A stretch of 64,000 nt of DNA from Geothrix limicola (lineage in GTDB: Bacteria; Acidobacteriota; Holophagae; Holophagales; Holophagaceae): positions 124,491 through 188,490 of the forward strand of contig NZ_BSDE01000006.1 of NCBI RefSeq assembly GCF_030268085.1, given 5' to 3'. Made by a program: the position numbers and the translations under genes. This document shows positions 1 through 64,000 of the stretch, piece by piece (within the stretch, counting starts at the first letter, position 1; every line of letters begins with the position of its first letter). The notes beneath the pieces were generated by a model. The model was given only the letters and a program-made list of their open reading frames with translations, did no database searches and was not told where the DNA came from.

Positions 1-45
1 GTCTTTTTCTCCGTGCCATCTCGGTGCTCTCCGTGTCTCCGTGGT
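1..45. repeat. Dispersed CACGGAG-type repeat, copy A (cut by the window edge)
   Basis: Read on the minus strand this is a run of units of about nine bases of the form ACCACGGAG, ACACGGAG, AGCACCGAG, GCACGGAG, ending in AAAAAGAC. It lies just past the stop of the HyfC-like gene. It is built like the two elements at 20430-20511 and 22799-22898, with CACGGAG in place of CGCGGAG. Only one arm is inside the window, so the full hairpin form cannot be checked. Confidence 0.6.
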
Positions 46-61
46 GAATTCGTCGGGGTGC

Positions 62-1012
62 CTAGACCAGCAGCAGGAGGAAGGCGAAGGCCGAGGCCAG
101 CACCCCCGCCAGCAGGAACTGCGGCACCTTGGTCATGCGGAAGCGCGCCGTCATGCTTTCCACCAGGCCCACGGCGAGGGCCAGGCCGCCGAGCCCCGCG
201 AGGAACATCAGCCAGTTCATCCAACCGTGGGCGAGGCGCGGCAGCAGCAGGTCCACCAGCAGCGCGCCGAGCACCACCAGCTTGAGGCTGGCGCCGTAGA
301 GCACGAGGGCGAAGGGGCGACCCGAATGATCCAGCACCATCACCTCGTGGATCATGGTGAGTTCCAGGTGGGTGTTGGGATCATCCACCGGGATGCGGGC
401 GTTCTCGGCGAGGTAGACGATGGACCAGCCCGCGAGGATGAGGATCAGCGGCCCCGAGAGGTGCGCGGCGGTGCCCATGCCCTGCGCCTGCGGCGTCAGG
501 CCGTGGCCGACCAACATGGGCGCCAGTGAAAGGCTGCCCGTGGCCTTGGCCAGGGCCGCGAAGCCGAAGAAGAGGGCGGGTTCAGCCAGGGCGCTGAAGG
601 TGACCTCCCGCGCCGCTCCCATACCTTCGAAGGCCGAGCCCGTGTCCAGCGCCGAAAGCACCGTGAGGAAGCGCGCCAGGCCCAACAGGTAGGCGAAGAG
701 GATCACATCCCCCTCGAAAGAGATCGGTGCCGGCGTGTGGCCGAAGGGCACCATCAGCGAGGCCACGAGCACCGCCGCCACGGTGCCCACGGGGCCCGCC
801 AGGAAGATCCAGGTAGTCGTGCGGCTGAAGACGGCCTCCTTCCGCGAGAGCTTGGCCAGATCGTAGTAGAGCTGCAGCACCGGCGGCCCCGTGCGGCCCG
901 CCATGCGGGCCTTCACCTTGGCGATGAGGCCCGGGATCAGCGGCGGCAGCAGCAGCACCGCGAGGGCGTGCAGCAGCAGGTTCAGGGCCGTGGACAGCAG
1001 GGGCTGGGACAT
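62..1012 (-). CDS. HyfC/NuoH-like membrane subunit of a hydrogenase-4/complex-I-like enzyme
   Basis: A 316-residue, very hydrophobic protein of the respiratory complex I subunit 1 family (NuoH, HycD, HyfC, EchB), which forms part of the membrane arm next to the quinone or hydrogenase module. Family motifs are present: GRTGPPVLQLYYD near residue 40, REVTFSALAEPA near 136, and AENARIPVDDPNTHLE near 203, including the acidic loop. Length matches HyfC. The ATG at 1012 overlaps the stop of the upstream NuoL-like gene (TGATG), so translation is probably coupled; an in-frame TTG three bases upstream is less likely. It is the last gene of the unit before repeat A. The catalytic subunits are not in the window, so hydrogenase versus other complex is open. 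Confidence 0.85.
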   Translation of the reverse strand: MSQPLLSTALNLLLHALAVLLLPPLIPGLIAKVKARMAGRTGPPVLQLYYDLAKLSRKEAVFSRTTTWIFLAGPVGTVAAVLVASLMVPFGHTPAPISFEGDVILFAYLLGLARFLTVLSALDTGSAFEGMGAAREVTFSALAEPALFFGFAALAKATGSLSLAPMLVGHGLTPQAQGMGTAAHLSGPLILILAGWSIVYLAENARIPVDDPNTHLELTMIHEVMVLDHSGRPFALVLYGASLKLVVLGALLVDLLLPRLAHGWMNWLMFLAGLGGLALAVGLVESMTARFRMTKVPQFLLAGVLASAFAFLLLLV

Positions 1013-2973
1013 CAAACCACCATCCAGATCAGGAGGAAGAGGAGCGTGAGCAGGACGTAGAGCAGGTACGAGGCCATCTGGCCGGTCTGGAAGAGGTGCA
1101 GGAGGGCGAGGCCCTTCGCGCCCAGCCGGAAGGCCGGATCCAGGGCCCGGTCCAGCACCGGATCGGGCACGTGGCTTTCGAAGCGGGTCCCCTTCGGGAA
1201 GAGGCCGCGCACCCGGGCCCTGTGGGTCACGGGCAGCAGCACGAAGCGCGCGCCTGTCACCAGGCTATCCGCCAGGGAGGAGGCCGTGTACTGGGCCCGG
1301 GGCGCGGTCTCGCCGTACCCGCAATCCCAGGTCGGCAAGTTTGCCGCCGCACCCTGCTGCCCTTTGAGCCAGCGCCCCAACGCCAGCGCCAGGGCCAGCA
1401 GCGCGAGGGCAAGACCCGTCAGGATGGGCAGCTTCGCCATGGCCGCGAGGGGCGGCATTCCCTCGCCAAGCCCCGCCACCACGCGATCCAGGAGGGGTGC
1501 CATAGCCACCGGGAAGACGCCGATGAAGACGCAGGTCGCCGCCAGCACGCCCATGGGCAGCAGCATGGCCCGCGGGGATTCGTGGGCCCGCTGCGCCGCC
1601 TCGGATCGCGCCGTGCCCAGGAAGGCCGCGCCGTGGGCCTTGGCGAAGCAGGCCAAGGCCAGGGCGCCGATGAGGGCCAGCGACGCGAGCACGCCCACGG
1701 ACCAGGGCCAGCGGGACAGCGCCATGGCACGGAAGGCGCCCAGGTAGATGAACCATTCGCTCACGAAGCCATTGAGGGGCGGCAGCCCGCAGATGGCCCA
1801 GGAGCCCGTCAGGAAGGCCGCCGACGTCCAGGGCATGGCCTTTCCCAGGCCGCCCATCTGCTCGAGGTTCCGCGTGCCCGTCGCGTGCACCACCGAGCCC
1901 GCCGCGAGGAAGAGCAGGCCCTTGAACAGGCCGTGGTTCAGCACGTGCAGGAGGGCTCCGGCGAAGCCCAGGGCCGCCACGACGGGATGCCCCGTGCTCT
2001 TGCCCACGAGGCCGAGCCCCAGGCCCAGCAGGATGATCCCGATGTTCTCGATGGAGTGGTAGGCGAGCAGCCGTTTCAGATCGTGCTGTCCCAGGGCGAA
2101 GGCCACGCCGAGAATGCCCGAGAGGGCGCCGAGGACCAGCAGTGTGACGCCCCACCAGAGGGGCGGATCGGGCACCCAGGCCACGAGGCGCACGAGGCCC
2201 AGGATGCCCATCTTGATGAGCACCCCCGACATCAGGGAGGACACGTGGCTGGGCGCCGCGGCGTGGGCCAGGGGCAGCCAGATGTGCAGGGGCATGGCCC
2301 CGGCCTTGAATCCGAAGCCGAGGAGGAAGAGCAGGAATACCGTGGTGCCCGCGGGACTGGCCGCAAAGCCCCGGGGCAGCGGCCCCAGGTTCCAGTGGCC
2401 CATGGCCCCCGCCAGCAGCGCGAAGGCGCCCAGCAGGATGAGCGTGCCGCTATGGGTGGACACGAGGTAGATCCAGGCGGCGCGGCGCGTCTCCAGCAGA
2501 CGGTCCTCGGTGATCACGAGGAAGAAGGCCGCGACCGCCATGCCCTCCCAGGCCATGAGGAAGACCCAGGCGTGGGCCGCCGAAACCAGCAGCGCGAGGC
2601 AGGCCACCAGCAGCCCGAACACGAAGCGCACTCGGCCGGGGTGGCCGTGGGGATCCTCCCAGTAGCGCGTGCCGTACCAGGCGCCGCAGGCCGAAAGCAG
2701 TAGCACGGGGATGAGGAACCAGGCCGCGATGGGATCCAGGCCCAGCAGGCCCGGCGAACCCAGCGGCAGGCTGGGCAGGCTCAGGGTGGCGACAGACGTA
2801 CCGGGAAACCCTGACGCTGCCGCGCCTAGCAGCACGCGCAGCGCCGCACCGATGCCGAGCAGGGCCGCGGCCGTCAGGGCCCCCGCCGCCACTTCGCCAC
2901 CCCGCCGCTTCAGGAACAGACCCGGCACCCCCGACAGGGCCGCCAGCAGGATCGCGGCGAGGTAGAGGCTCAT
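1012..2973 (-). CDS. NuoL/HyfB-like proton-translocating subunit (second of a tandem pair)
   Basis: A 653-residue polytopic membrane protein of the proton-conducting transporter family (NuoL/M/N, MrpA/D, HyfB). The core shows the usual motifs: FLMAWEGMAVAAFF, the GFGFKAGAMPLHIWLP segment with its conserved Lys, SSLMSGVLIKMG, and LLAYHSIENIG. The C-terminus carries TWDCGY near residue 549 followed by a tail and a last membrane helix. The start at 2973 is chosen because it makes the ATGA overlap with the upstream gene; the frame stays open to 3339, but that stretch lies inside the neighbour and reads as low-complexity shadow. It is a clear paralogue of the gene upstream, with the same C-terminal architecture. 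Confidence 0.87.
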   Translation of the reverse strand: MSLYLAAILLAALSGVPGLFLKRRGGEVAAGALTAAALLGIGAALRVLLGAAASGFPGTSVATLSLPSLPLGSPGLLGLDPIAAWFLIPVLLLSACGAWYGTRYWEDPHGHPGRVRFVFGLLVACLALLVSAAHAWVFLMAWEGMAVAAFFLVITEDRLLETRRAAWIYLVSTHSGTLILLGAFALLAGAMGHWNLGPLPRGFAASPAGTTVFLLFLLGFGFKAGAMPLHIWLPLAHAAAPSHVSSLMSGVLIKMGILGLVRLVAWVPDPPLWWGVTLLVLGALSGILGVAFALGQHDLKRLLAYHSIENIGIILLGLGLGLVGKSTGHPVVAALGFAGALLHVLNHGLFKGLLFLAAGSVVHATGTRNLEQMGGLGKAMPWTSAAFLTGSWAICGLPPLNGFVSEWFIYLGAFRAMALSRWPWSVGVLASLALIGALALACFAKAHGAAFLGTARSEAAQRAHESPRAMLLPMGVLAATCVFIGVFPVAMAPLLDRVVAGLGEGMPPLAAMAKLPILTGLALALLALALALGRWLKGQQGAAANLPTWDCGYGETAPRAQYTASSLADSLVTGARFVLLPVTHRARVRGLFPKGTRFESHVPDPVLDRALDPAFRLGAKGLALLHLFQTGQMASYLLYVLLTLLFLLIWMVV

Positions 2974-4958
2974 GCGAGGAACCTCCCCCGCACCAGCAGC
3001 CAGAGGAAGACCGCCAGCAGAGCGAGCAGCAGGTAGAGGATGTAGAGCGCGAGGAAGCCCGGCTGCAGGCGACGGAAGCGCAGCAGCCGCGCGGCGAGGC
3101 GCCCGAACCAGGGCACCACCATCCCATCGCCCACCGCGTCCACCACCTTCAAGCGAAAGGTCTGGGGGCCCGGGAAGAGGCGGCGAATCGTGCGCACCCG
3201 CCGGGTGACGCCCGGCAGCGCCAGGGCCCAGCCGTCGGCGAAGGAACTGCCCGTGTACTGCATGCGGGCCGTGGGCGCCGCATAGCCGCAATCCCAGGTG
3301 GGCGGAGCTTTGGCGCGTACCTTCCGCCCGCCCAGCCAAGCCAGGCCCAGGCCGCCGAGGGCCAGCAGCAGGCCCTCCAGCACCAGCAGCAGGCGCAGGT
3401 CGCGGCCCAGGATCGAGGCCAGCGGCGCTGCCAGGGATCCGGCCGAGAGGCCTCCCGGGCTCGGTGCCAGCAGACCGATGATGCAGTCGAGCACCGGCAG
3501 CAGGGGCAGGATCAGCAGGCCCATGGCGAGCGTGAGCCCCGCCAGCAGGGCCATGGGCCCGAGCATGAGGGCCGAAGGGTCATGGGTGTGATCGACGGCG
3601 GAAGAGCGTGGCGATCCCAGGAACACGGTGCCGTAGAAGCGCGCGAAGGCTACCGCCGCCAGGCCGCCGGTGAGGACGAGGGCCAGCAGGGCCAGACCCG
3701 CGGACCAGGGGTAGCCACCCTTCAGCGAGGCGAAGAGGCCGCGGTAGAGGAACCATTCGCTGAGAAAGCCATTGAAGGGGGGCAGCGCGCTGACGGCCAG
3801 CACCGCCGGAAACAGGAGCAGGGCCGTGCGCGGCATGCGGGCCGCGAGGCCGCCCAGGGCCTCCATGTCGCGGGTGCCCGTCGCGTGCAGCAGGGAGCCC
3901 GATCCGAAGAACAGGAGGCTCTTGAAGATCGCGTGATTCCACACGTGGAAGATGGCCCCGCCGAATCCCAGCGCCGCGAGGATCGGCGATTCGGTGGCCC
4001 GGCCTGTCCAGCCCAGGCCGATGCCCATGGCGATGATGCCCAGGTTCTCGATGCTGGAATAAGCGAGCAGCCGCTTGTAGTCTCGCTGGGCCAGGGCATT
4101 CCAGACGCCGTAGACGGCACTGAGCCCCCCCAGGGCCAGCAGGGCGCCGCCCAGCCAGGCGGGCACGGTGGGCAGCAGGCTGGATACGCGAAGCACGCCG
4201 TAGACGCCGGTCTTGAGCATCACCGAAGACAGGATGGCCGAGACGTGGCTGGGGGAGCTGGCATGGGCCGCGGGCAACCAGAAATGGAGGGGCAGCAGGC
4301 CCGCCTTGAATCCGAACCCGAGCACGGCCAGGAGGAGGATCCACCCGTCCAGATCCTCCGCCGCGCCTGAAATCGGAAGCCAGGGAAAACCGCCCATGCG
4401 GTGGGCCAGCAGGATGATCGAGGCCGTGATGATCAGGGTTCCCGTGTGAGTGCAGACGAGGTAGATCCAGCTGGCGTGGCGAACTTCCGGGTGGTGGTGC
4501 TCCGTGGCCACGAGGAAGAAGGCCGAAACGGCCATGGCCTCCCAGGCCATGAGGAAGACGAGCCCGTTCCGCAGGAGGAAGAGCAGGGTGATGGCCGTGA
4601 CCAGCAGTCCGAAATAGAAGCGGAGGGAACGGCCGAATCCCTTGGCCAGGTTGGCGGGCCAGTACTCGAGCCCGAAGACGATGCCGAGCCCCGCCACCAG
4701 GTGCAGGGGCAGGAGGAAGGCCGCGGAGAGCGCGTCCACCTCCAGGCGCACGGGCCCCAACCACAGGCGCAGGTCCACGTGCGAGGCGTGTCCGCTCAGC
4801 AGCGCATGGAGGGCCGCAACGAAGGCCAGCAGCGAACCCAGTGCCCCCACCACCGTACTCAGGCGCCCTTCCTTCACCGGCGGCACGAAGGGCAGGACGG
4901 CCGCAACCATCCAGCACCCGGCCGCCAAGAGGATCAGGGTGATGTCAGGCATCTGCAT
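2970..4958 (-). CDS. NuoL/HyfB-like proton-translocating subunit (first of a tandem pair)
   Basis: A 662-residue membrane protein of the NuoL/HyfB family, first gene of a three-gene unit with the paralogue and the HyfC-like gene. Visible motifs are FLMAWEAMAVSAFF, GFGFKAGLLPLHFWLPAAHASSPS, SSVMLKTGVYG, LLAYSSIENLG, and C-terminal TWDCGY near residue 555. Two in-frame ATGs (4958 and 4952) sit 4 and 10 bases from a GGAG, so the exact start is uncertain by two residues. It ends in ATGA overlap with the next gene. Proton or sodium pumping is known for the family; which electron-transfer module it couples to cannot be seen here. Confidence 0.87.
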   Translation of the reverse strand: MQMPDITLILLAAGCWMVAAVLPFVPPVKEGRLSTVVGALGSLLAFVAALHALLSGHASHVDLRLWLGPVRLEVDALSAAFLLPLHLVAGLGIVFGLEYWPANLAKGFGRSLRFYFGLLVTAITLLFLLRNGLVFLMAWEAMAVSAFFLVATEHHHPEVRHASWIYLVCTHTGTLIITASIILLAHRMGGFPWLPISGAAEDLDGWILLLAVLGFGFKAGLLPLHFWLPAAHASSPSHVSAILSSVMLKTGVYGVLRVSSLLPTVPAWLGGALLALGGLSAVYGVWNALAQRDYKRLLAYSSIENLGIIAMGIGLGWTGRATESPILAALGFGGAIFHVWNHAIFKSLLFFGSGSLLHATGTRDMEALGGLAARMPRTALLLFPAVLAVSALPPFNGFLSEWFLYRGLFASLKGGYPWSAGLALLALVLTGGLAAVAFARFYGTVFLGSPRSSAVDHTHDPSALMLGPMALLAGLTLAMGLLILPLLPVLDCIIGLLAPSPGGLSAGSLAAPLASILGRDLRLLLVLEGLLLALGGLGLAWLGGRKVRAKAPPTWDCGYAAPTARMQYTGSSFADGWALALPGVTRRVRTIRRLFPGPQTFRLKVVDAVGDGMVVPWFGRLAARLLRFRRLQPGFLALYILYLLLALLAVFLWLLVRGRFLA

Positions 4959-5079
4959 CCGGCTCCGACTTCAGGAGACCGCCCCGAACCCCAGGAAATC
5001 CACGGATCCCCGGGTCACGGGGAATGCAGCACGCATACTCGGGGAAGCCTCAGGGCCATCATACGCCCACGGCTGAGGC

Positions 5080-7566
5080 CTAGAACAGTTTCAGCAGGGC
5101 GATGTACCCGTTCACGGTTTTCACACCGGCGATATCGCTTTGAATGCCTGCACCGAGATCCACGCGCACGGTGGTGAACCACCAGAAGCCGGGCAGGTCC
5201 CCGGTGAGGCCCACGCCGCTCATGCCATAGGTCTTGCCGTCATCCAGGCTGCGGGCCCGAGCGTGCTCCAGGCTGACCGTGAGCCGCAGACTGGGCCCGG
5301 TGGGGATGGCCAGGCCGGTCTTGGCGTAGGTCACCCGGTCCGCGGCGATGGCGTTGGAACGGATGCCCGCGATGTGGACGGAGCCCGAACCGCCTACATC
5401 CAGCGAATTGAAGCGGTCGAAGGCGCGACCGCCGGCCCAGCCTGCTTCGCCATGGAACCACAGGCCCGGCCTTACCTCCCGATCGAGGCCCAGGCTGCCG
5501 CCGTAGCGCGTGAAGGCGCCGTTCTCGGGCACCATCTGCGGATTCGCCGGCGTGCCGTACGTGCCCTCGGGGCGCTGGCCCCAGCCCTCGTAGCCGCGGA
5601 TCTGGAAGCCCCGGAACAGCCAGGAGGCCTGCAGGGTACCGATCCGTGTGAGGCCCGAGGGCGGCAGGGCGAAGTCCGGCGTGCGGTACTGGGCGTCGCC
5701 CAGGCTGTAGGCGTCGTAGACGAAATCGCCCCGCCCTTCGAGGCGGAAGCCCAGGCCCAAATCATGACCCAGGCCGACACCGGCCATGCCGAAGCGCCGG
5801 CCCACGCCATCGCGATCGGACAGCTTGCCGTTGACCACCGGGCGCTCGGTCCCCTTGATCAGCAGGGCCGTCGCGTTGGCGTTGACGTCGAAGCCGCCCA
5901 GGCCGCGGGGGATGGCGAGGCTCGCGGTGTTGTAGACCACCGCCGTCAGCGCGCTCACCTGCACGCCCTTGCCGAAGGCGTTGTAGTCGAAGTAGGCCAG
6001 GCCCGCCAGCGGCATCACGGAAGGCGAGTTGCCCGGATCCACCAGCACCACGGCGCCGAGGGCGCGGCCATTGCTCTTGGCGTGCTCCTCGATGCGGCGG
6101 CTGCCGTCCGCCTGGCGCGTGAAGTAGCGTGCGCCTTCGGGTGTCACCTTGAGCATGGTCGAGGTCGAAGTCCGCGCCGCGTCGCGCTCCGCCACGAAGC
6201 GCTCCCCGTTCAGGTTGAAATCCCGGTAGGTGAAGCGGCGCTGCACCTGCACGACGCCGCCGGTGCTCACCCAGCGTTCGAAACTCCGCACGGCGACGGG
6301 CCGCCACACACCCGGGGCCACCTCGCCGTAGGTGAGGATCTCGCGTTCGCTCTTGACGGTGCCCGGCAGGTCCGCGCGTTCGCGGCGCTCCACGAGGATG
6401 CGCCCGGTGGCTTCCTCCACCTCCAGCTCCCCGGTGTAGGCCAGGGGATCGGGGCTCACGGGCTCGAACTTCAGCACCCGCTTGCCAGGCCCCGCGGGGC
6501 CGCCGTCGCGGTAGCGGTAGCGCTCGGCGAGGCTGAGAGCCACGGGCAGAGAAACAGACTGGCGGCTTTCGATGAGGGGCAGCTGCACCTCGCCGGTGAG
6601 GTTGGCCTTCACGCCGTTGAAGCGCACCTCCTTCTGCAGCAGTTCGGGCCAGTCCCCGGCCTGCTCGAAGTAGCCGAAGGTGAAGCCGATGTCGCCGCCC
6701 CCGCCCTGCTCGCCCTGCACGTGCAGATCCAGATCTGCCTTGGCCTGGAGGGTGCGCACCCCGGCCCGCGCTCGGAGCTGGGCCGCGCGGACCTGCGCCA
6801 GCAGCGCGCCCACATCGTAGGCGTCGGCCGCCGTGACCGCGACCTCGTGACGCTCCTTGGGCAGCGGGGTGACGGTCCAAGCCCCGTCGACGAAGGTCCA
6901 GCGCCGGGCCTGGCCCGCGCGGCTGCGCAGGGTGAGGTCGCCCTCGCCGCCTTCCACGTCACTGAAGCCCGACGGGATGAGGGCCGCGAGCCGGGCCGCG
7001 GGGCCGCCTTCGGGCACCACCAGGCGGCCGCCGTCGCCCATCAGCGTGGCAACCATGGCGCCGGGATCCTTCGGCAGCCACAGGGTCCAGATCCGGCCGG
7101 GGAAGGTCTCCTGGGCGCGGGCCAACAGGGCGCGCCATCCCGTGGGGTCCGGGTTCAGATCCGCGGGCACCAGGGCCCCGCCATCCACCGCGCCCCAGGC
7201 CGTCTCATCCAGGATGGGCGCGGCCTTGGCATCGAAGGCCACGTAGAGGCGTTGGGCCGGCGCCTGGGCCTTCAGGGCCTGAGAGGCCGCCAGCAACAGC
7301 GAGGTGCGCGCCTCGCCCAGGGGCAGACGGAGCCGCACGGCCGGAGCCGCTTTCAAGGGGGCCACCAGGGGCGCCCAGTGCCGGCGGGCCGCTTCCACCT
7401 GGGCGGCGTCGCGGTTGTCCCGGGGCAGCAGGGCGCTCAGATCCGCCTCCCGCAGATCCAGGTCCACCGGCAGGGCCTCGCCGACCCGCAGGGGCGCCTG
7501 GGCGGCCAGGGACGACGTGAGCGTCAAGGTGAGGGCGGGAATGAACAAAGGGATGGTACGCAGCAC
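5080..7566 (-). CDS. Predicted outer-membrane beta-barrel protein, function unknown
   Basis: An 828-residue protein with an N-terminal signal peptide ending near SSLAAQA. The start is a GTG preceded by GGAGG at a four-base spacing. The N-terminal half is soluble and carries no motif I recognise. The C-terminal half is made of alternating amphipathic, aromatic-rich strands (for example FRLEGRGDFVYDAYS), and the protein ends in LLKLF, the terminal Phe expected for BamA-dependent insertion. It is a single gene divergent from the GspF-like gene, with 79 bases between the two starts. A role in export or surface attachment would be a guess. Confidence 0.7.
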   Translation of the reverse strand: MLRTIPLFIPALTLTLTSSLAAQAPLRVGEALPVDLDLREADLSALLPRDNRDAAQVEAARRHWAPLVAPLKAAPAVRLRLPLGEARTSLLLAASQALKAQAPAQRLYVAFDAKAAPILDETAWGAVDGGALVPADLNPDPTGWRALLARAQETFPGRIWTLWLPKDPGAMVATLMGDGGRLVVPEGGPAARLAALIPSGFSDVEGGEGDLTLRSRAGQARRWTFVDGAWTVTPLPKERHEVAVTAADAYDVGALLAQVRAAQLRARAGVRTLQAKADLDLHVQGEQGGGGDIGFTFGYFEQAGDWPELLQKEVRFNGVKANLTGEVQLPLIESRQSVSLPVALSLAERYRYRDGGPAGPGKRVLKFEPVSPDPLAYTGELEVEEATGRILVERRERADLPGTVKSEREILTYGEVAPGVWRPVAVRSFERWVSTGGVVQVQRRFTYRDFNLNGERFVAERDAARTSTSTMLKVTPEGARYFTRQADGSRRIEEHAKSNGRALGAVVLVDPGNSPSVMPLAGLAYFDYNAFGKGVQVSALTAVVYNTASLAIPRGLGGFDVNANATALLIKGTERPVVNGKLSDRDGVGRRFGMAGVGLGHDLGLGFRLEGRGDFVYDAYSLGDAQYRTPDFALPPSGLTRIGTLQASWLFRGFQIRGYEGWGQRPEGTYGTPANPQMVPENGAFTRYGGSLGLDREVRPGLWFHGEAGWAGGRAFDRFNSLDVGGSGSVHIAGIRSNAIAADRVTYAKTGLAIPTGPSLRLTVSLEHARARSLDDGKTYGMSGVGLTGDLPGFWWFTTVRVDLGAGIQSDIAGVKTVNGYIALLKLF

Positions 7567-7645
7567 GAAGCCTCCAGACAGACCGGCTACTGCTGCGACG
7601 GTAGCGGGGTTTATCCGGGTATCCTCAAAGTTACTTCAGGTGCCC

Positions 7646-8833
7646 ATGCGATTCACGGTACGACTGACCCATGCCAACGGCGAAGTGCTGGTGCGCGAGT
7701 TCGAGGCGGACAGCGAGGCCACCCTCCGCGCACGCATCCTCGCCGAGGGGGGCTTTCCCCTCGACATCAAGCGCACGGACACCGCCTTCCGCAGCCGGAA
7801 TCAGATCAAGACCGAATCCCTCGTCCTCTTCAACCAGGAGCTGCTGGCCCTCCTGAAGGCCGGCATTCCCCTGCTCCAGTCCCTGGAACTGCTGGTGGGC
7901 CACGGCAAGGATCCCCAGCTGCGCCGCAGCCTCACCCAGGTGGTGGAACTCGTGCGCGAAGGCATGTCCTTTTCCGACGCCATGGAGCAGGCCGGCACCT
8001 TCCCTCCCATCTACCGCAGCAACGTCGTGGCGGGCGAGCGCAGCGGCACCCTCCCCGAGGTGCTGTCCCGCTGGCTGGCCTTCCAGAAGTTCGCGCAGAC
8101 GAGCCGCCGCCGCATCATCGAAGCCCTGTTCTATCCGGCCTTCCTCGTGGTCGTGCTCATCGTCGCGCTGGGCGTCATCTTCAACATCGTGCTGCCCCGC
8201 TTCGCGGAGTTCTACGCGGGCGGCGACGTCGAGATGCCCCTCATCACCAAGGTGCTGCTGGGTGCCGGGCAGGTGATCAGTTCCACCCTCTGGCTGCAGG
8301 GACTCGTCCTCGTCGGTCTGGCCGTCCTCATCCGCTGGATGGCCTCGTCCGAGGCGGGACGTCGCATGGCGGAACGCCTGCTGCTGATGCTGCCCAAGAT
8401 CGGCGTGCTCTACCGCATGTACCACTCCAGCGTGTTCTCGCGCACCCTGGGCGTGCTGCTGTCGGGCGGCCTGCCCGTCGTGCAGGCCCTGGAAGTGGTG
8501 CAGCGCACGAGCCCCAGCGAACGCATGAAAGCCGGCCTGCTCACCATCACCGAAAAGGTTCGGGCCGGCAGCAGCCTGCACCTGGCCCTCGAACAGGCCA
8601 AGGTCCTCGACCCCCTCGCCATCGAAATGGTCCGCGTGGGCGAGCAGAGCAGCGCCCTCCCCGAGATGCTCGATCACGTGGCCGACTTCTTCGATCAGGA
8701 AGTGGAAAAGGCCACCACCGCCGTCACGAGCCTCATCGGCCCCGTGCTCATACTCTTCATGGGCGTCGTCGTCCTCGGCCTCCTGCTCGCCATCTACGTG
8801 CCGCTGTTCAACGCGAGCAACGTGGTGAGGTAG
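7646..8833 (+). CDS. GspF/PilC-family inner-membrane protein (type II secretion or type IV pilus)
   Basis: A 395-residue protein with two tandem GspF domains separated by membrane helices, the layout of the inner-membrane platform protein of type II secretion and type IV pilus machines. Recognisable segments are LLALLKAGIPLLQSLELL in the first domain, FSRTLGVLLSGGLPVVQALEVV in the second, and the last helix LGLLLAIYVPLF. The ATG at 7646 is the family-consistent start after CAGG; the open frame to 7304 overlaps the divergent gene and is not protein-like. No GspE/PilB ATPase or pilin gene is beside it, so it is an orphan here and its partner machine is unknown. Confidence 0.85.
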   Translation: MRFTVRLTHANGEVLVREFEADSEATLRARILAEGGFPLDIKRTDTAFRSRNQIKTESLVLFNQELLALLKAGIPLLQSLELLVGHGKDPQLRRSLTQVVELVREGMSFSDAMEQAGTFPPIYRSNVVAGERSGTLPEVLSRWLAFQKFAQTSRRRIIEALFYPAFLVVVLIVALGVIFNIVLPRFAEFYAGGDVEMPLITKVLLGAGQVISSTLWLQGLVLVGLAVLIRWMASSEAGRRMAERLLLMLPKIGVLYRMYHSSVFSRTLGVLLSGGLPVVQALEVVQRTSPSERMKAGLLTITEKVRAGSSLHLALEQAKVLDPLAIEMVRVGEQSSALPEMLDHVADFFDQEVEKATTAVTSLIGPVLILFMGVVVLGLLLAIYVPLFNASNVVR

Positions 8834-8852
8834 GGCCTTCGCGGGTATCTAT

Positions 8853-10466
8853 ATGCTGAATGTCCTTCTCGTCTTGTACGGTCTTGCTATGCCTTTCCAC
8901 GCCCACGGGGCGGACGGTGGATCTGTAACGGCGCTCAAGGATGCCCCTAGCAAACCTCTCTCGAACACCGAACTCGAAGCCTTGGCAGACAAGGGTGATG
9001 CCGAGGCTGCCCATGAATTAGGCGACCGGTATGACCATGGATCGCATGGGCTCGGAAAAGACAGCACCAAAGCCGCGGCGTGGTACCAGCGGGCCTCGGG
9101 TCTGGGGCATGTGGCCGCCACCGCAGACCTTGCTGAATTCACATTGAATGGAAAAGGCGGCATCAAACCCAATGACGCCATCGCCTTCAAGCTCTTCCTT
9201 GTCGCAGCCGGGAAACAGCATCCATACGCGACGCATATGGTTGGATGGATGTACGAACTCGGACGTGGGGTCCAGAAGGACGATAAGGAGGCCGCTACCT
9301 GGTACAGAAAGGCCGCGGAACTCGGAGAGGTTGAGGCCCTCACGGAACTGGGTCGCTTGACCGAAAACGGGCGTGGTGTCGTCAAGGACCTCGAAGCAGC
9401 TGCAAGGATGTACGCCATCGCAGCACGCGGGGGAAGTGCCCAAGCCATGACCTTCCTGGGTTGGTTCTACGTGAAAGGACTTGGCGGACTCAATCCCGAC
9501 TACGCGATCGCCCGTCAGCTTTTTGAGACGGCTTCGGTGCTTGGTAACGCCCGGGCTGATGGCAACCTCGGCTATCTGTATGAAATGGGACTTGGGGTCA
9601 CGAAAAACCTTTCTACAGCCCTGACCAAATACAAACTTTCCGCCGAGGAAGGCGATCTCATTTCACAGCGCTACCTCGGATTCATCTACGAGACTGGGCA
9701 AGAGGTAGAGGTTGATTCAATCCAAGCCTTCCATTACTACCGGCTGGCAGTCGACCAGAATGATCCCGATGCCTTGGCGGGCGTATTCCGACTCCTACTT
9801 AGATACCCCACCCTGTCTGAAGTGGATACCCGGCCCGCCTTGGATTCCCTGCGCCGATTGAATCGCCAGAAATTCTGGAGAGCTGGCATCGCTCTGGCCC
9901 TCGCCGAGCTACGATTCCCTTCAAATCCAGAAGACCATGCTGAAGCGGAAAACCTACTCATGGAAGCGGCCGCCGATCCTGCCCACGTCGAATTGACCGT
10001 GGTGATTGCCAAGAGCATTGAGGCCGGTCGAATCCTGCCCCGCGACGTGATCTTTGGTCGGCGATTGTTCCAGGAGGCCACGGAAAAGGGCGGCCCCACC
10101 GGGGAAATCTTGCTCGCAAAAACGCTGACTCAGGGCACATCCTCAGAAATCAAAAGGGGAGTTGGAATCCTGAAACGGCTCAGTGATCAAGGCAACGCTG
10201 TTGCCTTGTATGAACTTGGTCTTCTTTACCAGAACGGCCAGGGAGTTCCCGGGTCTTCACAGAAGGCTATGGAAAGCTTCAAGGCCTCTGCGGCTGCAGG
10301 ATATGCGCCTGCCATGTACCAGCTGGGCCTCATCTATCATCTCGGCATCGGCATTAAAAAGAACGCCGCGCTCGCGCGCGAATGGTACCGGAAGGCGGAG
10401 GCATTGAACTATCGACCCGCCAAAGGCCGCGTCCTCCCGGATGGCACCCTGGTGTCTCCGCTCTAG
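8853..10466 (+). CDS. Secreted Sel1-repeat (SLR/TPR-like) protein
   Basis: A 537-residue protein with a short signal peptide (cleavage near HAHGA) followed by many Sel1-like repeats of about 36 residues. Examples are AAHELGDRYDHGSHGLGKD, MVGWMYELGRGVQKDDKEA, LGYLYEMGLGVTKNLSTAL, and ELGLLYQNGQGVPGSSQKA. Such repeats form helical scaffolds for protein binding, so a scaffold role is inferred; no enzymatic domain is seen. The gene is noticeably poorer in G+C than its neighbours and uses many A/T-ending codons, which suggests later acquisition. It lies between the GspF-like gene and the convergent EnvC-like gene. Confidence 0.8.
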   Translation: MLNVLLVLYGLAMPFHAHGADGGSVTALKDAPSKPLSNTELEALADKGDAEAAHELGDRYDHGSHGLGKDSTKAAAWYQRASGLGHVAATADLAEFTLNGKGGIKPNDAIAFKLFLVAAGKQHPYATHMVGWMYELGRGVQKDDKEAATWYRKAAELGEVEALTELGRLTENGRGVVKDLEAAARMYAIAARGGSAQAMTFLGWFYVKGLGGLNPDYAIARQLFETASVLGNARADGNLGYLYEMGLGVTKNLSTALTKYKLSAEEGDLISQRYLGFIYETGQEVEVDSIQAFHYYRLAVDQNDPDALAGVFRLLLRYPTLSEVDTRPALDSLRRLNRQKFWRAGIALALAELRFPSNPEDHAEAENLLMEAAADPAHVELTVVIAKSIEAGRILPRDVIFGRRLFQEATEKGGPTGEILLAKTLTQGTSSEIKRGVGILKRLSDQGNAVALYELGLLYQNGQGVPGSSQKAMESFKASAAAGYAPAMYQLGLIYHLGIGIKKNAALAREWYRKAEALNYRPAKGRVLPDGTLVSPL

Positions 10467-10473
10467 CAACCAC

Positions 10474-11622
10474 TTACCGGTATTTTTTCTTCAGCCACTT
10501 CTGCGGGTCCTGGGGCTGGGCCTGGTGGCGGATCTCGAAGCCGAGACGCGGGCCGTCCACCGTGTCGCCCACGGCGCCCAGGGATTCTCCGGCCTTGAGC
10601 ACCTGGCCCTTGCTCACGCTGAGCCCCAGCAGGTGCGTGTAGAGCGTGAACCAGCCGCCTCCGTGATCGAGGATGACCATGGGCCCGTAGCTCTGGTAGT
10701 AGTCCGAGAAGGCCACCTTGCCGTCGGCCACCGCCGCCACGGGCGCGCCTCCGGAGGCGCTGATGAGCAGGCCGCTCTGCATGGTCTTCGTGTGGAAGCG
10801 GGGGTGCAGGTGCTCGCCGAAACCCAGGGCCAGGCTGCCTTCCACGGGCTGGGGCAGCTCTCCGCGCAGGTTCGCGAAGGCCACGGCGGGCTCGAAGGCC
10901 TCGCCCTTGGGCTTCACCAGCAGGCCCGACAACAGGCGCTCCAGCTGCACGGCTTCTTCCGCCAGCTCGGCCTGGGCCTGCTTCTGCGCCGCTTCATCCT
11001 TCTGCAGCCCGTCGAGGAAGCCGTTGAGCTTTTCCTCCTGCAGCCGCAGGGCGGCCTGCAACTGCGCGGCCTCCTTCTCCTCGGCGGCCAGGCGCGCCAG
11101 CACTTCCTTCAGCGCCTTCTCCTTGACGGCGAGATCGCCCTGGAGGCGGTGGATCAGGTCCAGCTGCTTGCGCTCCTGCAGGCGCGCCCAGGCCAGCATG
11201 CGCCCGCGCACCAGCCAGGCCTCCAGATCCTTGAAGGTGGTGTAGAAACCCAAATCGCCCCAGGGTCCGAGCGCCTGCATCCAGCGCACCTGCTGGCGCA
11301 GATCCCCCTGCAAGCGGCGCACCTCGCCCTGGATGCGCGCCTGCTCGCGGCCGATGACCTGCACTTCGCTTTGGGCCTGGTCGCGGCGCAGACGGGCGCC
11401 CTCCACCTGGGCCTTGGCCTTGTCGCGCTGCAGCGAGATGCCCTGGATCTCCACCAGCACGCCCTTGCGGCGCTTCTTCAGCGAATCCAGCTGCTGATCC
11501 ACCTGGTTCAGCCGACCCTGGATCGCCGCCAGCTTCTGGCGCAGGTCCGCCGCCTCCTGGGCGCCCTGCGCCAACAGGCACAGGGGCAGCAGGAGCGGCA
11601 GAAACCTGGGGAGGGGCCGCAT
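10474..11622 (-). CDS. EnvC-like coiled-coil protein with degenerate M23 (LytM) domain
   Basis: A 382-residue exported protein with signal peptide (to LLAQGAQ), a long coiled coil (about 22-240), and a C-terminal LytM/M23 fold (about 265-382). The domain lacks canonical zinc ligands: the usual HxGxD reads HTKTMQSGLL, and the usual HLHFE reads RLGFE near residue 359. That pattern is known for EnvC, which does not cleave peptidoglycan itself but activates amidases under control of FtsEX. It starts three bases past the stop of the membrane-protein gene upstream, so the two form an operon. A role in daughter-cell separation is inferred from family knowledge. An intact M23 protein is encoded at 55402-56454. 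Confidence 0.82.
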   Translation of the reverse strand: MRPLPRFLPLLLPLCLLAQGAQEAADLRQKLAAIQGRLNQVDQQLDSLKKRRKGVLVEIQGISLQRDKAKAQVEGARLRRDQAQSEVQVIGREQARIQGEVRRLQGDLRQQVRWMQALGPWGDLGFYTTFKDLEAWLVRGRMLAWARLQERKQLDLIHRLQGDLAVKEKALKEVLARLAAEEKEAAQLQAALRLQEEKLNGFLDGLQKDEAAQKQAQAELAEEAVQLERLLSGLLVKPKGEAFEPAVAFANLRGELPQPVEGSLALGFGEHLHPRFHTKTMQSGLLISASGGAPVAAVADGKVAFSDYYQSYGPMVILDHGGGWFTLYTHLLGLSVSKGQVLKAGESLGAVGDTVDGPRLGFEIRHQAQPQDPQKWLKKKYR

Positions 11623-11625
11623 CGG

Positions 11626-12366
11626 CTACTTCCGGCCGCCCGCCGGAAGCAGCATGGCCAGGGCGCCCAGCAGCAGCGGCCCGCCGATGGAGAGCGGCAG
11701 GGCCAGGGGCGAGAAGGGATCCGAAGGCAGCTGGGCCATGGGCAGCAGGCGCACGAAGACCTCCAGCACCTTCACCTGGCCGGCGCTCCAGCCCAGGTCC
11801 TGTCCGAAGTCCAGGAAGAAGCTCAGGCGCGGGCCCAGTTCGCGCAGCAGCATCGTGAGCAGCAGGGCCAAGCCGGCGCTGGATTTCAGCAGCCGCGACA
11901 GCAGCACCGCCCAGAGCAGCATCTGCAGGCCCAGCAGCAGCCCGTGCAGGTCCGCCCGCAGCAGTTCGGGCGGGAAGGCCTGCCCGATGAGCCGCCAGCT
12001 CAGCGCCCACACGGGGATCAGCGCCACCTGCGAGAGGAACAGGCCGTGGGCGAAACCCAGCCCCGTGCCCGCGAAGAAGCCCTTGAGCCGCTCGGGACGG
12101 GCCGCCGCCGCGGTCCACTGGCTGACGGGGCCGAAGGCGCCCAGCAGCACCACGAGCGAGACGGTCCAGTACATCGCGGCCTGCAGGTTGCCCACCGCGT
12201 ACGAGCGCAGCGAATCGGCGCCCAGGGGAATCGCCGTACCGAAGACGAGGATCTGGGATCCGCCCTCCCCCTGCTGGCCGCGGATGGCCATGACCACCAG
12301 GCCCGTCACGAACAGGCTGACGAGGGCCCAGCCGATGCGCAGCTTCGAACTTCCGAAACGATCCAT
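11626..12366 (-). CDS. Polytopic membrane protein, unknown; co-transcribed with the EnvC-like gene
   Basis: A 246-residue protein with about six hydrophobic segments (near residues 10-28, 60-80, 100-125, 140-160, 163-175 and 222-242), and ABC-2-permease-like spacing. I do not recognise a family signature. The ATG has a clear GGAG five bases upstream. It stops three bases before the EnvC-like start. In many bacteria EnvC is controlled by FtsE/FtsX; this protein sits where FtsX might, but it lacks the typical FtsX layout of four helices with a large extracytoplasmic loop, and there is no ATPase gene beside it. Function is therefore unassigned. Confidence 0.6.
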   Translation of the reverse strand: MDRFGSSKLRIGWALVSLFVTGLVVMAIRGQQGEGGSQILVFGTAIPLGADSLRSYAVGNLQAAMYWTVSLVVLLGAFGPVSQWTAAAARPERLKGFFAGTGLGFAHGLFLSQVALIPVWALSWRLIGQAFPPELLRADLHGLLLGLQMLLWAVLLSRLLKSSAGLALLLTMLLRELGPRLSFFLDFGQDLGWSAGQVKVLEVFVRLLPMAQLPSDPFSPLALPLSIGGPLLLGALAMLLPAGGRK

Positions 12367-12485
12367 GAACGCTCCAAGGGGTCGGTTCGATCATACCCCA
12401 GCGGCCCGCCGCCCCCGGTCACGGGCCCTGGCTGGACCCGAATCGCCGCGCCGTGCTCCAATGCCAACGGACTCCAGGAGACATC

Positions 12486-14309
12486 ATGAAGATTCCGGCC
12501 CGCATGCTGCTGGTGCTCGCGGCTACCGCCGCCCCGGTACTCCAGGCCCAGGCCCCGATCCTCACGGGCTTCAGCCCGGACACGATGATCGTCCATCCCG
12601 ATCGCGTCTACGTGTCCACGCGATTGCTGGGTAACCATTTCTGGCCCTCGGGCCCCAACGACCCCGGCCGGCGCCACATCTACATCCGCCTGGGCGGCGG
12701 CGCCTGGACCGAATCCGGCATCAGCATCCGGGACATCAGCGACCGCGACATGGGCATCTCCGTCCTCTCCCAGCCCTACCTCGCCAGCCCCGGCACCCTC
12801 GAGATCAAGGTCGCCATCGACGGCGTGGACTCCAACGTCCTGACCATCCAGGTACGGAAGCTCGCGCCCCAGCTCGATTCGGCCAGCCCGGACCAGATCC
12901 TCCTGAGCCCCACGGCCGACGAATCGGCCTTCAAGGTCGGCCTGCGCGGACGCTACTGGGTGACGCCCATCGAGTGGGTGATCAACGGGAAGAGCTACGG
13001 ATCGCTCTACCAGCACCCCGATTACGGCGACGAGGTGATCAGCTGGCCCGGGGCGCTGCGCAAGGCCGGCGTCTACATGGTCCAGCTGAAGAACGCCCTC
13101 GGCACCTCCGAGGCGCGCGTGGTGGAACTGGTGGGCGCCCCCGTGCTCACGGGCACCACGCCTGCGGCGATCCACCCCTCGGACCTGGCCCCGAAGCCAA
13201 CGACCGCGGCGGCCGCGGCGCCCGCGTCACCCGCTTCTCCCATGCGCGCGCTCGCGCCCGTGTTCGAACTCCGCGCCGCCTTCCAGGGCAGCGCGCCCAC
13301 CAAGGTGGCCTGGCGGACGGACCTGACGGCCTGGCAGGAGGTCGGCGCCCGCGGCGCCGTGAAGGGGTCCGAAGTGCGCCTGCCGATCCCCGTGGAGGCC
13401 CTGGAACGGGCCGCCTGGGTGGAGATCCAGCTCGCCAACAAGGTCGGCGAATCCCAGATCCGCGTTCCCAAGGCCGCCGATCCCGTGACCATTTCGCACC
13501 GGCCCGGAACCGCCATCTCGACCCTGCAGACACCACCCAAGGACGACAAGCTGATCGTCCGGGAAGTCCCGCCCATGCCGCCTCCCGTGGCCCAGCGCCT
13601 GGCCACGCTGGCACCGCGGTTGCAGCCCACGGCCCGGGCCTGGGTCGACGAGCAGGCCAACCGGCAGCGCGGCCTACCCTCACCGGACATCGAATCCATC
13701 CGCCTCGCGGCGCGCACCCGCTTCGCACGACCTGGCGCGCCCGCGCTTCCGGCTACGCCAGCGCCCCGAGCCACCGCGGGCAAGGCCATGAGCCCCGCTT
13801 CGGCCATTCCGTTCAATCAATTGACCTCCGTCAACCTCAACGACGCGGACATCGAGGCCGTGGCCTTCATCGTGCTCGCCCAGGCCAGCAAGGCCGCCCA
13901 GGACGATCTGAAATCCATCATGGACGGCGTGAAGAAGATCCAGCAGCAGAAGGCCGATCTGAGGGGCCTGGTGGATCAGATCAGCGGCGAACACCCCGAG
14001 GCCCAGCGCCCCGACGCGCCCTGCACCTCCCCCCTCTGCGGCAGTGTCGCGGCGCGCGCGAAGGAGCTGGTCGGCCGGCTGCGCGGGCGGGTCCGCCCCG
14101 TCATCCAGCCCGTGGCCACGTACGGCGACCTGGCCGCCCTCCAGACCAAGCTCAAGGACGCGCTGGATTCCGAAAGCGAGATGGGGGAAACCGAATCCCT
14201 GCGCCTGCAGATGGCCATGGATCGGCTGTCCAAGCTGATGAGCATCCTCTCGAACCTCGAGAAGAAGCTGAGCGACACCTCCCAGGGCGTCATCGGCAAC
14301 CTGAAATAG
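12486..14309 (+). CDS. Secreted protein of unknown function with TIG/Ig-like N-terminus
   Basis: A 607-residue protein with signal peptide (cleavage near VLQAQA). Two beta-rich segments (about 23-130 and 135-230) begin with phrases such as PILTGFSPDTMIV and end in NVLTIQVRK or ARVVELVG, typical of IPT/TIG-type Ig-like domains in secreted proteins. A Pro/Ala-rich linker follows. The C-terminal part is helical and holds a possible disulphide pair in CTSPLC. The start at 12486 follows GGAG at a good spacing; the open frame begins at 12453. It is a single gene ending in a small hairpin and convergent with argR. No enzymatic motif is visible. Confidence 0.6.
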   Translation: MKIPARMLLVLAATAAPVLQAQAPILTGFSPDTMIVHPDRVYVSTRLLGNHFWPSGPNDPGRRHIYIRLGGGAWTESGISIRDISDRDMGISVLSQPYLASPGTLEIKVAIDGVDSNVLTIQVRKLAPQLDSASPDQILLSPTADESAFKVGLRGRYWVTPIEWVINGKSYGSLYQHPDYGDEVISWPGALRKAGVYMVQLKNALGTSEARVVELVGAPVLTGTTPAAIHPSDLAPKPTTAAAAAPASPASPMRALAPVFELRAAFQGSAPTKVAWRTDLTAWQEVGARGAVKGSEVRLPIPVEALERAAWVEIQLANKVGESQIRVPKAADPVTISHRPGTAISTLQTPPKDDKLIVREVPPMPPPVAQRLATLAPRLQPTARAWVDEQANRQRGLPSPDIESIRLAARTRFARPGAPALPATPAPRATAGKAMSPASAIPFNQLTSVNLNDADIEAVAFIVLAQASKAAQDDLKSIMDGVKKIQQQKADLRGLVDQISGEHPEAQRPDAPCTSPLCGSVAARAKELVGRLRGRVRPVIQPVATYGDLAALQTKLKDALDSESEMGETESLRLQMAMDRLSKLMSILSNLEKKLSDTSQGVIGNLK

Positions 14310-14315
14310 GGCCCG

Positions 14316-14331
14316 AGTCTGTTTTCAGACT
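14316..14331. terminator. Hairpin between convergent genes
   Basis: AGTCTG, a TTTT loop and CAGACT make a perfect six-base-pair hairpin in the short gap between the stop of the secreted-protein gene and the argR stop. It has no clear T tract on either side, so it may be a weak or factor-dependent terminator. Confidence 0.35.
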
Positions 14332-14337
14332 GAAGGC

Positions 14338-14742
14338 TTAGGCCCGCACCAGCACCCGCATCAGGTGCGCCTTCACCTCGGCCATGCGCTCGGGCAGCAC
14401 GGCGACGAACACCGTGTCGTCGCCCGCCAGGGTGCCCATCAGGCCCGGCATGGGATCGGCATCCAGGCTGAGGCCCAGGGCCTGTGCGAAGCCGGGGGCC
14501 GTGCGCAGCACGAGCAGGTTGGGCGGCACCTCGCGCAGGGTCACCTCGGGCAGGATCTGGGCGCTGGGTTCGACGCGGCGATAGAGCCCCTGGACCTTCT
14601 GCACCCCCAGCCGCTTCAGCCGCCGGGAAAGGGTGGACTGGGTGAGGTCGTGTCCCTTGGCCGTCAGCCGCGCCAGCAGCTCGCCCTGATCGGCGATGGG
14701 GGAGGCCTCCAGCAGCTGGAGGATGAGGGCGTCCAAGTCCAT
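14338..14742 (-). CDS. argR: Arginine repressor ArgR
   Basis: A 134-residue homologue of ArgR/AhrC, the hexameric arginine-sensing repressor. The N-terminal winged helix-turn-helix has the recognition segment TQSTLSRRLKRLGV (about 34-47). The C-terminal oligomerisation and arginine-binding domain holds GTLAGDDTVFV (about 103-113), where the paired Asp residues contact L-arginine in characterised family members. The start at 14742 gives the usual N-terminus; an in-frame ATG at 14757 would add five residues. The gene diverges from the arginine operon, and its start codon lies inside a perfect 15-base palindrome, so autoregulation is likely. The frame continues to 14892, but that stretch is regulatory DNA. 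Confidence 0.9.
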   Translation of the reverse strand: MDLDALILQLLEASPIADQGELLARLTAKGHDLTQSTLSRRLKRLGVQKVQGLYRRVEPSAQILPEVTLREVPPNLLVLRTAPGFAQALGLSLDADPMPGLMGTLAGDDTVFVAVLPERMAEVKAHLMRVLVRA

Positions 14743-14756
14743 GCATGAATCATGCA
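14742..14756. promoter_or_regulatory. Candidate ArgR operator 1, overlapping the argR start
   Basis: TGCATGAATCATGCA is a perfect palindrome around a central A and contains a TGAAT half resembling the classical ARG box. It covers the argR start codon, which fits autorepression. A further ATGCAT follows at 14762-14767. Binding by ArgR is inferred. Confidence 0.55.
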
Positions 14757-14817
14757 TGAAAATGCATACACCAACAAGTCTTCTCAAATGAAACACAGAA
14801 TTCACCGAATTTTTTGC

Positions 14818-14845
14818 TTGAACCCGTGAATCACGAGTGCATAAT
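14818..14845 (+). promoter_or_regulatory. Predicted sigma-70-type promoter of the arginine operon
   Basis: TTGAAC (14818-14823) and CATAAT (14840-14845) are separated by 16 bases and point toward argD, predicting transcription from about 14852. The -10 element is embedded in the palindrome at 14838-14850, so a bound repressor would block RNA polymerase directly. Confidence 0.5.
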
Positions 14846-14850
14846 ATGCA
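14838..14850. promoter_or_regulatory. Candidate ArgR operator 2, over the argD -10 box
   Basis: TGCATAATATGCA is a perfect palindrome around a central A. Together with operator 1 and TATGCA half-sites at 14865-14870 and 14886-14891, it makes a cluster of TGCAT-type sites between the divergent argR and argD genes. Confidence 0.5.
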
Positions 14851-14903
14851 ATCTGCCGCTTGGTTATGCACCATCCATGCGCGCATATGCATAGGATGCC
14901 CGC

Positions 14904-16037
14904 ATGACTGCCGCCCTGTCTGTCCCCGCCCTGCTTCCCACCTACGCCCCCTATCCCTTTCCGCTCGTGCGGGGCGAGGCCGACCGGGTCTTCGATGACC
15001 AGGGCCACGCCTGGTGGGATTTCTACGGCGGGCACTGCGTCTGCGCCACGGGCCACAGCCACCCCACCGTCGTGAAGGCGGTGGCCGCCCAGGCCGCTTC
15101 CCTGCTCTTCTACTCCGCCGCCGCTGCCCTGCCCGTCCGGAACCAGGCCGCCGCCCAGATCACGGCCTTCGCCGGCATGGATTCAGTCTTCTTCTGCAAC
15201 AGCGGCGCCGAGGCCAACGAGAACGCCTTGAAGGTGGCCCTCCTGATCACCGGGCGGAAGCGGCTCGCGGCCTTCCAGGGCGGCTGGCACGGGCGCACCC
15301 TGCTCACCCTCTCCGTCACCGACGATCCGAAAATCACCGAGCCCTTCGCCGACCAGCTCGTGCCCACGCTGCGGCTGCCCTTCGGCGACCTCGCCGCCCT
15401 GGAGGCCGCCGATTTCTCGGACATCGCTGGCGTCATCCTCGAACCCATCCAGAGCATGGCCGGCATCAAGACGGCATCCAAGGCGTGGTTCCAGGCCCTG
15501 CGCGCCAAGTGCGACGCCGCGGGCACCCTGCTCATCTTCGACGAGATCCAGACCGGCATGGGTCGCATGGGAACCCCCTTCGCCGCGCAGTTCTACGGTG
15601 TGCGGCCCGACCTGATCACGTCGGCCAAAGGCCTCGCCTCGGGGGTGCCCATGGGCGCCCTGCTGATGACCTCCGCCGTCGCCTCCAAGCTCAAGGGCGG
15701 CGACCTGGGCAGCACCTTCGGCGGCGGCCCCCTGGCCTGCGCGGCCCTGCTGGCCACGGTCGAAGTCATCACCAGCGAGGGCATGATGGCCAACGCCACC
15801 GCCGCCGCGGCGCGGCTCCGCCAGGAACTCGTCGGTTCCGTCGTCACCGAGGTCATCGGAGAGGGCCTGCTGCTGGGCCTGCGCAGCGTCCACGCCCCCG
15901 CCCTCAAGAAGCACCTGCTGGCCCGGAACATCCTCGTGGGCGGCTCGGGGGATCCCGACGTGCTGCGCCTGATGCCGCCCCTCAACGTCAGCGACGAAGC
16001 CCTCATCGCCCTCATCACCGCCATCCACGCCTTCTAG
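14904..16037 (+). CDS. argD: Acetylornithine aminotransferase (class III PLP enzyme)
   Basis: A 377-residue class III aminotransferase that converts N-acetylglutamate semialdehyde to N-acetylornithine with glutamate as donor. Visible features are the phosphate-binding NSGAEANENALK (99-110), FDEIQTG (212-218) with the PLP-contacting Asp, and SAKGLA with the Schiff-base Lys242. Length fits ArgD. The ATG follows GGA at a seven-base spacing. It is the first gene of the operon, transcribed from the candidate ArgR-controlled promoter. An acyl group other than acetyl is possible, given the ambiguity of the downstream transcarbamylase. Confidence 0.88.
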   Translation: MTAALSVPALLPTYAPYPFPLVRGEADRVFDDQGHAWWDFYGGHCVCATGHSHPTVVKAVAAQAASLLFYSAAAALPVRNQAAAQITAFAGMDSVFFCNSGAEANENALKVALLITGRKRLAAFQGGWHGRTLLTLSVTDDPKITEPFADQLVPTLRLPFGDLAALEAADFSDIAGVILEPIQSMAGIKTASKAWFQALRAKCDAAGTLLIFDEIQTGMGRMGTPFAAQFYGVRPDLITSAKGLASGVPMGALLMTSAVASKLKGGDLGSTFGGGPLACAALLATVEVITSEGMMANATAAAARLRQELVGSVVTEVIGEGLLLGLRSVHAPALKKHLLARNILVGGSGDPDVLRLMPPLNVSDEALIALITAIHAF

Positions 16038-16048
16038 CCGGAGCCTCC

Positions 16049-17041
16049 ATGAAGCACTTCACCCGCATCTCCGACCTGGGCCCCGCGGGGGTCAAGGAGA
16101 TCCTCGCCACGGCGGCCGAGTGGAAGCGCAACCGCCCCGGCAAGATCTTCGACGACCGCATCCTCGGCATGGTCTTCTTCAACCCCAGCCTGCGGACGCG
16201 GGCCAGCTTCGAGGCGGCCATGCTGCGCCACGGCGGCCACGCCATCGTGCTGGAAGTGGGGGCGGGCACCTGGAAGCTGGAGGACCGCGACGGCGCCATC
16301 ATGAACGCCGACCGGGCCGAGCATGTGCGTGAGGGCGTGCCGGTGCTGGGCCGCTACGCGGACCTGCTGGCCGTGCGGACCTTCAGCGGCGGCGAAGGCG
16401 ACGCCACCGACGAACTCGATCCCGTCATCAACGCCTTCCGGCGCTTCAGCACCGTGCCCGTGCTCAGCATGGAGAGCGCGCGTGAGCATCCGCACCAGGG
16501 CCTCGCCGACCTGCTCACCATCCAGGAGGCCCACGGCTCGACGAAGGTGCCCGTCACCCTCACCTGGGCGCCCCACATCAAGCCCCTGCCCAAGGCCGTG
16601 CCCAATTCCTTCCTGCTCACCGCTGCAGCTTGCGGTGCCGAAATCCGCGTGGCCCATCCGAAGGGCTACGAACTGAGCGCCGAAGTGCGCGCCGAGGCCG
16701 AGGCCTACGCCGCCGCCACGGGCGGGAAGATCATCTACACGAACGATCAGGACGCCGCCCTCGAAGGCAGCGCCGCCGTCTACGCCAAGGCCTGGGGACC
16801 TTCCACCAGCTCGGGCCTGGAAGCCGCGCCCATGGCCGATCTGGAGAGCTGGATGCCCACCGCCGCCCACATGCAAAAGGCCGCCAAGGAAGCCATCTTC
16901 ACGCACTGCCTGCCCGTGCGGCGGAACCTCGAGGTGCACGACAGCGTCCTCGACGGCCCCTGGAGCCGCGTCGTCGACGAGGCCGAGAACCGCTTCCACG
17001 TGCAGCGGGCCACCCTCCACGCCCTGCTCTCCCAGTCCTAG
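16049..17041 (+). CDS. argF': Acylornithine carbamoyltransferase (AOTC/SOTC class; acyl specificity unresolved)
   Basis: A 330-residue transcarbamylase related to N-acetylornithine (Xanthomonas) and N-succinylornithine (Bacteroides) carbamoyltransferases rather than classical ArgF. Carbamoyl-phosphate motifs are NPSLRTR (45-51) and HPHQ (147-150). The TWAPHIKPLPKAVPNSF block (172-188) and HCLPVRRN (286-293) are diagnostic for the acylornithine group. At position 90, where I recall Pro in the succinyl and Glu in the acetyl enzyme, it has Ala. At the position of the carboxylated Lys302 of the Xanthomonas enzyme it has Glu295. It follows argD by 11 bases with GGAG before its ATG. Citrulline is then made in acylated form and must be deacylated by the M20 enzyme two genes on. 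Confidence 0.85.
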   Translation: MKHFTRISDLGPAGVKEILATAAEWKRNRPGKIFDDRILGMVFFNPSLRTRASFEAAMLRHGGHAIVLEVGAGTWKLEDRDGAIMNADRAEHVREGVPVLGRYADLLAVRTFSGGEGDATDELDPVINAFRRFSTVPVLSMESAREHPHQGLADLLTIQEAHGSTKVPVTLTWAPHIKPLPKAVPNSFLLTAAACGAEIRVAHPKGYELSAEVRAEAEAYAAATGGKIIYTNDQDAALEGSAAVYAKAWGPSTSSGLEAAPMADLESWMPTAAHMQKAAKEAIFTHCLPVRRNLEVHDSVLDGPWSRVVDEAENRFHVQRATLHALLSQS

Positions 17042-17069
17042 TTTCCTGACGTTCGATTCCGAGGTTGTG

Positions 17070-18002
17070 ATGCCGCTCTCCCCCAATCCCTACGCCGCCC
17101 TCAAAGAAGCCGCCCAGTACGTCCGCCTCTTCCGCGGCAAGACCTTCGTCGTGAAGGTGGGTGGCGACGTGCTCGCCGAGCCCAAGATCCGCAAGGCGCT
17201 CTGCGAGCAGATCGCCCTGCTCTGGTCCTTCTCGATCCGCGTGGTGGTGGTGCATGGCGGCGGCGCCGAACTCGACGCCGTCTGCGAGGCCATGAACATC
17301 CCCGTGGAAAAGGTGGCGGGACGGCGGGTGACGAGCCCCGAAGTGCTCGACGCCGCCAAGATGGTCTTCGCGGGCCAGGTGCACATGGACCTGCTGGCGG
17401 AGCTCCAGGCCAGCGGCGTGCCCGCCGTGGGCCTCACGGGCCTGGACGCGGGCCTCGTGAAGGCGCACAAGCGCCCGCCCGTGGCCGTGGTGCCCGACGG
17501 CGCCACCGAATCCCAGATGGTCGATTTCGGCCTCGTGGGCGACATCGACACCATCGATCCCCATGTCCTCAGCCACCTGCTCGAAGGGGGCTTCGTGCCG
17601 GTGGTGGCGCCGCTTTCCGGGGGGGAAGACGGCGCCATTTACAACACCAACGCCGATACCATCGCCGCCAGCCTGGCCACGGCCCTCGGCGCCGAGAAGC
17701 TGTTCTTCATGCTCTCCGTGCCCGGTCTGCTGAAGGACCTCAAGAAGGCCTCTTCGCTCATCCCCCACGCCACGCTGGAAGAGTTGGCCGGCTTCGAGGC
17801 CAAGGGCATCATCAGCGGCGGCATGCGGCCCAAGCTCACGGCCGTGAAGACCGCGCTCCAGGGCGGCGTGCCCAGCGCCCACCTGGTCAGCGGTCTGGCG
17901 CCGGATGCGCTGCTGGCGGAGGTCTTCACCAACGAGGGCAGCGGGACGATGATCGTACCTGGGATCGTACCGGGCCTGCCCGTGAGCGCCGGGACCGAGT
18001 GA
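17070..18002 (+). CDS. argB: Acetylglutamate kinase
   Basis: A 310-residue amino-acid kinase that phosphorylates N-acetylglutamate. VVKVGGDVL near residue 26 and VVVVHGGGAELD near residue 58 are the ATP- and substrate-loop glycine motifs. YNTNADTIAASLA near 190 matches the NINAD nucleotide/substrate motif. GGMRPKL near 251 is the usual C-terminal kinase signature. The ATG at 17070 is five bases after GAGG; an in-frame GTG three bases earlier is too close to it. There is no fused acetyltransferase domain, unlike the bifunctional argB of xanthomonads. The stop overlaps the ATG of the next gene (TGATG). Confidence 0.9.
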   Translation: MPLSPNPYAALKEAAQYVRLFRGKTFVVKVGGDVLAEPKIRKALCEQIALLWSFSIRVVVVHGGGAELDAVCEAMNIPVEKVAGRRVTSPEVLDAAKMVFAGQVHMDLLAELQASGVPAVGLTGLDAGLVKAHKRPPVAVVPDGATESQMVDFGLVGDIDTIDPHVLSHLLEGGFVPVVAPLSGGEDGAIYNTNADTIAASLATALGAEKLFFMLSVPGLLKDLKKASSLIPHATLEELAGFEAKGIISGGMRPKLTAVKTALQGGVPSAHLVSGLAPDALLAEVFTNEGSGTMIVPGIVPGLPVSAGTE

Positions 18003-19069
18003 TGGCGCCCGAAGAACTCATCACCCTGCTGGTGGGCACGCCCAGCGTGTCCGGCGAGGAAGGCCCCCTGGCGGACCTGCTGCAGGAGCTCCTCGAGTCT
18101 CGGGGCTTCGCGGTCCAGCGCCAGGGCAACAACCTCTGGTTCAGTTTCGGCACCCCCGGCGGTGCGCGGCTGATGCTCAATTCGCACCTCGACACGGTGC
18201 CCCCCTGCGCGGGCTGGGAGGGCGATCCCTTCACGCCGGTCTGGAACGGCACGCGGCTCCAGGGGCTCGGTTCCAACGACGCCAAGGGCTGCGTCGCCGC
18301 CATTCTGCTCGCAGCCTTCGAGCTCTCCCAGCAGAAGCTGGAGGGCGAAGTGGTCGTCGTGCTCAGCGCCGAAGAGGAGACCGGCGGCAACGGCATCGCG
18401 ACCATCCTCGACCGCCTGGGCCCCCTGGACGGCGCCGTCGTCGGCGAGCCCACGGGCCTGCGCGTCTGCGCGGCCCAGCGGGGCCTGCTCGTGCTCAAGT
18501 GCACGGCCCGCGGCCAGAGCGGCCACGTGGCCCATGCGCAGATGCTGGGCACGGAGAACGCCATCCACAAGGCGGCGCGCGACATCGGCCAGGTGGCCGC
18601 CATGGACTTTCCCGCCCATCCGCTGCTGGGATCACAGAAGGCCCAGGTCACCCAGATCAGCGGCGGCCTGAGGCGCAATCAGGTGCCGGACGCCTGCGAG
18701 TTCTTCATCGACCTGCGCACGGGGCCCGACCAGGACCACGATGCCCTCGCCGCCGACTTCCAGCGGCACCTCGAAAGTGAGGTGCGCGTCCACTCCAAGC
18801 GCTACCTGCCCAAGGGCACGGATCCCGGCCACCCCATCGTGCGCGCGGCCCTGCTGGCCGCGGGCAAGGCGGGCCCCGTGGGATCGGGCACCACGTCGGA
18901 CTGGGCCTTCCTCGGCGACATCCCCGCCGTGAAGGTGGGCCCCGGCGACACCTTCCGCAGCCACGCCCCCAACGAGTACCTCACCCTGCCCGAACTGGAA
19001 GCCGGCGCGGCCTTCTACACCCAGCTCGTCCCCGCCTTCTTCAAGATGCAGGTGAAGCATGAAGCCTGA
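18002..19069 (+). CDS. argE: M20 deacylase, probable acetylcitrulline/acetylornithine deacetylase
   Basis: A 355-residue M20-family metallohydrolase of the ArgE/DapE type. Metal and catalytic residues are visible: SHLDTVP (His62, Asp64), the bridging Asp93 in SNDAKG, and the Glu pair near 124-125 in SAEEETGG. A dimerisation domain begins near GQSGHVAHAQ. The start overlaps the argB stop by one base. Because the transcarbamylase upstream is of the acylornithine class, the natural substrate is probably N-acylcitrulline rather than N-acetylornithine, as in Xanthomonas. This is inference from context; sequence alone does not separate the substrates. Confidence 0.82.
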   Translation: MAPEELITLLVGTPSVSGEEGPLADLLQELLESRGFAVQRQGNNLWFSFGTPGGARLMLNSHLDTVPPCAGWEGDPFTPVWNGTRLQGLGSNDAKGCVAAILLAAFELSQQKLEGEVVVVLSAEEETGGNGIATILDRLGPLDGAVVGEPTGLRVCAAQRGLLVLKCTARGQSGHVAHAQMLGTENAIHKAARDIGQVAAMDFPAHPLLGSQKAQVTQISGGLRRNQVPDACEFFIDLRTGPDQDHDALAADFQRHLESEVRVHSKRYLPKGTDPGHPIVRAALLAAGKAGPVGSGTTSDWAFLGDIPAVKVGPGDTFRSHAPNEYLTLPELEAGAAFYTQLVPAFFKMQVKHEA

Positions 19070-20417
19070 TGGTTCGACTCTCTGGGCCAAGGACCTGCCC
19101 CTGGACGTGGCCATCCACCGCTTCACCGTGGGCGAGGATCCGGATACAGACCTGGCCCTGCTCGCCTGGGATGCGCTGGGCAGCGCGGCCCACGCCCGGA
19201 TGCTCGCGTCCGCCGGCCTGCTCGAACCCGCCGACGCCGCGGCCCTCGTGCGGGGCCTGAAGCGCATCGCCAACCTGGCCCGTCAGAACGCCTTCCCCAT
19301 CCCGCCCCACATGGAGGACGGCCACACCGCCATCGAGGCAGACCTCACGCGGAGCCTCGGCCCCGTGGGCCAGCGCATCCACCTGGGGCGCTCGCGGAAC
19401 GATCAGGTCATCCTCGCCCTGCGCCTCTACCTGCGCGACGCGCTCCTGCGCCTGGGTGTGCGCGTCTCCGACCTGGCCCAGGCCTTCCTGGGATTTGCTC
19501 GCGAGCATCAGCAGACGCCGCTGCCCGGCTACACCCACCTGCGGCGCGCCATGCCCAGCACCTTCGGCATGTGGGGCGCGGCCTTCGCCGAAGGCCTGTT
19601 GGAAGAACTGGAGGCCCTCCAATCCGTGTACCAACGGCTCGATCGCTGCCCGCTGGGATCGGCCGCGGGCTTCGGCGTGCCCCTGCCCATCGACCGCGAA
19701 CTGACGGCGAAGCTGCTCGGGTTTTCAAAGGTTCAGCGCAGCCCCATCGACGTGCAGAACAGCCGGGGACGCCACGAGACGGCCCTGCTGCAGTGGGCCG
19801 CCTCCACCGGCGGCGTGATGGAGAAGTTCCTGTGGGACGTCTCTTTCTACAGCACCGAGGAGTTCGGCTTCCTCAAGTTGCCCGACGCCTTCACGACGGG
19901 ATCGAGCATCATGCCCCAGAAGAAGAATCCTGATGTCGTCGAACTGGCCCGGGGCCGCTGCCGCGAGCTGCGGGGCAATGCGGGGCTGGTGGATCAGATC
20001 GGCACCGGCCTGCCCTCCAGCTACCACCGGGACCTGCAGCTGCTCAAGCGCCCCGTCATCCAGGGCCTGCGGCAGGCCGACGAGCTCTTCGCCGTGCTCG
20101 CGCGCCTCGTCCCGGCCCTGAAGGTGAATGCAGAGGCCACCGCCACCGCCAGCACCGACGAGCTCTACGCCGCCCACCAGGCCTACGTCTACGTGCAGGG
20201 CGGCCTGCCCTTCCGCGAGGCCTACCGCAAGGTGGCCCAGCAGATCCAGGAGGGCACCTTCGCCCCGGATCGCGCCGCCCTCACCGCCACCCACCTCGGG
20301 GGGGCCGGCAACCTGGGCCTCGACGACCTGGCGGCCGATCTTGCCGCTGCCCGGGCCTGGATCGAGACCAGGCGCGAGCTTCAAGCGGAAGCGGAGGCAG
20401 CGTTGTGGGCGAGCTAG
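19059..20417 (+). CDS. argH: Argininosuccinate lyase
   Basis: A 452-residue fumarase/aspartase-superfamily enzyme that splits argininosuccinate into arginine and fumarate. The signature GSSIMPQKKNPD is at 281-292 and includes the catalytic Ser on its flexible loop. HLGRSRNDQV near 108 and YTHLRRAMPSTF near 152 are the other two conserved blocks. It overlaps the end of argE by 11 bases. In many operons argG directly precedes argH; here argH comes first and a repeat element separates the two. Confidence 0.92.
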   Translation: MKPDGSTLWAKDLPLDVAIHRFTVGEDPDTDLALLAWDALGSAAHARMLASAGLLEPADAAALVRGLKRIANLARQNAFPIPPHMEDGHTAIEADLTRSLGPVGQRIHLGRSRNDQVILALRLYLRDALLRLGVRVSDLAQAFLGFAREHQQTPLPGYTHLRRAMPSTFGMWGAAFAEGLLEELEALQSVYQRLDRCPLGSAAGFGVPLPIDRELTAKLLGFSKVQRSPIDVQNSRGRHETALLQWAASTGGVMEKFLWDVSFYSTEEFGFLKLPDAFTTGSSIMPQKKNPDVVELARGRCRELRGNAGLVDQIGTGLPSSYHRDLQLLKRPVIQGLRQADELFAVLARLVPALKVNAEATATASTDELYAAHQAYVYVQGGLPFREAYRKVAQQIQEGTFAPDRAALTATHLGGAGNLGLDDLAADLAAARAWIETRRELQAEAEAALWAS

Positions 20418-20429
20418 TGGCATCCCCAT

Positions 20430-20511
20430 CGGTTGATTCACCGCGGAGAACGCAGAGGCAACCCTGTCCTTTCTCCGCGCTCTCAGCGTTCTCCGCGGTT
20501 GGCGGTTTTCC
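20430..20511. repeat. Dispersed CGCGGAG-type quasi-palindromic repeat, copy B
   Basis: ACCGCGGAGAACGC at 20440-20453 pairs perfectly with GCGTTCTCCGCGGT at 20486-20499, giving a 14-base-pair stem within a longer imperfect one. Both arms are made of repeated CGCGGAG/CGCAGAG units of eight to ten bases. It fills the argH-argG gap within the transcribed operon. Its flanks (GGTTGATTCA before, TGGCGGTTTTCCTCTT after) resemble those of copy C. Confidence 0.75.
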
Positions 20512-20535
20512 TCTTCTGAACCTGAAAGGCCTCCC

Positions 20536-21723
20536 ATGAGCAAGCTCGCCGTCCTCGCCTTTTCCGGCGGCCTCGACACCTCCTTCTGCGTGCTCTACCT
20601 CAAGGAGCTCGGCTACGACGTGGCCACGGTCACAGTCAACACCGGCGGCTTCTCGCCGGAGGAACTGGCCCGCATCGAGGCGGCCTCGCCCAAGCTCGGC
20701 GCCATCAGCCACACAACGGTGGATGCCCGTGGAGGCCTCTTCGAGGGCTACCTGCGCTATCTCGTCTACGGCAACGTGCTGCGCGGCCAGATGTACCCGC
20801 TCTCCGTGTCGGCCGAGCGCGTCTGCCAGGCCCGGGCCGTGGCCGAGCTCGCCAAGGACATGGGCGCCGCCGCCATCGCCCACGGATCGACTGGCGCCGG
20901 CAACGACCAGATCCGCTTCGATGTCGCCTTCCGCGCGCTGGCGCCCGAGCTCGACATCCTCACGCCCATCCGCGACCTGGGCCTCTCCCGTGCCGAGGAG
21001 ATGACCTACTGCGCCAAGCGCGGCCACGCCTTCCCGGAGAAGACCAAGGACTACTCCATCAACGAGGGCATGTGGGGCACCAGCGTGGGCGGTCGGGAAA
21101 CCCTGGACGCCTGGACCACCCTGCCCGAGGCGGCCTTCCCCGGCGGCGTCATCGCGGGCCTGTCCCCGAAGACCCTCACCATCAGTTTCGACGAGGGCGT
21201 GCCCGTGGCACTCGACGGCAACGCCATGGACCCCGTCACTCTCATCGCACAGCTCAACGCCGTGGGCCGCCCCTACGGCATCGGCCGCGGCGTGCACCTG
21301 GGCGACACCATCCTCGGCATCAAGGGCCGCGTCGGTTTCGAAGCGCCCGCCGCGCACCTGCTCATCGGCGCCCACCGGGAACTGGAGAAGCTGGTGCTCA
21401 GCGGCAAGCAGCTCTTCTGGAAGGAGTCCCTGGGCAACCTCTACGGCTCGCTGCTCCACGAGGGCCACTTCTTCGATCCCCTGGCCCGCGATCTGGAGGC
21501 CTTCCTCCAGTCCAGCCAGGACCGCGTCCGCGGCGACGTGCGCCTCACCCTGCATCCGCGCACCTTTGTCGTAGAGGGCGTGCAGTCCCCCTACTCCCTG
21601 ATGGATCCGCGCATCGCCACCTACGGCGAGGCCAACAAGCTCTGGACCGGCGCCGAGGCCGCGGGCTTCGCCAAGGTCTTCGGCGTCCAGCAGACCCTCA
21701 CCCTCAAAGCCAAGCCCAACTGA
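20536..21723 (+). CDS. argG: Argininosuccinate synthase
   Basis: A 395-residue enzyme that joins citrulline and aspartate using ATP. The PP-loop SGGLDTS is at residues 10-16, and GSTGAGNDQIRFD near 117-129 matches the aspartate/citrulline-binding block of the family. The opening AFSGGLDTSFCVLYLKE is like the variant I associate with operons that use acylornithine transcarbamylases. It starts shortly after repeat copy B with AAAGG before the ATG. It is followed at 15 bases by the P-loop gene. Confidence 0.9.
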   Translation: MSKLAVLAFSGGLDTSFCVLYLKELGYDVATVTVNTGGFSPEELARIEAASPKLGAISHTTVDARGGLFEGYLRYLVYGNVLRGQMYPLSVSAERVCQARAVAELAKDMGAAAIAHGSTGAGNDQIRFDVAFRALAPELDILTPIRDLGLSRAEEMTYCAKRGHAFPEKTKDYSINEGMWGTSVGGRETLDAWTTLPEAAFPGGVIAGLSPKTLTISFDEGVPVALDGNAMDPVTLIAQLNAVGRPYGIGRGVHLGDTILGIKGRVGFEAPAAHLLIGAHRELEKLVLSGKQLFWKESLGNLYGSLLHEGHFFDPLARDLEAFLQSSQDRVRGDVRLTLHPRTFVVEGVQSPYSLMDPRIATYGEANKLWTGAEAAGFAKVFGVQQTLTLKAKPN

Positions 21724-21738
21724 CCGCACGAGGCCGCC

Positions 21739-22797
21739 ATGACCATGAGAATCCACGTCGACAAGATCGCCTCGGTCACCCGCAACCTGCGGCTGGGCCG
21801 CACGCTCACCCTCTCGCCCGAGGTCCTGCTGGAGGAGGGCTCCGTCATCGCCTGCCGCGTGCGGGGCGAGAAGACCACGTACAACCAGCTGGAAGATCCC
21901 CACGGCCGCATGAGCACGCTGCATGACGGCGACATCCTCGTGGGCGCCCTGGGCCACCGCAACGCGCTGCAGGGCTACGAGGGCGTCATGCCCGCCTCGC
22001 TCAAGCCCGGCGACACCGTGAACCTGCTCAACATGGGCGGCGTCATCGGCCAGTGCCTCTCGCACAATCCCGACGTGGGCAAGCCCTTCGAGCTCGAAGT
22101 GCTGGGCCAAGTGCTCGTCTTCCCCGAATTCCAGTCCCGGGCCGGGCAACCCGCCCACGTGCGCATGGGCGCCCTCAAGGGCACGGGCCTCTCCGCCCAC
22201 TGCCCCGTGATCTACGTGGCGGGCACCTGCATGAACGCGGGCAAGACCGCCGCCGCCTGCGCCACCATCCGCCAGCTCAGCCGCGCCGGGTACCGGGTCG
22301 GCGCCTGCAAGCTGACGGGCGTTTCGCTCATGCGCGACGCGCTCGCCATGCGGGACTACGGCGCCGAAGTCGCCCTCGACTTCACGGATGCGGGCATCGT
22401 GTGCACCGATGCGGGCAGCGCCGCTGGCGTGTCGCACGTCATCTTCTCCGAGCTGGCCGCCCACGGCGTGGACGTCATCGTGGCCGAAACTGGCGACGGC
22501 ATCATGGGCGAGTACGGCGTGCAGGCCATCCTCCAGGATCCGGACCTGAAGGCCCTCAGCGGCGTGTTTATCCTTTGCGCCAACGATCCCGTCGGCGTCG
22601 CGGGTGCCGTGTCCCACCTGAAGTCCGCCTTCGGCATTCAGGCGGATCTCATCGCGGGCCCCGCCACGGACAACCGCGTGGGCGAGCGCTTCGTCGCCAC
22701 CCTCGGCCTGCCCGCCCGCAACGCCCGCGCCGACGCCGACGCCCTCGGCAAGTTCGTGCTCGACCTCGTCGCACCCAAGGTCGCGGCCAAGGCCTGA
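21739..22797 (+). CDS. P-loop NTPase of unknown function inside the arginine operon
   Basis: A 352-residue protein I cannot assign. Residues 1-155 are beta-rich with GDILVGALGHRNALQGYEGV and GDTVNLLNMGGVIGQ. The second half has a Walker A loop GTCMNAGKT (162-170), then GACKLTGVSLMRDALAMRDYGAE, and a possible Walker B/acidic segment VDVIVAETGDGIMGEYG. The layout resembles dethiobiotin-synthetase/CobQ-type or DUF1611-type NTPases, in which ATP activates a carboxylate, but that link is only by motif. It is 15 bases after argG with GAGG before its ATG. It is bounded downstream by repeat copy C, then argC. Co-transcription implies a role linked to arginine or acylglutamate metabolism, or to its regulation. 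Confidence 0.75.
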   Translation: MTMRIHVDKIASVTRNLRLGRTLTLSPEVLLEEGSVIACRVRGEKTTYNQLEDPHGRMSTLHDGDILVGALGHRNALQGYEGVMPASLKPGDTVNLLNMGGVIGQCLSHNPDVGKPFELEVLGQVLVFPEFQSRAGQPAHVRMGALKGTGLSAHCPVIYVAGTCMNAGKTAAACATIRQLSRAGYRVGACKLTGVSLMRDALAMRDYGAEVALDFTDAGIVCTDAGSAAGVSHVIFSELAAHGVDVIVAETGDGIMGEYGVQAILQDPDLKALSGVFILCANDPVGVAGAVSHLKSAFGIQADLIAGPATDNRVGERFVATLGLPARNARADADALGKFVLDLVAPKVAAKA

Positions 22798-22798
22798 T

Positions 22799-22898
22799 CG
22801 GTTGTCTCACCGCGGAGAACGCGGAGCACGCAGAGGAAGACCCAAGCCTCTGTTTCAGTTCTCCGCGCTCTCTGCGTTCTCTGCGGTTGGCGTTTTTC
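22799..22898. repeat. Dispersed CGCGGAG-type quasi-palindromic repeat, copy C
   Basis: ACCGCGGAGAACGC at 22809-22822 pairs with GCGTTCTCTGCGGT at 22874-22887 (13 of 14), again with extra CGCGGAG, CACGCAGAG and CTCCGCGC units in the arms. It fills the gap between the P-loop gene and argC. All of it can be read as open frame on both strands (giving phrases like SALSAFSAV), which tends to produce spurious gene starts. Confidence 0.75.
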
Positions 22899-22912
22899 TT
22901 GTAGGAATGTCC

Positions 22913-23929
22913 ATGACTTCTGTCGATGTCCTTATCCTCGGGGCTTCCGGCTACGGCGGTGGCGAGCTGCTGCGCTGGCTTTCGAACCATCCGGCGGTAA
23001 AGTCCATCCGTGGCACGGCGCGCAGCCAGGCGGGCAAGGCCTTCCACGCCCAGCATCCGAACCTGCGGGGGCTGCTCGACGGCACCTTCGAAGCGGCGCC
23101 GGATTGGGCGGCCCTGGCCCAGAGCGACGCCCCCGTGCTGTTCTCCGCCCTGCCCCACGGAGAATTGTCCAAGCACTGGCCCGAGTACCAGGCCGAGTGG
23201 GACCGCCTGGGACTCACGGATCGCCTCACGGTCATCGACCTCTCCACGGACTTCCGCCTCGATCCCGCCTGGGTCTATGGCCTGGTGGACTGGAAGCCCG
23301 AGCGCATGAGGGGCGCCAAGCGCATCGCCAATCCCGGCTGCTTCGCCACGGCTCTGCAGTTGGCCCTGCTGCCCCTCGCCCCGTGGAAGCCCGCCTTCGT
23401 GGCCGTCACGGCCGCCACGGGGTCTTCGGGTTCGGGGGCCGCCGCGTCGGACACGACCCACCATCCCACCCGCGCCAACGATTTCCGCGCCTACAAGATG
23501 CTCGGTCACCAGCACGAGGCCGAGGTGCTGCGCACCCTGGCGACGGAAGGCTGGGAGGCGCCCCTCAGCTTCGTGCCGCAAAGCGCGCCCATGGTGCGCG
23601 GCATCTTCGCCACGGCCCAGTTCCCGCTCCCGGCAGGTCTGGATCAGGCCGCCCTCCGCGCCCACTACGAGGCCTTCTACAAGGACCGCTTCTTCGTGCG
23701 GATGGTGGAGGGATCGCCCCGCGTGGCCGCCACCACCGGCAGCGCCTTCGCCGACCTCGCCGTCACCGCCCGCGCGGGCCACCACGGCCAGCCCGGCCAC
23801 GCCGCGGTGATGGTCGCCCTCGACAACCTCGGCAAGGGCATGGCCGCCCAGGCCGTGCAGAACCTGAACCTGGCCCTGGGCCTGCCGGAATGGACCGGCC
23901 TGAAGATGGCCGGGGGCTATCCGAGCTGA
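22913..23929 (+). CDS. argC: N-acetyl-gamma-glutamyl-phosphate reductase
   Basis: A 338-residue NAD(P)-dependent semialdehyde dehydrogenase-type enzyme that reduces N-acetylglutamyl phosphate. The nucleotide-binding GASGYGGGELLRWL is at about 9-22, and the catalytic Cys143 lies in NPGCFATAL. The ATG at 22913 is seven bases after AGGA; another ATG at 22907 overlaps that ribosome-binding site. The open frame continues to 22802, but that part is repeat copy C. It is the last gene of the operon and is followed by a hairpin. Being distal to two repeats, it may be expressed differently from argD-argH. Confidence 0.92.
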   Translation: MTSVDVLILGASGYGGGELLRWLSNHPAVKSIRGTARSQAGKAFHAQHPNLRGLLDGTFEAAPDWAALAQSDAPVLFSALPHGELSKHWPEYQAEWDRLGLTDRLTVIDLSTDFRLDPAWVYGLVDWKPERMRGAKRIANPGCFATALQLALLPLAPWKPAFVAVTAATGSSGSGAAASDTTHHPTRANDFRAYKMLGHQHEAEVLRTLATEGWEAPLSFVPQSAPMVRGIFATAQFPLPAGLDQAALRAHYEAFYKDRFFVRMVEGSPRVAATTGSAFADLAVTARAGHHGQPGHAAVMVALDNLGKGMAAQAVQNLNLALGLPEWTGLKMAGGYPS

Positions 23930-23937
23930 GACAAAAG

Positions 23938-23963
23938 AACGCCCCTCCCGAGGAAGGGGCGTT
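23938..23963 (+). terminator. Terminator of the arginine operon
   Basis: AACGCCCCT and AGGGGCGTT form a perfect nine-base-pair stem with an eight-base loop shortly after the argC stop. The upper flank is AAAAG and there is no long T tract, so it could serve both argC and the convergent lipoprotein gene. Confidence 0.6.
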
Positions 23964-23980
23964 GTGCTGAACTTCGTTCG

Positions 23981-26900
23981 CTAGGGCATCGTGATGATGC
24001 CCGAGGTCGTTTCGGCATAACCGTAGGACCCGGCTTCGATGACGCCGAAGGGGGCCGAGGTCGGATCCCAGCTCGGCGATGCAATGGCGCGGACGCAGAC
24101 CGTGTAGGTATGCCCGGAGGCCAGCAGCCCCGGAGGCACCTGAATGGAGGTGCCCGAAGTGTAGAGGTAGGCCACGAAGCTTTCGGCCGTGGCCCCTCCG
24201 GAGGCGGTCAACTCATACAGGGTGATGCGGTAGCCCTTGGCGCCCGTGGACGGCGCGATCCAGGAGAGGGTGTGCGTGGCCAGGGACGGGGCCGGGGCCG
24301 TGATATCTCCCGCGCAGCCTGCCCCATTGATCTGGAGGCTGGTGACGGGCACCACCAGGGGCGTGATGGGCACCAGATTGGTCGGCAGCGTGGCGTTGTA
24401 GGCCGTCACCCAGTAGCGATGGGTCACGGGGGTGTTCGCACCCAGGGCGAAGTCGCGAAGGAAGGAGACTTCAACGCCCGTCATCGGCGTCAAGCGGCCG
24501 GCCGGCAGAGCCACATACGAGATGGGGCCCACGTTCACGTCCGTCGATCCGGTGCCGCCACTGAAGCGGACCAAGTCGACGGTCAGCCCGAAGCTCAGGC
24601 CCGTGCGGGCCAGATCCCAGGCGCCCGCCAGCACGCACTCGCTGTCTTCGATCGTTGCGCTGGGTGACACGGCGCTCAGGCAGGCCGTGAAATCCGACAG
24701 CTTCAGATTCAGCTGGAAGAGCGTTGCGTCGACCGTTCCGTCGAAATGCCCGCTCACGTGGGAAGCCACGCCGTCGGCCATGGTCAGGGTCCCGATGCCA
24801 TAGACCTCCTTCGTCACATAGACGGTCTGGCCGCCCACGGTCTGCCGCGCCGCGTGCGTGATCAGGGGATGGTCCCCCTTGGTCGTATCCACGAGGCCAC
24901 CATGGAACGAAGCGTCTGCCCAGTTGACCGTCATGGCGGTCAGCCCGGTATCCGAAGGACTCGGAACGTTCGTCGTGCCGGGAACCAGAGAGATGTTCTG
25001 GGAACCGCGGGTGTTCCAATCGTATTCCTGGATGATGTCGAGGGCCCCCCAGGGCGACATCAGATCGAGGGTGAAATCGACGGAGGTCGGACTCGTCGTC
25101 GCCCGGACCAGATCCTTGCGCCCTTGGGTGTAGCTGGCGAGGTCCACCTGGCTCTTGTCGGTCCAGGCGAAGTTGTCGCTGCCCAGGGTCAGCCAGTAGC
25201 TGCCCCCGGGAACCGAGGCCACGCTGTAGGACCCGTCCCCGGCGAAGGCGCCTGTCAGGGTGGTGAAGGCGCCACCGCCCGAGGGCACCAGGGCGCCGAT
25301 CACATGGGGGTCCTGCACCGGATCCAGGCTCACCTGCCCCGTGCCGTTCCAATCCATGGGCGTGTAGTTCAGGAAGCGCGTGCCCCGGATGGTGCCCGTG
25401 GGCGTCACGGTCCAGGTCTGCGGGGCCGAGGTGGCTCCCCAGACATCCTTGGCCTCGACGGTGAAGGAGGCGGCCACCCGCTCCTCGCTCGCGGAAGGCG
25501 TCCAGCTGAGGGCGTTCCCAGTCAGCGTGGCTCCGGCGGGGCCGTTCGTCAGCTGGTAGGTGATGGCATCGCTTTCGGGATCCGTGGCCGTCACCGTGTA
25601 GGTGTAGGCCACGCCGCCCGCGGCGCTGGTGCCTGGTGTGCTCGTGATCGTCGGGGCCTGGTTGCCTGCGGGGGCAACGAGGACGGACCAGCTTTGATCC
25701 ACGGTCTGGCCATGGCCGTCATCGGCCCGCAGCGTGAAGGCCACCGATCCGGACGCCGAGGGCGTGCCCGTCACCGCGCTTCCGGTGAGGCTGGCCCAGG
25801 AGGGCTTGGTCACCAGGCTGTAGGTGACCGTATCGCCGTCCGCATCCGTCGTGGTGGCTGTGTAGGTGTAGGTCGATCCGGTCGTGCCCCCGGTGGGCGC
25901 TGTAGAGGTGAACGTCGGCGCCGCGTTGGCCGTCGGCGTCACGCTCCAGGTCTGGTGCTGGGTGCCGCCCAATCCGTCGCTGGCGAGCACGTCGAAGGCC
26001 TGGGCCGCGCCCACCTGGGCCGTGCTGGGCGTCCAGGAGATCGTCTTGCTCGTCGCGTCGAAGGTCGCGCCCGCGGGCAGGGTCGGTGCCGTCAGGGTCA
26101 CGGGATCCGCATCCGCGTCCGTGGCTGTGATCACGTAGCTGTAGGGGTGGTTTTCCTTCCCCGAAGCGGGCGCCGTGGAACTGAAGACCGGCGCCGCGTT
26201 GGCGGTGGGCGTCACGCTCCAGGTCTGGTGCTGGGTACCGCCCAATCCATCGCTGGCGACCACGTCGAAGGCCTGGGCCGCGCCCACCTGAGCCGTGCTG
26301 GGCGTCCAGGAGATCGTCTTGCTCGTCGCGTTGAAGGTCGCGCCCGCGGGCAGGGTCGGTGCCGTCAGGGTCACGGGATCCGCATCCGCATCCGTGGCTG
26401 TGATCACGTAGCTATAGGGGTGGTTCTCCTTGCCCGCAGTGGGCGCCGTGGAGCTGAAGGTCGGCGCCGCGTTGGCGCTGGGCGTCACGCTCCAAGTCTG
26501 GTGCTGAGTGCCGCCCAATCCGTCGCTGGCGACGACGTCGAAGGCCTGGGCCACGCCCACCTGGGCCGTGCTGGGCGTCCAGGAGATCGTCTTGCTCGTC
26601 GCGTTGAAGGTCGCGCCCGCGGGCAGGGTCGGTGCCGTCAGGGTGACCGGGTCCGAGTCCGCGTCCGTCGCCGAGATCACGTAGCTGTAGGGGTGGTTTT
26701 CCTTCCCCGAAGCGGGCGCCGTGGAACTGAAGACCGGCGCCGCGTTGGCGGTGGGCGTCACGCTCCAGGTCTGGTGCTGGGTGCCGCCGAACCCGTCGCT
26801 GGCAAGCACGTCGAAGGCCTGGGCCGCGCCCACCTGGGCCGTGCTGGGCGTCCAGGAGATCGTCTTGCTGGTCGCGTTGAAGGTCGCGCCCGCGGGCAGG

Positions 26901-27970
26901 GTCGGTGCCGTCAGGGTCACGGGATCCGCATCCGCATCCGTGGCTGTAATCACGTAGCTGTAGGGGTGGTTTTCCTTCCCCGAAGCGGGAGCCGTGGAAC
27001 TGAAGGCCGGCGCCGCGTTGGCGGTGGGCGTCACGCTCCAGGTCTGGTGCGTGGTGCCACCCCGTCCGTCGTCGGCCACCAGATCGAAGGCCTGCGCCGT
27101 GCCAGCCTGGGCCGAACTCGGCGTCCAGGCGATCGTCTTGGCTGCCGCGTCAAAGGTGGCGCCCACAGGGTGGGTGGGCAGCGTGAGGGCGATGGTGTCG
27201 CCATCGGCATCCGTCACGGCGATGGCATAGGCATAGGCGTGCCCTTCCTTGGCGGAACTGGGGGCGGCACTGGCGAACACGGGCGCCGCGTTGGCCGTGG
27301 GCGTCACGCTCCAAGTCTGATGGGTGGTGCCGCCCTTGCCGTCGCTGGCGACCACATCGAAGGCCTGGGCCGATCCGGCCTGAGCTGTCGTGGGAATCCA
27401 CGAGATGGTGCCAGTGGCCGTATCCAACGCCGCGCCTGCGGGCTGGGCCACCAGGGAGAGGGTGACGGCATCCGCGTCGGCATCCGTCACCGTGATGGTG
27501 TAGGTATAGGTGTAGCCTTCCTTGGCGGAAGCGGGCGCGGTGCTGCTGAAGGCAGGTGCCGCATTGGCCGTGGGCGTCACGGTCCAGGCCTGGTGCGTGG
27601 CACCCCCCTTCCCGTCGCTGGCCAGCACATCGAAGGACTGGGCCACACCCACCTGAGCCGCGCTGGGGGTCCAGGCGAGCGTCTTGGTCCCCGCATTCAG
27701 GGCCGCACCCGCGGGCTGACTCGCCAAGCTAAGGCTGACGGTATCGCCATCGGCATCCGTTGCATTGATCACATAGGTGTAAGCGTGGCCTTCCTTCGCG
27801 TCCATCGGAGCCGTGCTGGAAAAGGCCGGCGCATGGTTGGGCGGGGGCGTGTTACTCGAACCACCACCTCCACCTCCACCGCAGGCAGGTACCAGCACCA
27901 GCGAGACAAACATGGCTGAAACCCATAGAGCTTGGATATTCGCCCGGGATGAAAGTGGCTTGTTCCGCAT
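23981..27970 (-). CDS. Large lipoprotein with tandem Ig/cadherin-like repeats
   Basis: A 1329-residue protein with a lipoprotein signal ending at Cys30 (LVPAC), followed by a poly-Gly tether. About nine Ig-like or dystroglycan-cadherin-like domains follow, each opening with NAAPxFSSTAP and holding TDADxDxVTL (a Ca-binding-like Asp cluster) and SWTPSTAQVG. The first seven boundaries are exactly 91 residues apart. After the repeats come a segment of CnaB/regulatory-like character (near TIRGTRFLNYTP) and a C-terminal region of about 350 residues that I do not recognise. The architecture implies a long surface stalk for adhesion or polymer binding. It is a single gene, facing an AT-rich island upstream. 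Confidence 0.8.
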   Translation of the reverse strand: MRNKPLSSRANIQALWVSAMFVSLVLVPACGGGGGGGSSNTPPPNHAPAFSSTAPMDAKEGHAYTYVINATDADGDTVSLSLASQPAGAALNAGTKTLAWTPSAAQVGVAQSFDVLASDGKGGATHQAWTVTPTANAAPAFSSTAPASAKEGYTYTYTITVTDADADAVTLSLVAQPAGAALDTATGTISWIPTTAQAGSAQAFDVVASDGKGGTTHQTWSVTPTANAAPVFASAAPSSAKEGHAYAYAIAVTDADGDTIALTLPTHPVGATFDAAAKTIAWTPSSAQAGTAQAFDLVADDGRGGTTHQTWSVTPTANAAPAFSSTAPASGKENHPYSYVITATDADADPVTLTAPTLPAGATFNATSKTISWTPSTAQVGAAQAFDVLASDGFGGTQHQTWSVTPTANAAPVFSSTAPASGKENHPYSYVISATDADSDPVTLTAPTLPAGATFNATSKTISWTPSTAQVGVAQAFDVVASDGLGGTQHQTWSVTPSANAAPTFSSTAPTAGKENHPYSYVITATDADADPVTLTAPTLPAGATFNATSKTISWTPSTAQVGAAQAFDVVASDGLGGTQHQTWSVTPTANAAPVFSSTAPASGKENHPYSYVITATDADADPVTLTAPTLPAGATFDATSKTISWTPSTAQVGAAQAFDVLASDGLGGTQHQTWSVTPTANAAPTFTSTAPTGGTTGSTYTYTATTTDADGDTVTYSLVTKPSWASLTGSAVTGTPSASGSVAFTLRADDGHGQTVDQSWSVLVAPAGNQAPTITSTPGTSAAGGVAYTYTVTATDPESDAITYQLTNGPAGATLTGNALSWTPSASEERVAASFTVEAKDVWGATSAPQTWTVTPTGTIRGTRFLNYTPMDWNGTGQVSLDPVQDPHVIGALVPSGGGAFTTLTGAFAGDGSYSVASVPGGSYWLTLGSDNFAWTDKSQVDLASYTQGRKDLVRATTSPTSVDFTLDLMSPWGALDIIQEYDWNTRGSQNISLVPGTTNVPSPSDTGLTAMTVNWADASFHGGLVDTTKGDHPLITHAARQTVGGQTVYVTKEVYGIGTLTMADGVASHVSGHFDGTVDATLFQLNLKLSDFTACLSAVSPSATIEDSECVLAGAWDLARTGLSFGLTVDLVRFSGGTGSTDVNVGPISYVALPAGRLTPMTGVEVSFLRDFALGANTPVTHRYWVTAYNATLPTNLVPITPLVVPVTSLQINGAGCAGDITAPAPSLATHTLSWIAPSTGAKGYRITLYELTASGGATAESFVAYLYTSGTSIQVPPGLLASGHTYTVCVRAIASPSWDPTSAPFGVIEAGSYGYAETTSGIITMP
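25921..27831 (-). repeat. Seven tandem 273-bp coding repeats
   Basis: The landmark CCGCGTTGGC and its variants recur at 25921, 26194, 26467, 26740, 27013, 27286 and 27559, with the next equivalent at 27832. Every step is exactly 273 bases, so seven units lie in frame with no insertion or deletion. Units in the 25921-27012 half are nearly identical at DNA level, while those toward 27831 (the protein N-terminus) have drifted. Confidence 0.9.
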
Positions 27971-28120
27971 ATTTCACCTATTCACATGTACGTTTCATCA
28001 ACGTCGGAAGTTCTGGGGTTCCTTCTGGGACCAAGGACAATCACTGCGTCGTCCTCCTCCTATAACCACGGATGAAACCGGTAGCCGCAGGGTTTGATAT
28101 GGCTTTGGTCTTCCATATCA

Positions 28121-28158
28121 AAAAAACAACGCCCCCAGTTCCTCCGGGCGCCCGATCC
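28121..28158 (-). terminator. Intrinsic terminator-like hairpin on the minus strand
   Basis: Read on the minus strand, CGCCC, a loop of about ten bases (GGAGGAACTG) and GGGCG are followed by TTGTTTTTTT. It lies just after the stop of the minus-strand small ORF at 28162. No established gene lies between it and the divergent peptidase, so it implies some minus-strand transcription in the island. Confidence 0.5.
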
Positions 28159-28161
28159 CCT

Positions 28162-28446
28162 CTACCCGTAATCGGAATGGGTATTTTCATGGCAGGTGGC
28201 CGCCAGAGAATTCTCTAACCAAGGGCCGTCCAGTGCTGCCCCTGGATCTCGGGCCAACCTGGCCCGTTTCGAAGCATCAAGTTCTCGCGTGGTTTTTTTG
28301 TGCGGGAAAAGACGCTTTTCAAGCGATACAGAACTTCGCCACACTTGGTTCTTTGCGAAGAGAGATGCACTCCCAAAAACGTCGCTCATGCTGTTCCGCC
28401 CCCGACGGTTTGAGAAGTCACAAACAGAGTTGGAAAATTCACTCAT
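28162..28446 (-). CDS. Possible small protein of unknown function (94 residues)
   Basis: The open frame encodes a basic 94-residue peptide (from MSEFSNSVCDFSNRRG to ENTHSDYG) with no motif I recognise. Support is contextual only: GGGAG lies eight bases before the ATG, and the stop is followed within a few bases by a hairpin with a T-rich tail. Against it, composition is unlike host genes, and a similarly long open frame exists on the opposite strand at 28196-28516. It could also be non-coding RNA or chance. Confidence 0.25.
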   Translation of the reverse strand: MSEFSNSVCDFSNRRGRNSMSDVFGSASLFAKNQVWRSSVSLEKRLFPHKKTTRELDASKRARLARDPGAALDGPWLENSLAATCHENTHSDYG

Positions 28447-29089
28447 TCTAGCGCTCCCCTGGGTCGCGCGGGTGCAGATCAGATTTTTTGAATATCATCC
28501 CGTGAAAGGTCATTGAGACTCTTTCTTTATTTAAATGTAGTGGACAACACAGCGCTGGACGACAAGAACTCTCGCTGAACCAGTTCGAGATCAAGACAAA
28601 CCTAAGTCCTTGGTTGTTAACATGACGGATGCGATCCATGTCACCAACCAAACCTGGAAGATGCGTTCTATTTTAAGGTCCTAGCAGGTTTCGAGCCATG
28701 ATCTTAGCATCTAGTTCTAAACTAGATATATTAACAAACCCAATCCATTCAAGATACAAAGCCATCAAGATGATGTATGTCTTCATCAATTTGATGACGT
28801 TCAAGGGGTGAGATAGCACCGCCCCTTCCACCCCAGCCCAATGCGTAAGAGGGCTTCGTCTGAGCGCCGCCATTTCGAGACGAGGGAATTCCATATCTTG
28901 CTCACATCGATATGGATGATTCGAGGGAAGTCCTCATGTTTCCTACGATCCACCCGGAGGATTCTGCGCGAAATCGGTTGAAATCGCGCCCCGGGATTGA
29001 TCGGTCCGTTTGTGTCCTGTCGATCAGGTATGGATATTTCATAATGATAGTTAAGCAGCTAACACATCAATTATTTAACGCAGTCTTGT

Positions 29090-29133
29090 TATCACAATTT
29101 AGTTGTGATATTTTGACACTTTAATGGTCAAAA
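29090..29133. other. Two adjacent AT-rich hairpins upstream of the peptidase
   Basis: TATCACAA, TTTAG and TTGTGATA form a perfect eight-base-pair hairpin (29090-29110). It is followed directly by TTTTGAC, a nine-base loop and GTCAAAA (29111-29133). The palindromic TATCACAA...TTGTGATA could be an operator, or the pair could be transcript structure; no T tract follows. Confidence 0.35.
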
Positions 29134-29326
29134 AATGAACATACAATAATCATTCCATCGAGTTCTATTGAATTTCACATAATGCAACCTCCTGCATCAT
29201 GCTTGTCTGTACCCATCTCAAGCGTGAATGCAGCCTCTCCTCTTGGCGAACCCTGGAGATCTATTGATCCTTTAATAGACAACATTTCCGTACGTGGGAT
29301 GATGATTGACCCTTTCCGGAGCGTCT

Positions 29327-30703
29327 ATGAATCCTTCCCTTCTCACCCGCGAGGCCTTGGGACAGTTCGCCAAAGAAAGCCGCGCAGCTTTCGAGGCCGA
29401 GCTGAAGACCCTGGTGGAGATCCCCTCCGTCAGCGCCGATCCGGCCCGTCAGGGTGATGTGCGGCGCTGCGCCGAGGCGGCCCGCAGCCTCTTCGAGCGC
29501 CATGGCGGCAAGGCCGAAATTCTGGAAACCAGCGGCAATCCCCTCATCCACGGCTGGTTCGGCGAAGATCCCAGCCAGTCCACCATCACGGTCTACAACC
29601 ACATGGACGTGCAGCCCGCCAACGAGCCCGAATGGAAGGCCGATCCCTTCACCTTCGTCGTGGACGGCGACACCTACCGCGGCCGTGGGAGCACGGACGA
29701 CAAGGGCCCGGCCGTGACGGCCTTCTTCGGCGCCCTGGCGGCCCGCAAGGCCGGCGTGCCCCTCAACATCCACTTCCTCTGGGAACTGGAAGAGGAGATC
29801 GGCAGCCCCAGCTTCGAGGGCGGCTTGAATCGACACAAAGACCGCCTGAAGACCGATGCCATCGTCGTCAGCGACACGGTCTGGATCACCCGCGGCAAGC
29901 CCAGCACTCCCGCCGGACTGCGCGGCCTCAAGGGCTTCCGTCTCACGCTGGAAACGGCCGATCATGACCTGCACAGCGGCGTGGTGGGTGGCGCGGCACG
30001 CAATCCGCTCTCCGAACTCATCAAGGTGGTTGCCGAAATGATGGACGGCGAAACCGGCAAGGTGAAGATCCCGGGCTTCTACGACGACGTGGTGAAGCCC
30101 TCCAAGCAGGAGCTCGAAGAGTGGGCCAACGCGGGCTTCAGCGTGGAGACCTTCAAGAAGGACCACATGATCACCGGCATGCGCACCGAGGATCCCATCA
30201 AGGTCATGAAGCGCGTGTGGGGCCGGCCCACCATGGAAGTCCACGGTATGGTGGGCGGCTACACGGGCCCCGGCATCAAGAGCGCCGTGCCCCCCCGCGC
30301 CGAAGTGAAGCTGAGCTGCCGCCTCGTGCCCGACATGGATGAGCACAAGACCATCGCGCTTATCCGCGCCTTCGTGAACGAACGCTTCCCCGACGTGCAG
30401 TTCCACGAGGAGCACGGCCTGGCCCCCTTCAAGGGCCACGTCACGGGCCCCTACGCCGAGGCCATCAAGGACGCCTACAAGTTCGCCTTCGACGCGCCCT
30501 GCAGCTTCACCCGCGAGGGTGGCAGCATCGGTGCCGTGAAGACCATGGAGGACATCCTCGGCTGCGAAGTCTTCTTCCTCGGCCTCAGCCTGCCCAGCCA
30601 CGGCTACCACGCCCCCAACGAGAACTACGACTGGGAGCAGGCCTCCGGCGGCATCGCCGCCTTCGCCCACTACTTCCAAACCGTGAGCGGAATCAAGAAC
30701 TGA
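29327..30703 (+). CDS. M20-family dipeptidase
   Basis: A 458-residue metallopeptidase of the M20 dipeptidase/carnosinase-like branch. Zinc-site motifs are visible: YNHMDVQP near residue 91 (His and Asp), GRGSTDDKGP near 121 (bridging Asp), and ELEEEIGSPSF near 157 (catalytic Glu pair). A His late in the protein lies in LPSHGYHAPNE. The lid domain lies between. The ATG at 29327 follows GGAG at six bases and is preferred over upstream in-frame codons. No signal peptide is seen, so it is cytoplasmic and probably recycles peptides. It stands alone after the AT-rich island and ends at a strong hairpin. Confidence 0.87.
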   Translation: MNPSLLTREALGQFAKESRAAFEAELKTLVEIPSVSADPARQGDVRRCAEAARSLFERHGGKAEILETSGNPLIHGWFGEDPSQSTITVYNHMDVQPANEPEWKADPFTFVVDGDTYRGRGSTDDKGPAVTAFFGALAARKAGVPLNIHFLWELEEEIGSPSFEGGLNRHKDRLKTDAIVVSDTVWITRGKPSTPAGLRGLKGFRLTLETADHDLHSGVVGGAARNPLSELIKVVAEMMDGETGKVKIPGFYDDVVKPSKQELEEWANAGFSVETFKKDHMITGMRTEDPIKVMKRVWGRPTMEVHGMVGGYTGPGIKSAVPPRAEVKLSCRLVPDMDEHKTIALIRAFVNERFPDVQFHEEHGLAPFKGHVTGPYAEAIKDAYKFAFDAPCSFTREGGSIGAVKTMEDILGCEVFFLGLSLPSHGYHAPNENYDWEQASGGIAAFAHYFQTVSGIKN

Positions 30704-30716
30704 GGCTGGTTCACTG

Positions 30717-30751
30717 CGCAGAAACGCCGGCCTTTGGCCGGTGTTTCTGCG
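30717..30751. terminator. Strong bidirectional hairpin between convergent genes
   Basis: CGCAGAAACGCCGGCC, a TTT loop and GGCCGGTGTTTCTGCG form a 16-position stem with a single mismatch. It sits between the peptidase stop and the convergent tail-fibre-like gene, and can serve both directions. Confidence 0.65.
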
Positions 30752-30766
30752 TACGGGATTGATCGG

Positions 30767-33703
30767 CTAACGCTTCAGCGAGGCCTTGATCTCGGCGAGA
30801 TCGGCTCTCAGGGTTTGCAGTTCAGAACGAAGGGCATCATTCTCGGCCTTGAGCTCCTGCACGGCCCTCACGGCGTAGGGAATGACCTGCTCGTAGCGAA
30901 CACCCCAGAGGGCGCTGGTTTCGTCCGCGGGACGCTGCACAGCCGAAGGGAGGATCAGGAAGACATCCTGGGCCAGGAAACCGGCCTCTTCGGTGCCTTC
31001 GGCATCCAGGATGAGCCGGCCCCCCACGAAGTGGGCCTGGTGCTTGAAATAGGTCCGAGGTTGGAGCTGCATCAGCAGGTCCAGGGCCTTCCGGATGGGC
31101 TGCAGATCCGTCTTCACCCGGGCATCCGAAGTCACCGTCACCGCGTTCACCGAGTGGATGTTCACCGAATACTGGTCCGCCCACTGGTTGCTGGCGGTCC
31201 CCAGGCTCACCGCATTGTCCTTGGCCGGAATGACCTGAGTCATGGCGCTGCTCGCACTGCTTCCGAAGCTGAAGCTGGTGAGGCTATCGCCTCCGAAGAC
31301 GGCCGAATTATCCGCCGTCGCCTGAGCGAAGTAGCCAATGGCGATGCGATTGGTGGCCGTGCCGACATCCACATCAGCCCGCGTACCCAATAGGGTGTTG
31401 TTGTTGCCATTGCCGACGTGACCGCCCGCCCCATCCCCGACCAGCACGTTGGCGGATCCTCCGCTCAAGTTGTTGCCCGCGGAGGAACCGATGACCACGT
31501 CATTGGACCCGGAGAAGGATCCCCCACCCATGGCCCCGGAACCCACTGCCACGTTGTAGTTCCCGTTGAGGTTGGAAAACATGCACAGGACACCCAGGGC
31601 CGTGTTGTCATGCCCGCTGGTGAGCTGGCCCAGGGCCAAATTCCCGAGGCCCGTGTTGTTGATGGCGTTGACATCCATCGTGAAGTTGCCCGCGGAATGG
31701 CCGAGGAATGTGTTTTTGCCGCCCAGACCGTTGGTGCTGGCATAGGCATGGAGGAAGGGCATGCGCGTGGGACCGGCGCCATCCCAGATCTGCAGGGCCG
31801 AGGTGGCGCCTCCGGCCGGATCGGCGAGCACCAGGTTGTGGGCCAGTTCCACATAGCCGCTATTGGCGTTCTTGATGTCGTTTCCCGTCACGGTCCATGT
31901 CCCGGCTGCCGGGGCTGTCCAGGCCGGTGCACCGCTGACCACGGTGAGCACGGTGCCATCGGATCCCACACCAGTCAGGCCCGTTCCGCCGTTGCCGACG
32001 GCGAGGGCCGAGCCGGACCAGTTGCCGTTGTTGATGCTATTGAGCGAAGCGAGGGCACCCAGACCGCTCACGTTCGCCACGGGCACGCTGCCGCTGGTGA
32101 TGGTGCCCAGCGTCGTGATGTTGGCCGACCCCGGCCAGGTGGACAGGGCCGTGTTCTCCACGCTGCCCAACCCCAGGTTCGTCCGGGCGGCGGGCGCCGT
32201 CGTCGCGCCCGTGCCGCCATTGGCGACAGCCAGCGCCGAGCCGGACCAGTTGCCGTTGTTGATGCTGTTGAGCGAAGCGAGGGCACCCAGGCCGCTCACG
32301 TTCGCCGCGGGCACGCTGCCTGTCGTGACGGTGCCCAGCGTCGTGATGTTGGCCGATCCCGGCCAGGTCGACAGGGCCGTGTTCTCCACGCTGCCCAGCC
32401 CCAGGTTCGTCCGGGCCGTGGCGGCCGTCGTCGCGCCCGTACCGCCCTGTGACAGCGTGAGCGCGGTGCTCAGGCCCGTCAGGCTGGTGATGTCGCCGTT
32501 GGCGCCCGAACCCGCCGCGCCCAGGGCCGTTCGTGCCGCCAGGGCCGTGGCGGCCCCGGTACCGCCATTGGCCAGGGGCAGGATGCCCGTGGCCTCGGTG
32601 GCCAGGTTGAGGGCCGGACCGTTGCTGGCGGCGCTCAGCCGTCCCTGCGCGTCCACCGTGAGGTTGGCGCGAACGTACGAGCCCGGCGTGACAGCGGTGT
32701 TGGCCAGGGAGATGGTGCCGCTGGTGGTGATGGGGCCGCCGGTCAGGCCGGTGCCCGTGCCCACGCTGATGACGCCCGAGGCGGCACCGCTGAGGCCGAA
32801 CATGGACCACACGCTGCCGTCGAACTGGTAGAGGCCCGCGGCGCCGTCGGTCTGATAGACCATCAGACCGAGGCTCGGAGAGGCGATGGCCGCGCGTTGC
32901 ACCTGGGTCATGCGGGGCGGCAGGAAGCCCTTGGTGGTGCTCGTAAGGTCCAGCAGGGCGCTGGCCGCCGGAGGGCTGATGCCCAGCCCCATGGCGCCCG
33001 TGGTGAAGACCGCGTCCGCGCCGTTGAGCGTGAAGGGGCTCGCTCCCGGCTGACCTGGCAGACCCTGGAGGCCCTGGATCCCCTGGATGCCTTGAATGCC
33101 CTGGGGCCCCGGAGGTCCCTGGGGCCCCTGCGGGCCCTGGGTGCCCGCCACGGTACTCGCCACCCACTTGCTCCCGTTGAAGACGAGGGCCTGCCCCGTG
33201 GTGGGCGGTGCGCTGGTCAGATCCAGCGGGAGGCCCTGCAATTTCATCAGGAGCATCTGGTTCTGGGTGCCAGCCACATCACCGCTGAAGGCACCTACCA
33301 CTTCCCAGGCGCTGCGGGCCTGGAAGGCCGGCACGATGTCCACGTCCGGCGTCAGGGCCTGGTTCGTGACGGTCACATGCAGCTTCAGTCCGGCCTTGCC
33401 CAGCAGGGATACGGGCAGGGGCGGCATGCCCGTGGTGCCCAGCGCGATGGCGTAGAGGCCTTCGCTCACCGTCAAGGTCTGGGCACCGGAGTTCCACTGC
33501 TCGGCGCCGCTGCTGTCGAGGATGCTGAAGGTGAAGCTGCGCGCGCCGCTGACGGGCACCGAGGCTTCCATCAACCGGCCCTGGTAGGTCAGGGTGGGCA
33601 GCGGCGCGGGGTCCACCGCGGGGACCGTCTGGGCCTGGAGCAACGGCAGCGGGGTGCAGGCGATGAGGGCGCTGAGGGTGGGCGTGAGCAGGGATCGTCG
33701 CAT
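30767..33703 (-). CDS. Secreted tail-fibre-like protein: collagen-like, tail-fibre repeats, YadA-head-like, S74 chaperone
   Basis: A 978-residue protein with signal peptide (cleavage near LLQAQ). In order it has an N-terminal beta domain (30-180); 11 Gly-X-Y triplets (about 187-219, for example GPQGPPGPQGIQGIQ); phage-tail-fibre-type repeats of the ANGGTGATTAPAARTNLGLG kind (about 430-640); Gly/Asn-rich GLGNLALGQLTSGHDNTALG segments like YadA heads; and a C-terminal peptidase S74 intramolecular chaperone with SDARVKTDL near 857, ending in a coiled coil. S74 domains trimerise and cut themselves off phage tail spikes. Here the signal peptide and neighbours point to a trimeric surface or secreted fibre, not a virion part. 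The start at 33703 follows AAGGTG; further upstream frame is shadow. It is third in an operon. Confidence 0.82.
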   Translation of the reverse strand: MRRSLLTPTLSALIACTPLPLLQAQTVPAVDPAPLPTLTYQGRLMEASVPVSGARSFTFSILDSSGAEQWNSGAQTLTVSEGLYAIALGTTGMPPLPVSLLGKAGLKLHVTVTNQALTPDVDIVPAFQARSAWEVVGAFSGDVAGTQNQMLLMKLQGLPLDLTSAPPTTGQALVFNGSKWVASTVAGTQGPQGPQGPPGPQGIQGIQGIQGLQGLPGQPGASPFTLNGADAVFTTGAMGLGISPPAASALLDLTSTTKGFLPPRMTQVQRAAIASPSLGLMVYQTDGAAGLYQFDGSVWSMFGLSGAASGVISVGTGTGLTGGPITTSGTISLANTAVTPGSYVRANLTVDAQGRLSAASNGPALNLATEATGILPLANGGTGAATALAARTALGAAGSGANGDITSLTGLSTALTLSQGGTGATTAATARTNLGLGSVENTALSTWPGSANITTLGTVTTGSVPAANVSGLGALASLNSINNGNWSGSALAVANGGTGATTAPAARTNLGLGSVENTALSTWPGSANITTLGTITSGSVPVANVSGLGALASLNSINNGNWSGSALAVGNGGTGLTGVGSDGTVLTVVSGAPAWTAPAAGTWTVTGNDIKNANSGYVELAHNLVLADPAGGATSALQIWDGAGPTRMPFLHAYASTNGLGGKNTFLGHSAGNFTMDVNAINNTGLGNLALGQLTSGHDNTALGVLCMFSNLNGNYNVAVGSGAMGGGSFSGSNDVVIGSSAGNNLSGGSANVLVGDGAGGHVGNGNNNTLLGTRADVDVGTATNRIAIGYFAQATADNSAVFGGDSLTSFSFGSSASSAMTQVIPAKDNAVSLGTASNQWADQYSVNIHSVNAVTVTSDARVKTDLQPIRKALDLLMQLQPRTYFKHQAHFVGGRLILDAEGTEEAGFLAQDVFLILPSAVQRPADETSALWGVRYEQVIPYAVRAVQELKAENDALRSELQTLRADLAEIKASLKR

Positions 33704-33741
33704 GGCGTTCACCTTGAGGAAGCAGGAAGACGGATCAACGT

Positions 33742-34257
33742 TCACTTCACCGGCGGATCGAAACCGTGGCGGACCTGGATGGCCTCGTTGGCGCTGGCGG
33801 CCGTCTTCGCCGGAACGGTCTCGCCCCCCACGACCGCGTTCGAGATCGCGGTTCCCGGCACGGTCTGCGCAGCGCCGAAGGCCTGCACCAGGTGGGGCGA
33901 GATCACGGCCGGGGGAGCCGGCGCCAGGATGGTCACCCGCGTGCTCGCGACGTAGCGCACATCCTTCGCCCACACCGCGAAGACCGTGGCGGTGCCCGGC
34001 GGGCCGGAAGCCGTGAACAGGCCCGTGGTCGAGATGGACCCTTCGCTGGCGGGCACGACGGACCAGATCACGTCATTGCCCCAGGGCGTGCTGGCACTGA
34101 ATTGAAGCGTATGTCCAGCCACGACCGTGGGCGCCTCGGGCAGCACGGTCAGCTTCCCGTTCGCCGTGCCGGCCCGGTCGCTCGAGCGGTTGGTGCCGAA
34201 GCAGCCCAGTCCAAGCAGCAGGCACGCGAGGGGCAAGAACGAACGGCGCGGCTGCAT
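33742..34257 (-). CDS. Small Ig-like lipoprotein
   Basis: A 171-residue protein with a hydrophobic leader ending at LGLGC (Cys19), a plausible though not ideal lipobox. An Ig-like BIG_2-type domain follows, with KLTVLPEAPTVVAGHTLQFSA and the turn SEGSISTTGLFTASGPPGTATV. The C-terminal 50 residues are unstructured. It lies between the small barrel gene (stop at 34267) and the tail-fibre-like gene (38 bases on), in the same direction, so all three are probably co-transcribed. It may anchor or chaperone the fibre at the outer membrane; that is inference from position only. Confidence 0.65.
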   Translation of the reverse strand: MQPRRSFLPLACLLLGLGCFGTNRSSDRAGTANGKLTVLPEAPTVVAGHTLQFSASTPWGNDVIWSVVPASEGSISTTGLFTASGPPGTATVFAVWAKDVRYVASTRVTILAPAPPAVISPHLVQAFGAAQTVPGTAISNAVVGGETVPAKTAASANEAIQVRHGFDPPVK

Positions 34258-34266
34258 CACGGCCCC

Positions 34267-34869
34267 CTAGAAGGTCCAGACGAAGTTGAGGGAGACGACG
34301 CTGGTAGGCTGGTTCTCCTGGCCGTAGTGGCTGGACAGGAAGCGTAGCTCCACCTCCGCATGCTTCGTCCACTGGCGCCCGGCGACCAGGCTCAGGCCGA
34401 GGCGGGTCCAGTGGCTGGAGCCCGCCGGCGCGAAGGTGCCCGACGGCGTCTCCAGCTGGTTCTGGCTATCCACGGTCCAGTGAAGACCGTGGACGCCCCA
34501 GCCCAGGGACCAGCGGTTCTCGTAGAAGAGCTGCTCGAGGCCGAGGCTCTCGTAGCGCACCTTGGTGGTGAGCACCTGATGCAGCCCCGAGACATCGGAC
34601 ACCTGTCGGCCTTCGCGGAAGCGGGCCGCATCGACACGCAGACGCAGCGTCTGCGACAGGCGCGAACCCCACTCCTCGCGGCTGCCCCATTCCACGCGCA
34701 GGCCGAAAGCGGGGGCGAGTCCCCCGCCGGTGGTGAGCCGCAGATCCGGAGAGGCCGGCACCAGACCGCCGACCTGGAATCCGAAACGCGGCGAATCCTC
34801 CGCCAGCAGCCCTGCCGAAGCCAGGCAGAGGACCGCGGAAAGGGCCAGCCGCGCCCAGCGTCCCCTCAT
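34267..34869 (-). CDS. Small outer-membrane beta-barrel protein
   Basis: A 200-residue exported protein whose signal peptide ends near AGLLAED. Alternating amphipathic strands follow (for example RLSQTLRLRVDAARF and LGLSLVAGRQWTKHAEVELRFLSSHY), and it ends in LNFVWTF with a terminal Phe. That is the pattern of an 8- to 10-stranded outer-membrane barrel. The start at 34869 follows AGGTG; the frame extends 14 codons further but the signal peptide fits better here. It is the first gene of the three-gene fibre locus. Confidence 0.65.
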   Translation of the reverse strand: MRGRWARLALSAVLCLASAGLLAEDSPRFGFQVGGLVPASPDLRLTTGGGLAPAFGLRVEWGSREEWGSRLSQTLRLRVDAARFREGRQVSDVSGLHQVLTTKVRYESLGLEQLFYENRWSLGWGVHGLHWTVDSQNQLETPSGTFAPAGSSHWTRLGLSLVAGRQWTKHAEVELRFLSSHYGQENQPTSVVSLNFVWTF

Positions 34870-35010
34870 GGTGCCACCTGGAACTGCCCCACAAGAAAAC
34901 TCATGGGCCACCCCGATCTGACGGCAGGATGCCGCGCGTGTGTCTACGGGGTAGGCTATCGGAGAAATGCGAACTGTCTTGAAAAAACAGTCAGCCCCCG
35001 GGGGATCCGG

Positions 35011-36048
35011 CTACCAGAGCCGCGGCGTGGGCTCTTCGCGAAAGACGGGCAGCGGGCCTGAAGACCGGTCCCCGTTCCAGGTGAAGAAGCGCAGGGCGCC
35101 CAGGTAGGGTTTGGCGGCAGGATCGTAGGTCACGGTGATGATCCCCGCCCGGCCCGACGGGCCATCGAACCCATCCCGCCCGTTCATGCCGGAACGGCCA
35201 CTGGAGCCGCTGGGCGTGCCCGTGCCACCGAAACCACCACTGCCCCCGCGGCCGCCCCGGCCACCGGATCCGCCCCGGCCGCCCTCGGCCCTGAGGGTGA
35301 GGGAGCCGCCGCGGGGATCCAGGAGGAAGCGCTCGATCCGGCTGGGGCTGGACACGCTGATCTGGAGCAGGGGTCTCGGCTCCACGCGAAGGGCCACCTG
35401 GACGTGCAGGGGTGGCGCGTCTTCCCCAGGCCCGCCGTCCTCGCCGCTGGCGCCATCGTCACCATCGGATCCGTTCCCACCCGGGGAAGGGTTGGCAGGA
35501 TCAATGGAACCGGTGCTCCCGCTGTGGCCATCCAAGCCGTTGGAACCATCCATGCCGGACCGGCCCGGGCGACCCGAGAAATCAGCCTCGTAGGCCCGGT
35601 CATAGCTCAGGGGGATGTCCAGTTCGGCGCGCAGATCCGGATGGCTGGGCACGGTGACGACGAGGTGCGGAAGCCTTCCATCGCTGAGCCGGGGATCCGC
35701 CGGAAGGGAGACGATCCCCTTCGCGTCCACCTGCGCGACGCTGGCCGTGATGTGGAGGTCCTCCCACAGCACCTTGCCCCGGCCCTCCCCTTCGGTCCGC
35801 AGGATGGTGCCGTCCGGTTGAAGGCATGAGACGACCAGGGGCGACCGATCACCAGGGGCCAGACCCGGTCCCCTGGGCAGGCTCAGCTCCAGCGAGGTGA
35901 TGGGCGTCTTCTCCAGTCGGACGCGCGCGCCCGTCCAAACCCGGATCGCCGTGCAGCCCGTCGAGGCCAGCAGGAAAGCGAGAAGGCAGGGCGCCCCGCG
36001 CCGAAGGCTCGGCCCTGGACGCTGGGGGACAAGGGTGGATGGACGCAT
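35011..36048 (-). CDS. Collagen-like, glycine-rich lipoprotein
   Basis: A 345-residue lipoprotein with lipobox LASTGC (Cys32). A beta domain (about 40-150) precedes two Gly-rich stretches. The first, about 155-205, has near-regular Gly-X-Y triplets such as GRPGRSGMDGSNGLDG. The second, about 258-310, runs GRGGSGGRGGRGGSGG into GRSGMNGRDGFDGPSG. A short beta domain lies between them and another closes the protein. Few prolines occur, so whether a collagen triple helix forms is uncertain. It is upstream of the tail-fibre operon on the same strand, 141 bases away, and probably belongs to the same surface-structure locus. Confidence 0.7.
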   Translation of the reverse strand: MRPSTLVPQRPGPSLRRGAPCLLAFLLASTGCTAIRVWTGARVRLEKTPITSLELSLPRGPGLAPGDRSPLVVSCLQPDGTILRTEGEGRGKVLWEDLHITASVAQVDAKGIVSLPADPRLSDGRLPHLVVTVPSHPDLRAELDIPLSYDRAYEADFSGRPGRSGMDGSNGLDGHSGSTGSIDPANPSPGGNGSDGDDGASGEDGGPGEDAPPLHVQVALRVEPRPLLQISVSSPSRIERFLLDPRGGSLTLRAEGGRGGSGGRGGRGGSGGFGGTGTPSGSSGRSGMNGRDGFDGPSGRAGIITVTYDPAAKPYLGALRFFTWNGDRSSGPLPVFREEPTPRLW

Positions 36049-36169
36049 GGCGACCTCGCGGGGGTGGGTTCTAGCCCGTGAGGCTAGGTCCCCGGAGGCG
36101 CCCCTTCCATCCGCCGAAAGGCTGGGTTTTCCGAATCCGGACCAAAGTCCTGCCGCGTTCGGGGAGCCC

Positions 36170-36958
36170 TCAGAAGGTGCCCTGCACCAGCCCGCCGTCC
36201 ACCAGGAGGCTCTGCCCCGTGATGTACGAGGCGGGCACGCCGCAGAGGAAGGCGATGGCGGCGCCGATCTCTTCTGGGTCGCCGATGCGGCCCGCGGGGA
36301 TGAGGGCGGCGGTGCGGTGGAAGTACTCGGTGGTGGTGATGCCCTCGGCCTGGGACTTCACCTCGGCCAGATGGATCTGCCGGTCGGTCATCACGTGGCC
36401 CGGCAGCAGGGCGTTCACGGTGATGCCGTCGCGGGCCGTCTCGGTGGCGAGGGTGCGGGTGAGGCCCGACAGGCCCGCGCGCAACGTCGAGCTGATGGTG
36501 AGCAGGGGATAGGGCTGCTTGGCCACGAGGCTCGTGATGTGGACGATGCGCCCCCAGCGCCGGGCCCGCATACCCGGCAGCACGAGGCGCGACAGGCGCA
36601 CGACGTTCATCAGCGTGGAATCCACGCCTGAGGCCCAGTCGCCATCACTGAGATCGGCGAAGACCGCGGCCTTGGGACCGCCGGTGTTGGTGATGAGGAT
36701 GTCCACGGGGCCCAGGGCCGATTCGGCCTCCGCGTGCCAGCGGACCAGATCCTCTGCCTTGGACACGTCCACGGAAGCGGTGTGGACGGATACGCCCAGG
36801 GCCTGCAGTTCGGCCTTCGCCTTGGCCAGGGCCTCGGCGCCCCGCCCACAGATCGACACGTCGCAGCCCTCGGCCGCCAGGGCCAGGGCCGCGGCCCGTC
36901 CCAGGCCCTTGCTGCCCGCCGCCACCATGGCCACCTTGCCTCGAATGCCCAGATCCAT
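36170..36958 (-). CDS. SDR-family protein with atypical SxxxR in place of YxxxK
   Basis: A 262-residue short-chain dehydrogenase/reductase fold protein. The nucleotide-binding GSKGLGRA lies near residues 15-22, NTGGP near 91 corresponds to the NAG motif, and the C-terminus ends with ITGQSLLVDGG. The usual catalytic YxxxK is missing: the aligned segment reads LTISSTLRAGLSGL, giving SxxxR, while ITSLVAKQP keeps the upstream Ser. I recall a subgroup of bacterial SDRs with this feature, so it may be family-typical rather than decay, but normal reductase activity should not be assumed. GGAGGA precedes the ATG. It ends an operon with the DUF4239-like gene, nine bases away. Confidence 0.8.
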   Translation of the reverse strand: MDLGIRGKVAMVAAGSKGLGRAAALALAAEGCDVSICGRGAEALAKAKAELQALGVSVHTASVDVSKAEDLVRWHAEAESALGPVDILITNTGGPKAAVFADLSDGDWASGVDSTLMNVVRLSRLVLPGMRARRWGRIVHITSLVAKQPYPLLTISSTLRAGLSGLTRTLATETARDGITVNALLPGHVMTDRQIHLAEVKSQAEGITTTEYFHRTAALIPAGRIGDPEEIGAAIAFLCGVPASYITGQSLLVDGGLVQGTF

Positions 36959-36967
36959 GTCGTCCTC

Positions 36968-37744
36968 CTAGTTCATCGTGGCGCGCAACTCGACCAGCAC
37001 CTGGTCGGCCTCATCCACGCGGATGAGGCCCAGGCGGGGGTATTCGAGGTCGAGGATCACGAAGATGGTGATGGAAAAGAGGGCGGCGAAGCCCAGGATG
37101 TGCGCCCAGCTGCGCACCTTGCCTTCGGCCATGCCATAGCCCGCCAGCAGGGCGCTGGCCAGGGTCAGGGCACCGAGCATGAGGTAGACGACGCTGGGCG
37201 GATGCTGGTTCATGGCCATGGCGCGGGTGGTGGTGATGTCGATCATCTCGTTCAGGGCCGGAAGCATCAGCATGGTGGGCGGCGTCGGCGCCTCGGACTT
37301 GCAGGCCGTCACGGCCTTGGACCAGATGCGGTTCTGAAGCTGGAGGGCGCGGGCCGCGCCTGCGCGAGAGACCGGCGAATCCAGGGGGTTCTGGAAGGTG
37401 GCCAGGCGCGCGTCGAGATACTGGCGGAAGTCCTCGCGTAGCGCCTGCTGCGCGGTGGCGGGCAGCAGATCCAGGCGCAGGTAGGCCGTGCCGATGGCGT
37501 TCGCCTCCTGGGCCACCAGCTGGCGCCGCGCATCGAACCTCGCGGCGGCCCCGGAAAAGGTGAAGGCCATCAGCAGGCCCATCAACCCGAACACCGCGCC
37601 TTCCAAGGTGCCGAAAGCCTTGGCCCCGCCCCCGGCATCCCGCGCCAACTGCCGCTTCCCGAGGCGGCGTCCCGCCTCCTGGAGCCCGAGCATCCCCAGG
37701 AACAGCGCCAGGGAGGTGATCAACGTGGCGGGGGTGAAGGCCAT
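36968..37744 (-). CDS. Membrane protein, DUF4239/bestrophin-like
   Basis: A 258-residue protein with four hydrophobic segments (about 5-22, 45-63, 180-200 and 215-235) and a helical cytoplasmic stretch between, including ARRQLVAQEANAIGTAYLRLDLLP. That layout and the VAQEANAIGTAYLR motif fit the bestrophin-like DUF4239 family, for which channel activity is only presumed. The start at 37744 follows GGAG at nine bases; an upstream in-frame ATG at 37783 lacks a good site. It precedes the SDR gene by nine bases and diverges from the DUF2238-like gene. Confidence 0.65.
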   Translation of the reverse strand: MAFTPATLITSLALFLGMLGLQEAGRRLGKRQLARDAGGGAKAFGTLEGAVFGLMGLLMAFTFSGAAARFDARRQLVAQEANAIGTAYLRLDLLPATAQQALREDFRQYLDARLATFQNPLDSPVSRAGAARALQLQNRIWSKAVTACKSEAPTPPTMLMLPALNEMIDITTTRAMAMNQHPPSVVYLMLGALTLASALLAGYGMAEGKVRSWAHILGFAALFSITIFVILDLEYPRLGLIRVDEADQVLVELRATMN

Positions 37745-37825
37745 GCCTGGGATCTCCGTTGGAAAAGGTCCACATGCTAGCACTGAGCCTTTTGACAGAA
37801 CGGGGTTCTCCTACCACCGTGAAGC

Positions 37826-38449
37826 ATGCGTTCCCCGTCCTCCCGTTTTCCCCTCGCGATGCTCATCGCGGTCTCGACCGTCTTCCTGCTGCTCGGCTGG
37901 GCCCCCAGGGCCGACCGCTTCACCTGGTTCATGGAGAACCTGCCGGTGATCCTCGGCGTACCGGTACTGGTGGCCACGCACCGGCGTTTTCCGCTTTCGA
38001 ACCTGCTCTACGCCCTGCTCGCCCTCCATGCCCTCGTGCTGATGGTGGGCGGCTACTGGACCTACGCGGAGGTGCCCGCGGGCCACTGGGTGCAGCGGTA
38101 CCTGCACCTGGCACGCAACCCCTACGATCGCCTGGGCCACCTCTTCCAGGGCTTCGTACCCGTACTGCTGTTCCGGGAGGTGCTCCTCCGCAGGAACGTC
38201 CTGCGACCCGGTGGCTGGTCCGTGTTCGTGCTGATCCTCATGGCCCTGGGACTGAGCGCGGCCTATGAATTGCTGGAATGGCAGACGGCCGTGTGGACGG
38301 GCAGTTCGGCCGAAGCTTTCCTCGGCACCCAGGGCGATCCCTGGGATACCCAGTGGGACATGGCCTGCGCCCTGATCGGAGCCATCGCCGCCCTGACGAG
38401 CCTATCCCGGGCCCAGGACCGACTCATACAGGATCAGCACCCAAATTAA
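37826..38449 (+). CDS. DUF2238/YjdF-like inner-membrane protein
   Basis: A 207-residue protein with about six membrane helices. It shows motifs I associate with the YjdF/DUF2238 family: RNPYDRLGHLFQGFVPVLL in the middle, AAYELLEWQTAVWTG, and QGDPWDTQWDMACALIGA near the end, with conserved Glu, Asp and His in or near helices. Length matches the E. coli protein. Family function is unknown. There is no clear ribosome-binding site before the ATG. It is divergent from the DUF4239-like gene and 64 bases upstream of a histidine kinase gene. Confidence 0.75.
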   Translation: MRSPSSRFPLAMLIAVSTVFLLLGWAPRADRFTWFMENLPVILGVPVLVATHRRFPLSNLLYALLALHALVLMVGGYWTYAEVPAGHWVQRYLHLARNPYDRLGHLFQGFVPVLLFREVLLRRNVLRPGGWSVFVLILMALGLSAAYELLEWQTAVWTGSSAEAFLGTQGDPWDTQWDMACALIGAIAALTSLSRAQDRLIQDQHPN

Positions 38450-38513
38450 GCATGTCCGGTAAAATGCCGATATAAAATCAATTGATCAAATCGTCCTGCC
38501 CACCGGAGTCTCC

Positions 38514-39665
38514 ATGGCCTTCGTGGATCAATCCCGTCAGGATTCTATGCCCGCCACCTACTTCGCATCGCCGGAGCGATCCTCCCGGGAGCTGCTCCGC
38601 CTGGAGGCCGAGGCCTGTCTGAACCATCCGGTGGCCGGCTTCCTCATGGAAGCCCTGGATGGCCTGGTGCTGATTCTCGATACCCACCGGCAGGTGCTTG
38701 CCACCAACGACCGTGTGCTGCAGGTGACGGATCCGGCGGACGGCACGCCCCTGGGGCGGCGCCCCGGCGAGCTCTTTGGTTGCATCCACGTGCCCGAGGC
38801 TCCCAACGGGTGCGGCACCAACCACGCCTGCGCCCACTGCGGCGCCGTGCTCACGGTCTTGAAGGCCCAGCGCCAGGGTAAGCCCGTTCGCTCCGAATGC
38901 CTGCTCACCTTGCAGAACGGCGACCTGCTGGAAAGTTCGGAATACGAGATCGTCGCCAGCCCGCTCTCCGTGGGTCCCTACGATCTCATCGCCGTGGTGC
39001 TGCACGACCTCAGCGCCGCCAAGCGTAGGGATGCACTGGAGCGGCTCTTCTACCACGACGTGGCCAACCTCATGCAGGGTATCCGCGGCTGGGCGGATCT
39101 GCTGGCCTCCGGCGCCACCAGCTCCAAGGCCGTGGCCCAGAAGCTGGCCCACCTCACGGACCTGCTGGACCGGGAACTCAAGAGCCACCGGGCCATGGCC
39201 CAGGCCGAGCACGGACAGCTCAAGCCGAGGATCCGGGTCACCCTGCCCCAGGAGATCCTGCGGGACGTCGGCGATCTGCTGGAGCGCCACGCCCTGGCCC
39301 GCGATCGCAACATCCGCATCCTCCCGGCCCCGGAAGACCTCGTACCCACGGATCCCGAACTGCTGTCGCGGATCCTTCTCAACATGGCCGTGAACGCCAT
39401 CGAGGCCTCCTTCATGGGCGAGGCCATCACGCTCTCCGCCGAACTCGAAGGACCGCTCATCTGCTTCAAGGTCCACAACCCCGGCGTGATCCCCGAAGAG
39501 ATCCACAGCCGCATCTTCCAGCGCTCCTTCAGCACCAAGGGCACGGCGGGGCGCGGCCTCGGCACCTATGCCATGAAACTTTTCGGAGAGAACGTGCTGC
39601 AGGGGAAGGTCGGCTTCGACACCGGTTCCGAGGGCACCACGTTCTGGGTCCGCATCCACCGCTGA
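38514..39665 (+). CDS. Histidine kinase with a four-cysteine PAS sensor
   Basis: A 383-residue soluble sensor kinase without membrane helices. An N-terminal PAS domain (about 40-165) contains a Cys cluster, Cys90, Cys100, Cys106 and Cys109, in GCIHVPEAPNGCGTNHACAHCG. That suggests a bound metal, Fe-S cluster or redox switch. The phospho-acceptor His181 lies in FYHDVANLMQGIRGW. The HATPase has an N-box (NMAVNAIEAS near 293) and Gly boxes (GRGLGTYAMKLF). GGAG precedes the ATG. No response regulator gene is adjacent, so its partner is elsewhere. The output is unknown; redox sensing is inference from the Cys motif. Confidence 0.82.
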   Translation: MAFVDQSRQDSMPATYFASPERSSRELLRLEAEACLNHPVAGFLMEALDGLVLILDTHRQVLATNDRVLQVTDPADGTPLGRRPGELFGCIHVPEAPNGCGTNHACAHCGAVLTVLKAQRQGKPVRSECLLTLQNGDLLESSEYEIVASPLSVGPYDLIAVVLHDLSAAKRRDALERLFYHDVANLMQGIRGWADLLASGATSSKAVAQKLAHLTDLLDRELKSHRAMAQAEHGQLKPRIRVTLPQEILRDVGDLLERHALARDRNIRILPAPEDLVPTDPELLSRILLNMAVNAIEASFMGEAITLSAELEGPLICFKVHNPGVIPEEIHSRIFQRSFSTKGTAGRGLGTYAMKLFGENVLQGKVGFDTGSEGTTFWVRIHR

Positions 39666-39730
39666 GCCCACATTCACCTCTGAGCCCGCCCCCAGTCAGT
39701 CCAATGTCGGACCACTGATACCATCCAGGC

Positions 39731-40474
39731 ATGCCCGCCCTGGAACTCGTCTCTCTCACCAAACGGTTCGGCGACAAGACCGCCGTCGATGACCTCAACC
39801 TGAGTCTTGAACCCGGCGCCTTCCTCGGCCTGCTGGGACGCAACGGCGCCGGAAAGTCCACCACGCTGAAGATGGTGACGGGTCTGCTGAATCCCACCTC
39901 GGGAAGCATCCGCGTGCTGGGCCTCGACCTCGCCGCCGATCCCCTGGCCGTGAAGCGCCAGATCGGCGCCATGCCCGAGGATATGGCCCTGCTCGACATG
40001 CTTAGCGGTCCCCAGTACCTGCGCTTCGTGGGCCGCATGTACGGCCTGCCCGACGCCCTCATCGACAGCCGCCGCGAAGAGCTCTTCGACAAGCTGGATC
40101 TGGCGGTGACGCCGAAAACCCTGCTCGCCGACTACAGCTTCGGCATGAAGAAGAAAGTCGCCCTCTGCGCGGCGCTGATCCACGCCCCACGCATGGTGTT
40201 CCTCGACGAGCCTTTCGAAGGCATCGATCCCGTCACCAGCCGCACCATCAAGGACATCCTGCACAGCCTTCAGCAGAGCGGCGTGACCCTCGTGCTCACC
40301 AGCCACATCCTGGAAGTGGTGGAGCGGCTCTGCCCCCTCATCGCCATTCTCGATGAGGGCCAGCTCAAGGGCTTCGGAACCCTGGAGGAGCTGCGCCGCG
40401 GCAGCGAAAGCCTGGAGCAGCTCTTCGTCGATCTCGTCGGTGGCGCCCAGAAGGGGGAACTGTCGTGGCTCTAG
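39731..40474 (+). CDS. ABC transporter ATP-binding protein (ABC-2 exporter type)
   Basis: A 247-residue ATPase. Walker A is GRNGAGKST near residue 37. The signature loop reads YSFGMKKK near 137, a relaxed form of LSGGQ common in ABC-2-type exporters. Walker B is MVFLDEPFEGIDP near 157, and the switch His is in TSHILE. It overlaps the GTG start of the permease gene downstream, so the two subunits are made together. Substrate is not evident. Confidence 0.88.
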   Translation: MPALELVSLTKRFGDKTAVDDLNLSLEPGAFLGLLGRNGAGKSTTLKMVTGLLNPTSGSIRVLGLDLAADPLAVKRQIGAMPEDMALLDMLSGPQYLRFVGRMYGLPDALIDSRREELFDKLDLAVTPKTLLADYSFGMKKKVALCAALIHAPRMVFLDEPFEGIDPVTSRTIKDILHSLQQSGVTLVLTSHILEVVERLCPLIAILDEGQLKGFGTLEELRRGSESLEQLFVDLVGGAQKGELSWL

Positions 40475-42090
40475 GCTCGCGGCTGGTGGTCTTCCGGGCC
40501 CTGCTGGCGGCCCATGCGCAAACCTCCTGGAACCGCTCGGCCCGCGAAATGGGACGCCAGGGCGTGGTCCTGATGATCACGCTCACCTGCCTGGTGGGTC
40601 TGCTCGGCGTCGGCCCGCTCTTCCTGGGCCTGGGCGCCCTGGGCTGGATGCTGGGCGGCACCCTCCAGAAGCCCCTGGCCGTGGGTTTCCTGGGCCTGGT
40701 CCTCGCCCTGATCGGCCTGGGCGGCGGCCTCTTCGGGGGGGTCCTCGGCGGGGCCCGCCAGCTGAACTGGGAGGCCTACCGGGGCTTTCCCCTGAAGCTG
40801 CGCACCCTCTACTTCGCCGAACTCGTCGCGGGCCTTGGCGATCCCCTGCCCCTCCTGCTCGGCGCGGGTCTCGCGGCCTTCGTCACGGGCCTGGCCATCG
40901 GTTCGCCGGCCCTGCTGCCGCTCCTGCCACTGATCCTGGTGGAAACATTATTCACGCTGCTCGCCCTGCAGCTCCTCGTGGGTGGCCTGGCCGCCGCGCT
41001 GGTGAAGCGGCTGCGCCTCGCGCTCACCCTGCTCATCATGCTCGCCTGGGTGGGCTCGACCCTCGCCACTTCCCAGTTGCCCCACCGCGCCAAGGCGCAT
41101 GAGACCACCCCCGTGGCGGCCCCGCAGCGCGCGGAGCGGAACGCGCGGATCGAGGCGATGACGCGGCGCGGCCTCGCCATCCTGTCCGCCCTGCCCAGCC
41201 ACGCGGCGGCCGAAAGCCTGGCCAGGGTTCGAGAGGGACGGTGGGCCTCGGCCTTCGCCCTGCACGCCTACCCGCTCGCGGTGCTCGCCCTGCTCATGCT
41301 GCTGGGGGCCCGAGTGGTGGCGCGCGAATCCCGCGACGAGCGCACCGTCGAGGCGCCCCGCGGGCCCGACCGGCTCTGGACTTTCCAGGGGCCCGCCGAA
41401 GGCATCGGCCGGCTCCACTTCCGCACCCTCATGGCCAGCCAGCTCGGAAGGTTCGCCTTCCTCATGCCCGTGATGACCCTCGTGCTGCTCAAGGGCCCCT
41501 TCGCCCAGATGCGCGGCCAGTCCCTGTGGGCCGTGCCCGCGGCCTTCGCCTACCTCTCCCTGGTGGGGAACAACGTCATGCTCAACCAGTTCGGGTTGGA
41601 CCGCCACGGCGTCAAGGCGCTGCTGCTGCTGCCCGTGACGGCCGAGGATCTGCTCAAGGGCAAGCTGCTCGGCATGGCCGCCCACCAGGGACTGCAGGCC
41701 CTTCTGCTGGCGCTCCTGCTGGCCGTCTTTGAACGCGCGACTCTCGCGCCGCTCCTCGCCGGCGTGTTGATGCTGGGCTGCGTCTTCCTCGCCCAGGGCT
41801 GCGTCGGCCAGTGGACTTCGCTCTGGGCGCCTCGCCCCATGGCCATGAACAGCCTGAAGAACAGCAACATGCCCTTCGCCGTCGGCATGCTGAGCCTGGC
41901 CACGTCGGGCCTGTGGACGGGCCTCTTCGGTGGCGCCTTCGCCCTCTGCGCCTGGCTGGCGCCCGCCTGGCTCGTGCCCCTCATGGCCCTGCTCTTCGGC
42001 CTCACCCTGCTGGCCCACCTGGCGCTGTTGCCCACGGCCGCCGCCTACCTGGATCGCCGCCGCGAGATCCTCGTGGAGCGCCTCGGATGA
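40465..42090 (+). CDS. ABC transporter permease, large ABC-2-like membrane protein
   Basis: A 541-residue protein with about 12 hydrophobic segments and a central cytoplasmic region (about 215-260 and 290-315) rich in Arg. It starts with GTG inside the end of the ATPase gene, after an AGGGGG site, and its stop overlaps the ATG of the following gene, so all three are translationally coupled. The doubled helix count compared with a standard ABC-2 permease suggests two fused half-domains. No substrate can be predicted. Confidence 0.75.
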   Translation: MALGSRLVVFRALLAAHAQTSWNRSAREMGRQGVVLMITLTCLVGLLGVGPLFLGLGALGWMLGGTLQKPLAVGFLGLVLALIGLGGGLFGGVLGGARQLNWEAYRGFPLKLRTLYFAELVAGLGDPLPLLLGAGLAAFVTGLAIGSPALLPLLPLILVETLFTLLALQLLVGGLAAALVKRLRLALTLLIMLAWVGSTLATSQLPHRAKAHETTPVAAPQRAERNARIEAMTRRGLAILSALPSHAAAESLARVREGRWASAFALHAYPLAVLALLMLLGARVVARESRDERTVEAPRGPDRLWTFQGPAEGIGRLHFRTLMASQLGRFAFLMPVMTLVLLKGPFAQMRGQSLWAVPAAFAYLSLVGNNVMLNQFGLDRHGVKALLLLPVTAEDLLKGKLLGMAAHQGLQALLLALLLAVFERATLAPLLAGVLMLGCVFLAQGCVGQWTSLWAPRPMAMNSLKNSNMPFAVGMLSLATSGLWTGLFGGAFALCAWLAPAWLVPLMALLFGLTLLAHLALLPTAAAYLDRRREILVERLG

Positions 42091-42881
42091 TGGATCCCGC
42101 CGCCCTCCGCCTCGCCGCCGATCTGGGCGGGACGCTGCTCAGCGGCGCCGGCGGCGGCCTCCTGCTGGTGGAGCGCCTCCAGGCCCATGGCCTGCCCCAG
42201 GTGGCCGTGCTCGGACGCGACGCGGCCGATCTGCGCGAGCCGCTGGAAGCCGCGGCGCGCGCCCAGGCCGGTGGGTTGCAGCTGAACCTGCTCGCCCTCC
42301 TGCCTCTGCCCGACTGCGATCTGCGGGCCGCGCTCGAAACCCACCGCCGCCGCCTCGGCGCCCTCGTGGCCGCCCTCGATGCGGGCCTGCCCTGGCTGGG
42401 TGATGCGCCCATGCTGGCGCTGCGCCTGCCCGGACGCATCACCTGTGAGGTTCCCGCGCCCCTCGCGAAGGCGCCCATGGGGCCGCTGGAAAAGGCGGAG
42501 TTGAAGGCCTTTCTTCCGGATTGGGAAAAGGGCCGCCGGAAGCAGGTGTTCCGCCAACCGGAATGGCGGCCGGTGCCGGAGGGTTTCGAAACGGACCTTT
42601 GGCCCGGTGTCTCCCTTCCTGAAGGCGCGCAACTGCGCGTGCCTCCCCTGGAGCTGCCCTTCGCCACGCCTCTCACGGATGCGCTGCGGGCCGCGCTGCG
42701 GATGGCCACGGAGGCGCCCGTGCCCTTCCTTCCCCTGCCCGGGGATCCCGCGCCCCTCCACGCCCTGCGCACGCTCACGCCCGAGATCGCGGTGTTCCGC
42801 GGCCCCCTCCATGCCTGGGAACTGGCCCTGGCGAATCTGTCGCGCCTGCCCGGCCCGCCGCATTTCTGCGCGCGGTGCTGA
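42087..42881 (+). CDS. Soluble protein of unknown function coupled to the ABC exporter
   Basis: A 264-residue protein without signal peptide or membrane helix. It begins MMDPAALRLAADLGGTLLSGAGGGLLLVERLQ and includes Pro-rich, Trp-containing segments (PDWEKGRRKQVFRQPEWRPVPEG). It ends in CARC, a possible metal or disulphide pair. I recognise no family. The tandem ATGs overlap the permease stop, so co-expression with the exporter is likely. It may be a cytoplasmic accessory factor, or a protein acting on the same substrate. Confidence 0.6.
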   Translation: MMDPAALRLAADLGGTLLSGAGGGLLLVERLQAHGLPQVAVLGRDAADLREPLEAAARAQAGGLQLNLLALLPLPDCDLRAALETHRRRLGALVAALDAGLPWLGDAPMLALRLPGRITCEVPAPLAKAPMGPLEKAELKAFLPDWEKGRRKQVFRQPEWRPVPEGFETDLWPGVSLPEGAQLRVPPLELPFATPLTDALRAALRMATEAPVPFLPLPGDPAPLHALRTLTPEIAVFRGPLHAWELALANLSRLPGPPHFCARC

Positions 42882-42955
42882 AAGACCCATCGGGGAACGA
42901 AAGGCACGGCGGATCGGATTCGCTTTCATGGCAGAATCCGGAATCCCGGAATCGC

Positions 42956-44305
42956 ATGCGCACCCACATCGGCAAATTCGAAATCCTCCGCCTCCTGGGC
43001 CAGGGCGCCATGGGCGAGGTCTACCTCGGCCGTGACCCGGGCATCGGGCGCGAGGTCGCCATCAAGACCATCCGGCCCTCCCTCGTCGGCGAGACCGCGG
43101 GTGTGGACCTGCGCGACCGCTTCGCGCGCGAGGCCAAGGCGGCGGGTCTGCTCCATCATCCCAACGTCGTCACCGTCTTCGAATTCGGCACCGACGGCGA
43201 CCTGCTCTACCTGGTGATGGAATACGTGCCGGGTGAGGACCTCGCCACCCTGTTCAACCGCGACGAGCTCACGCCTTCGGACCTGCTGGAGATCCTCGCC
43301 CAGGTCTGCGAAGGACTGGCCCAGGCCCACAAGCACGGCATCATCCACCGCGATGTGAAGCCCAGCAACGTCATGGTGCTGCGCGAAGAAGGCAGCCTGC
43401 ACGCCAAGATCATGGATTTCGGCGTGGCCAAGCTGAGCGAGGGCGACCTGACTCAGACAGGCCAGGTGGTGGGCACCCTGGCCTACATGGCCCCCGAGTA
43501 TCTGCGCACCGGCCACGCCGAGCCGGCCTCCGACCTGTTCTCGGTGGGCGTCATGCTGCACGAGGGCCTGAGCGGCGAAAAACCCTTCCGGGGCGGCACC
43601 ACGGGCGCCATGGTCTACACCATCATCCACGACGAGCCCCGGCCGCTGGAGGACACGGTCTTCGAGGGCGTGAGCCCCTCCGTGAAGGCCCTCGCCTGCC
43701 GCCTCCTCGCCAAGGATCCCGGAGTGCGGTTTTCAGGGGCCGCCGAAGCCGCCAGGGCCCTGCGCGCCGCCAAGAATCCCACCTGGGTGGCCCCGCTGGA
43801 TGACGCCACCGTCGCCCTGGCGGGAAAGACCGGACGCGGAGACCACCCTTCCGAAACCGCCACCCGTCGGCGCTCGCTGCGATGGCCGCTGGGGCTGGCG
43901 CTCGCGCTGCTGGCCGCGGGGGGCGGATGGTGGGCGCTGCGGCGTCCGCGCAAGCCCGAAGCCCCGGTGGTCAGCCCCCACATGAACGATGTGGTGCTCG
44001 AAGAGGCTGCGCGCCAGATGGACGCCAAGCCCGAGCATGCCCTCAAGCTCGTGCAGGAAGTCATCGACGCCACGCCCGACAATGCGCCCATGGACCCCGA
44101 CGCCTACGCCCTGAAGATGGCCATCTACTACCGCATGGGCCTCATGGAAATGCTGGAAGCCACAGCGCAGGAGGCCTGGGACCGAAAGGTGAGCGGTGCG
44201 GAGATGCTCAAGAACGCGCGGTTCAAGGCCATGCTCGAAAAGGACAAGATGCACGGCAAGAAGCTGTCGCCCGAACTGCGCGATCGGCTCCTGAAGGGTC
44301 TTTAG
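42956..44305 (+). CDS. Membrane-anchored Ser/Thr protein kinase (PknB-like)
   Basis: A 449-residue Hanks-type kinase. The catalytic domain (about 7-270) has the Gly loop GQGAMGEV (15-22), Lys37 in AIK, the catalytic loop HRDVKPSN (131-138) and DFG (154-156), all intact; TLAYMAPEY (174-182) covers the P+1 loop. One membrane helix follows (about 309-328). The extracytoplasmic C-terminal segment of 120 residues is helical and unlike PASTA or TPR domains. The ATG at 42956 is the family start. Its stop codon overlaps that of the convergent hybrid kinase gene. Targets are unknown. Confidence 0.88.
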   Translation: MRTHIGKFEILRLLGQGAMGEVYLGRDPGIGREVAIKTIRPSLVGETAGVDLRDRFAREAKAAGLLHHPNVVTVFEFGTDGDLLYLVMEYVPGEDLATLFNRDELTPSDLLEILAQVCEGLAQAHKHGIIHRDVKPSNVMVLREEGSLHAKIMDFGVAKLSEGDLTQTGQVVGTLAYMAPEYLRTGHAEPASDLFSVGVMLHEGLSGEKPFRGGTTGAMVYTIIHDEPRPLEDTVFEGVSPSVKALACRLLAKDPGVRFSGAAEAARALRAAKNPTWVAPLDDATVALAGKTGRGDHPSETATRRRSLRWPLGLALALLAAGGGWWALRRPRKPEAPVVSPHMNDVVLEEAARQMDAKPEHALKLVQEVIDATPDNAPMDPDAYALKMAIYYRMGLMEMLEATAQEAWDRKVSGAEMLKNARFKAMLEKDKMHGKKLSPELRDRLLKGL

Positions 44306-47300
44306 CCCAGGCGGGCGATGTCGTCGCCTCCCCCCGCTTCCATCACCTCCCGGACGGCCCGCCTCAGATCCTCCATGCGGAAGGGCTTCTGGAGGAAGGT
44401 CGAAGGCGTCTCCACCGCGCCCTCCTGCGGGGCGGCATCTTCTTCATAGCCGCTGCACAGGATCACGAGGGCCTGCGGGTCCATGGCCCGGATGCCTTCC
44501 AGGGCCTCCCGGCCATCCAGGTGGGGCATGGTGAAATCCATGATCACCAGGTCCACGTGGCCCGCGTGCCCAGCGTAGGCGTTCAGGGCCTCCAGCCCGT
44601 CGCGGGCCTCCAGGGTCTGGAAGCCCATGGACTCCACCTGGGCGCGCACGGTGGCCCGCACGACGTCGTCGTCGTCCACCACGAGCACGGTGCCGTGCCC
44701 CCGCCAGGGCCGGGCCTCGGCCCGCGTCTCGTGGACCGCGGATCCCTCGGCCAGTTCGGGCAGGAACACCCGGAAGGTGGTCCCGCGCCCCGGTTCGGTG
44801 CAGATGTGGATGCCGCCGCCCTGGGCGCGGAGAATGCCGTGCATCGTCGACAGGCCCAGGCCCCGACCCCGGGTCTTGGTGGTGAAGAAGGGATCGAAGA
44901 TGCGATTGAGGATCTCCGGCGGGATGCCGGATCCGTCATCCGAGACATCCAGCGTGAGGAACGTTCCCGGTTCCATGGTCTGACCCGGGAACAGTTCGGC
45001 GAGTTCACCTTCGTCCAGGGTCTGCAGCCCCGTTTCCAGTTGGATGGTGCCTTCGGCCTCCCCGATGGCATCGGCGGCGTTGATCACCAGGTTCATGATG
45101 AGCTGCTCAATCTGGGAAGGGTCCGCCAGCAGGCCCGGAAGGCCCGGACGAAGGGTGAGGACCAGCTGGATCTTCTTGGAGATCGAGGCCTCCAGCAGGC
45201 GCGCCAGGTCTTCCACCGAGGCGTTCAGATCCACACGCTTCACCAGCCGCTTGCCCTTGCCGGCATAGGCCAGCATTTGGCGGGTGAGGTCCGCCGCGCG
45301 CGTCACGGCGCGGTCGATGTTCTGCAGGTGCCGGGCCGCGGCGGAATCCTCGGGCGTCTCCATCACCGCCAGGCCCAGGTTGCCGAGGATGGCCGAAAGC
45401 AGGTTGTTGAAGTCGTGGGCGATGCCCCCGGCCAGCAGGCCGAGGCTTTCGAGCTTCTGGGTATGGCGCAACGCCTCGTCCCGGCGCCGTTCCTCTTCCA
45501 GGCGCAGCGCGTTTTCCAGGGCCACGGCCGCATTGGCCGCCAGGCCCTGCAGCACCGCCACATCGGAGGCATCAAAGGGGCGGTGATCCCGCGTGTTGTG
45601 GATCTGGATCGCGCCGAGCAGCTCGCCCTTTCGCCCCAGGATCGGAAGGCTCACGAGGTTGTACAGATCCAGCCGGCGGTGCACCTCGGGCAGGATCCTG
45701 GCATCGGTCCTGGCCTCGTTGGACACGTAGGGCTGGCATGTCTCCATCACGTAGCCCGGAACGCCTTCGCCCCGCCTGAAGGTGATGTGGAAGGGGGACC
45801 AGTCCCCATGCAGGAGCGCCTCGTGAAAGACGAGCTGATTGTCGTCCAGCATCCCGAAGGTGCCGTGGGTGGCCTCGGTCAGACGCAGCGCCGATTCCAC
45901 CAGGCGGCGCATGACCAGGTGGATGTCCAGGTCCGTGTTGATCTCGCGGGCGGCCGCCACGAGGGCTTCCAGCTGTTTCTCGCGGCGCAGCAGGGCCTCC
46001 TCGGCGCGCTTCTTTTCCGTGATGACGGTGCGCAGGGCCATGTACCGCTCGGGCCGTCCTTCAGCGTCCAGCCAGGGCACGATGGTCGTGTCCACCCAGT
46101 AGAAGGTGCCGTCCTTGGCGCGGTTCTTCATTTCCCCGCGCCAGACGCGACCCGCGGTGATGGCCTCCCACATCTCCTTGAAGAAGGCCTTCGAATGCTG
46201 GCCCGACTTGAGGATCGCGTGGGTCTTCCCGATCAGCTCTTCGCGCGTATAGCCCGAGACTTCGCAGAATCGCGAGTTCACTTCGGTGATGACGCCGCGC
46301 GCATCCGTGATGGCGAAGATGGTCGATTCGTCCACGGCGAAGCGCAGGTCTTCCAGCCGCTTCACCGCGTTCTGAAGGTCCAGCTCCTTGGCCTTTTCCG
46401 AGGAGATGTCCCGGGCGACGGTGGAGAAGAAGCGCACCTGCCCTTCGGGGTCACGGTGGGCCAGGATCAGCTGGGAGATGGGCACCTCGCGCCCCTCGGC
46501 GTCGAGGAAGGCCGTTTCCCCGCGCCAGAGGCCCTCCCGCCTGGCGGTGGGCAGGGCTTCTTCCACCAAAATCCGCATCGCCCACGGCGGATGGGCTTCT
46601 CTGATGGGCCGGTTCAGCTCGGGTGAATCGGGTCCGCGCAGGTGGCGCATGGCCCGGTTGCCGTAGATGGCGTGTCCCTCTGGATCGGCGATCCCGACAA
46701 AATCCGAAGTGGCCTCCATGATCTCGACGAGGTGGTCCCGCTCGGCCTCGGCCTGCCTTCGGGCGGACAGGTCGTGCACGATGGCCACGGCGAGGGCTCC
46801 GCCCGGCAGGGGCAGACGGTTGAGGGTGACATCGACCGTGGCGAGGGAGCCGTCCTTCCGTTTGTACTTCCGCTCGCCGATGCGGAAGCGGCCGTTGTCC
46901 CGAAGCTTCTGGACGTTGGCCTGGATGGAGGCGCCGTCGTGGGCAATGACATCCACGAGTCTGAGGCCGCCCATCTCCTCCAGGCCGTAGCCGAGGAGCT
47001 GGCGGAAGGCGGGGTTGGTTTCCAGAATCTGGCCGCTGTCCAGGTCGAAGAGGTAGATGCCCTCGCCGGATTGCTCGATGACGGTCCGGTAGCGTTCCTC
47101 GCTGCGCTTCAGGCGCTCCTCGGCCAGCTTCCGCTCGATGAACTGTCCCATCTGGCTCCCGAGGAAGGCCATCATCTCGACGAACTCCGCATCGGAGGCG
47201 CGGCGTCGGCTGGCGAAGAAGGCCATGACGCCCAGCACCCGCTCCTGCAGGCGCACCGGGAAGGCGAACCCGCTCTGCAGCCCCGCCTTCCGGGCGGACT

Positions 47301-47640
47301 CGCGCCGCAGGAAGCGCTCATCCACCAGGAGGTCTTCCATCCAGTAAGGACGTCCCTCGGACCAGGTCAGGCCCGGGAGCCCTTGGCCGGGCGCGAATCT
47401 CAGCTTCGTCGAAGCCGCCTTGAAATCCTCGTCGTGGAAATCCGGCGCGCTCCAGGTGGAGTGGATGCGCAGGTCCCCGGCGGCCTCATCGAGCATCCAC
47501 AGACTGCCCCAGGTCCAGCCGGCCCCGGCGCCGATGGCCTTCAGGCAGCCCGCAGCGGCCGCATTCAGATCCGAGGCCTCGGCGAGGATGTCGGTGACCT
47601 GGTTGTGGAGGATCAGCCGCTGGGTTTCCGAAATGGGCAT
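44302..47640 (-). CDS. Hybrid histidine kinase (GAF-PAS-PAS-PAS-GAF-HisKA-HATPase-REC)
   Basis: A 1112-residue soluble sensor. In order: GAF (about 20-170), PAS with [16 protein letters not shown] (about 185-300), a second PAS (about 305-420) and a third with [24 protein letters not shown] (about 430-550), a second GAF (about 565-725), HisKA with [17 protein letters not shown] carrying the phospho-His, HATPase with [10 protein letters not shown] and DDGSGIPPE, and a C-terminal receiver with DDDD and the phospho-acceptor Asp in [12 protein letters not shown]. No membrane helix or output domain is seen, so signal passes to another regulator or a phosphotransfer protein. GAGG lies upstream of the ATG. 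Confidence 0.88.
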
Positions 47641-47739
47641 TCGAAAGAAACCTCCTGACTGATCCCATTGGTATCGGCCAGGAGGTTCGGAAGGTTAATC
47701 ACACCCGGACCTCGATGAAAGGTCGCAGGCGGTCTCGAT

Positions 47740-49143
47740 TTACATGTTCAGGGCGCGCCCGTAGACGGCCCGCGCGGCCTCGGGGAAGACCTCGTTCAGC
47801 GTGGGGTGCGGATACATGGTGTTGATGAGCTCATCCACCGTGAACTCGCCGCCCATCAGCGCCACGCTGGAAGCCACCAGCTCCGTGGCCTTGGGGCCGA
47901 GGATGTGGATGCCGAGGATCTCGCCGTACTTCTTGTCGGCGACAATCTTGATGAAGCCGTGGGGCTCGCCGACGATGTTGGCCTTGGCCATGGGCGCGAA
48001 GGGGAAGCTGCCCACCTGCACGTCATAGCCCTTGGCCTTCGCCGCCTTTTCGCTGAGTCCGATGGAGCCCACTTCGGGATCGCAGTAGGTGCAGGCGGGG
48101 AAGCGGTCGTAGCGGATGGGGTGGGGATGCACGTCCTTGCCGAGGCTTTGCGCCGCGTGCTCGGCGGCCACGATGCCCTCGTCGCTGGCCACGTGGGCGA
48201 GCCAGGGCGTGCGCACGATGTCGCCGATGGCGTAGAGACCGGGCTCGCCGGTCTGCATGAACTTGTCGACCACCACGCAGCCGCGGTCCACCTGGGCCTT
48301 GGTCTTCTCAATGCCGATGCCGTCCACCTGGGGGGCGCGGCCCACGGCCACCAGCAGGTGGCTGCCGACGACTTCGCCGGGAGTCTCGCCTTCGAGGAAG
48401 CACACCACGCCATCCGCGCGCTTCTCGATGCGCGTGATCTTGGTCTTGGTGCGCACGTCGATCTTGTAGGACTTCTTGAGGATCTTGGCCAGCTCGAGGC
48501 CGATGTCCTCGTCCTCCAGGGGCAGGATGGTATCCATGAATTCCACGAGGGTCACCTTGGAGCCCAGGCGGCTGAACACGGAGGCGAACTCCACGCCGAT
48601 GGCGCCCGCGCCCAGGATCACGAGGTGCGAGGGCAGCTCAGTGAGGTCCAGGATGTGGTCGCTGTTGATCACGCGAACGCCATCCGTTTCCAGGCCCGGA
48701 ATGGGCTTGGGCGCGGATCCCGTGGCCAGGATGATGCGCTTGGCCTCGTGCACCTCGCCGGCCACCTCCACCTTGCCGCCGCCCAGCAGCTTGCCGAAGC
48801 CCTTCAGCACGGTCACCTTGTTCTTCTTCATGAGGAACTCGATGCCCTTGGCGTTCTTCAGAACGATGCGGCCCTTGCGCTTGACGATGGTGGCCAGGTT
48901 CGCCTTCAGGCCCTTGCCGTCCACGCCGTCGATGCCGTAGTCGCCCGCATCTTGCATCTGCTCGAAGCGGTGGGCCGTCTCCAGCCAGGTCTTGGCGGGG
49001 ATGCAACCGCGGTGAAGGCAGGTGCCGCCGAGGCCTGCGTCCTTCTCCACGAGGGCCGTGCTCAATCCCAACTGGGCACCGCGGATGGCGGCGATGTAGC
49101 CGCCGGGGCCGGAGCCGATGACGATGAGGTCGAATTGAGCCAC
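47740..49143 (-). CDS. lpdA: Dihydrolipoyl dehydrogenase
   Basis: A 467-residue FAD-dependent disulphide oxidoreductase (E3 of pyruvate/2-oxoglutarate dehydrogenase or glycine cleavage). FAD-binding GSGPGGYIAA is at 10-19. The redox pair Cys42/Cys47 is in GGTCLHRGCIPAK. NAD-binding GAGAIGVEFASVF lies near 180, and the active-site His and Glu are in HPTLNEVFPEA near the C-terminus. The start is taken as GTG at 49143 because AGGAGG lies four bases upstream; an ATG at 49161 would place that site inside the gene. E1 and E2 genes are not adjacent. Confidence 0.9.
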   Translation of the reverse strand: MAQFDLIVIGSGPGGYIAAIRGAQLGLSTALVEKDAGLGGTCLHRGCIPAKTWLETAHRFEQMQDAGDYGIDGVDGKGLKANLATIVKRKGRIVLKNAKGIEFLMKKNKVTVLKGFGKLLGGGKVEVAGEVHEAKRIILATGSAPKPIPGLETDGVRVINSDHILDLTELPSHLVILGAGAIGVEFASVFSRLGSKVTLVEFMDTILPLEDEDIGLELAKILKKSYKIDVRTKTKITRIEKRADGVVCFLEGETPGEVVGSHLLVAVGRAPQVDGIGIEKTKAQVDRGCVVVDKFMQTGEPGLYAIGDIVRTPWLAHVASDEGIVAAEHAAQSLGKDVHPHPIRYDRFPACTYCDPEVGSIGLSEKAAKAKGYDVQVGSFPFAPMAKANIVGEPHGFIKIVADKKYGEILGIHILGPKATELVASSVALMGGEFTVDELINTMYPHPTLNEVFPEAARAVYGRALNM

Positions 49144-49221
49144 GAGTCCTCCAAAGATCAAGCCACCAGTATCCCATGCCGGGCCCCGAACTGCAGGCCC
49201 TGGTACATCAGATGGGGTGGG

Positions 49222-50373
49222 TTACGCGTAGACGAGGGACGAGCGGATTTCGAGACGGGCCGCCTTCCATTCGAGCCAGGCCATCTTGAGATCGGCCCGG
49301 TGCTGGACCATGGCGGCCTCCCATTCGAGCTTGGCCTCGCGCCAGGCCTCGGCCTTGGCTGATCCCTTGGCCCGCCATTCGGCCTTCTTGGCCTGCCAGG
49401 CCTCGTGCCGTTCGTGCAGGGTGGCCAGGGCGCCATCCAGTTTCACCCGGGCCGCGGCCAAGCGATCGTGCATGGGCGAGGCCACGCCGGGGCTGGCCAG
49501 GGCCAGGCGCTCGCGCAGGCGCTTTTCCTCCATGTGGAGGCGGGCCCGGGTCATGGCGGCGGCCGAGACGCGCCGGAACTGGCCCACCAGGCCCATCCAG
49601 CCCAGGATGTTGAGCAGCCACTTGGTGGTGTCCCACTGGTACCAGAGGGCGCCGTTGCGGTAGTCCCACTGCCAGAGGTGGTGGAAATTGTGGTAGCCCT
49701 CGCCGTAGGTGAGGGGCGCCAGCACCCAGTTGTCGCGGGCCGTGTTGGCGTCCGTGTAGGGGCGGCTGCCGAACATGTGGGCGGCGCTGTTGATGAAGAA
49801 GGTCGTGTGATGGGTCATCACGATGCGCAGGGCCACGCCGAAGACGAGGTGGCCGAGAACATTGCCCGTGGCGAGCCCGATCCAAAGCGGAATCGTGGCC
49901 ACCACGGCGCCGATGAGGAAATGGTGCCGGTGCTGCCAGCGCACGAGGGGGTCCTTCTCCAGATCCGCCACGCCCGCCAGGGGCAGAGCCTTGGCTTCCA
50001 TCACCCAGGTCCAGTGGGCGTACCAGAAGCCATTGGCGATGGCGTAGGGATCCTGGTCCGTGTCCACGTGCCGATGGTGCACGCGGTGATCGCTGGACCA
50101 CTTGAGGGCCGAGTTCTCGAAGGCCGCCGCCCCGAAGCAGAGGAAGAGGAAGCGCACGGGCCAGGAGGCCTTGTAGGCCCGGTGGCTGAAGAGGCGGTGG
50201 TAGCCGCCGCTGATGGCCGTGCCGATGGCGAAGGTCATGGCCGCGAACACCAGCACCTCACTCCAGCGCAGACCGGAGGTCCACAGGCGCAGGGGCACGA
50301 GCACCACGGCGGCCGCCAGGGTTCCCGTGAGGAAGAGGGTGTTCAACCAGTTCAAGCGTTTGGCCGTGGCCAT
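49222..50373 (-). CDS. Membrane fatty-acid (acyl-CoA delta-9-type) desaturase with coiled-coil tail
   Basis: A 383-residue di-iron desaturase. The three His boxes are intact: HRLFSH (59-64), HRVHHRH (96-102) and EGYHNFHH (225-232), and there are about four membrane helices. This pattern belongs to stearoyl-CoA-type delta-9 desaturases, which need oxygen. Beyond residue 275 it has an unusual charged extension of about 110 residues, rich in Ala, Lys, Glu, Arg and Trp (for example AEWRAKGSAKAEAWREAKLEWE), that should form a long helix or coiled coil. The core desaturase is about 280 residues, so this tail is an addition. It is a single gene divergent from the symporter gene. Confidence 0.88.
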   Translation of the reverse strand: MATAKRLNWLNTLFLTGTLAAAVVLVPLRLWTSGLRWSEVLVFAAMTFAIGTAISGGYHRLFSHRAYKASWPVRFLFLCFGAAAFENSALKWSSDHRVHHRHVDTDQDPYAIANGFWYAHWTWVMEAKALPLAGVADLEKDPLVRWQHRHHFLIGAVVATIPLWIGLATGNVLGHLVFGVALRIVMTHHTTFFINSAAHMFGSRPYTDANTARDNWVLAPLTYGEGYHNFHHLWQWDYRNGALWYQWDTTKWLLNILGWMGLVGQFRRVSAAAMTRARLHMEEKRLRERLALASPGVASPMHDRLAAARVKLDGALATLHERHEAWQAKKAEWRAKGSAKAEAWREAKLEWEAAMVQHRADLKMAWLEWKAARLEIRSSLVYA

Positions 50374-50461
50374 CCATTGACTCCAAAACAGAGTTCAATC
50401 CTACCGCGGGTCAGCAAACGAAACCCCATGCGAAACTTGCCGAATTCCTTGTGAGGTTCCC

Positions 50462-51766
50462 GTGACCGAGAAGCGCCCCTGGTACCGCTCAAGTACCTTC
50501 TGGATCTTCCTCGGCCTCGCCCTGGGCGTGCTGCTGGGCGGCTTCCTCCCCCAGGATCAGTATCCCTGGGCCTACGACGGCTTCCGCTTCCTCTCCAAGG
50601 CCTTCATCAGCCTCATCAAGGGCCTGATCGTGCCCCTGCTGCTGTCCACCATCATCGTGGGCATCGCGCAGACCGGCGACATCCGCGCCGTGGGGCGCAT
50701 GGGCGCCAAGGCCCTGCTTTACTTCGAGATCGTCACCACGTTGGCCCTCTTCATCGGCCTAGCCGTGGGCAACTGGCTGAAGCCTGGGGCGAATCTGCCC
50801 ATGGACCTGGGGGCCCACACGGCGGTGGCGGCCGTGAAAGCGAAGACCGGATGGGAGATCGCCCTCCACATGTTCCCCTCCAACCTGATCCAGCACGCGG
50901 CCGAGGGGGACATCCTGCCCGTCGTGATCTTCGCGGCCCTCTTCGGTATCGCCCTCACCAAGGTGGGCGAACGCGGCAAACCCGTGTTGGCATTCTTCGA
51001 CGGCGTCGCCCAGACGATGTTCAAGTACACCGACCTGGTCATGAAGCTCACGCCCCTGGGGGTATTCGGCGCCATGGCCTACAACGTCAGTCACATGGCC
51101 GCCGGGCACGTGGTGAACGGCACGCTGATCAAGGGCTGGACCGCCGTGTTCCACCTGCTCAAGCAGTACAGCCTGCTGGTGGGCAGCCTCTACCTTGCCC
51201 TCTGCCTGCTCTTCCTCCTCGTCTTCGTGCCCGTGGCCTGGCTGGCGGGCATCCGCATCCTGGGCTTCGTGAAGGCCATCAAGGATCCGGCCCTGACGGC
51301 CTTCAGCACCGCCAGCAGCGAGGCCGCCCTCCCCAAGCTGCTGGAAGAGGTGGTGCGCTTCGGCGTGCCGCGCCGCGTGGCCAGCTTCGTCATCCCCACG
51401 GGCTACAGCTTCAACCTGGATGGATCGACCCTCTACCTCGTGCTGGCCAGCCTCACCATCGCGCAGGCGGCGGGCATTCATATGAGCCTGAGCCAGCAGC
51501 TGCTGATGGTCTTCACCTTCATGCTCACCAGCAAAGGCGTGGCAGGCGTGCCTCGCGCCACGCTGGTGATCATCGCCGCCACCTGCGGCAGCTTCGGCCT
51601 GCCGGGGGAGGCGGGCATTGCCATGCTGCTGGCGGTGGACGAGATCATGGACATGGCCCGCACGACGGTGAACGTCATCGGCAACGGCCTGGCCAGCGTG
51701 GTCATCGCCAAGTGGGAGGGCGTGTACGGTACCGAGACCGAGCCCCTGCCGGACCAAGGGAACTGA
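50462..51766 (+). CDS. Dicarboxylate/amino acid:cation symporter (DAACS/GltP family)
   Basis: A 434-residue membrane transporter of the glutamate/C4-dicarboxylate family. Family motifs are present: STASSEAALPKL (the SSxxTLP hairpin), SFNLDGSTLY (NMDGT region), and DEIMDMARTTVNVIGN, which holds the Asp and Arg that bind the substrate carboxylates. The start is a GTG after TGAGG. Substrate could be aspartate, glutamate, fumarate, malate or succinate; the Arg in MARTT favours acidic substrates. Confidence 0.88.
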   Translation: MTEKRPWYRSSTFWIFLGLALGVLLGGFLPQDQYPWAYDGFRFLSKAFISLIKGLIVPLLLSTIIVGIAQTGDIRAVGRMGAKALLYFEIVTTLALFIGLAVGNWLKPGANLPMDLGAHTAVAAVKAKTGWEIALHMFPSNLIQHAAEGDILPVVIFAALFGIALTKVGERGKPVLAFFDGVAQTMFKYTDLVMKLTPLGVFGAMAYNVSHMAAGHVVNGTLIKGWTAVFHLLKQYSLLVGSLYLALCLLFLLVFVPVAWLAGIRILGFVKAIKDPALTAFSTASSEAALPKLLEEVVRFGVPRRVASFVIPTGYSFNLDGSTLYLVLASLTIAQAAGIHMSLSQQLLMVFTFMLTSKGVAGVPRATLVIIAATCGSFGLPGEAGIAMLLAVDEIMDMARTTVNVIGNGLASVVIAKWEGVYGTETEPLPDQGN

Positions 51767-51826
51767 CCCCCAGGTTCAACTTCGGGTGGGACCTGACCGA
51801 AACGAAGGTTGCGTCCCGGAGTCACC

Positions 51827-52282
51827 ATGCGATCCCCACTCGCGTCCCTCTACTTCCTTCCCGCCCTCTGCCTCACTTTGGCCGCCCAGGATGTTTCCCC
51901 GGTGGAGGTGGAAGCCCTCGTGAAGGAGGCCATCGCCTTCGCCAAAACCAATGGCAAGGAGGCCGCCTTCAAGGAGATCACCCGCGCGGGTGGTCGCTTC
52001 CATAAGTACGGCGGCGAACTCTATGTCTTCGTCTACGACATGGACGGCAAGGTACTGGCCCATGGTCAGGGCGCCTCCAAGGTGGGCGTCAACCAGTTCA
52101 AGGCCAAGGATCCGGACGGTGTGGAGTTCGTGCAGGAGCGCATCCGTCTCGCCAAATCCAAAGGAAAGGGATGGCACGACTACAAATACCTGAACCCGAA
52201 GGACGGCAAGAAGGAACCCAAGACCAGCTACATCGAGGTCTGGGACAACCTCATCTTCGGCGCGGGCATTTATAAGAAGTAA
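51827..52282 (+). CDS. Secreted single-Cache-domain protein
   Basis: A 151-residue protein with signal peptide (cleavage near TLAAQD) and one Cache_2-type domain. The domain opens with a helix (PVEVEALVKEAIAFAKTNGKEAAFKEI), then ELYVFVYDMDGKVLAHG, VGVNQFKAKDPDG and KKEPKTSYIEVWDNLIFGAGIY. Free-standing Cache proteins of this size occur in many Gram-negative bacteria as periplasmic small-ligand sensors; the ligand here is unknown. The ATG follows GGAG. It sits between the symporter and serA. Confidence 0.8.
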   Translation: MRSPLASLYFLPALCLTLAAQDVSPVEVEALVKEAIAFAKTNGKEAAFKEITRAGGRFHKYGGELYVFVYDMDGKVLAHGQGASKVGVNQFKAKDPDGVEFVQERIRLAKSKGKGWHDYKYLNPKDGKKEPKTSYIEVWDNLIFGAGIYKK

Positions 52283-52375
52283 GAACCACCGCTCTGCCTT
52301 GTTCTGCCGGGATTCCGACGGTATGGTGAAGGGATTCCCTTCATCTCCTGTAGGCACACCCGAAGGCGGAGTCCC

Positions 52376-53971
52376 ATGAAGATCATCGTGACCGACGAGG
52401 TGACCGGCGAAGGTCTAGCCCTCCTTCAGGCGGATCCCCGCATTCATCTCGACGTGCGCCTGGGCCTCTCCCGCGAGGCCCTTCACACCTGCATCGGCGA
52501 GTACGACGCCATCATCACCCGAAGTGGCACCACGGTGGACAAGGCCCTGCTGGATGCCGCCACCAATCTGAAGATCGTGGCCCGGGCCGGCGTGGGCATC
52601 GACAACGTGGATGTGGATTACGCCAGCTCAAAGGGCGTCATCGTCGTGAACGCACCCTTCGGCAACACCAACAGCGCCGCCGAGCACACCCTGGCCCTCC
52701 TGCTCTCGGCCTGCCGCCACATCCCTGCCGCCAATCAGAGCCTGAAGTCCGGCGAGTGGAAGCGCGCCAAGTTCACGGGCGTCGAACTGAAGGGCAAGAC
52801 CGCCGGCGTCATCGGCCTGGGCAAGGTGGGCGGCCGCGTGGCCACGCGCCTCAAGGCCTTCGAATGCGAGGTGCTGGGCTGCGACCCCTACATCGGCGCC
52901 AAGCGCGGCCAGGATCTGGGCGTGCGCCTGGTGGATCTGGCCGAACTCTGCCGCAGTTGCGACATCATCACGGTCCACACACCGCTGAATGAAGAAACCC
53001 GCGGCATGATCGGCGCCGACCAGGTGGCGCTCATGAAGGAGGGCGTCATCCTCCTCAACGTGGCTCGGGGCGGCATCCTGGACGAGCCCGTGCTGCTGGC
53101 GGCCCTGCAGTCCGGCAAGGTGGCCCTGGCGGCCGTAGATGTGTGGTCCGAGGAACCCCCGGTGACCGAGACGCTCAAGCAGCTCATCGCCCAGGAACGC
53201 CTGGTGGTCACGCCCCACCTGGGCGCCAACACCCAGGAGGCCCAGGTGAACGTGGCCGTCGACGTGTCCAGGGAGATCCTCGCCTACCTGGACCGCGCGC
53301 CCCTGGAGAACGCCGTGAACCTGCCGCGCTTCGACCCGGCCGTGATGGATCAGATGCGCCCTTACTTCAAGCTCATGGCCGTGCTCAGCGAATTCGGCCT
53401 CCAGCTCATGAAGGGCAACCTGGACCGCGTGACCTTCGGATTCAGTGGCGCCATCGCCCATCACGACTGCTCGCCCCTCACGGTGAGCGGCTTGGCGGCC
53501 CTGTTGGACCGGGCCACGGACCAGCCCGTGAACATGGTGAACGCGGGCCTGGTGGCCGAGCGCATGGGCCTGGTGGTGGAGGAACGCAGGTCCACCCAGG
53601 GCGGCGCCTTCTCGAACCTGGTCACCCTCACACTGGAGGGGCCCGGCGGCGCCCGCGTGATCTCCGGCACCCTCTTCGAAGGCTCGCCCCGCATCGTGGG
53701 CCTGCGGGACTACGCCATGGACTTCCTCCCCGAGCCCCACATGCTGCTGCTGAGCTACCTGGACCGCCCCGGCATGATCGGGAAGATCGGCACCCTCCTC
53801 GGCCAGCACGACATCAACATCGCCTTCATGAACCTGGGGCGGCGAGAGATGAAGGGCGAGGCCATGGTCATCCTGTCCGTGGATTCCCCCGTGCCCCCCG
53901 CCGTGGTGGCCGACCTTCAAAAGGCCACCGACGCCACCTTCGCCCAGGCCCTGCACCTGCCTTCGGCCTGA
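52376..53971 (+). CDS. serA: D-3-phosphoglycerate dehydrogenase (long form, with ACT domain)
   Basis: A 531-residue enzyme for the first step of serine synthesis. NAD-binding GLGKVGGRVA lies near 144. The catalytic Arg is in ARGGILDE near 234, the Glu in EEPPVTE near 261, and the His in TPHLGANTQEAQ near 282. The C-terminal part has the allosteric-substrate-binding domain, then an ACT domain (LLLSYLDRPGMIGKIGTLLGQHDINIAFM) that usually binds serine for feedback control. Length matches the type I enzymes of Mycobacterium and Bacillus. GGAG precedes the ATG. Confidence 0.92.
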   Translation: MKIIVTDEVTGEGLALLQADPRIHLDVRLGLSREALHTCIGEYDAIITRSGTTVDKALLDAATNLKIVARAGVGIDNVDVDYASSKGVIVVNAPFGNTNSAAEHTLALLLSACRHIPAANQSLKSGEWKRAKFTGVELKGKTAGVIGLGKVGGRVATRLKAFECEVLGCDPYIGAKRGQDLGVRLVDLAELCRSCDIITVHTPLNEETRGMIGADQVALMKEGVILLNVARGGILDEPVLLAALQSGKVALAAVDVWSEEPPVTETLKQLIAQERLVVTPHLGANTQEAQVNVAVDVSREILAYLDRAPLENAVNLPRFDPAVMDQMRPYFKLMAVLSEFGLQLMKGNLDRVTFGFSGAIAHHDCSPLTVSGLAALLDRATDQPVNMVNAGLVAERMGLVVEERRSTQGGAFSNLVTLTLEGPGGARVISGTLFEGSPRIVGLRDYAMDFLPEPHMLLLSYLDRPGMIGKIGTLLGQHDINIAFMNLGRREMKGEAMVILSVDSPVPPAVVADLQKATDATFAQALHLPSA

Positions 53972-53977
53972 TGCCAT

Positions 53978-54063
53978 CCGGGGGGGACCGCCTGCTCGCT
54001 GACGCTCGCGAAGTCCCCCCCGGAGCCCCCCACCGCGCGGCCGGGCAAAGCCCGGCCGCGCGG
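53978..54063 (+). terminator. Two tandem GC-rich hairpins after serA
   Basis: CCGGGGGGGAC (53978-53988) pairs perfectly with GTCCCCCCCGG (54013-54023) around a 24-base loop. CCGCGCGGCCGGGC and GCCCGGCCGCGCGG (54033-54063) then form a perfect 14-base-pair stem with an AAA loop. There is no T tract, so termination may be structural or Rho-assisted. Confidence 0.55.
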
Positions 54064-54092
54064 TCTGCCATTATGGAGACCTGGAGGCTTCC

Positions 54093-54743
54093 TTGAAACT
54101 AATCGCCTGGGACTTCGACGGCACGTTGGTGGACAGCCGTCCCCTCATCGAGGCGGGCATGGCCCACGCCCTGGACGCCCTGGGACAGCCCAGATCCGTC
54201 ATGGTCGAATGGCTGAAGTGCGTCGGCCTGCCTGTGGAAGCCGGCATCCGCCACACCTTCGGCCCCCTGGGCCTGGACTTCGACACGGTCCTAAAGGCCT
54301 ACCGCAGCTTCGGCCACGCCGAGCATGAGCACCTGATGCAGCCCTTCGAGGGCATTCCCGACCTGCTGAAGGAATTGAACCGGCGCGGCCAGCGCATGGC
54401 CGTCGTCACCTCCAAGCGTCGGGTGCCCCTCCTGCGCCAGATGGCCCAGTGGGACTGGGAACCTCTCTTCGATCCCATCATCACCCCCGACGAGGTCACC
54501 CACGGCAAGCCCCACCCCGAGTCCCTGGAACAGCTGCAGTCCCTGACCGGTCTCGCCCCAGAGGACATCGTCATGGTGGGCGACACCCCCTTCGACCTGG
54601 ACATGGCCCGGTCCGCCGGGGTGCCCAGCCTGGCCGTGGGCCACGGGTTCTACGATCAGGAGGCCCTGGCGGCCTGCGGACCCCGGGCCTACGCGCCGGA
54701 CACGGCCGCGCTGCGGGACATCCTGCTTGCCTGGAGTGCATGA
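54093..54743 (+). CDS. HAD-family phosphatase (phosphoglycolate phosphatase-like)
   Basis: A 216-residue HAD hydrolase of the Gph/PpaX branch. Motif I WDFDGTLVDS has the nucleophile Asp7 and Asp9. VVTSKRR near 108 is motif II with the following basic residue, HGKPHPE near 138 carries motif III Lys, and VGDTPFDLDMA near 162 is motif IV. A helical cap lies between motifs I and II. The start is a TTG five bases after GGAGG, with no in-frame ATG before motif I. The stop overlaps the ATG of moaC. Substrate is not certain. Confidence 0.83.
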   Translation: MKLIAWDFDGTLVDSRPLIEAGMAHALDALGQPRSVMVEWLKCVGLPVEAGIRHTFGPLGLDFDTVLKAYRSFGHAEHEHLMQPFEGIPDLLKELNRRGQRMAVVTSKRRVPLLRQMAQWDWEPLFDPIITPDEVTHGKPHPESLEQLQSLTGLAPEDIVMVGDTPFDLDMARSAGVPSLAVGHGFYDQEALAACGPRAYAPDTAALRDILLAWSA

Positions 54744-55243
54744 TGGCCGAACTCACGCACCTCGACCCAGAAGGCCGTCCCGTGATGGTGGACGTCTCCG
54801 CCAAGGCCGTGACCCGCCGCTTGGCCGTGGCCGCGGGCTACCTGGAACTGGACGAGGCGGCCGCCGAGGCCCTCACGCGGGGTGGCGGTCCCAAAGGGGA
54901 TCCCTGGTCCGTCGCCCGCCTGGGAGCCGTGGGCGGCGTGAAGCGGACCTCGGACCTGATCCCCCTGGCCCACCCGCTGGCCGTCGAGGCGGTCGATGTG
55001 ATTCATCACTGGGATCCGACCCAGCGGCGCGCCTGGCTGAGGGTCCAGGTGAGCTGCGAAGGCCGGACCGGCATCGAGATGGAAGCCCTGGCGGGCGTGA
55101 GCGTAGGTCTGCTGGTGCTCTACGACATGCTGAAGGCCGTGAGCCATCACATGAGCCTCGGCCCGGCCCGGCTACTCCGAAAAGAAGGTGGAAAAAGGGG
55201 ACTTATCACCCTGCCCTGGGCCGGATGTCCCTGGGAGCCCTGA
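54743..55243 (+). CDS. moaC: Cyclic pyranopterin monophosphate synthase
   Basis: A 166-residue MoaC, which completes cyclic pyranopterin monophosphate formation in molybdenum-cofactor synthesis after MoaA. KGDPWSVARLGAVGGVKRTSDLIPLAHPL matches the family block KGDxxxxARxAGIxxAKRTxxLIPLCHPL, with Ala for the usual Cys before the conserved His. YDMLKAV near 134 carries the conserved Asp and Lys of the active site. Two tandem ATGs (54740 and 54743) are possible, the second seven bases after GGAG. It overlaps the phosphatase gene. Other moa genes are not in the window. Confidence 0.9.
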   Translation: MAELTHLDPEGRPVMVDVSAKAVTRRLAVAAGYLELDEAAAEALTRGGGPKGDPWSVARLGAVGGVKRTSDLIPLAHPLAVEAVDVIHHWDPTQRRAWLRVQVSCEGRTGIEMEALAGVSVGLLVLYDMLKAVSHHMSLGPARLLRKEGGKRGLITLPWAGCPWEP

Positions 55244-55401
55244 TCCAGGGACCCCTAGTTGGAAAACATTTGCATTTCAAAGCCCGCCCACCCCCGGTAG
55301 GATGGGGATTGGACTTTTCCAAATCATCGAGCACCGGGGTCACGACCCCCTCATGGAGGCCTAGCGAAGCAGGCTTTTCCGTTCCAGCCGGGAGTTCCCC
55401 C
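55244..55401 (+). promoter_or_regulatory. Structured leader upstream of the LysM-M23 gene
   Basis: This 158-base gap contains a hairpin around GATTGGA...TCCAAATC. Just before the next gene comes a terminator-like hairpin, GCCTAGC GAA GCAGGC followed by TTTT (near 55360-55378). It may be the moaC terminator or an attenuator of the endopeptidase gene. I could not match it to a known riboswitch. Confidence 0.3.
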
Positions 55402-56454
55402 ATGCGTCTTGCCGTTCTGACCCTTGTTCTAGCGTCCTTCAGCCTTGGCCTCCAAGCCGTCCCGAAGCGCCCCTCCAAGAAGTCCCATTCCCGGCCCGCC
55501 GCCCACCCCGCTGGCACCGTCCACGTCGTCCGAAAGGGCGAGACCGCTGCTTCCGTGGCCCGGCAGAGCGGCCTGAGCCTGGCCGAGCTGGCCGCCCTGA
55601 ACCCCGGCAAAAGCCTGACGAAGCTGGCCGTCGGCACGCGCCTCACCATTCGGCACGGCGCCGCTGTGGCCCAGGAAGTCACTCACCTCGAAACGGAAAG
55701 TGCGGCGCCCCGCCCCGCCCTCGCGGCCCTGCCCGGCACGCCAGCCGTCGTCCCCACGCCCATGCCCCACCTGGAACAGCTGCTGCCCTACCAGGTGCGC
55801 GGCACGGTTCCCTCGGGTGAAGCCGTGCGACTCCTGAGCCTGGACCCCCACCAGGCCCCCGGCACGCCCGCCCAGCTCCTGGCCCGCATGCAGCAGGTCA
55901 TGCCTCCCGTGACGGAATCGGAGCTCAACGCCCTCCTGCCCACCTTCGCTCCGGCCGACCCCGACCGCCTCGACCTGCTCTGGCCCGTGGAGACGCGAAC
56001 CATCAGCTCCGCCTGGGGCCCCCGCATGCGGACCAAGACCGTCCGTGTGAAGAACCAGCGGAAGAAGCGCGTTCGCTACAAAGGCCGCCACAAGGGCATC
56101 GATCTCAACGCACCCATGGGCACCTCCGTCTTCGCCGCGCTGGACGGCCAGGTGCTCGTCGCCGGAAAGCACAAGGGGTACGGGAACTACGTGGTGGTGG
56201 ATCACGGCAACGGCGTGGTCACGCTCTACGGTCACCACAAGCTGAACCTCGTCCACACCGGCGACATCGTCCGCCGGGGGCAGAAGATCGCCGAGGTCGG
56301 GCGCACGGGCAATGCCACCGGTCCCCACCTCCACTTCGAGCTCAAGATCGACGGCGTGCAGCGCAACCCGCTGCCGGCCCTCAACGATGAAGAAGAGATC
56401 CCGGCCGAACTGGCCGCCCAGAACGCCCTGCTGGGATCCAGCTCGACACGCTAG
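55402..56454 (+). CDS. LysM-M23 murein endopeptidase (NlpD-like, catalytically intact)
   Basis: A 350-residue exported protein with signal peptide (to LGLQA). One LysM domain (about 40-84, HVVRKGETAASVARQSGLSLAEL) binds peptidoglycan. After a Pro-rich linker comes an M23 domain (about 195-325) whose zinc ligands are intact: His230 and Asp234 in HKGIDLNAP, His278 in LYGHH, and HLHFE with His311. A basic insert (RVKNQRKKRVRYKGRH) precedes the first ligand. It should cut peptide cross-links in the periplasm. It contrasts with the degenerate EnvC-like protein at 10474-11622. GGGAG precedes the ATG. Confidence 0.88.
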   Translation: MRLAVLTLVLASFSLGLQAVPKRPSKKSHSRPAAHPAGTVHVVRKGETAASVARQSGLSLAELAALNPGKSLTKLAVGTRLTIRHGAAVAQEVTHLETESAAPRPALAALPGTPAVVPTPMPHLEQLLPYQVRGTVPSGEAVRLLSLDPHQAPGTPAQLLARMQQVMPPVTESELNALLPTFAPADPDRLDLLWPVETRTISSAWGPRMRTKTVRVKNQRKKRVRYKGRHKGIDLNAPMGTSVFAALDGQVLVAGKHKGYGNYVVVDHGNGVVTLYGHHKLNLVHTGDIVRRGQKIAEVGRTGNATGPHLHFELKIDGVQRNPLPALNDEEEIPAELAAQNALLGSSSTR

Positions 56455-56586
56455 AGAACCTGTCCGCTCGGCCAGAACTTCCCCGTCCTCCGCAGCACAG
56501 GAAGAGAGCGCGGCCTCCCGATTCCCCCGCGGGATCGGCCCCGGAGGCCGTGATAGACTAGGTCCTTTCGCCGTTTCGAGGTGGTC

Positions 56587-58518
56587 ATGCCGCTGTACCG
56601 AGCTTTCCTCCAGACCCTGGGGGCCACCCTGCTTCTGGCCCTGGCCCTGGCCTGCCACGGGAAGCGCGGCGGCAACGCGGCCTCGGATCCTTCGGCGATC
56701 ATCACGGGCAGCGTCACTTATTCACGTGTCCCCCTTGCCGTGGACGGCGATGGCAAGCCCACCGGGCTTGTGGATGCCACCGTGGCTTCCAATCTGAAGA
56801 GCCTGCCGGCCCGAGGCGTGGCGGTCCGCGTCTTTCAGAAGGTGGATCAGACCAAGCCCGACGGTACCCTCACCTATGCCTGGATCCTGGCCGGTTCGAC
56901 CTATACCGACACAAGTGGCAATTACTCCCTGTCCGCCACCAAGGGCAGGCCCACCATGATCGAGGTTCTGAGTTCCTTCAACGGTGGCGTAAGCGGCACC
57001 ACGATCAACCTGGTGGCCGAACCGAACGGGGTCAACAGCCCGACCGAGGTTTCCAGCCGGCTCCGCTACGCCCTTCGCAAGGCCGTCGATGGCTCCGCCC
57101 CCACCGATTCCGTGGCTCCGGCTTCGAACCTCTCGGCCGATACCACCGTGAGGTTCACGGTGGGCCTGAACGACACCTGGTGGTTGGTGAATGCCTCCGT
57201 CACCAGTGATAGCCAGCCTTCCCTCTTCGTCGAACAGGCGGTGCTTGAGACCAGCCAGCCGGGCCGCACCACAGGCCAGGGGAGCGGCAGCCGCATCCTC
57301 GGCATCGGGGACACCTTCGCCACCTTCGCGGTGAACCACGGCACGATCCTGGGTGGCACACCGCTGGACCTTCACTACTGGCCCGGTCATTCCGAAACCC
57401 GGGGCTCCTTCATCGAATTCAACCGCCCGCTCTTCCCCCAGGCCTATGACGCGGCCACCGCGAGCTACCACTACTTCGGCTCCATCCGCGGGGATGCCTC
57501 CAATGACGACGCCTGGGACGAAGGGGTGATCCTTCCCCTGCTTGCGAGGGCCGCCCTGTTCAACGGCAATGTCGGCCGCACCTTCGGCATCCAGACCAAT
57601 CCCTTGTTCCCCCCCAGTGCACCCTGGACGGACCTGAGCCCTGACCTGGCGCGCATCGAAGGCCTCGCCGAGGCCATGGCCGCCAACCTGCTCAAGTCCC
57701 CCTACCTGGCGGACACCAACGGCACCTCCGTCGTCTCCGTGCTGGATATCCGAGATACCAGTTCGCTCAGTGCCGACCAGAAGACCCCCTACTCCGCACC
57801 CGCCCTCCGGGCCCTCGCCTGGAGCATCATCCTCAAGGCCAACAGCCTGTCCTCCCCGGGTCTGGCCTCGGACTGGGCCAAGATCAATCCCCTCGCGGCG
57901 GCCCGCTTCTTCCAGGCCCCGACAAGCCTGACCAGTGGCACCACCACCAGCACCACGGCCCATGACCTCGAGCCCCTCAACATCTACACCCAACTTAATC
58001 GGTTGAAGGAAACCCTTGCCTCGGGTGAACCCGTCGACCTCGCCCCCATCTTTACGGATTCCGTGTTGACGACCCTCACGGCTCCCGTCGGGATCACGTG
58101 GCCCCGCCCCGTGACCGGCCCCTATGCCTCCTTTGCCGCGAACTGGGGCATTGACCCCGTCAATCCCTTCCCTTCCGCGCGGCTGAGCATGTCCAAGGCC
58201 ATCCAGGCGGGCGGGACCTACCCCAACCTTTCCCAGGGTGAGATCAGCTACGCCGGATTCAGCTTGACCACCGACAAGCGCTGCGTGCTGAATGCCGTCA
58301 TCACGCCGGCGCTGCCAGCCGGCGCGCAGGTCGAGGTGGACCTGAAGAGCCTCCTGCGCACCTTCAGCTTCACAGGTTCGGGCGGTTCCTCGGAGACCAT
58401 CACCCTCCCCACCGCGACCTCAAGCACGCCCACCTATCACCCCGTGCGCATCCGCCTGAAGAGCCAGACCCTGCAGCCCGACACCACGGTCACCCTCAGC
58501 CTCACGCCCGCACCCTGA
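56587..58518 (+). CDS. Large lipoprotein of unknown function
   Basis: A 643-residue protein with a lipobox LALAC (Cys23). An early segment (about 35-130) reads like a carboxypeptidase-regulatory or CnaB-type beta domain, with ATVASNLKSLPARGVAVRVF and TDTSGNYSLSATKG. The middle (about 150-480) has no motif I recognise, but includes HYFGSIRGDASNDDAWDEGVILP and helical stretches. The C-terminus is beta-rich. The ATG at 56587 is five bases after GAGG; the GTG at 56581 overlaps that site. It is probably on the inner or outer membrane facing the periplasm or surface. It precedes the nucleoside phosphorylase gene by 21 bases. Confidence 0.65.
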   Translation: MPLYRAFLQTLGATLLLALALACHGKRGGNAASDPSAIITGSVTYSRVPLAVDGDGKPTGLVDATVASNLKSLPARGVAVRVFQKVDQTKPDGTLTYAWILAGSTYTDTSGNYSLSATKGRPTMIEVLSSFNGGVSGTTINLVAEPNGVNSPTEVSSRLRYALRKAVDGSAPTDSVAPASNLSADTTVRFTVGLNDTWWLVNASVTSDSQPSLFVEQAVLETSQPGRTTGQGSGSRILGIGDTFATFAVNHGTILGGTPLDLHYWPGHSETRGSFIEFNRPLFPQAYDAATASYHYFGSIRGDASNDDAWDEGVILPLLARAALFNGNVGRTFGIQTNPLFPPSAPWTDLSPDLARIEGLAEAMAANLLKSPYLADTNGTSVVSVLDIRDTSSLSADQKTPYSAPALRALAWSIILKANSLSSPGLASDWAKINPLAAARFFQAPTSLTSGTTTSTTAHDLEPLNIYTQLNRLKETLASGEPVDLAPIFTDSVLTTLTAPVGITWPRPVTGPYASFAANWGIDPVNPFPSARLSMSKAIQAGGTYPNLSQGEISYAGFSLTTDKRCVLNAVITPALPAGAQVEVDLKSLLRTFSFTGSGGSSETITLPTATSSTPTYHPVRIRLKSQTLQPDTTVTLSLTPAP

Positions 58519-58539
58519 ATTCGCGCCCGGGAGCCCGAC

Positions 58540-59355
58540 ATGCCCTTTACTGACGCGCTCCGGACCTTGAAGGCCAAGGCGCCCTTCGTCCCTGACTTGG
58601 CCATCGTCCTCGGTTCGGGTCTCGGCGCCCTGGCCGACAGCCCCGAGGCCAGGGCCGGCCTGAGCATCCCCTTCACCGACCTACCGGGCTTCCCGGCACC
58701 CACCGTCGCGGGACACGGCGGCAAGCTCGTCTTCTGTGAATTCGAAGGCCGCAAGGTGGCCCTGCAGGCGGGCCGCTTCCATTTCTACGAGGGCCATCCG
58801 ATGCCCCTCGTGATTGCGCCCATGCGCCTTTACGGCCGTCTGGGCACCAAGGCCGTGCTGCTCACCAATGCGGCCGGGGCCCTCAATCCAACCTTCGGCG
58901 TGGGCGACCTCATGGCCCTCTCGGATCACATCAACCTCTTCGGCACCAACCCCCTCATCGGACCGAATGTGGAGCCCGGCCCCCGCTTCCCCGACATGAC
59001 GGCGGTCTATGATCCAGCCTTCCGGAATCATCTGCAGGCCTGCGCCACGCAGTTGGGTCAGACGCTTCGCGAAGGCGTGTATCTCGGCCTCACGGGGCCC
59101 TGTTACGAAACGCCCGCCGAGATCCGCGCCTTCCGTCTCATGGGCGCAGATGCGGTTGGCATGAGCACGGTGCCCGAAGCCATTGTCGCCCGCCACGAAG
59201 GCATGCGCGTGGCGGGGATCTCCTGCCTCTGCAACATGGCGGCGGGCATCCTGCCCCAAGCCCTCACCCATCAGGAAGTGCTGGAAGCCGGAGCCGCCGC
59301 AGCCGGCCGTTTCGAAGCCCTCGTGCGCGCTTTCGTGCGGAGCCTGCCCCTGTAG
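58540..59355 (+). CDS. Purine nucleoside phosphorylase (trimeric, PunA/PNP type)
   Basis: A 271-residue phosphorylase that splits purine nucleosides with phosphate. GSGLGALAD near residue 25 binds phosphate. AGRFHFYEGHP near 77, NAAGALNP near 108, and GPCYETPAEIRAFRLMGADAVGMSTVPE near 187 are family blocks. CNMAAGI near 231 carries the Asn that in trimeric enzymes selects 6-oxopurines, so inosine and guanosine are the expected substrates. GGGAG precedes the ATG. It is followed by a strong hairpin. Confidence 0.9.
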   Translation: MPFTDALRTLKAKAPFVPDLAIVLGSGLGALADSPEARAGLSIPFTDLPGFPAPTVAGHGGKLVFCEFEGRKVALQAGRFHFYEGHPMPLVIAPMRLYGRLGTKAVLLTNAAGALNPTFGVGDLMALSDHINLFGTNPLIGPNVEPGPRFPDMTAVYDPAFRNHLQACATQLGQTLREGVYLGLTGPCYETPAEIRAFRLMGADAVGMSTVPEAIVARHEGMRVAGISCLCNMAAGILPQALTHQEVLEAGAAAAGRFEALVRAFVRSLPL

Positions 59356-59385
59356 CACGGCAGGGATGCCGGGTAAGCGCAGCAA

Positions 59386-59414
59386 GCAAAAGCCCGGCTC
59401 AGCCGGGCTTTTGC
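59386..59414. terminator. Strong bidirectional terminator hairpin
   Basis: GCAAAAGCCCGGC, a TCA loop and GCCGGGCTTTTGC form a perfect 13-base-pair stem with A4/T4 flanks. It lies between the convergent nucleoside phosphorylase and acs genes and should act in both directions. Confidence 0.75.
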
Positions 59415-59421
59415 GCGGGGG

Positions 59422-59455
59422 TCCGGGGGTGTTCGCGCAGCGAGGAACCCCCGGA
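59422..59455. terminator. Second hairpin in the punA-acs gap
   Basis: TCCGGGGGT (59422-59430) pairs perfectly with ACCCCCGGA (59447-59455). The stem sequence and Gly/Cys-rich look resemble the first hairpin after serA (53978-54023), so both may be copies of one small dispersed element. Confidence 0.45.
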
Positions 59456-59460
59456 GGACA

Positions 59461-61413
59461 TCAGTTCGAACTCTTCTGGTGCTCCTCGATGAGGCGGTTG
59501 ACCACGTCCGGTTCGGCCAGGGTCGAGATATCGCCCATGCCGTCGTATTCGGCCGAGGCGATCTTCCGCAGGATGCGGCGCATGATCTTGCCGCTGCGGG
59601 TCTTGGGCAGACCCGAGGCGATGTGGATGACGTCGGGGGCCGCGAAGGCGCCGATGACCTGGCGCACCTGCTCCTTGAGGGCCCCGATGAGCTGCTGCTG
59701 GCCGTTATCCGCATAGCCGCTGTTGAGCAGGACATAGCAGTAGATGCCCTGGCCCTTGATGGGATGCGGGTAACCCACCACGGCGGCCTCGGCTACGGCC
59801 TCGTGGGCCACGAGGGCGCTTTCCACCTCGGCGGTGCCTAGGCGGTGGCCACTCACGTTGATCACGTCATCGATGCGGCCCGTGATCCAGTAGTAGCCAT
59901 CCTCGTCCCGGCGGGCGCCGTCGCCCGTGAAGTAGTAGCCGGGGTACTGGGTGAAGTAGGTTTCCCGGAAGCGCTTGTGGTCGCCGTGGACCGTGCGGGC
60001 CTGTCCCGGCCAGGGGGCACCCAGACAGAGGGCGCCGGAGACATTGTTGCCTTCGATGGGCACGCCCGTGGAGGGATCCACGATCACCGGCTTCACGCCA
60101 AAGAAGGGCAGCGTCGCCGACCCGGGTTTCGTAGGCGTGACGCCCGGCAGCGGCGTGATGAGGATGCCGCCCGTTTCCGTCTGCCACCAGGTGTCCACGA
60201 TGGTGCAGCGGCCTTCGCCCACCACGTCGTGGTACCAGCGCCAGACTTCCGGATTAATGGGCTCGCCCACGGTGCCGAGCACCCGCAGGGATTTGCGGCT
60301 GTACTTGTGGATCCAGTCATCGCCGGCCTGGGCCAGGGCGCGCAGGGCCGTTGGCGCGGTGTAGAAGATGTTCACGCCGAGATCGTCGATGATCTGCCAG
60401 TAGCGTCCGGCATCGGGATAGAGCGGGGTGGATTCGAAGATGACCGACGTGGCCCCGTTGGCCAGCGGGCCGTAGACGATGTAGCTGTGCCCCGTTACCC
60501 AGCCGATGTCGGCGGCGCAGAAGTAGATGTCCTCGGGGTGGTAATCGAAAACCATGCGGTGGGTGAAGGCCGCATAAGTCAGATATCCGCCCGTCGTGTG
60601 CAGCAGGCCCTTGGGTTTCCCCGTGCTGCCGGAGGTGTAGAGGATGAAGAGGGGGTCTTCCGCGCCCATCCACTCATTGGTGCAGGTGGACCGTTGCTTG
60701 GCCGTCTCCTCGTCCAACCACAGGTCGCGGCCCGGCTGCATGGGCACATCACCATCGGTGCGCCGGGCCACCAGGACCGTCTCCACCATGGACATGCCCT
60801 CGATGGCCCGGTCCACGGTCTTCTTCAGGGGCACACGCTTGCCTCCCCGCAGGCCCTCATTGGCGGTCACGACCACCCGGCAGTGGGCGTCCACGATGCG
60901 GTCCCGGAGCGCCTCGGCGGAGAACCCGCCGAAGACCACCGAATGCACGGCGCCGATGCGGGCGCAGGCGAGCATGGTGTAGACCAGCTCCGGAATCATG
61001 GTCAGGTAGATGCAGACACGATCGCCCTTCTTCACGCCGTAGTGCTGCAGGACGTTGGCCACGCGTGCCACGTTGTGTTTCAGATCCCGGTAGGTGATGT
61101 GGGTGTACTGCCCCGGCTCATCCTGGGCCCAGATCAGGGCCGTCTTGTCACCCAGGTGGGGCAGATGCCGGTCGATGCAGTTGAAAGCGGCGTTGAGGCG
61201 GCCGCCCGAGAACCAGGAGAAATCCACTTCCTTGTAATCGGCGTCGAAGACGGACTGCCAGGGATGGAACCAGGTCAGCGTCTTCGCCTGCTCCCCCCAG
61301 AACCATTCCGGGTTATCCAGGGAAAGCCGGTAGAGCCGCTGGTACTCCTCCATCGTCTTGATGTGGGCACGCTCCCGGATCTGGGGTTTGACGGGGAAGA
61401 GATCTTCGGACAT
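59461..61413 (-). CDS. acs: Acetyl-CoA synthetase (AMP-forming)
   Basis: A 650-residue adenylate-forming enzyme that activates acetate. [18 protein letters not shown] near 265 is the ATP/AMP-binding motif. WWQTETGG near 413 contains the acetate-pocket Trp typical of Acs. [29 protein letters not shown] is the hinge block, and [11 protein letters not shown] carries the C-terminal lysine (Lys609) that is acetylated in characterised enzymes. The start at 61413 follows GGAG and gives the standard length; the frame runs on to 61500. It lies 256 bases downstream of an MFS gene in the same direction. Confidence 0.93.
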
Positions 61414-61600
61414 GTCGGCTCCGTACCTTGGATGCGGGGAAATGGAACAAGGCGGAAGGCTGGGGTGAGTGGTCTCCGCCGCTTCCCAGGGCATCCACAC
61501 GCGTGGTCAGCAGGTGGGTGGTCTGTGGTGGCGATTATTCTCCGGTTCGCGGAAAACCTTGTCTAGTACTCGTTGGGGCCCATCTGGTTTCTGACAGGAA

Positions 61601-61660
61601 GGCCGGACGAGGGAAACCCTCTCGCCCGGCCGCTCCTAGAGCCAGCGGCCAGGCCGCTGG
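61601..61660 (-). terminator. Two hairpins after the MFS gene
   Basis: GGCCGGACGAGGG, AAA and CCCTCTCGCCCGGCC (61601-61631) form a near-complete stem. CCAGCGGCC and GGCCGCTGG around one A (61642-61660) form a perfect nine-base-pair palindrome. Both lie just past the MFS stop at 61670, on the way to acs, and could separate or attenuate the two transcripts. Confidence 0.5.
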
Positions 61661-61669
61661 AACCTCATC

Positions 61670-63313
61670 TCAGTGCTCGTAGGTACTGATGTCCCGATCC
61701 TTCGTTTCCTTCAGGAAGAGACCACCGATCACCACCGTCGCCAGGGCCACGATGATGGGATACCAAAGGCCGAAATAGATGTTGCCCTTCAAGGCCACGA
61801 TGGCCGTGGCGATGAGGGGCAGCATGCCGCCGAACCAGCCGTTTCCGATGTGGTAGGGCAGGGACATCGACGTATAGCGGATGTTCGTCGGGAAGAGCTC
61901 CACCAGGAAGGCTGCGATGGGCCCGTAGACCATGGTCACGTAGATGAGGAACACGAACAGGATCAGCAATGTCATGCCGTAGTTGATCTGCTTCGGGTCC
62001 GCGGTCTCGGGGCAGCCGTAGTCCTTCAACGTCTTCTTCAGCAGCTTCTCCTGATCCGCCCCCCAGCCCTCGATGCGGGAGATGCCCTTGGCGCTCTGGA
62101 TGGTGGTGACCACCATCTTGCCGGGCTCCGCGGGGACCTTGTTGAAGTTGAGGCCGTTCTTGGTCAGGAAGTCGTTCACGCGATCCACTTCGGTGAACTT
62201 GCTCCAGGGGCCGACGAAGAGGTTGAACGTGGTGTCCTTCGGATCGGAAGCCACGGTGACCACGCTGGAATTCTGGAAGGTCTCCAGGGCCGGGTTCACG
62301 TAGTGGGTGAGCGCCTTGAACATCGGGAAGTAGGTCAGGGCCGCGATGAGGCAGCCGAAGAGGATGATCTTCAGGCGGCCGATCTTGTCCGACAACCAGC
62401 CGAAGAAGATGAAGAAGGGGGTCCCCAGCAGCAGGGAGGCGCCGATCAGCATGTACGTGGTGAGGAAGTCCAGCTTCAACGTGATCTGAATGAAGAACAG
62501 CGCGTAGAACTGGCCCGTGTACCACACGACGCCCTGGCCCATGGTGGCGCCCAGGAGGGAGAGCAGCGCGTACTTGTTGTTGGGATAGCGGAGGAAGCTG
62601 TCGGTGAGCGGGGCCTTGGAGCCCTTGCCTTCGGACTTCATCTTCTGGAAGATGGGCGACTCATGGAGCTTCAGCCGGATCCAGACGGACACGCCGAGCA
62701 GCACGATGGACAGCCAGAAGGGAATGCGCCAGCCCCAGGTGGAGAAGCTCTCCTTCGTCATGCCGATCCGGCACCCGCCGATGATCGCCAGGGCCAGGAA
62801 GAAGCCCACGGTGGCCGTGGTCTGGATCCAGCTCGTGTTGTAGCCGCGGCGATTGGCCGCCGAATGCTCGGCCACATAGGTGGCCGCGCCGCCGTACTCT
62901 CCGCCCAGGGCCAGGCCCTGGAGCAGGCGCAGGGTCACGAGGATGATGGGCGCCCACCACCCCATGACCGCGAAGGTGGGCATGAGGCCCACGCCAAAGG
63001 TCGAAAGGCCCATGACCATGATGGTCACGAGGAAGGTGTACTTCCGTCCGATGAGATCCCCGATGCGCCCGAAGACCAGGGCCCCGAAGGGCCGCACCAG
63101 GAAGCCCGCCGCGTAGGCCGCGAAGGCCGAGAGCAGGGCCGCCGTCTGGTTCCCCTTCGGGAAGAACAGCGCTGCAAAGAAGGGCGCCAGGGTGGCGTAG
63201 AGGTAGAAGTCGTACCACTCAAACACCGTGCCGACGGAGGATGCGACGATCACCATCCGTTCTTCACTCGTGAGTGGGGTTTTGGCAGCGACCTGCTCCG
63301 TTGCAATGGCCAT
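61670..63313 (-). CDS. MFS transporter, metabolite:H+ symporter (MHS)-like
   Basis: A 547-residue major-facilitator protein with 12 predicted helices. The N-terminal SSVGTVFEWYDFYLYATLA and the loop RPFGALVFGRIGDLIGRKYTF are typical of the MHS family (shikimate, citrate, proline-betaine and similar carriers). A soluble insert of about 115 residues (near 335-450, around VASDPKDTTFNLFVGPW) makes it longer than usual; I have seen this in other bacterial MHS proteins. The start at 63313 follows GGAGG; the frame runs on to 63397. Its place upstream of acs suggests acetate or another short carboxylate as substrate, but that is inference. Confidence 0.83.
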   Translation of the reverse strand: MAIATEQVAAKTPLTSEERMVIVASSVGTVFEWYDFYLYATLAPFFAALFFPKGNQTAALLSAFAAYAAGFLVRPFGALVFGRIGDLIGRKYTFLVTIMVMGLSTFGVGLMPTFAVMGWWAPIILVTLRLLQGLALGGEYGGAATYVAEHSAANRRGYNTSWIQTTATVGFFLALAIIGGCRIGMTKESFSTWGWRIPFWLSIVLLGVSVWIRLKLHESPIFQKMKSEGKGSKAPLTDSFLRYPNNKYALLSLLGATMGQGVVWYTGQFYALFFIQITLKLDFLTTYMLIGASLLLGTPFFIFFGWLSDKIGRLKIILFGCLIAALTYFPMFKALTHYVNPALETFQNSSVVTVASDPKDTTFNLFVGPWSKFTEVDRVNDFLTKNGLNFNKVPAEPGKMVVTTIQSAKGISRIEGWGADQEKLLKKTLKDYGCPETADPKQINYGMTLLILFVFLIYVTMVYGPIAAFLVELFPTNIRYTSMSLPYHIGNGWFGGMLPLIATAIVALKGNIYFGLWYPIIVALATVVIGGLFLKETKDRDISTYEH

Positions 63314-63779
63314 AGGGTGTTGCCTCCTGGGAAGTGGCTTCGACCGGTATGAATCGCCGGAAACGGGCTTCGTTTCCGGGTATGGCTGCATCCGCAAACT
63401 CGGAACCCGGGTTGCGGAGGGCGGGTGAACTATGAGAACCGGGATGGGCGCACCATCTCCGGGACACTATGGGTGGGGTTGGCTGCACATAGCTAACGCC
63501 TTCCCATGGGCCAGGTCAAGCGGGTTCCCATCCCAAATACGCTTTTCCTGAAGGTGTGAATTGCGGCACGAATTCCGGAAAGCAATGGATCTTCACATCG
63601 TTTTTAATGGTCTCTACCACGACAGACATACCCATGGCTGGGCGGGGACCCACGCCGCATGGCTTTTTCCGGCGCCAGTTCCTGTCAACCCCACGGCCAA
63701 AAGGATCGAGAGATCCGTGGATGCCGAAAACCGCGAACGCCTATCATTCTCAAGAGCCCCCCTCCTTTCGGGACCATTC
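63314..63779. other. Intergenic region between divergent MFS and metallophosphoesterase genes
   Basis: These 466 bases separate two divergent starts and should hold both promoters. I see short palindromes (a GAATTC core near 63570) but no convincing -35/-10 pair, no terminator and no small gene. A loose GG-N10-GC match to a sigma-54 site exists on the minus strand near 63570, too weak to call. Confidence 0.4.
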
Positions 63780-64000
63780 ATGCGCCTCGCCTTGCTGGCC
63801 GACATCCACGCCAATCTGCGCGCGCTGGAAGCCTGCCTGGACCACGCGCGTGGCGCCGGTGCGGATCGGTTCGTGTTCCTCGGCGACTACGTCGGCTACG
63901 GCCCCGAACCCGAGGAGGTGGTGGCGCGAGTCATGGATGAAGCCAGCCGCGGCGCCATCGCCGTGGCCGGCAACCACGATCAGGCCGTGGCCGAACTTCG
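63780..64000 (+). CDS. Metallophosphoesterase (partial, cut by the window edge)
   Basis: The first 73 or so residues of a calcineurin-like phosphoesterase of the YfcE/MJ0936-like group. Metal-binding motifs in order are ADIHAN (Asp8, His10), FLGDYVGYGPEPEE (GD) and AGNHDQAV (GNHD). The remaining His motifs lie beyond 64000. The ATG follows GGGA at six bases. No signal peptide is present, so it is cytoplasmic. Substrate cannot be predicted. Confidence 0.85.
   Translation, partial: MRLALLADIHANLRALEACLDHARGAGADRFVFLGDYVGYGPEPEEVVARVMDEASRGAIAVAGNHDQAVAEL

Follow-up and report, generated by a model that had tools for sequence, protein, structure and literature searches.

On the minus strand of the Geothrix limicola chromosome, at positions 30767–34869 of the 64,000-nucleotide stretch of DNA that we analyzed (the window), three co-directional genes encode an outer-membrane β-barrel, an Ig-like lipoprotein, and a phage-like fiber (Table 1). 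Together they probably constitute a display cassette of the Holophagaceae: the base of the fiber would be held by the lipoprotein, alone or together with the barrel, and the tip would bind. Such a cassette would resemble the mosaic adhesive trimer (MAT) superfamily of Bdellovibrio bacteriovorus (Caulton et al. 2024, PMC10769870). The fiber would be a trimer located at the cell surface and serving in adhesion, and the lipoprotein would be in contact with it.

Gene Organization of the Locus

The barrel and lipoprotein genes are separated by 9 bp, and the lipoprotein and fiber genes by 38 bp, when the start of the fiber is taken at the ATG at 33703; the list of open reading frames places it 90 codons earlier. 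Scanning 30600–36300 returned 0 promoter-like sites and no excess of terminators, so that the operon is inferred from gene spacing and conservation. A collagen-like lipoprotein gene (35011–36048) was considered as a fourth part and set aside, another copy being found only in L093 among the fetched Holophagaceae loci.

By Pfam, the flanking genes encode an M20 peptidase, an SDR, a bestrophin-like protein, a DUF2238 protein, and a histidine kinase. The PHROG matches (E ≤ 1e-4) of these five genes and of the Ig-repeat protein were to a FabG-like reductase, a kinase, and unknowns, with no structural or integrase family among them. The same flanks were found again in two other genomes (G020 and G029), and the M20 gene also in G004. 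The locus is cellular and chromosomal; it lacks nearby phage genes, as the original prediction had held, and its homologues are not confined to prophages.

Table 1. Features of the fiber locus (window coordinates; residues are those of the fiber protein)
Feature	Position	Strand	Basis
Outer-membrane β-barrel, 200 aa	34267..34869	(-)	signal peptide, Phe as last residue, 8 predicted strands
Ig-like lipoprotein, 171 aa	33742..34257	(-)	Cys after hydrophobic stretch, Big_2-like body
Conserved lipoprotein C-terminal tail (Q..G...N..VVGE..PA....VRHGF.P), proposed docking piece	33745..33906	(-)	alignments
Fiber protein, 978 aa	30767..33703	(-)	Pfam, PHROG, and PDB matches
Signal peptide, residues 1-24 (LQA/Q)	33632..33703	(-)	read by eye
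Constant N-domain ("YQGRL" domain), residues 33-132	33308..33607	(-)	alignment and AF2
Linker (GDV.GTQN...LQG.PLDL..P..GQ.L.FNG.KW), residues 135-186	33146..33301	(-)	alignment
Collagen triplets, residues 187-220	33044..33145	(-)	Pfam Collagen, E 2.5e-6
Phage-tail-fiber GGTG repeats, residues 380-575	31979..32566	(-)	pattern, PHROG, and PDB matches
YadA-head-like NTxLG repeats, residues 664-790	31334..31714	(-)	pattern only
S74 intramolecular chaperone/protease, residues 859-978, Ser859 and Lys864, coiled-coil-like end	30770..31129	(-)	Pfam PF13884

The Fiber Protein

Pfam, PHROG, and PDB searches bore out the anticipated fiber with collagen triplets, tail-fiber repeats, and S74 end; it has a signal peptide as read by eye and is encoded in the same direction as the lipoprotein and barrel. 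The Peptidase_S74 match (PF13884, residues 859–922; E = 9.8e-10, 39 bits against a cutoff of 22) is the only one in the whole genome. The best match to PHROG tail-fiber families had an E-value of 6.5e-32, with the best stretch at residues 475–976, and three tail fibers of the PDB were also matched: 7z47 (residues 389–440, E = 2.3e-11), 8vbx (E = 2.1e-4), and 6f45 (residues 801–966, spanning the S74 region, E = 5.6e-4). The YadA-head-like repeats expected from the original prediction were recognizable by their pattern, and no family search named them. At E ≤ 0.1, Pfam detected neither a YadA anchor at the C-terminus nor a type IX C-terminal sorting domain.

The S74 motif of the window's fiber reads SDARVK, with an intact Ser/Lys pair whose members, Ser859 and Lys864, lie five residues apart; this serine had initially been placed at 857. 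The SxxRxK motif occurs in all 18 S74-ended fibers that have the N-domain (as SDxRxK in 7 and SSxRxK in 11), and the five-residue spacing of Ser and Lys in 25/25 S74-like ORFs.

A Constant Base with Exchanged Tips

The constant part of the fiber in relatives is made up of its first ~185 residues. An alignment of the N-domain (58 rows) had a mean column identity of 69% and 11 invariant columns. AF2 placed strands at model residues 37–122 (38–123 of the protein), mostly with pLDDT >90, in a model whose overall pTM was 0.55. Pfam matched the N-domain in 0 of the 58 sequences; a fold search in the PDB gave nothing confident (best E = 6.9e-3), and one in BFVD gave a single match (E = 9.6e-4; TM-scores 0.20 and 0.13).

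Behind this base, the fibers extend for about 300 to more than 3000 aa and end in S74, collagen, ALK/LTK glycine-rich, BclA_C, β-propeller, phage Collar, or unnamed domains, adding up to 20 C-end classes in 53 fibers. S74 had been regarded as the heart of the unit, a reading that we rejected because it ends only 18 of the 53 (BclA_C ends 3 and Lcl_C 1); the constant elements are the fiber N-domain and the lipoprotein, and S74 is one optional ending among many. On the N-domain tree the C-end changed at least 26 times (least possible 19; shuffled mean 33.9), and among 20 pairs with N-domains ≥80% identical, 10 shared the same C-end class. The ends have been exchanged repeatedly behind a constant base. 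The pair L103/L150 was set aside as an example of a swap, because the end of L103 may be a frameshift, and remains in both the change count and the 20-pair count.

Distribution and Gene Linkage

The cassette was found in 40 of the 100 genomes searched, all from the single family Holophagaceae. Named cultured carriers are Geothrix fermentans DSM 14018, G. terrae, G. oryzisoli, G. paludis, and G. rubra, which rules out an artifact of metagenome bins. Geothrix is an iron-reducing bacterium, and the Holophagaceae lineage is not known to be predatory; the cassette suggests that swapped-tip fibers are not confined to predators. Carrier genomes have one to five fiber ORFs. In the genome that contains the window there is a single fiber of this type, which weakens the repertoire argument for this organism. 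At 20 loci outside the Holophagaceae with the same N-domain, no profile of the lipoprotein, its tail, or the barrel matched at E ≤ 0.05.

The lipoprotein gene lies directly upstream of 61 of the 75 fiber ORFs (a count that includes the frameshifted L117 gene twice), and the barrel is present as well in 28, leaving 47 without a barrel in place. The three-gene set of the original prediction is kept in part of the Holophagaceae. Among the remaining fiber ORFs, 7 stand in tandem behind another fiber, 3 are truncated at the end of a contig, and 4 were scored by script as having no lipoprotein, one of which (L136) is actually behind another fiber whose N-domain is in L100. Seen from the barrel, a lipoprotein domain occurs within 200 bp in 33 of 36 cases; in L072 and L073 the lipoprotein is the ORF next to the barrel, and the L096 barrel has no recognizable lipoprotein. 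Distances between N-domains correlate with those of the lipoprotein, both its tail (Mantel r = 0.80) and its body (r = 0.85), and with those of the barrel (r = 0.74; n = 27), as expected for any co-inherited genes.

The lipoprotein and barrel might be merely co-regulated surface proteins, with the fiber held by a lipid anchor of its own, peptidoglycan, LPS, or pili. A lipobox-like Cys is present in 10 of 43 fibers, including that of the window (LIAC, inside the signal peptide), and these fibers might themselves be lipidated; many loci lack the barrel, and the authors of the MAT study mention a possible interplay with type IV pili (PMC10769870). We nevertheless regard mere co-regulation as unlikely, since the Cys is absent from the other 33 fibers, the lipoprotein adjoins most fiber ORFs in genomes with anywhere from one to five of them, and, of the 13 positions in its 161-residue alignment that are invariant or almost so, 8 lie in the last third, the tail.

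The Lipoprotein and the Barrel

The Cys of the lipoprotein is at least 90% conserved in the alignment. Big_2 matched the window's protein below the cutoff (E = 0.034); among 52 homologues, 10 matched it at E ≤ 0.01. For the barrel, the AF2 model (pLDDT 92.0, pTM 0.83) matched OmpA, Ail, and OmpX in Foldseek (best E = 2e-8, TM about 0.55), predicting an 8-stranded OmpA/Ail-like outer-membrane barrel. At E ≤ 0.1, Pfam OMP_b-brl was detected in 7 of 29 barrel homologues and not in the barrel of the window.

The order barrel–lipoprotein(–fiber) is kept in the fetched loci that have both, as might be expected of a dedicated export device carrying the fiber across the outer membrane. That the two proteins form such a device seems quite improbable, as the barrel is absent from many loci and OmpA/Ail-like 8-stranded barrels are a class without a wide pore; for the latter reason, the secretion role originally assigned to the barrel is unlikely. 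A search of the genome for SprA (type IX export) gave no match, and it gave none in the control genomes either. For type II export, GspD matched strongly at two places (E = 2.9e-55 and 4.7e-43), both below the curated cutoff, so that secretins of some type are present in the genome.

Relation to Phage Proteins

Given the PHROG tail-fiber matches, we considered whether the fiber could be a captured or active tail fiber of a phage, tailocin, or contractile injection system rather than a cell-surface protein. Phage records that match its S74 end number 638, each at <60% identity and none covering >80% of the query, and 24 viral contigs weakly match the N-region, most of them in the linker, two (L217 and L218) over residues 41–184 at 29% identity. 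Nonetheless, the N-region had no match at E ≤ 0.01 in 50,697 phage records, and a second scan of viral contigs, with the core domain, confirmed 0 of 44 candidate stretches; on these grounds a phage or prophage origin was rejected. Considering also the signal peptide, the lack of adjoining virion genes, and the same chromosomal place in close relatives, a tail-fiber identity is extremely improbable.

Proposed Mechanism

For the display cassette that we favor, the signal peptides suggest that all three proteins would enter the periplasm via Sec; judging from sequence and fold, the barrel would then fold in the outer membrane and the lipoprotein would be lipid-anchored. The fiber would trimerize starting at its C-terminal end, and S74, collagen, and BclA_C are trimer formers. 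Where present, S74 would act first as a chaperone and then cut itself off at Ser859, yielding a mature fiber of residues ~25–858, as the intact Ser/Lys pair and the S74 proteins already published suggest. The fiber would next get to the cell exterior. There its constant N-domain would be kept at the surface by the conserved lipoprotein tail, with the barrel helping to hold it in the subtype that has one, and the variable shaft and tip would point outward and bind a surface, a glycan, or another cell.

Comparison with Known Systems

The general idea of a surface-borne bacterial fiber, phage-like and trimeric, whose S74 releases itself, has already been published for the Bdellovibrio MAT proteins: 21 fibers were described, 13 with S74, having a conserved ~130-aa β-rich domain after the signal peptide, and surface display and self-cleavage at S782 were shown (PMC10769870). 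The MAT N-terminal domain is presumed there to bind some element of the surface, the anchor being stated as unidentified (PMC10769870, section 16), and the main text of that paper contains none of the words operon, lipoprotein, and collagen.

The Holophagaceae fibers share with MAT the signal peptide, a conserved β-rich N-domain, a long phage-like shaft, several copies in many genomes, and interchangeable tips, either S74 or a diversified non-S74 end. They differ by their linked lipoprotein and barrel and their collagen-rich shafts. The likeness of the N-domains is one of form only (AF2 strands, conservation over 58 sequences) and is not a statement of homology; both presumably have a "YQGR" start in common. 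The lipoprotein gene is a good candidate for the missing piece that holds such fibers on the cell, a new and testable element. The conserved pair of fiber base and lipoprotein, joined by the small barrel in one subtype, offers a concrete anchor candidate in a lineage with cultured type strains.

In part of the genomes of other Acidobacteriota, the same "YQGRL" N-domain stands beside a secreted protein with the motif ..GG..SS..Y...GT.GQ...G.SS..Y.L.SGFW, which we call the GFW motif. It is possible, if somewhat doubtful, that the lipoprotein tail is the missing MAT-type surface anchor, that together with the N-domain it makes up an old display device of two parts, as yet undescribed, and that the Holophagaceae tail is a diverged GFW-motif form. 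If so, the plug and socket stay fixed while evolution exchanges the tips. The GFW profile matched nothing in the 27 Holophagaceae genomes sampled, and its match to the lipoprotein tail was weak (hhalign probability 6.5%, E = 0.0056).

Phage tail fibers and spikes with the S74/endosialidase chaperone (PF13884) have in common with our fiber the fiber repeats and a C-terminal chaperone with the Ser/Lys pair, but the Holophagaceae fiber has a signal peptide, no virion genes nearby, and an N-region unmatched in the phage records searched. Trimeric autotransporters (YadA) share, by pattern, the YadA-head-like repeats, whereas the window's fiber lacks their C-terminal anchor. BclA and Lcl, named here by Pfam, are collagen-like adhesin families of bacteria; they share the collagen triplets and differ in lacking the constant N-domain and the lipoprotein neighbor. 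The window's copy ends in S74, and some of its relatives end in BclA_C or Lcl_C.

A probably resident cassette for a variable fibre

The three consecutive genes in the table below are a real, cellular, conserved cassette, putatively for fibre display and resembling the mosaic adhesive trimer (MAT) fibres of Bdellovibrio. The fibre comprises, in order, a signal peptide, a compact N-domain, a linker, collagen triplets, GGTG tail-fibre repeats, YadA-head-like repeats and an S74 domain with a coiled-coil-like end. Both the S74 and the N-domain search gave a single match in the window's genome. As the original prediction held, no phage genes lie near: the adjoining genes are ordinary cellular ones. 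The SDR, DUF2238, kinase and M20 flanks also surround the closest cassettes in two other genomes (G020 and G029), the M20 peptidase is found again in G004, and the GC and GC3 of fibre, lipoprotein and barrel fall inside the flanking-gene range. The site looks like a resident locus.

Coordinates of the features discussed (window positions, except where a locus is named)
Feature	Position	Strand	Remarks
Three-gene cassette: barrel, lipoprotein, 978-aa fibre	34869-30767	minus	consecutive genes, gaps 9 and 38 bp
Collagen-like, glycine-rich lipoprotein, 345 aa	35011-36048	minus	directly upstream of the cassette
Second large surface-type protein, 1329 aa	23981-27970	minus	He_PIG and Big_9 Ig repeats
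GFW motif protein, locus L245	5154-5840	minus	Por_Secre_tail sorting-domain match above cut-off

Among the fetched Holophagaceae loci, a second collagen-like lipoprotein was seen only in L093, close to its fibre.

The MAT superfamily (PMC10769870) has the same plan as the Holophagaceae fibres, a likeness of architecture. The open-access matches listed contained, in their titles and abstract openings, no description of the cassette in Geothrix or Holophagaceae.

Linkage of the three genes

The N-domain was matched in 40 of 100 genomes (the window's included), all of its own family and from four genera. Of 60 relatives, 22 matched the barrel, all in the window's genus and six only at E >1e-6; 18 matched the S74 end, and 34 the lipoprotein, many through weak Ig-type matches. 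We fetched most of the loci with an N-domain, obtaining 1 to 5 fibre ORFs per genome (40 genomes, many of them fragmented MAGs).

The three-gene set is conserved in part of the family, and the lipoprotein–fibre pair more widely: counting sequences rather than independent events, a lipoprotein lies directly upstream of 61 of the 75 N-domain ORFs (a frameshifted gene, L117, being counted twice), and a barrel precedes it in only 28. Seven further ORFs stand in tandem behind another fibre, three are cut by a contig end, and four have by count no lipoprotein (L125, L132, L136 and one in L154), although the L136 ORF in fact follows a fibre whose N-domain sits in the neighbouring stretch L100. On the 3' side, 18 of the 75 run off the contig end and three more off the fetched stretch. 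Seen from the barrel, a lipoprotein domain lies within 200 bp in 33 of 36 cases, and at L072 and L073 the next ORF is a lipoprotein. In our view, the lipoprotein together with the fibre base, a constant pair, is the part to follow up.

One barrel (L096, G016:C69) has no recognisable lipoprotein behind it. A MAG that bears the name Anaeromyxobacter has an N-domain on one of its contigs (L196), possibly a mis-binned Holophagaceae contig.

A constant base with exchanged ends

In a 58-row alignment, the first ~185 fibre residues are 48–74% identical to the window's in the other 57 rows, with 11 invariant columns; none of the 58 matched a Pfam family there. Beyond this base, everything changes between relatives. 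Measured from the domain start, the 54 3'-complete ORFs span 304 to 3149 residues, the minimum being a frameshifted fragment and the next shortest about 318.

For 53 of these ORFs (one L117 fragment was dropped, the other kept), we scanned the C-terminal 350 residues against Pfam, a single fibre being able to match several families. S74, originally given the central role in the unit, ends only 18 of them; the other families are Collagen (17), NHL (6), ALK_LTK_GRD (5), PQQ_2 (4), YNCE, BclA_C and CBM_5_12 (3 each), Collar (2) and nine families found once each, among them Lcl_C and BNR.

Grouped by similarity of the last 140 residues, the 53 ends fall into 20 classes, across which remote kin may be split because the classes rest on sequence similarity. 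On the N-domain tree these require at least 26 changes, against a possible minimum of 19 and 33.9 for shuffled classes (0 of 200 shuffles as low as 26); therefore, the ends in part follow descent and have been swapped repeatedly. S74 itself requires seven changes, four of them forced by well-supported branches. Two fibres of one genome (L082 and L083, G023) share 84% of their N-domains; S74 closes one of them, whereas the other falls into the class of L074, which has a glycine-rich ALK/LTK domain. Likewise, L129 and L134 have 90% identical N-domains and ends of different classes, that of L134 being a phage Collar domain.

At G027:C128, two open fibre frames of 5660 and 5772 codons stand in tandem (L100 and L136); an S74-like domain lies at the end of the first. 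Two IMG/VR viral contigs (L217, L218) weakly match N-region residues 41–184 (29% identity).

The S74 end

The expected S74 catalytic residues are present in the window as Ser859 and Lys864, the serine lying two residues from the Ser857 first named. A Ser and a Lys five residues apart occur in all 25 S74-like ORFs, 18 of which carry the N-domain; among these 18, the sequence is SDxRxK in 7 (window included) and SSxRxK in 11. Because the pair is kept, self-cleavage is plausible, as a step that is optional within the family. S782 of Bd3182 offers a parallel in MAT fibres (PMC10769870).

Possible anchoring of the fibre

The lipoprotein's hydrophobic stretch is followed by a Cys that is at least 90% conserved, and a lipobox pattern fits 43 of 63 sequences. 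Its Ig-like body matches Big_2 in 10 of 52, and of its 13 positions that are invariant or almost so, 8 lie in the C-terminal tail, the proposed docking piece. According to its authors, the MAT N-terminal domain presumably attaches to a surface element that has still to be identified (PMC10769870). The fibre may instead anchor itself by its own lipid, since 10 of 43 fibres, the window's included, have a lipobox-like Cys.

The barrel was originally cast as a secretion device, which now appears less likely. The predicted structure (pLDDT 92) has eight long strands and resembles OmpA, Ail and OmpX. Because barrels of this type have no wide pore, the model favours an anchor or receptor over an export channel.

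The N-domain beyond Holophagaceae

Of 297 Acidobacteriota genomes, 45 have relatives recognised by a 103-position core N-domain profile; 15 of the 45 belong to Holophagaceae and 30 do not. Across 20 outside loci taken for neighbour inspection, several N-domain proteins have an S74-like end, and the lipoprotein, tail and barrel profiles gave no match. In six, we saw by eye a short motif (the GFW motif) in a neighbouring gene.

A leave-one-out profile, trained on 15 Holophagaceae tails together with five of these six stretches, picked out an ORF at E<=1e-3 in eight of the 20 loci (L242, L243, L246, L249, L255, L256, L257, L260), always on the strand of the domain gene and within about 1.1 kb, with an S74-like ORF in between at L255. 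Of the by-eye loci, it recovered L260, reached L241 only at E 0.012 and L254 only at E 2, and missed L244, L245 and L258. When fewer sequences were used for training, scores were E 0.003–0.045 for L242, L243, L255 and L256 and 0.54 for L257; L246 and L249 were absent from the matches.

A second profile (A7, eight GFW stretches) gave 28 matches in 14 genomes picked for having the N-domain, and also found L244 and L245. Outside training, 11 of 20 matches lay within 4 kb of an N-domain match on the same strand (about 0.06 expected), and 13 of 20 within 5 kb. Over the 297 genomes, 10 of 42 independent matches were within 4 kb of an N-domain match at E<=1e-3 and 32 were not. Excluding training genomes, 12 of 20 motif genomes had the N-domain, out of 23 domain genomes in all (Fisher p 7e-10, a value that counts related genomes). 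The motif gene is downstream in 7 of the 10 close pairs, and its putative counterpart is upstream in Holophagaceae. The Holophagaceae lipoprotein tail is a possible member of the motif family; hhalign against the GFW profile gave a probability of 6.5% and E 0.0056, and A7 had no match among the 27 genomes that Holophagaceae contributed to the draw.

Pfam matches of six scanned GFW proteins include none that names the motif. Such proteins adjoin N-domain ("YQGRL" domain) genes in distant Acidobacteriota, at L241, L242, L243, L254, L260 and others.
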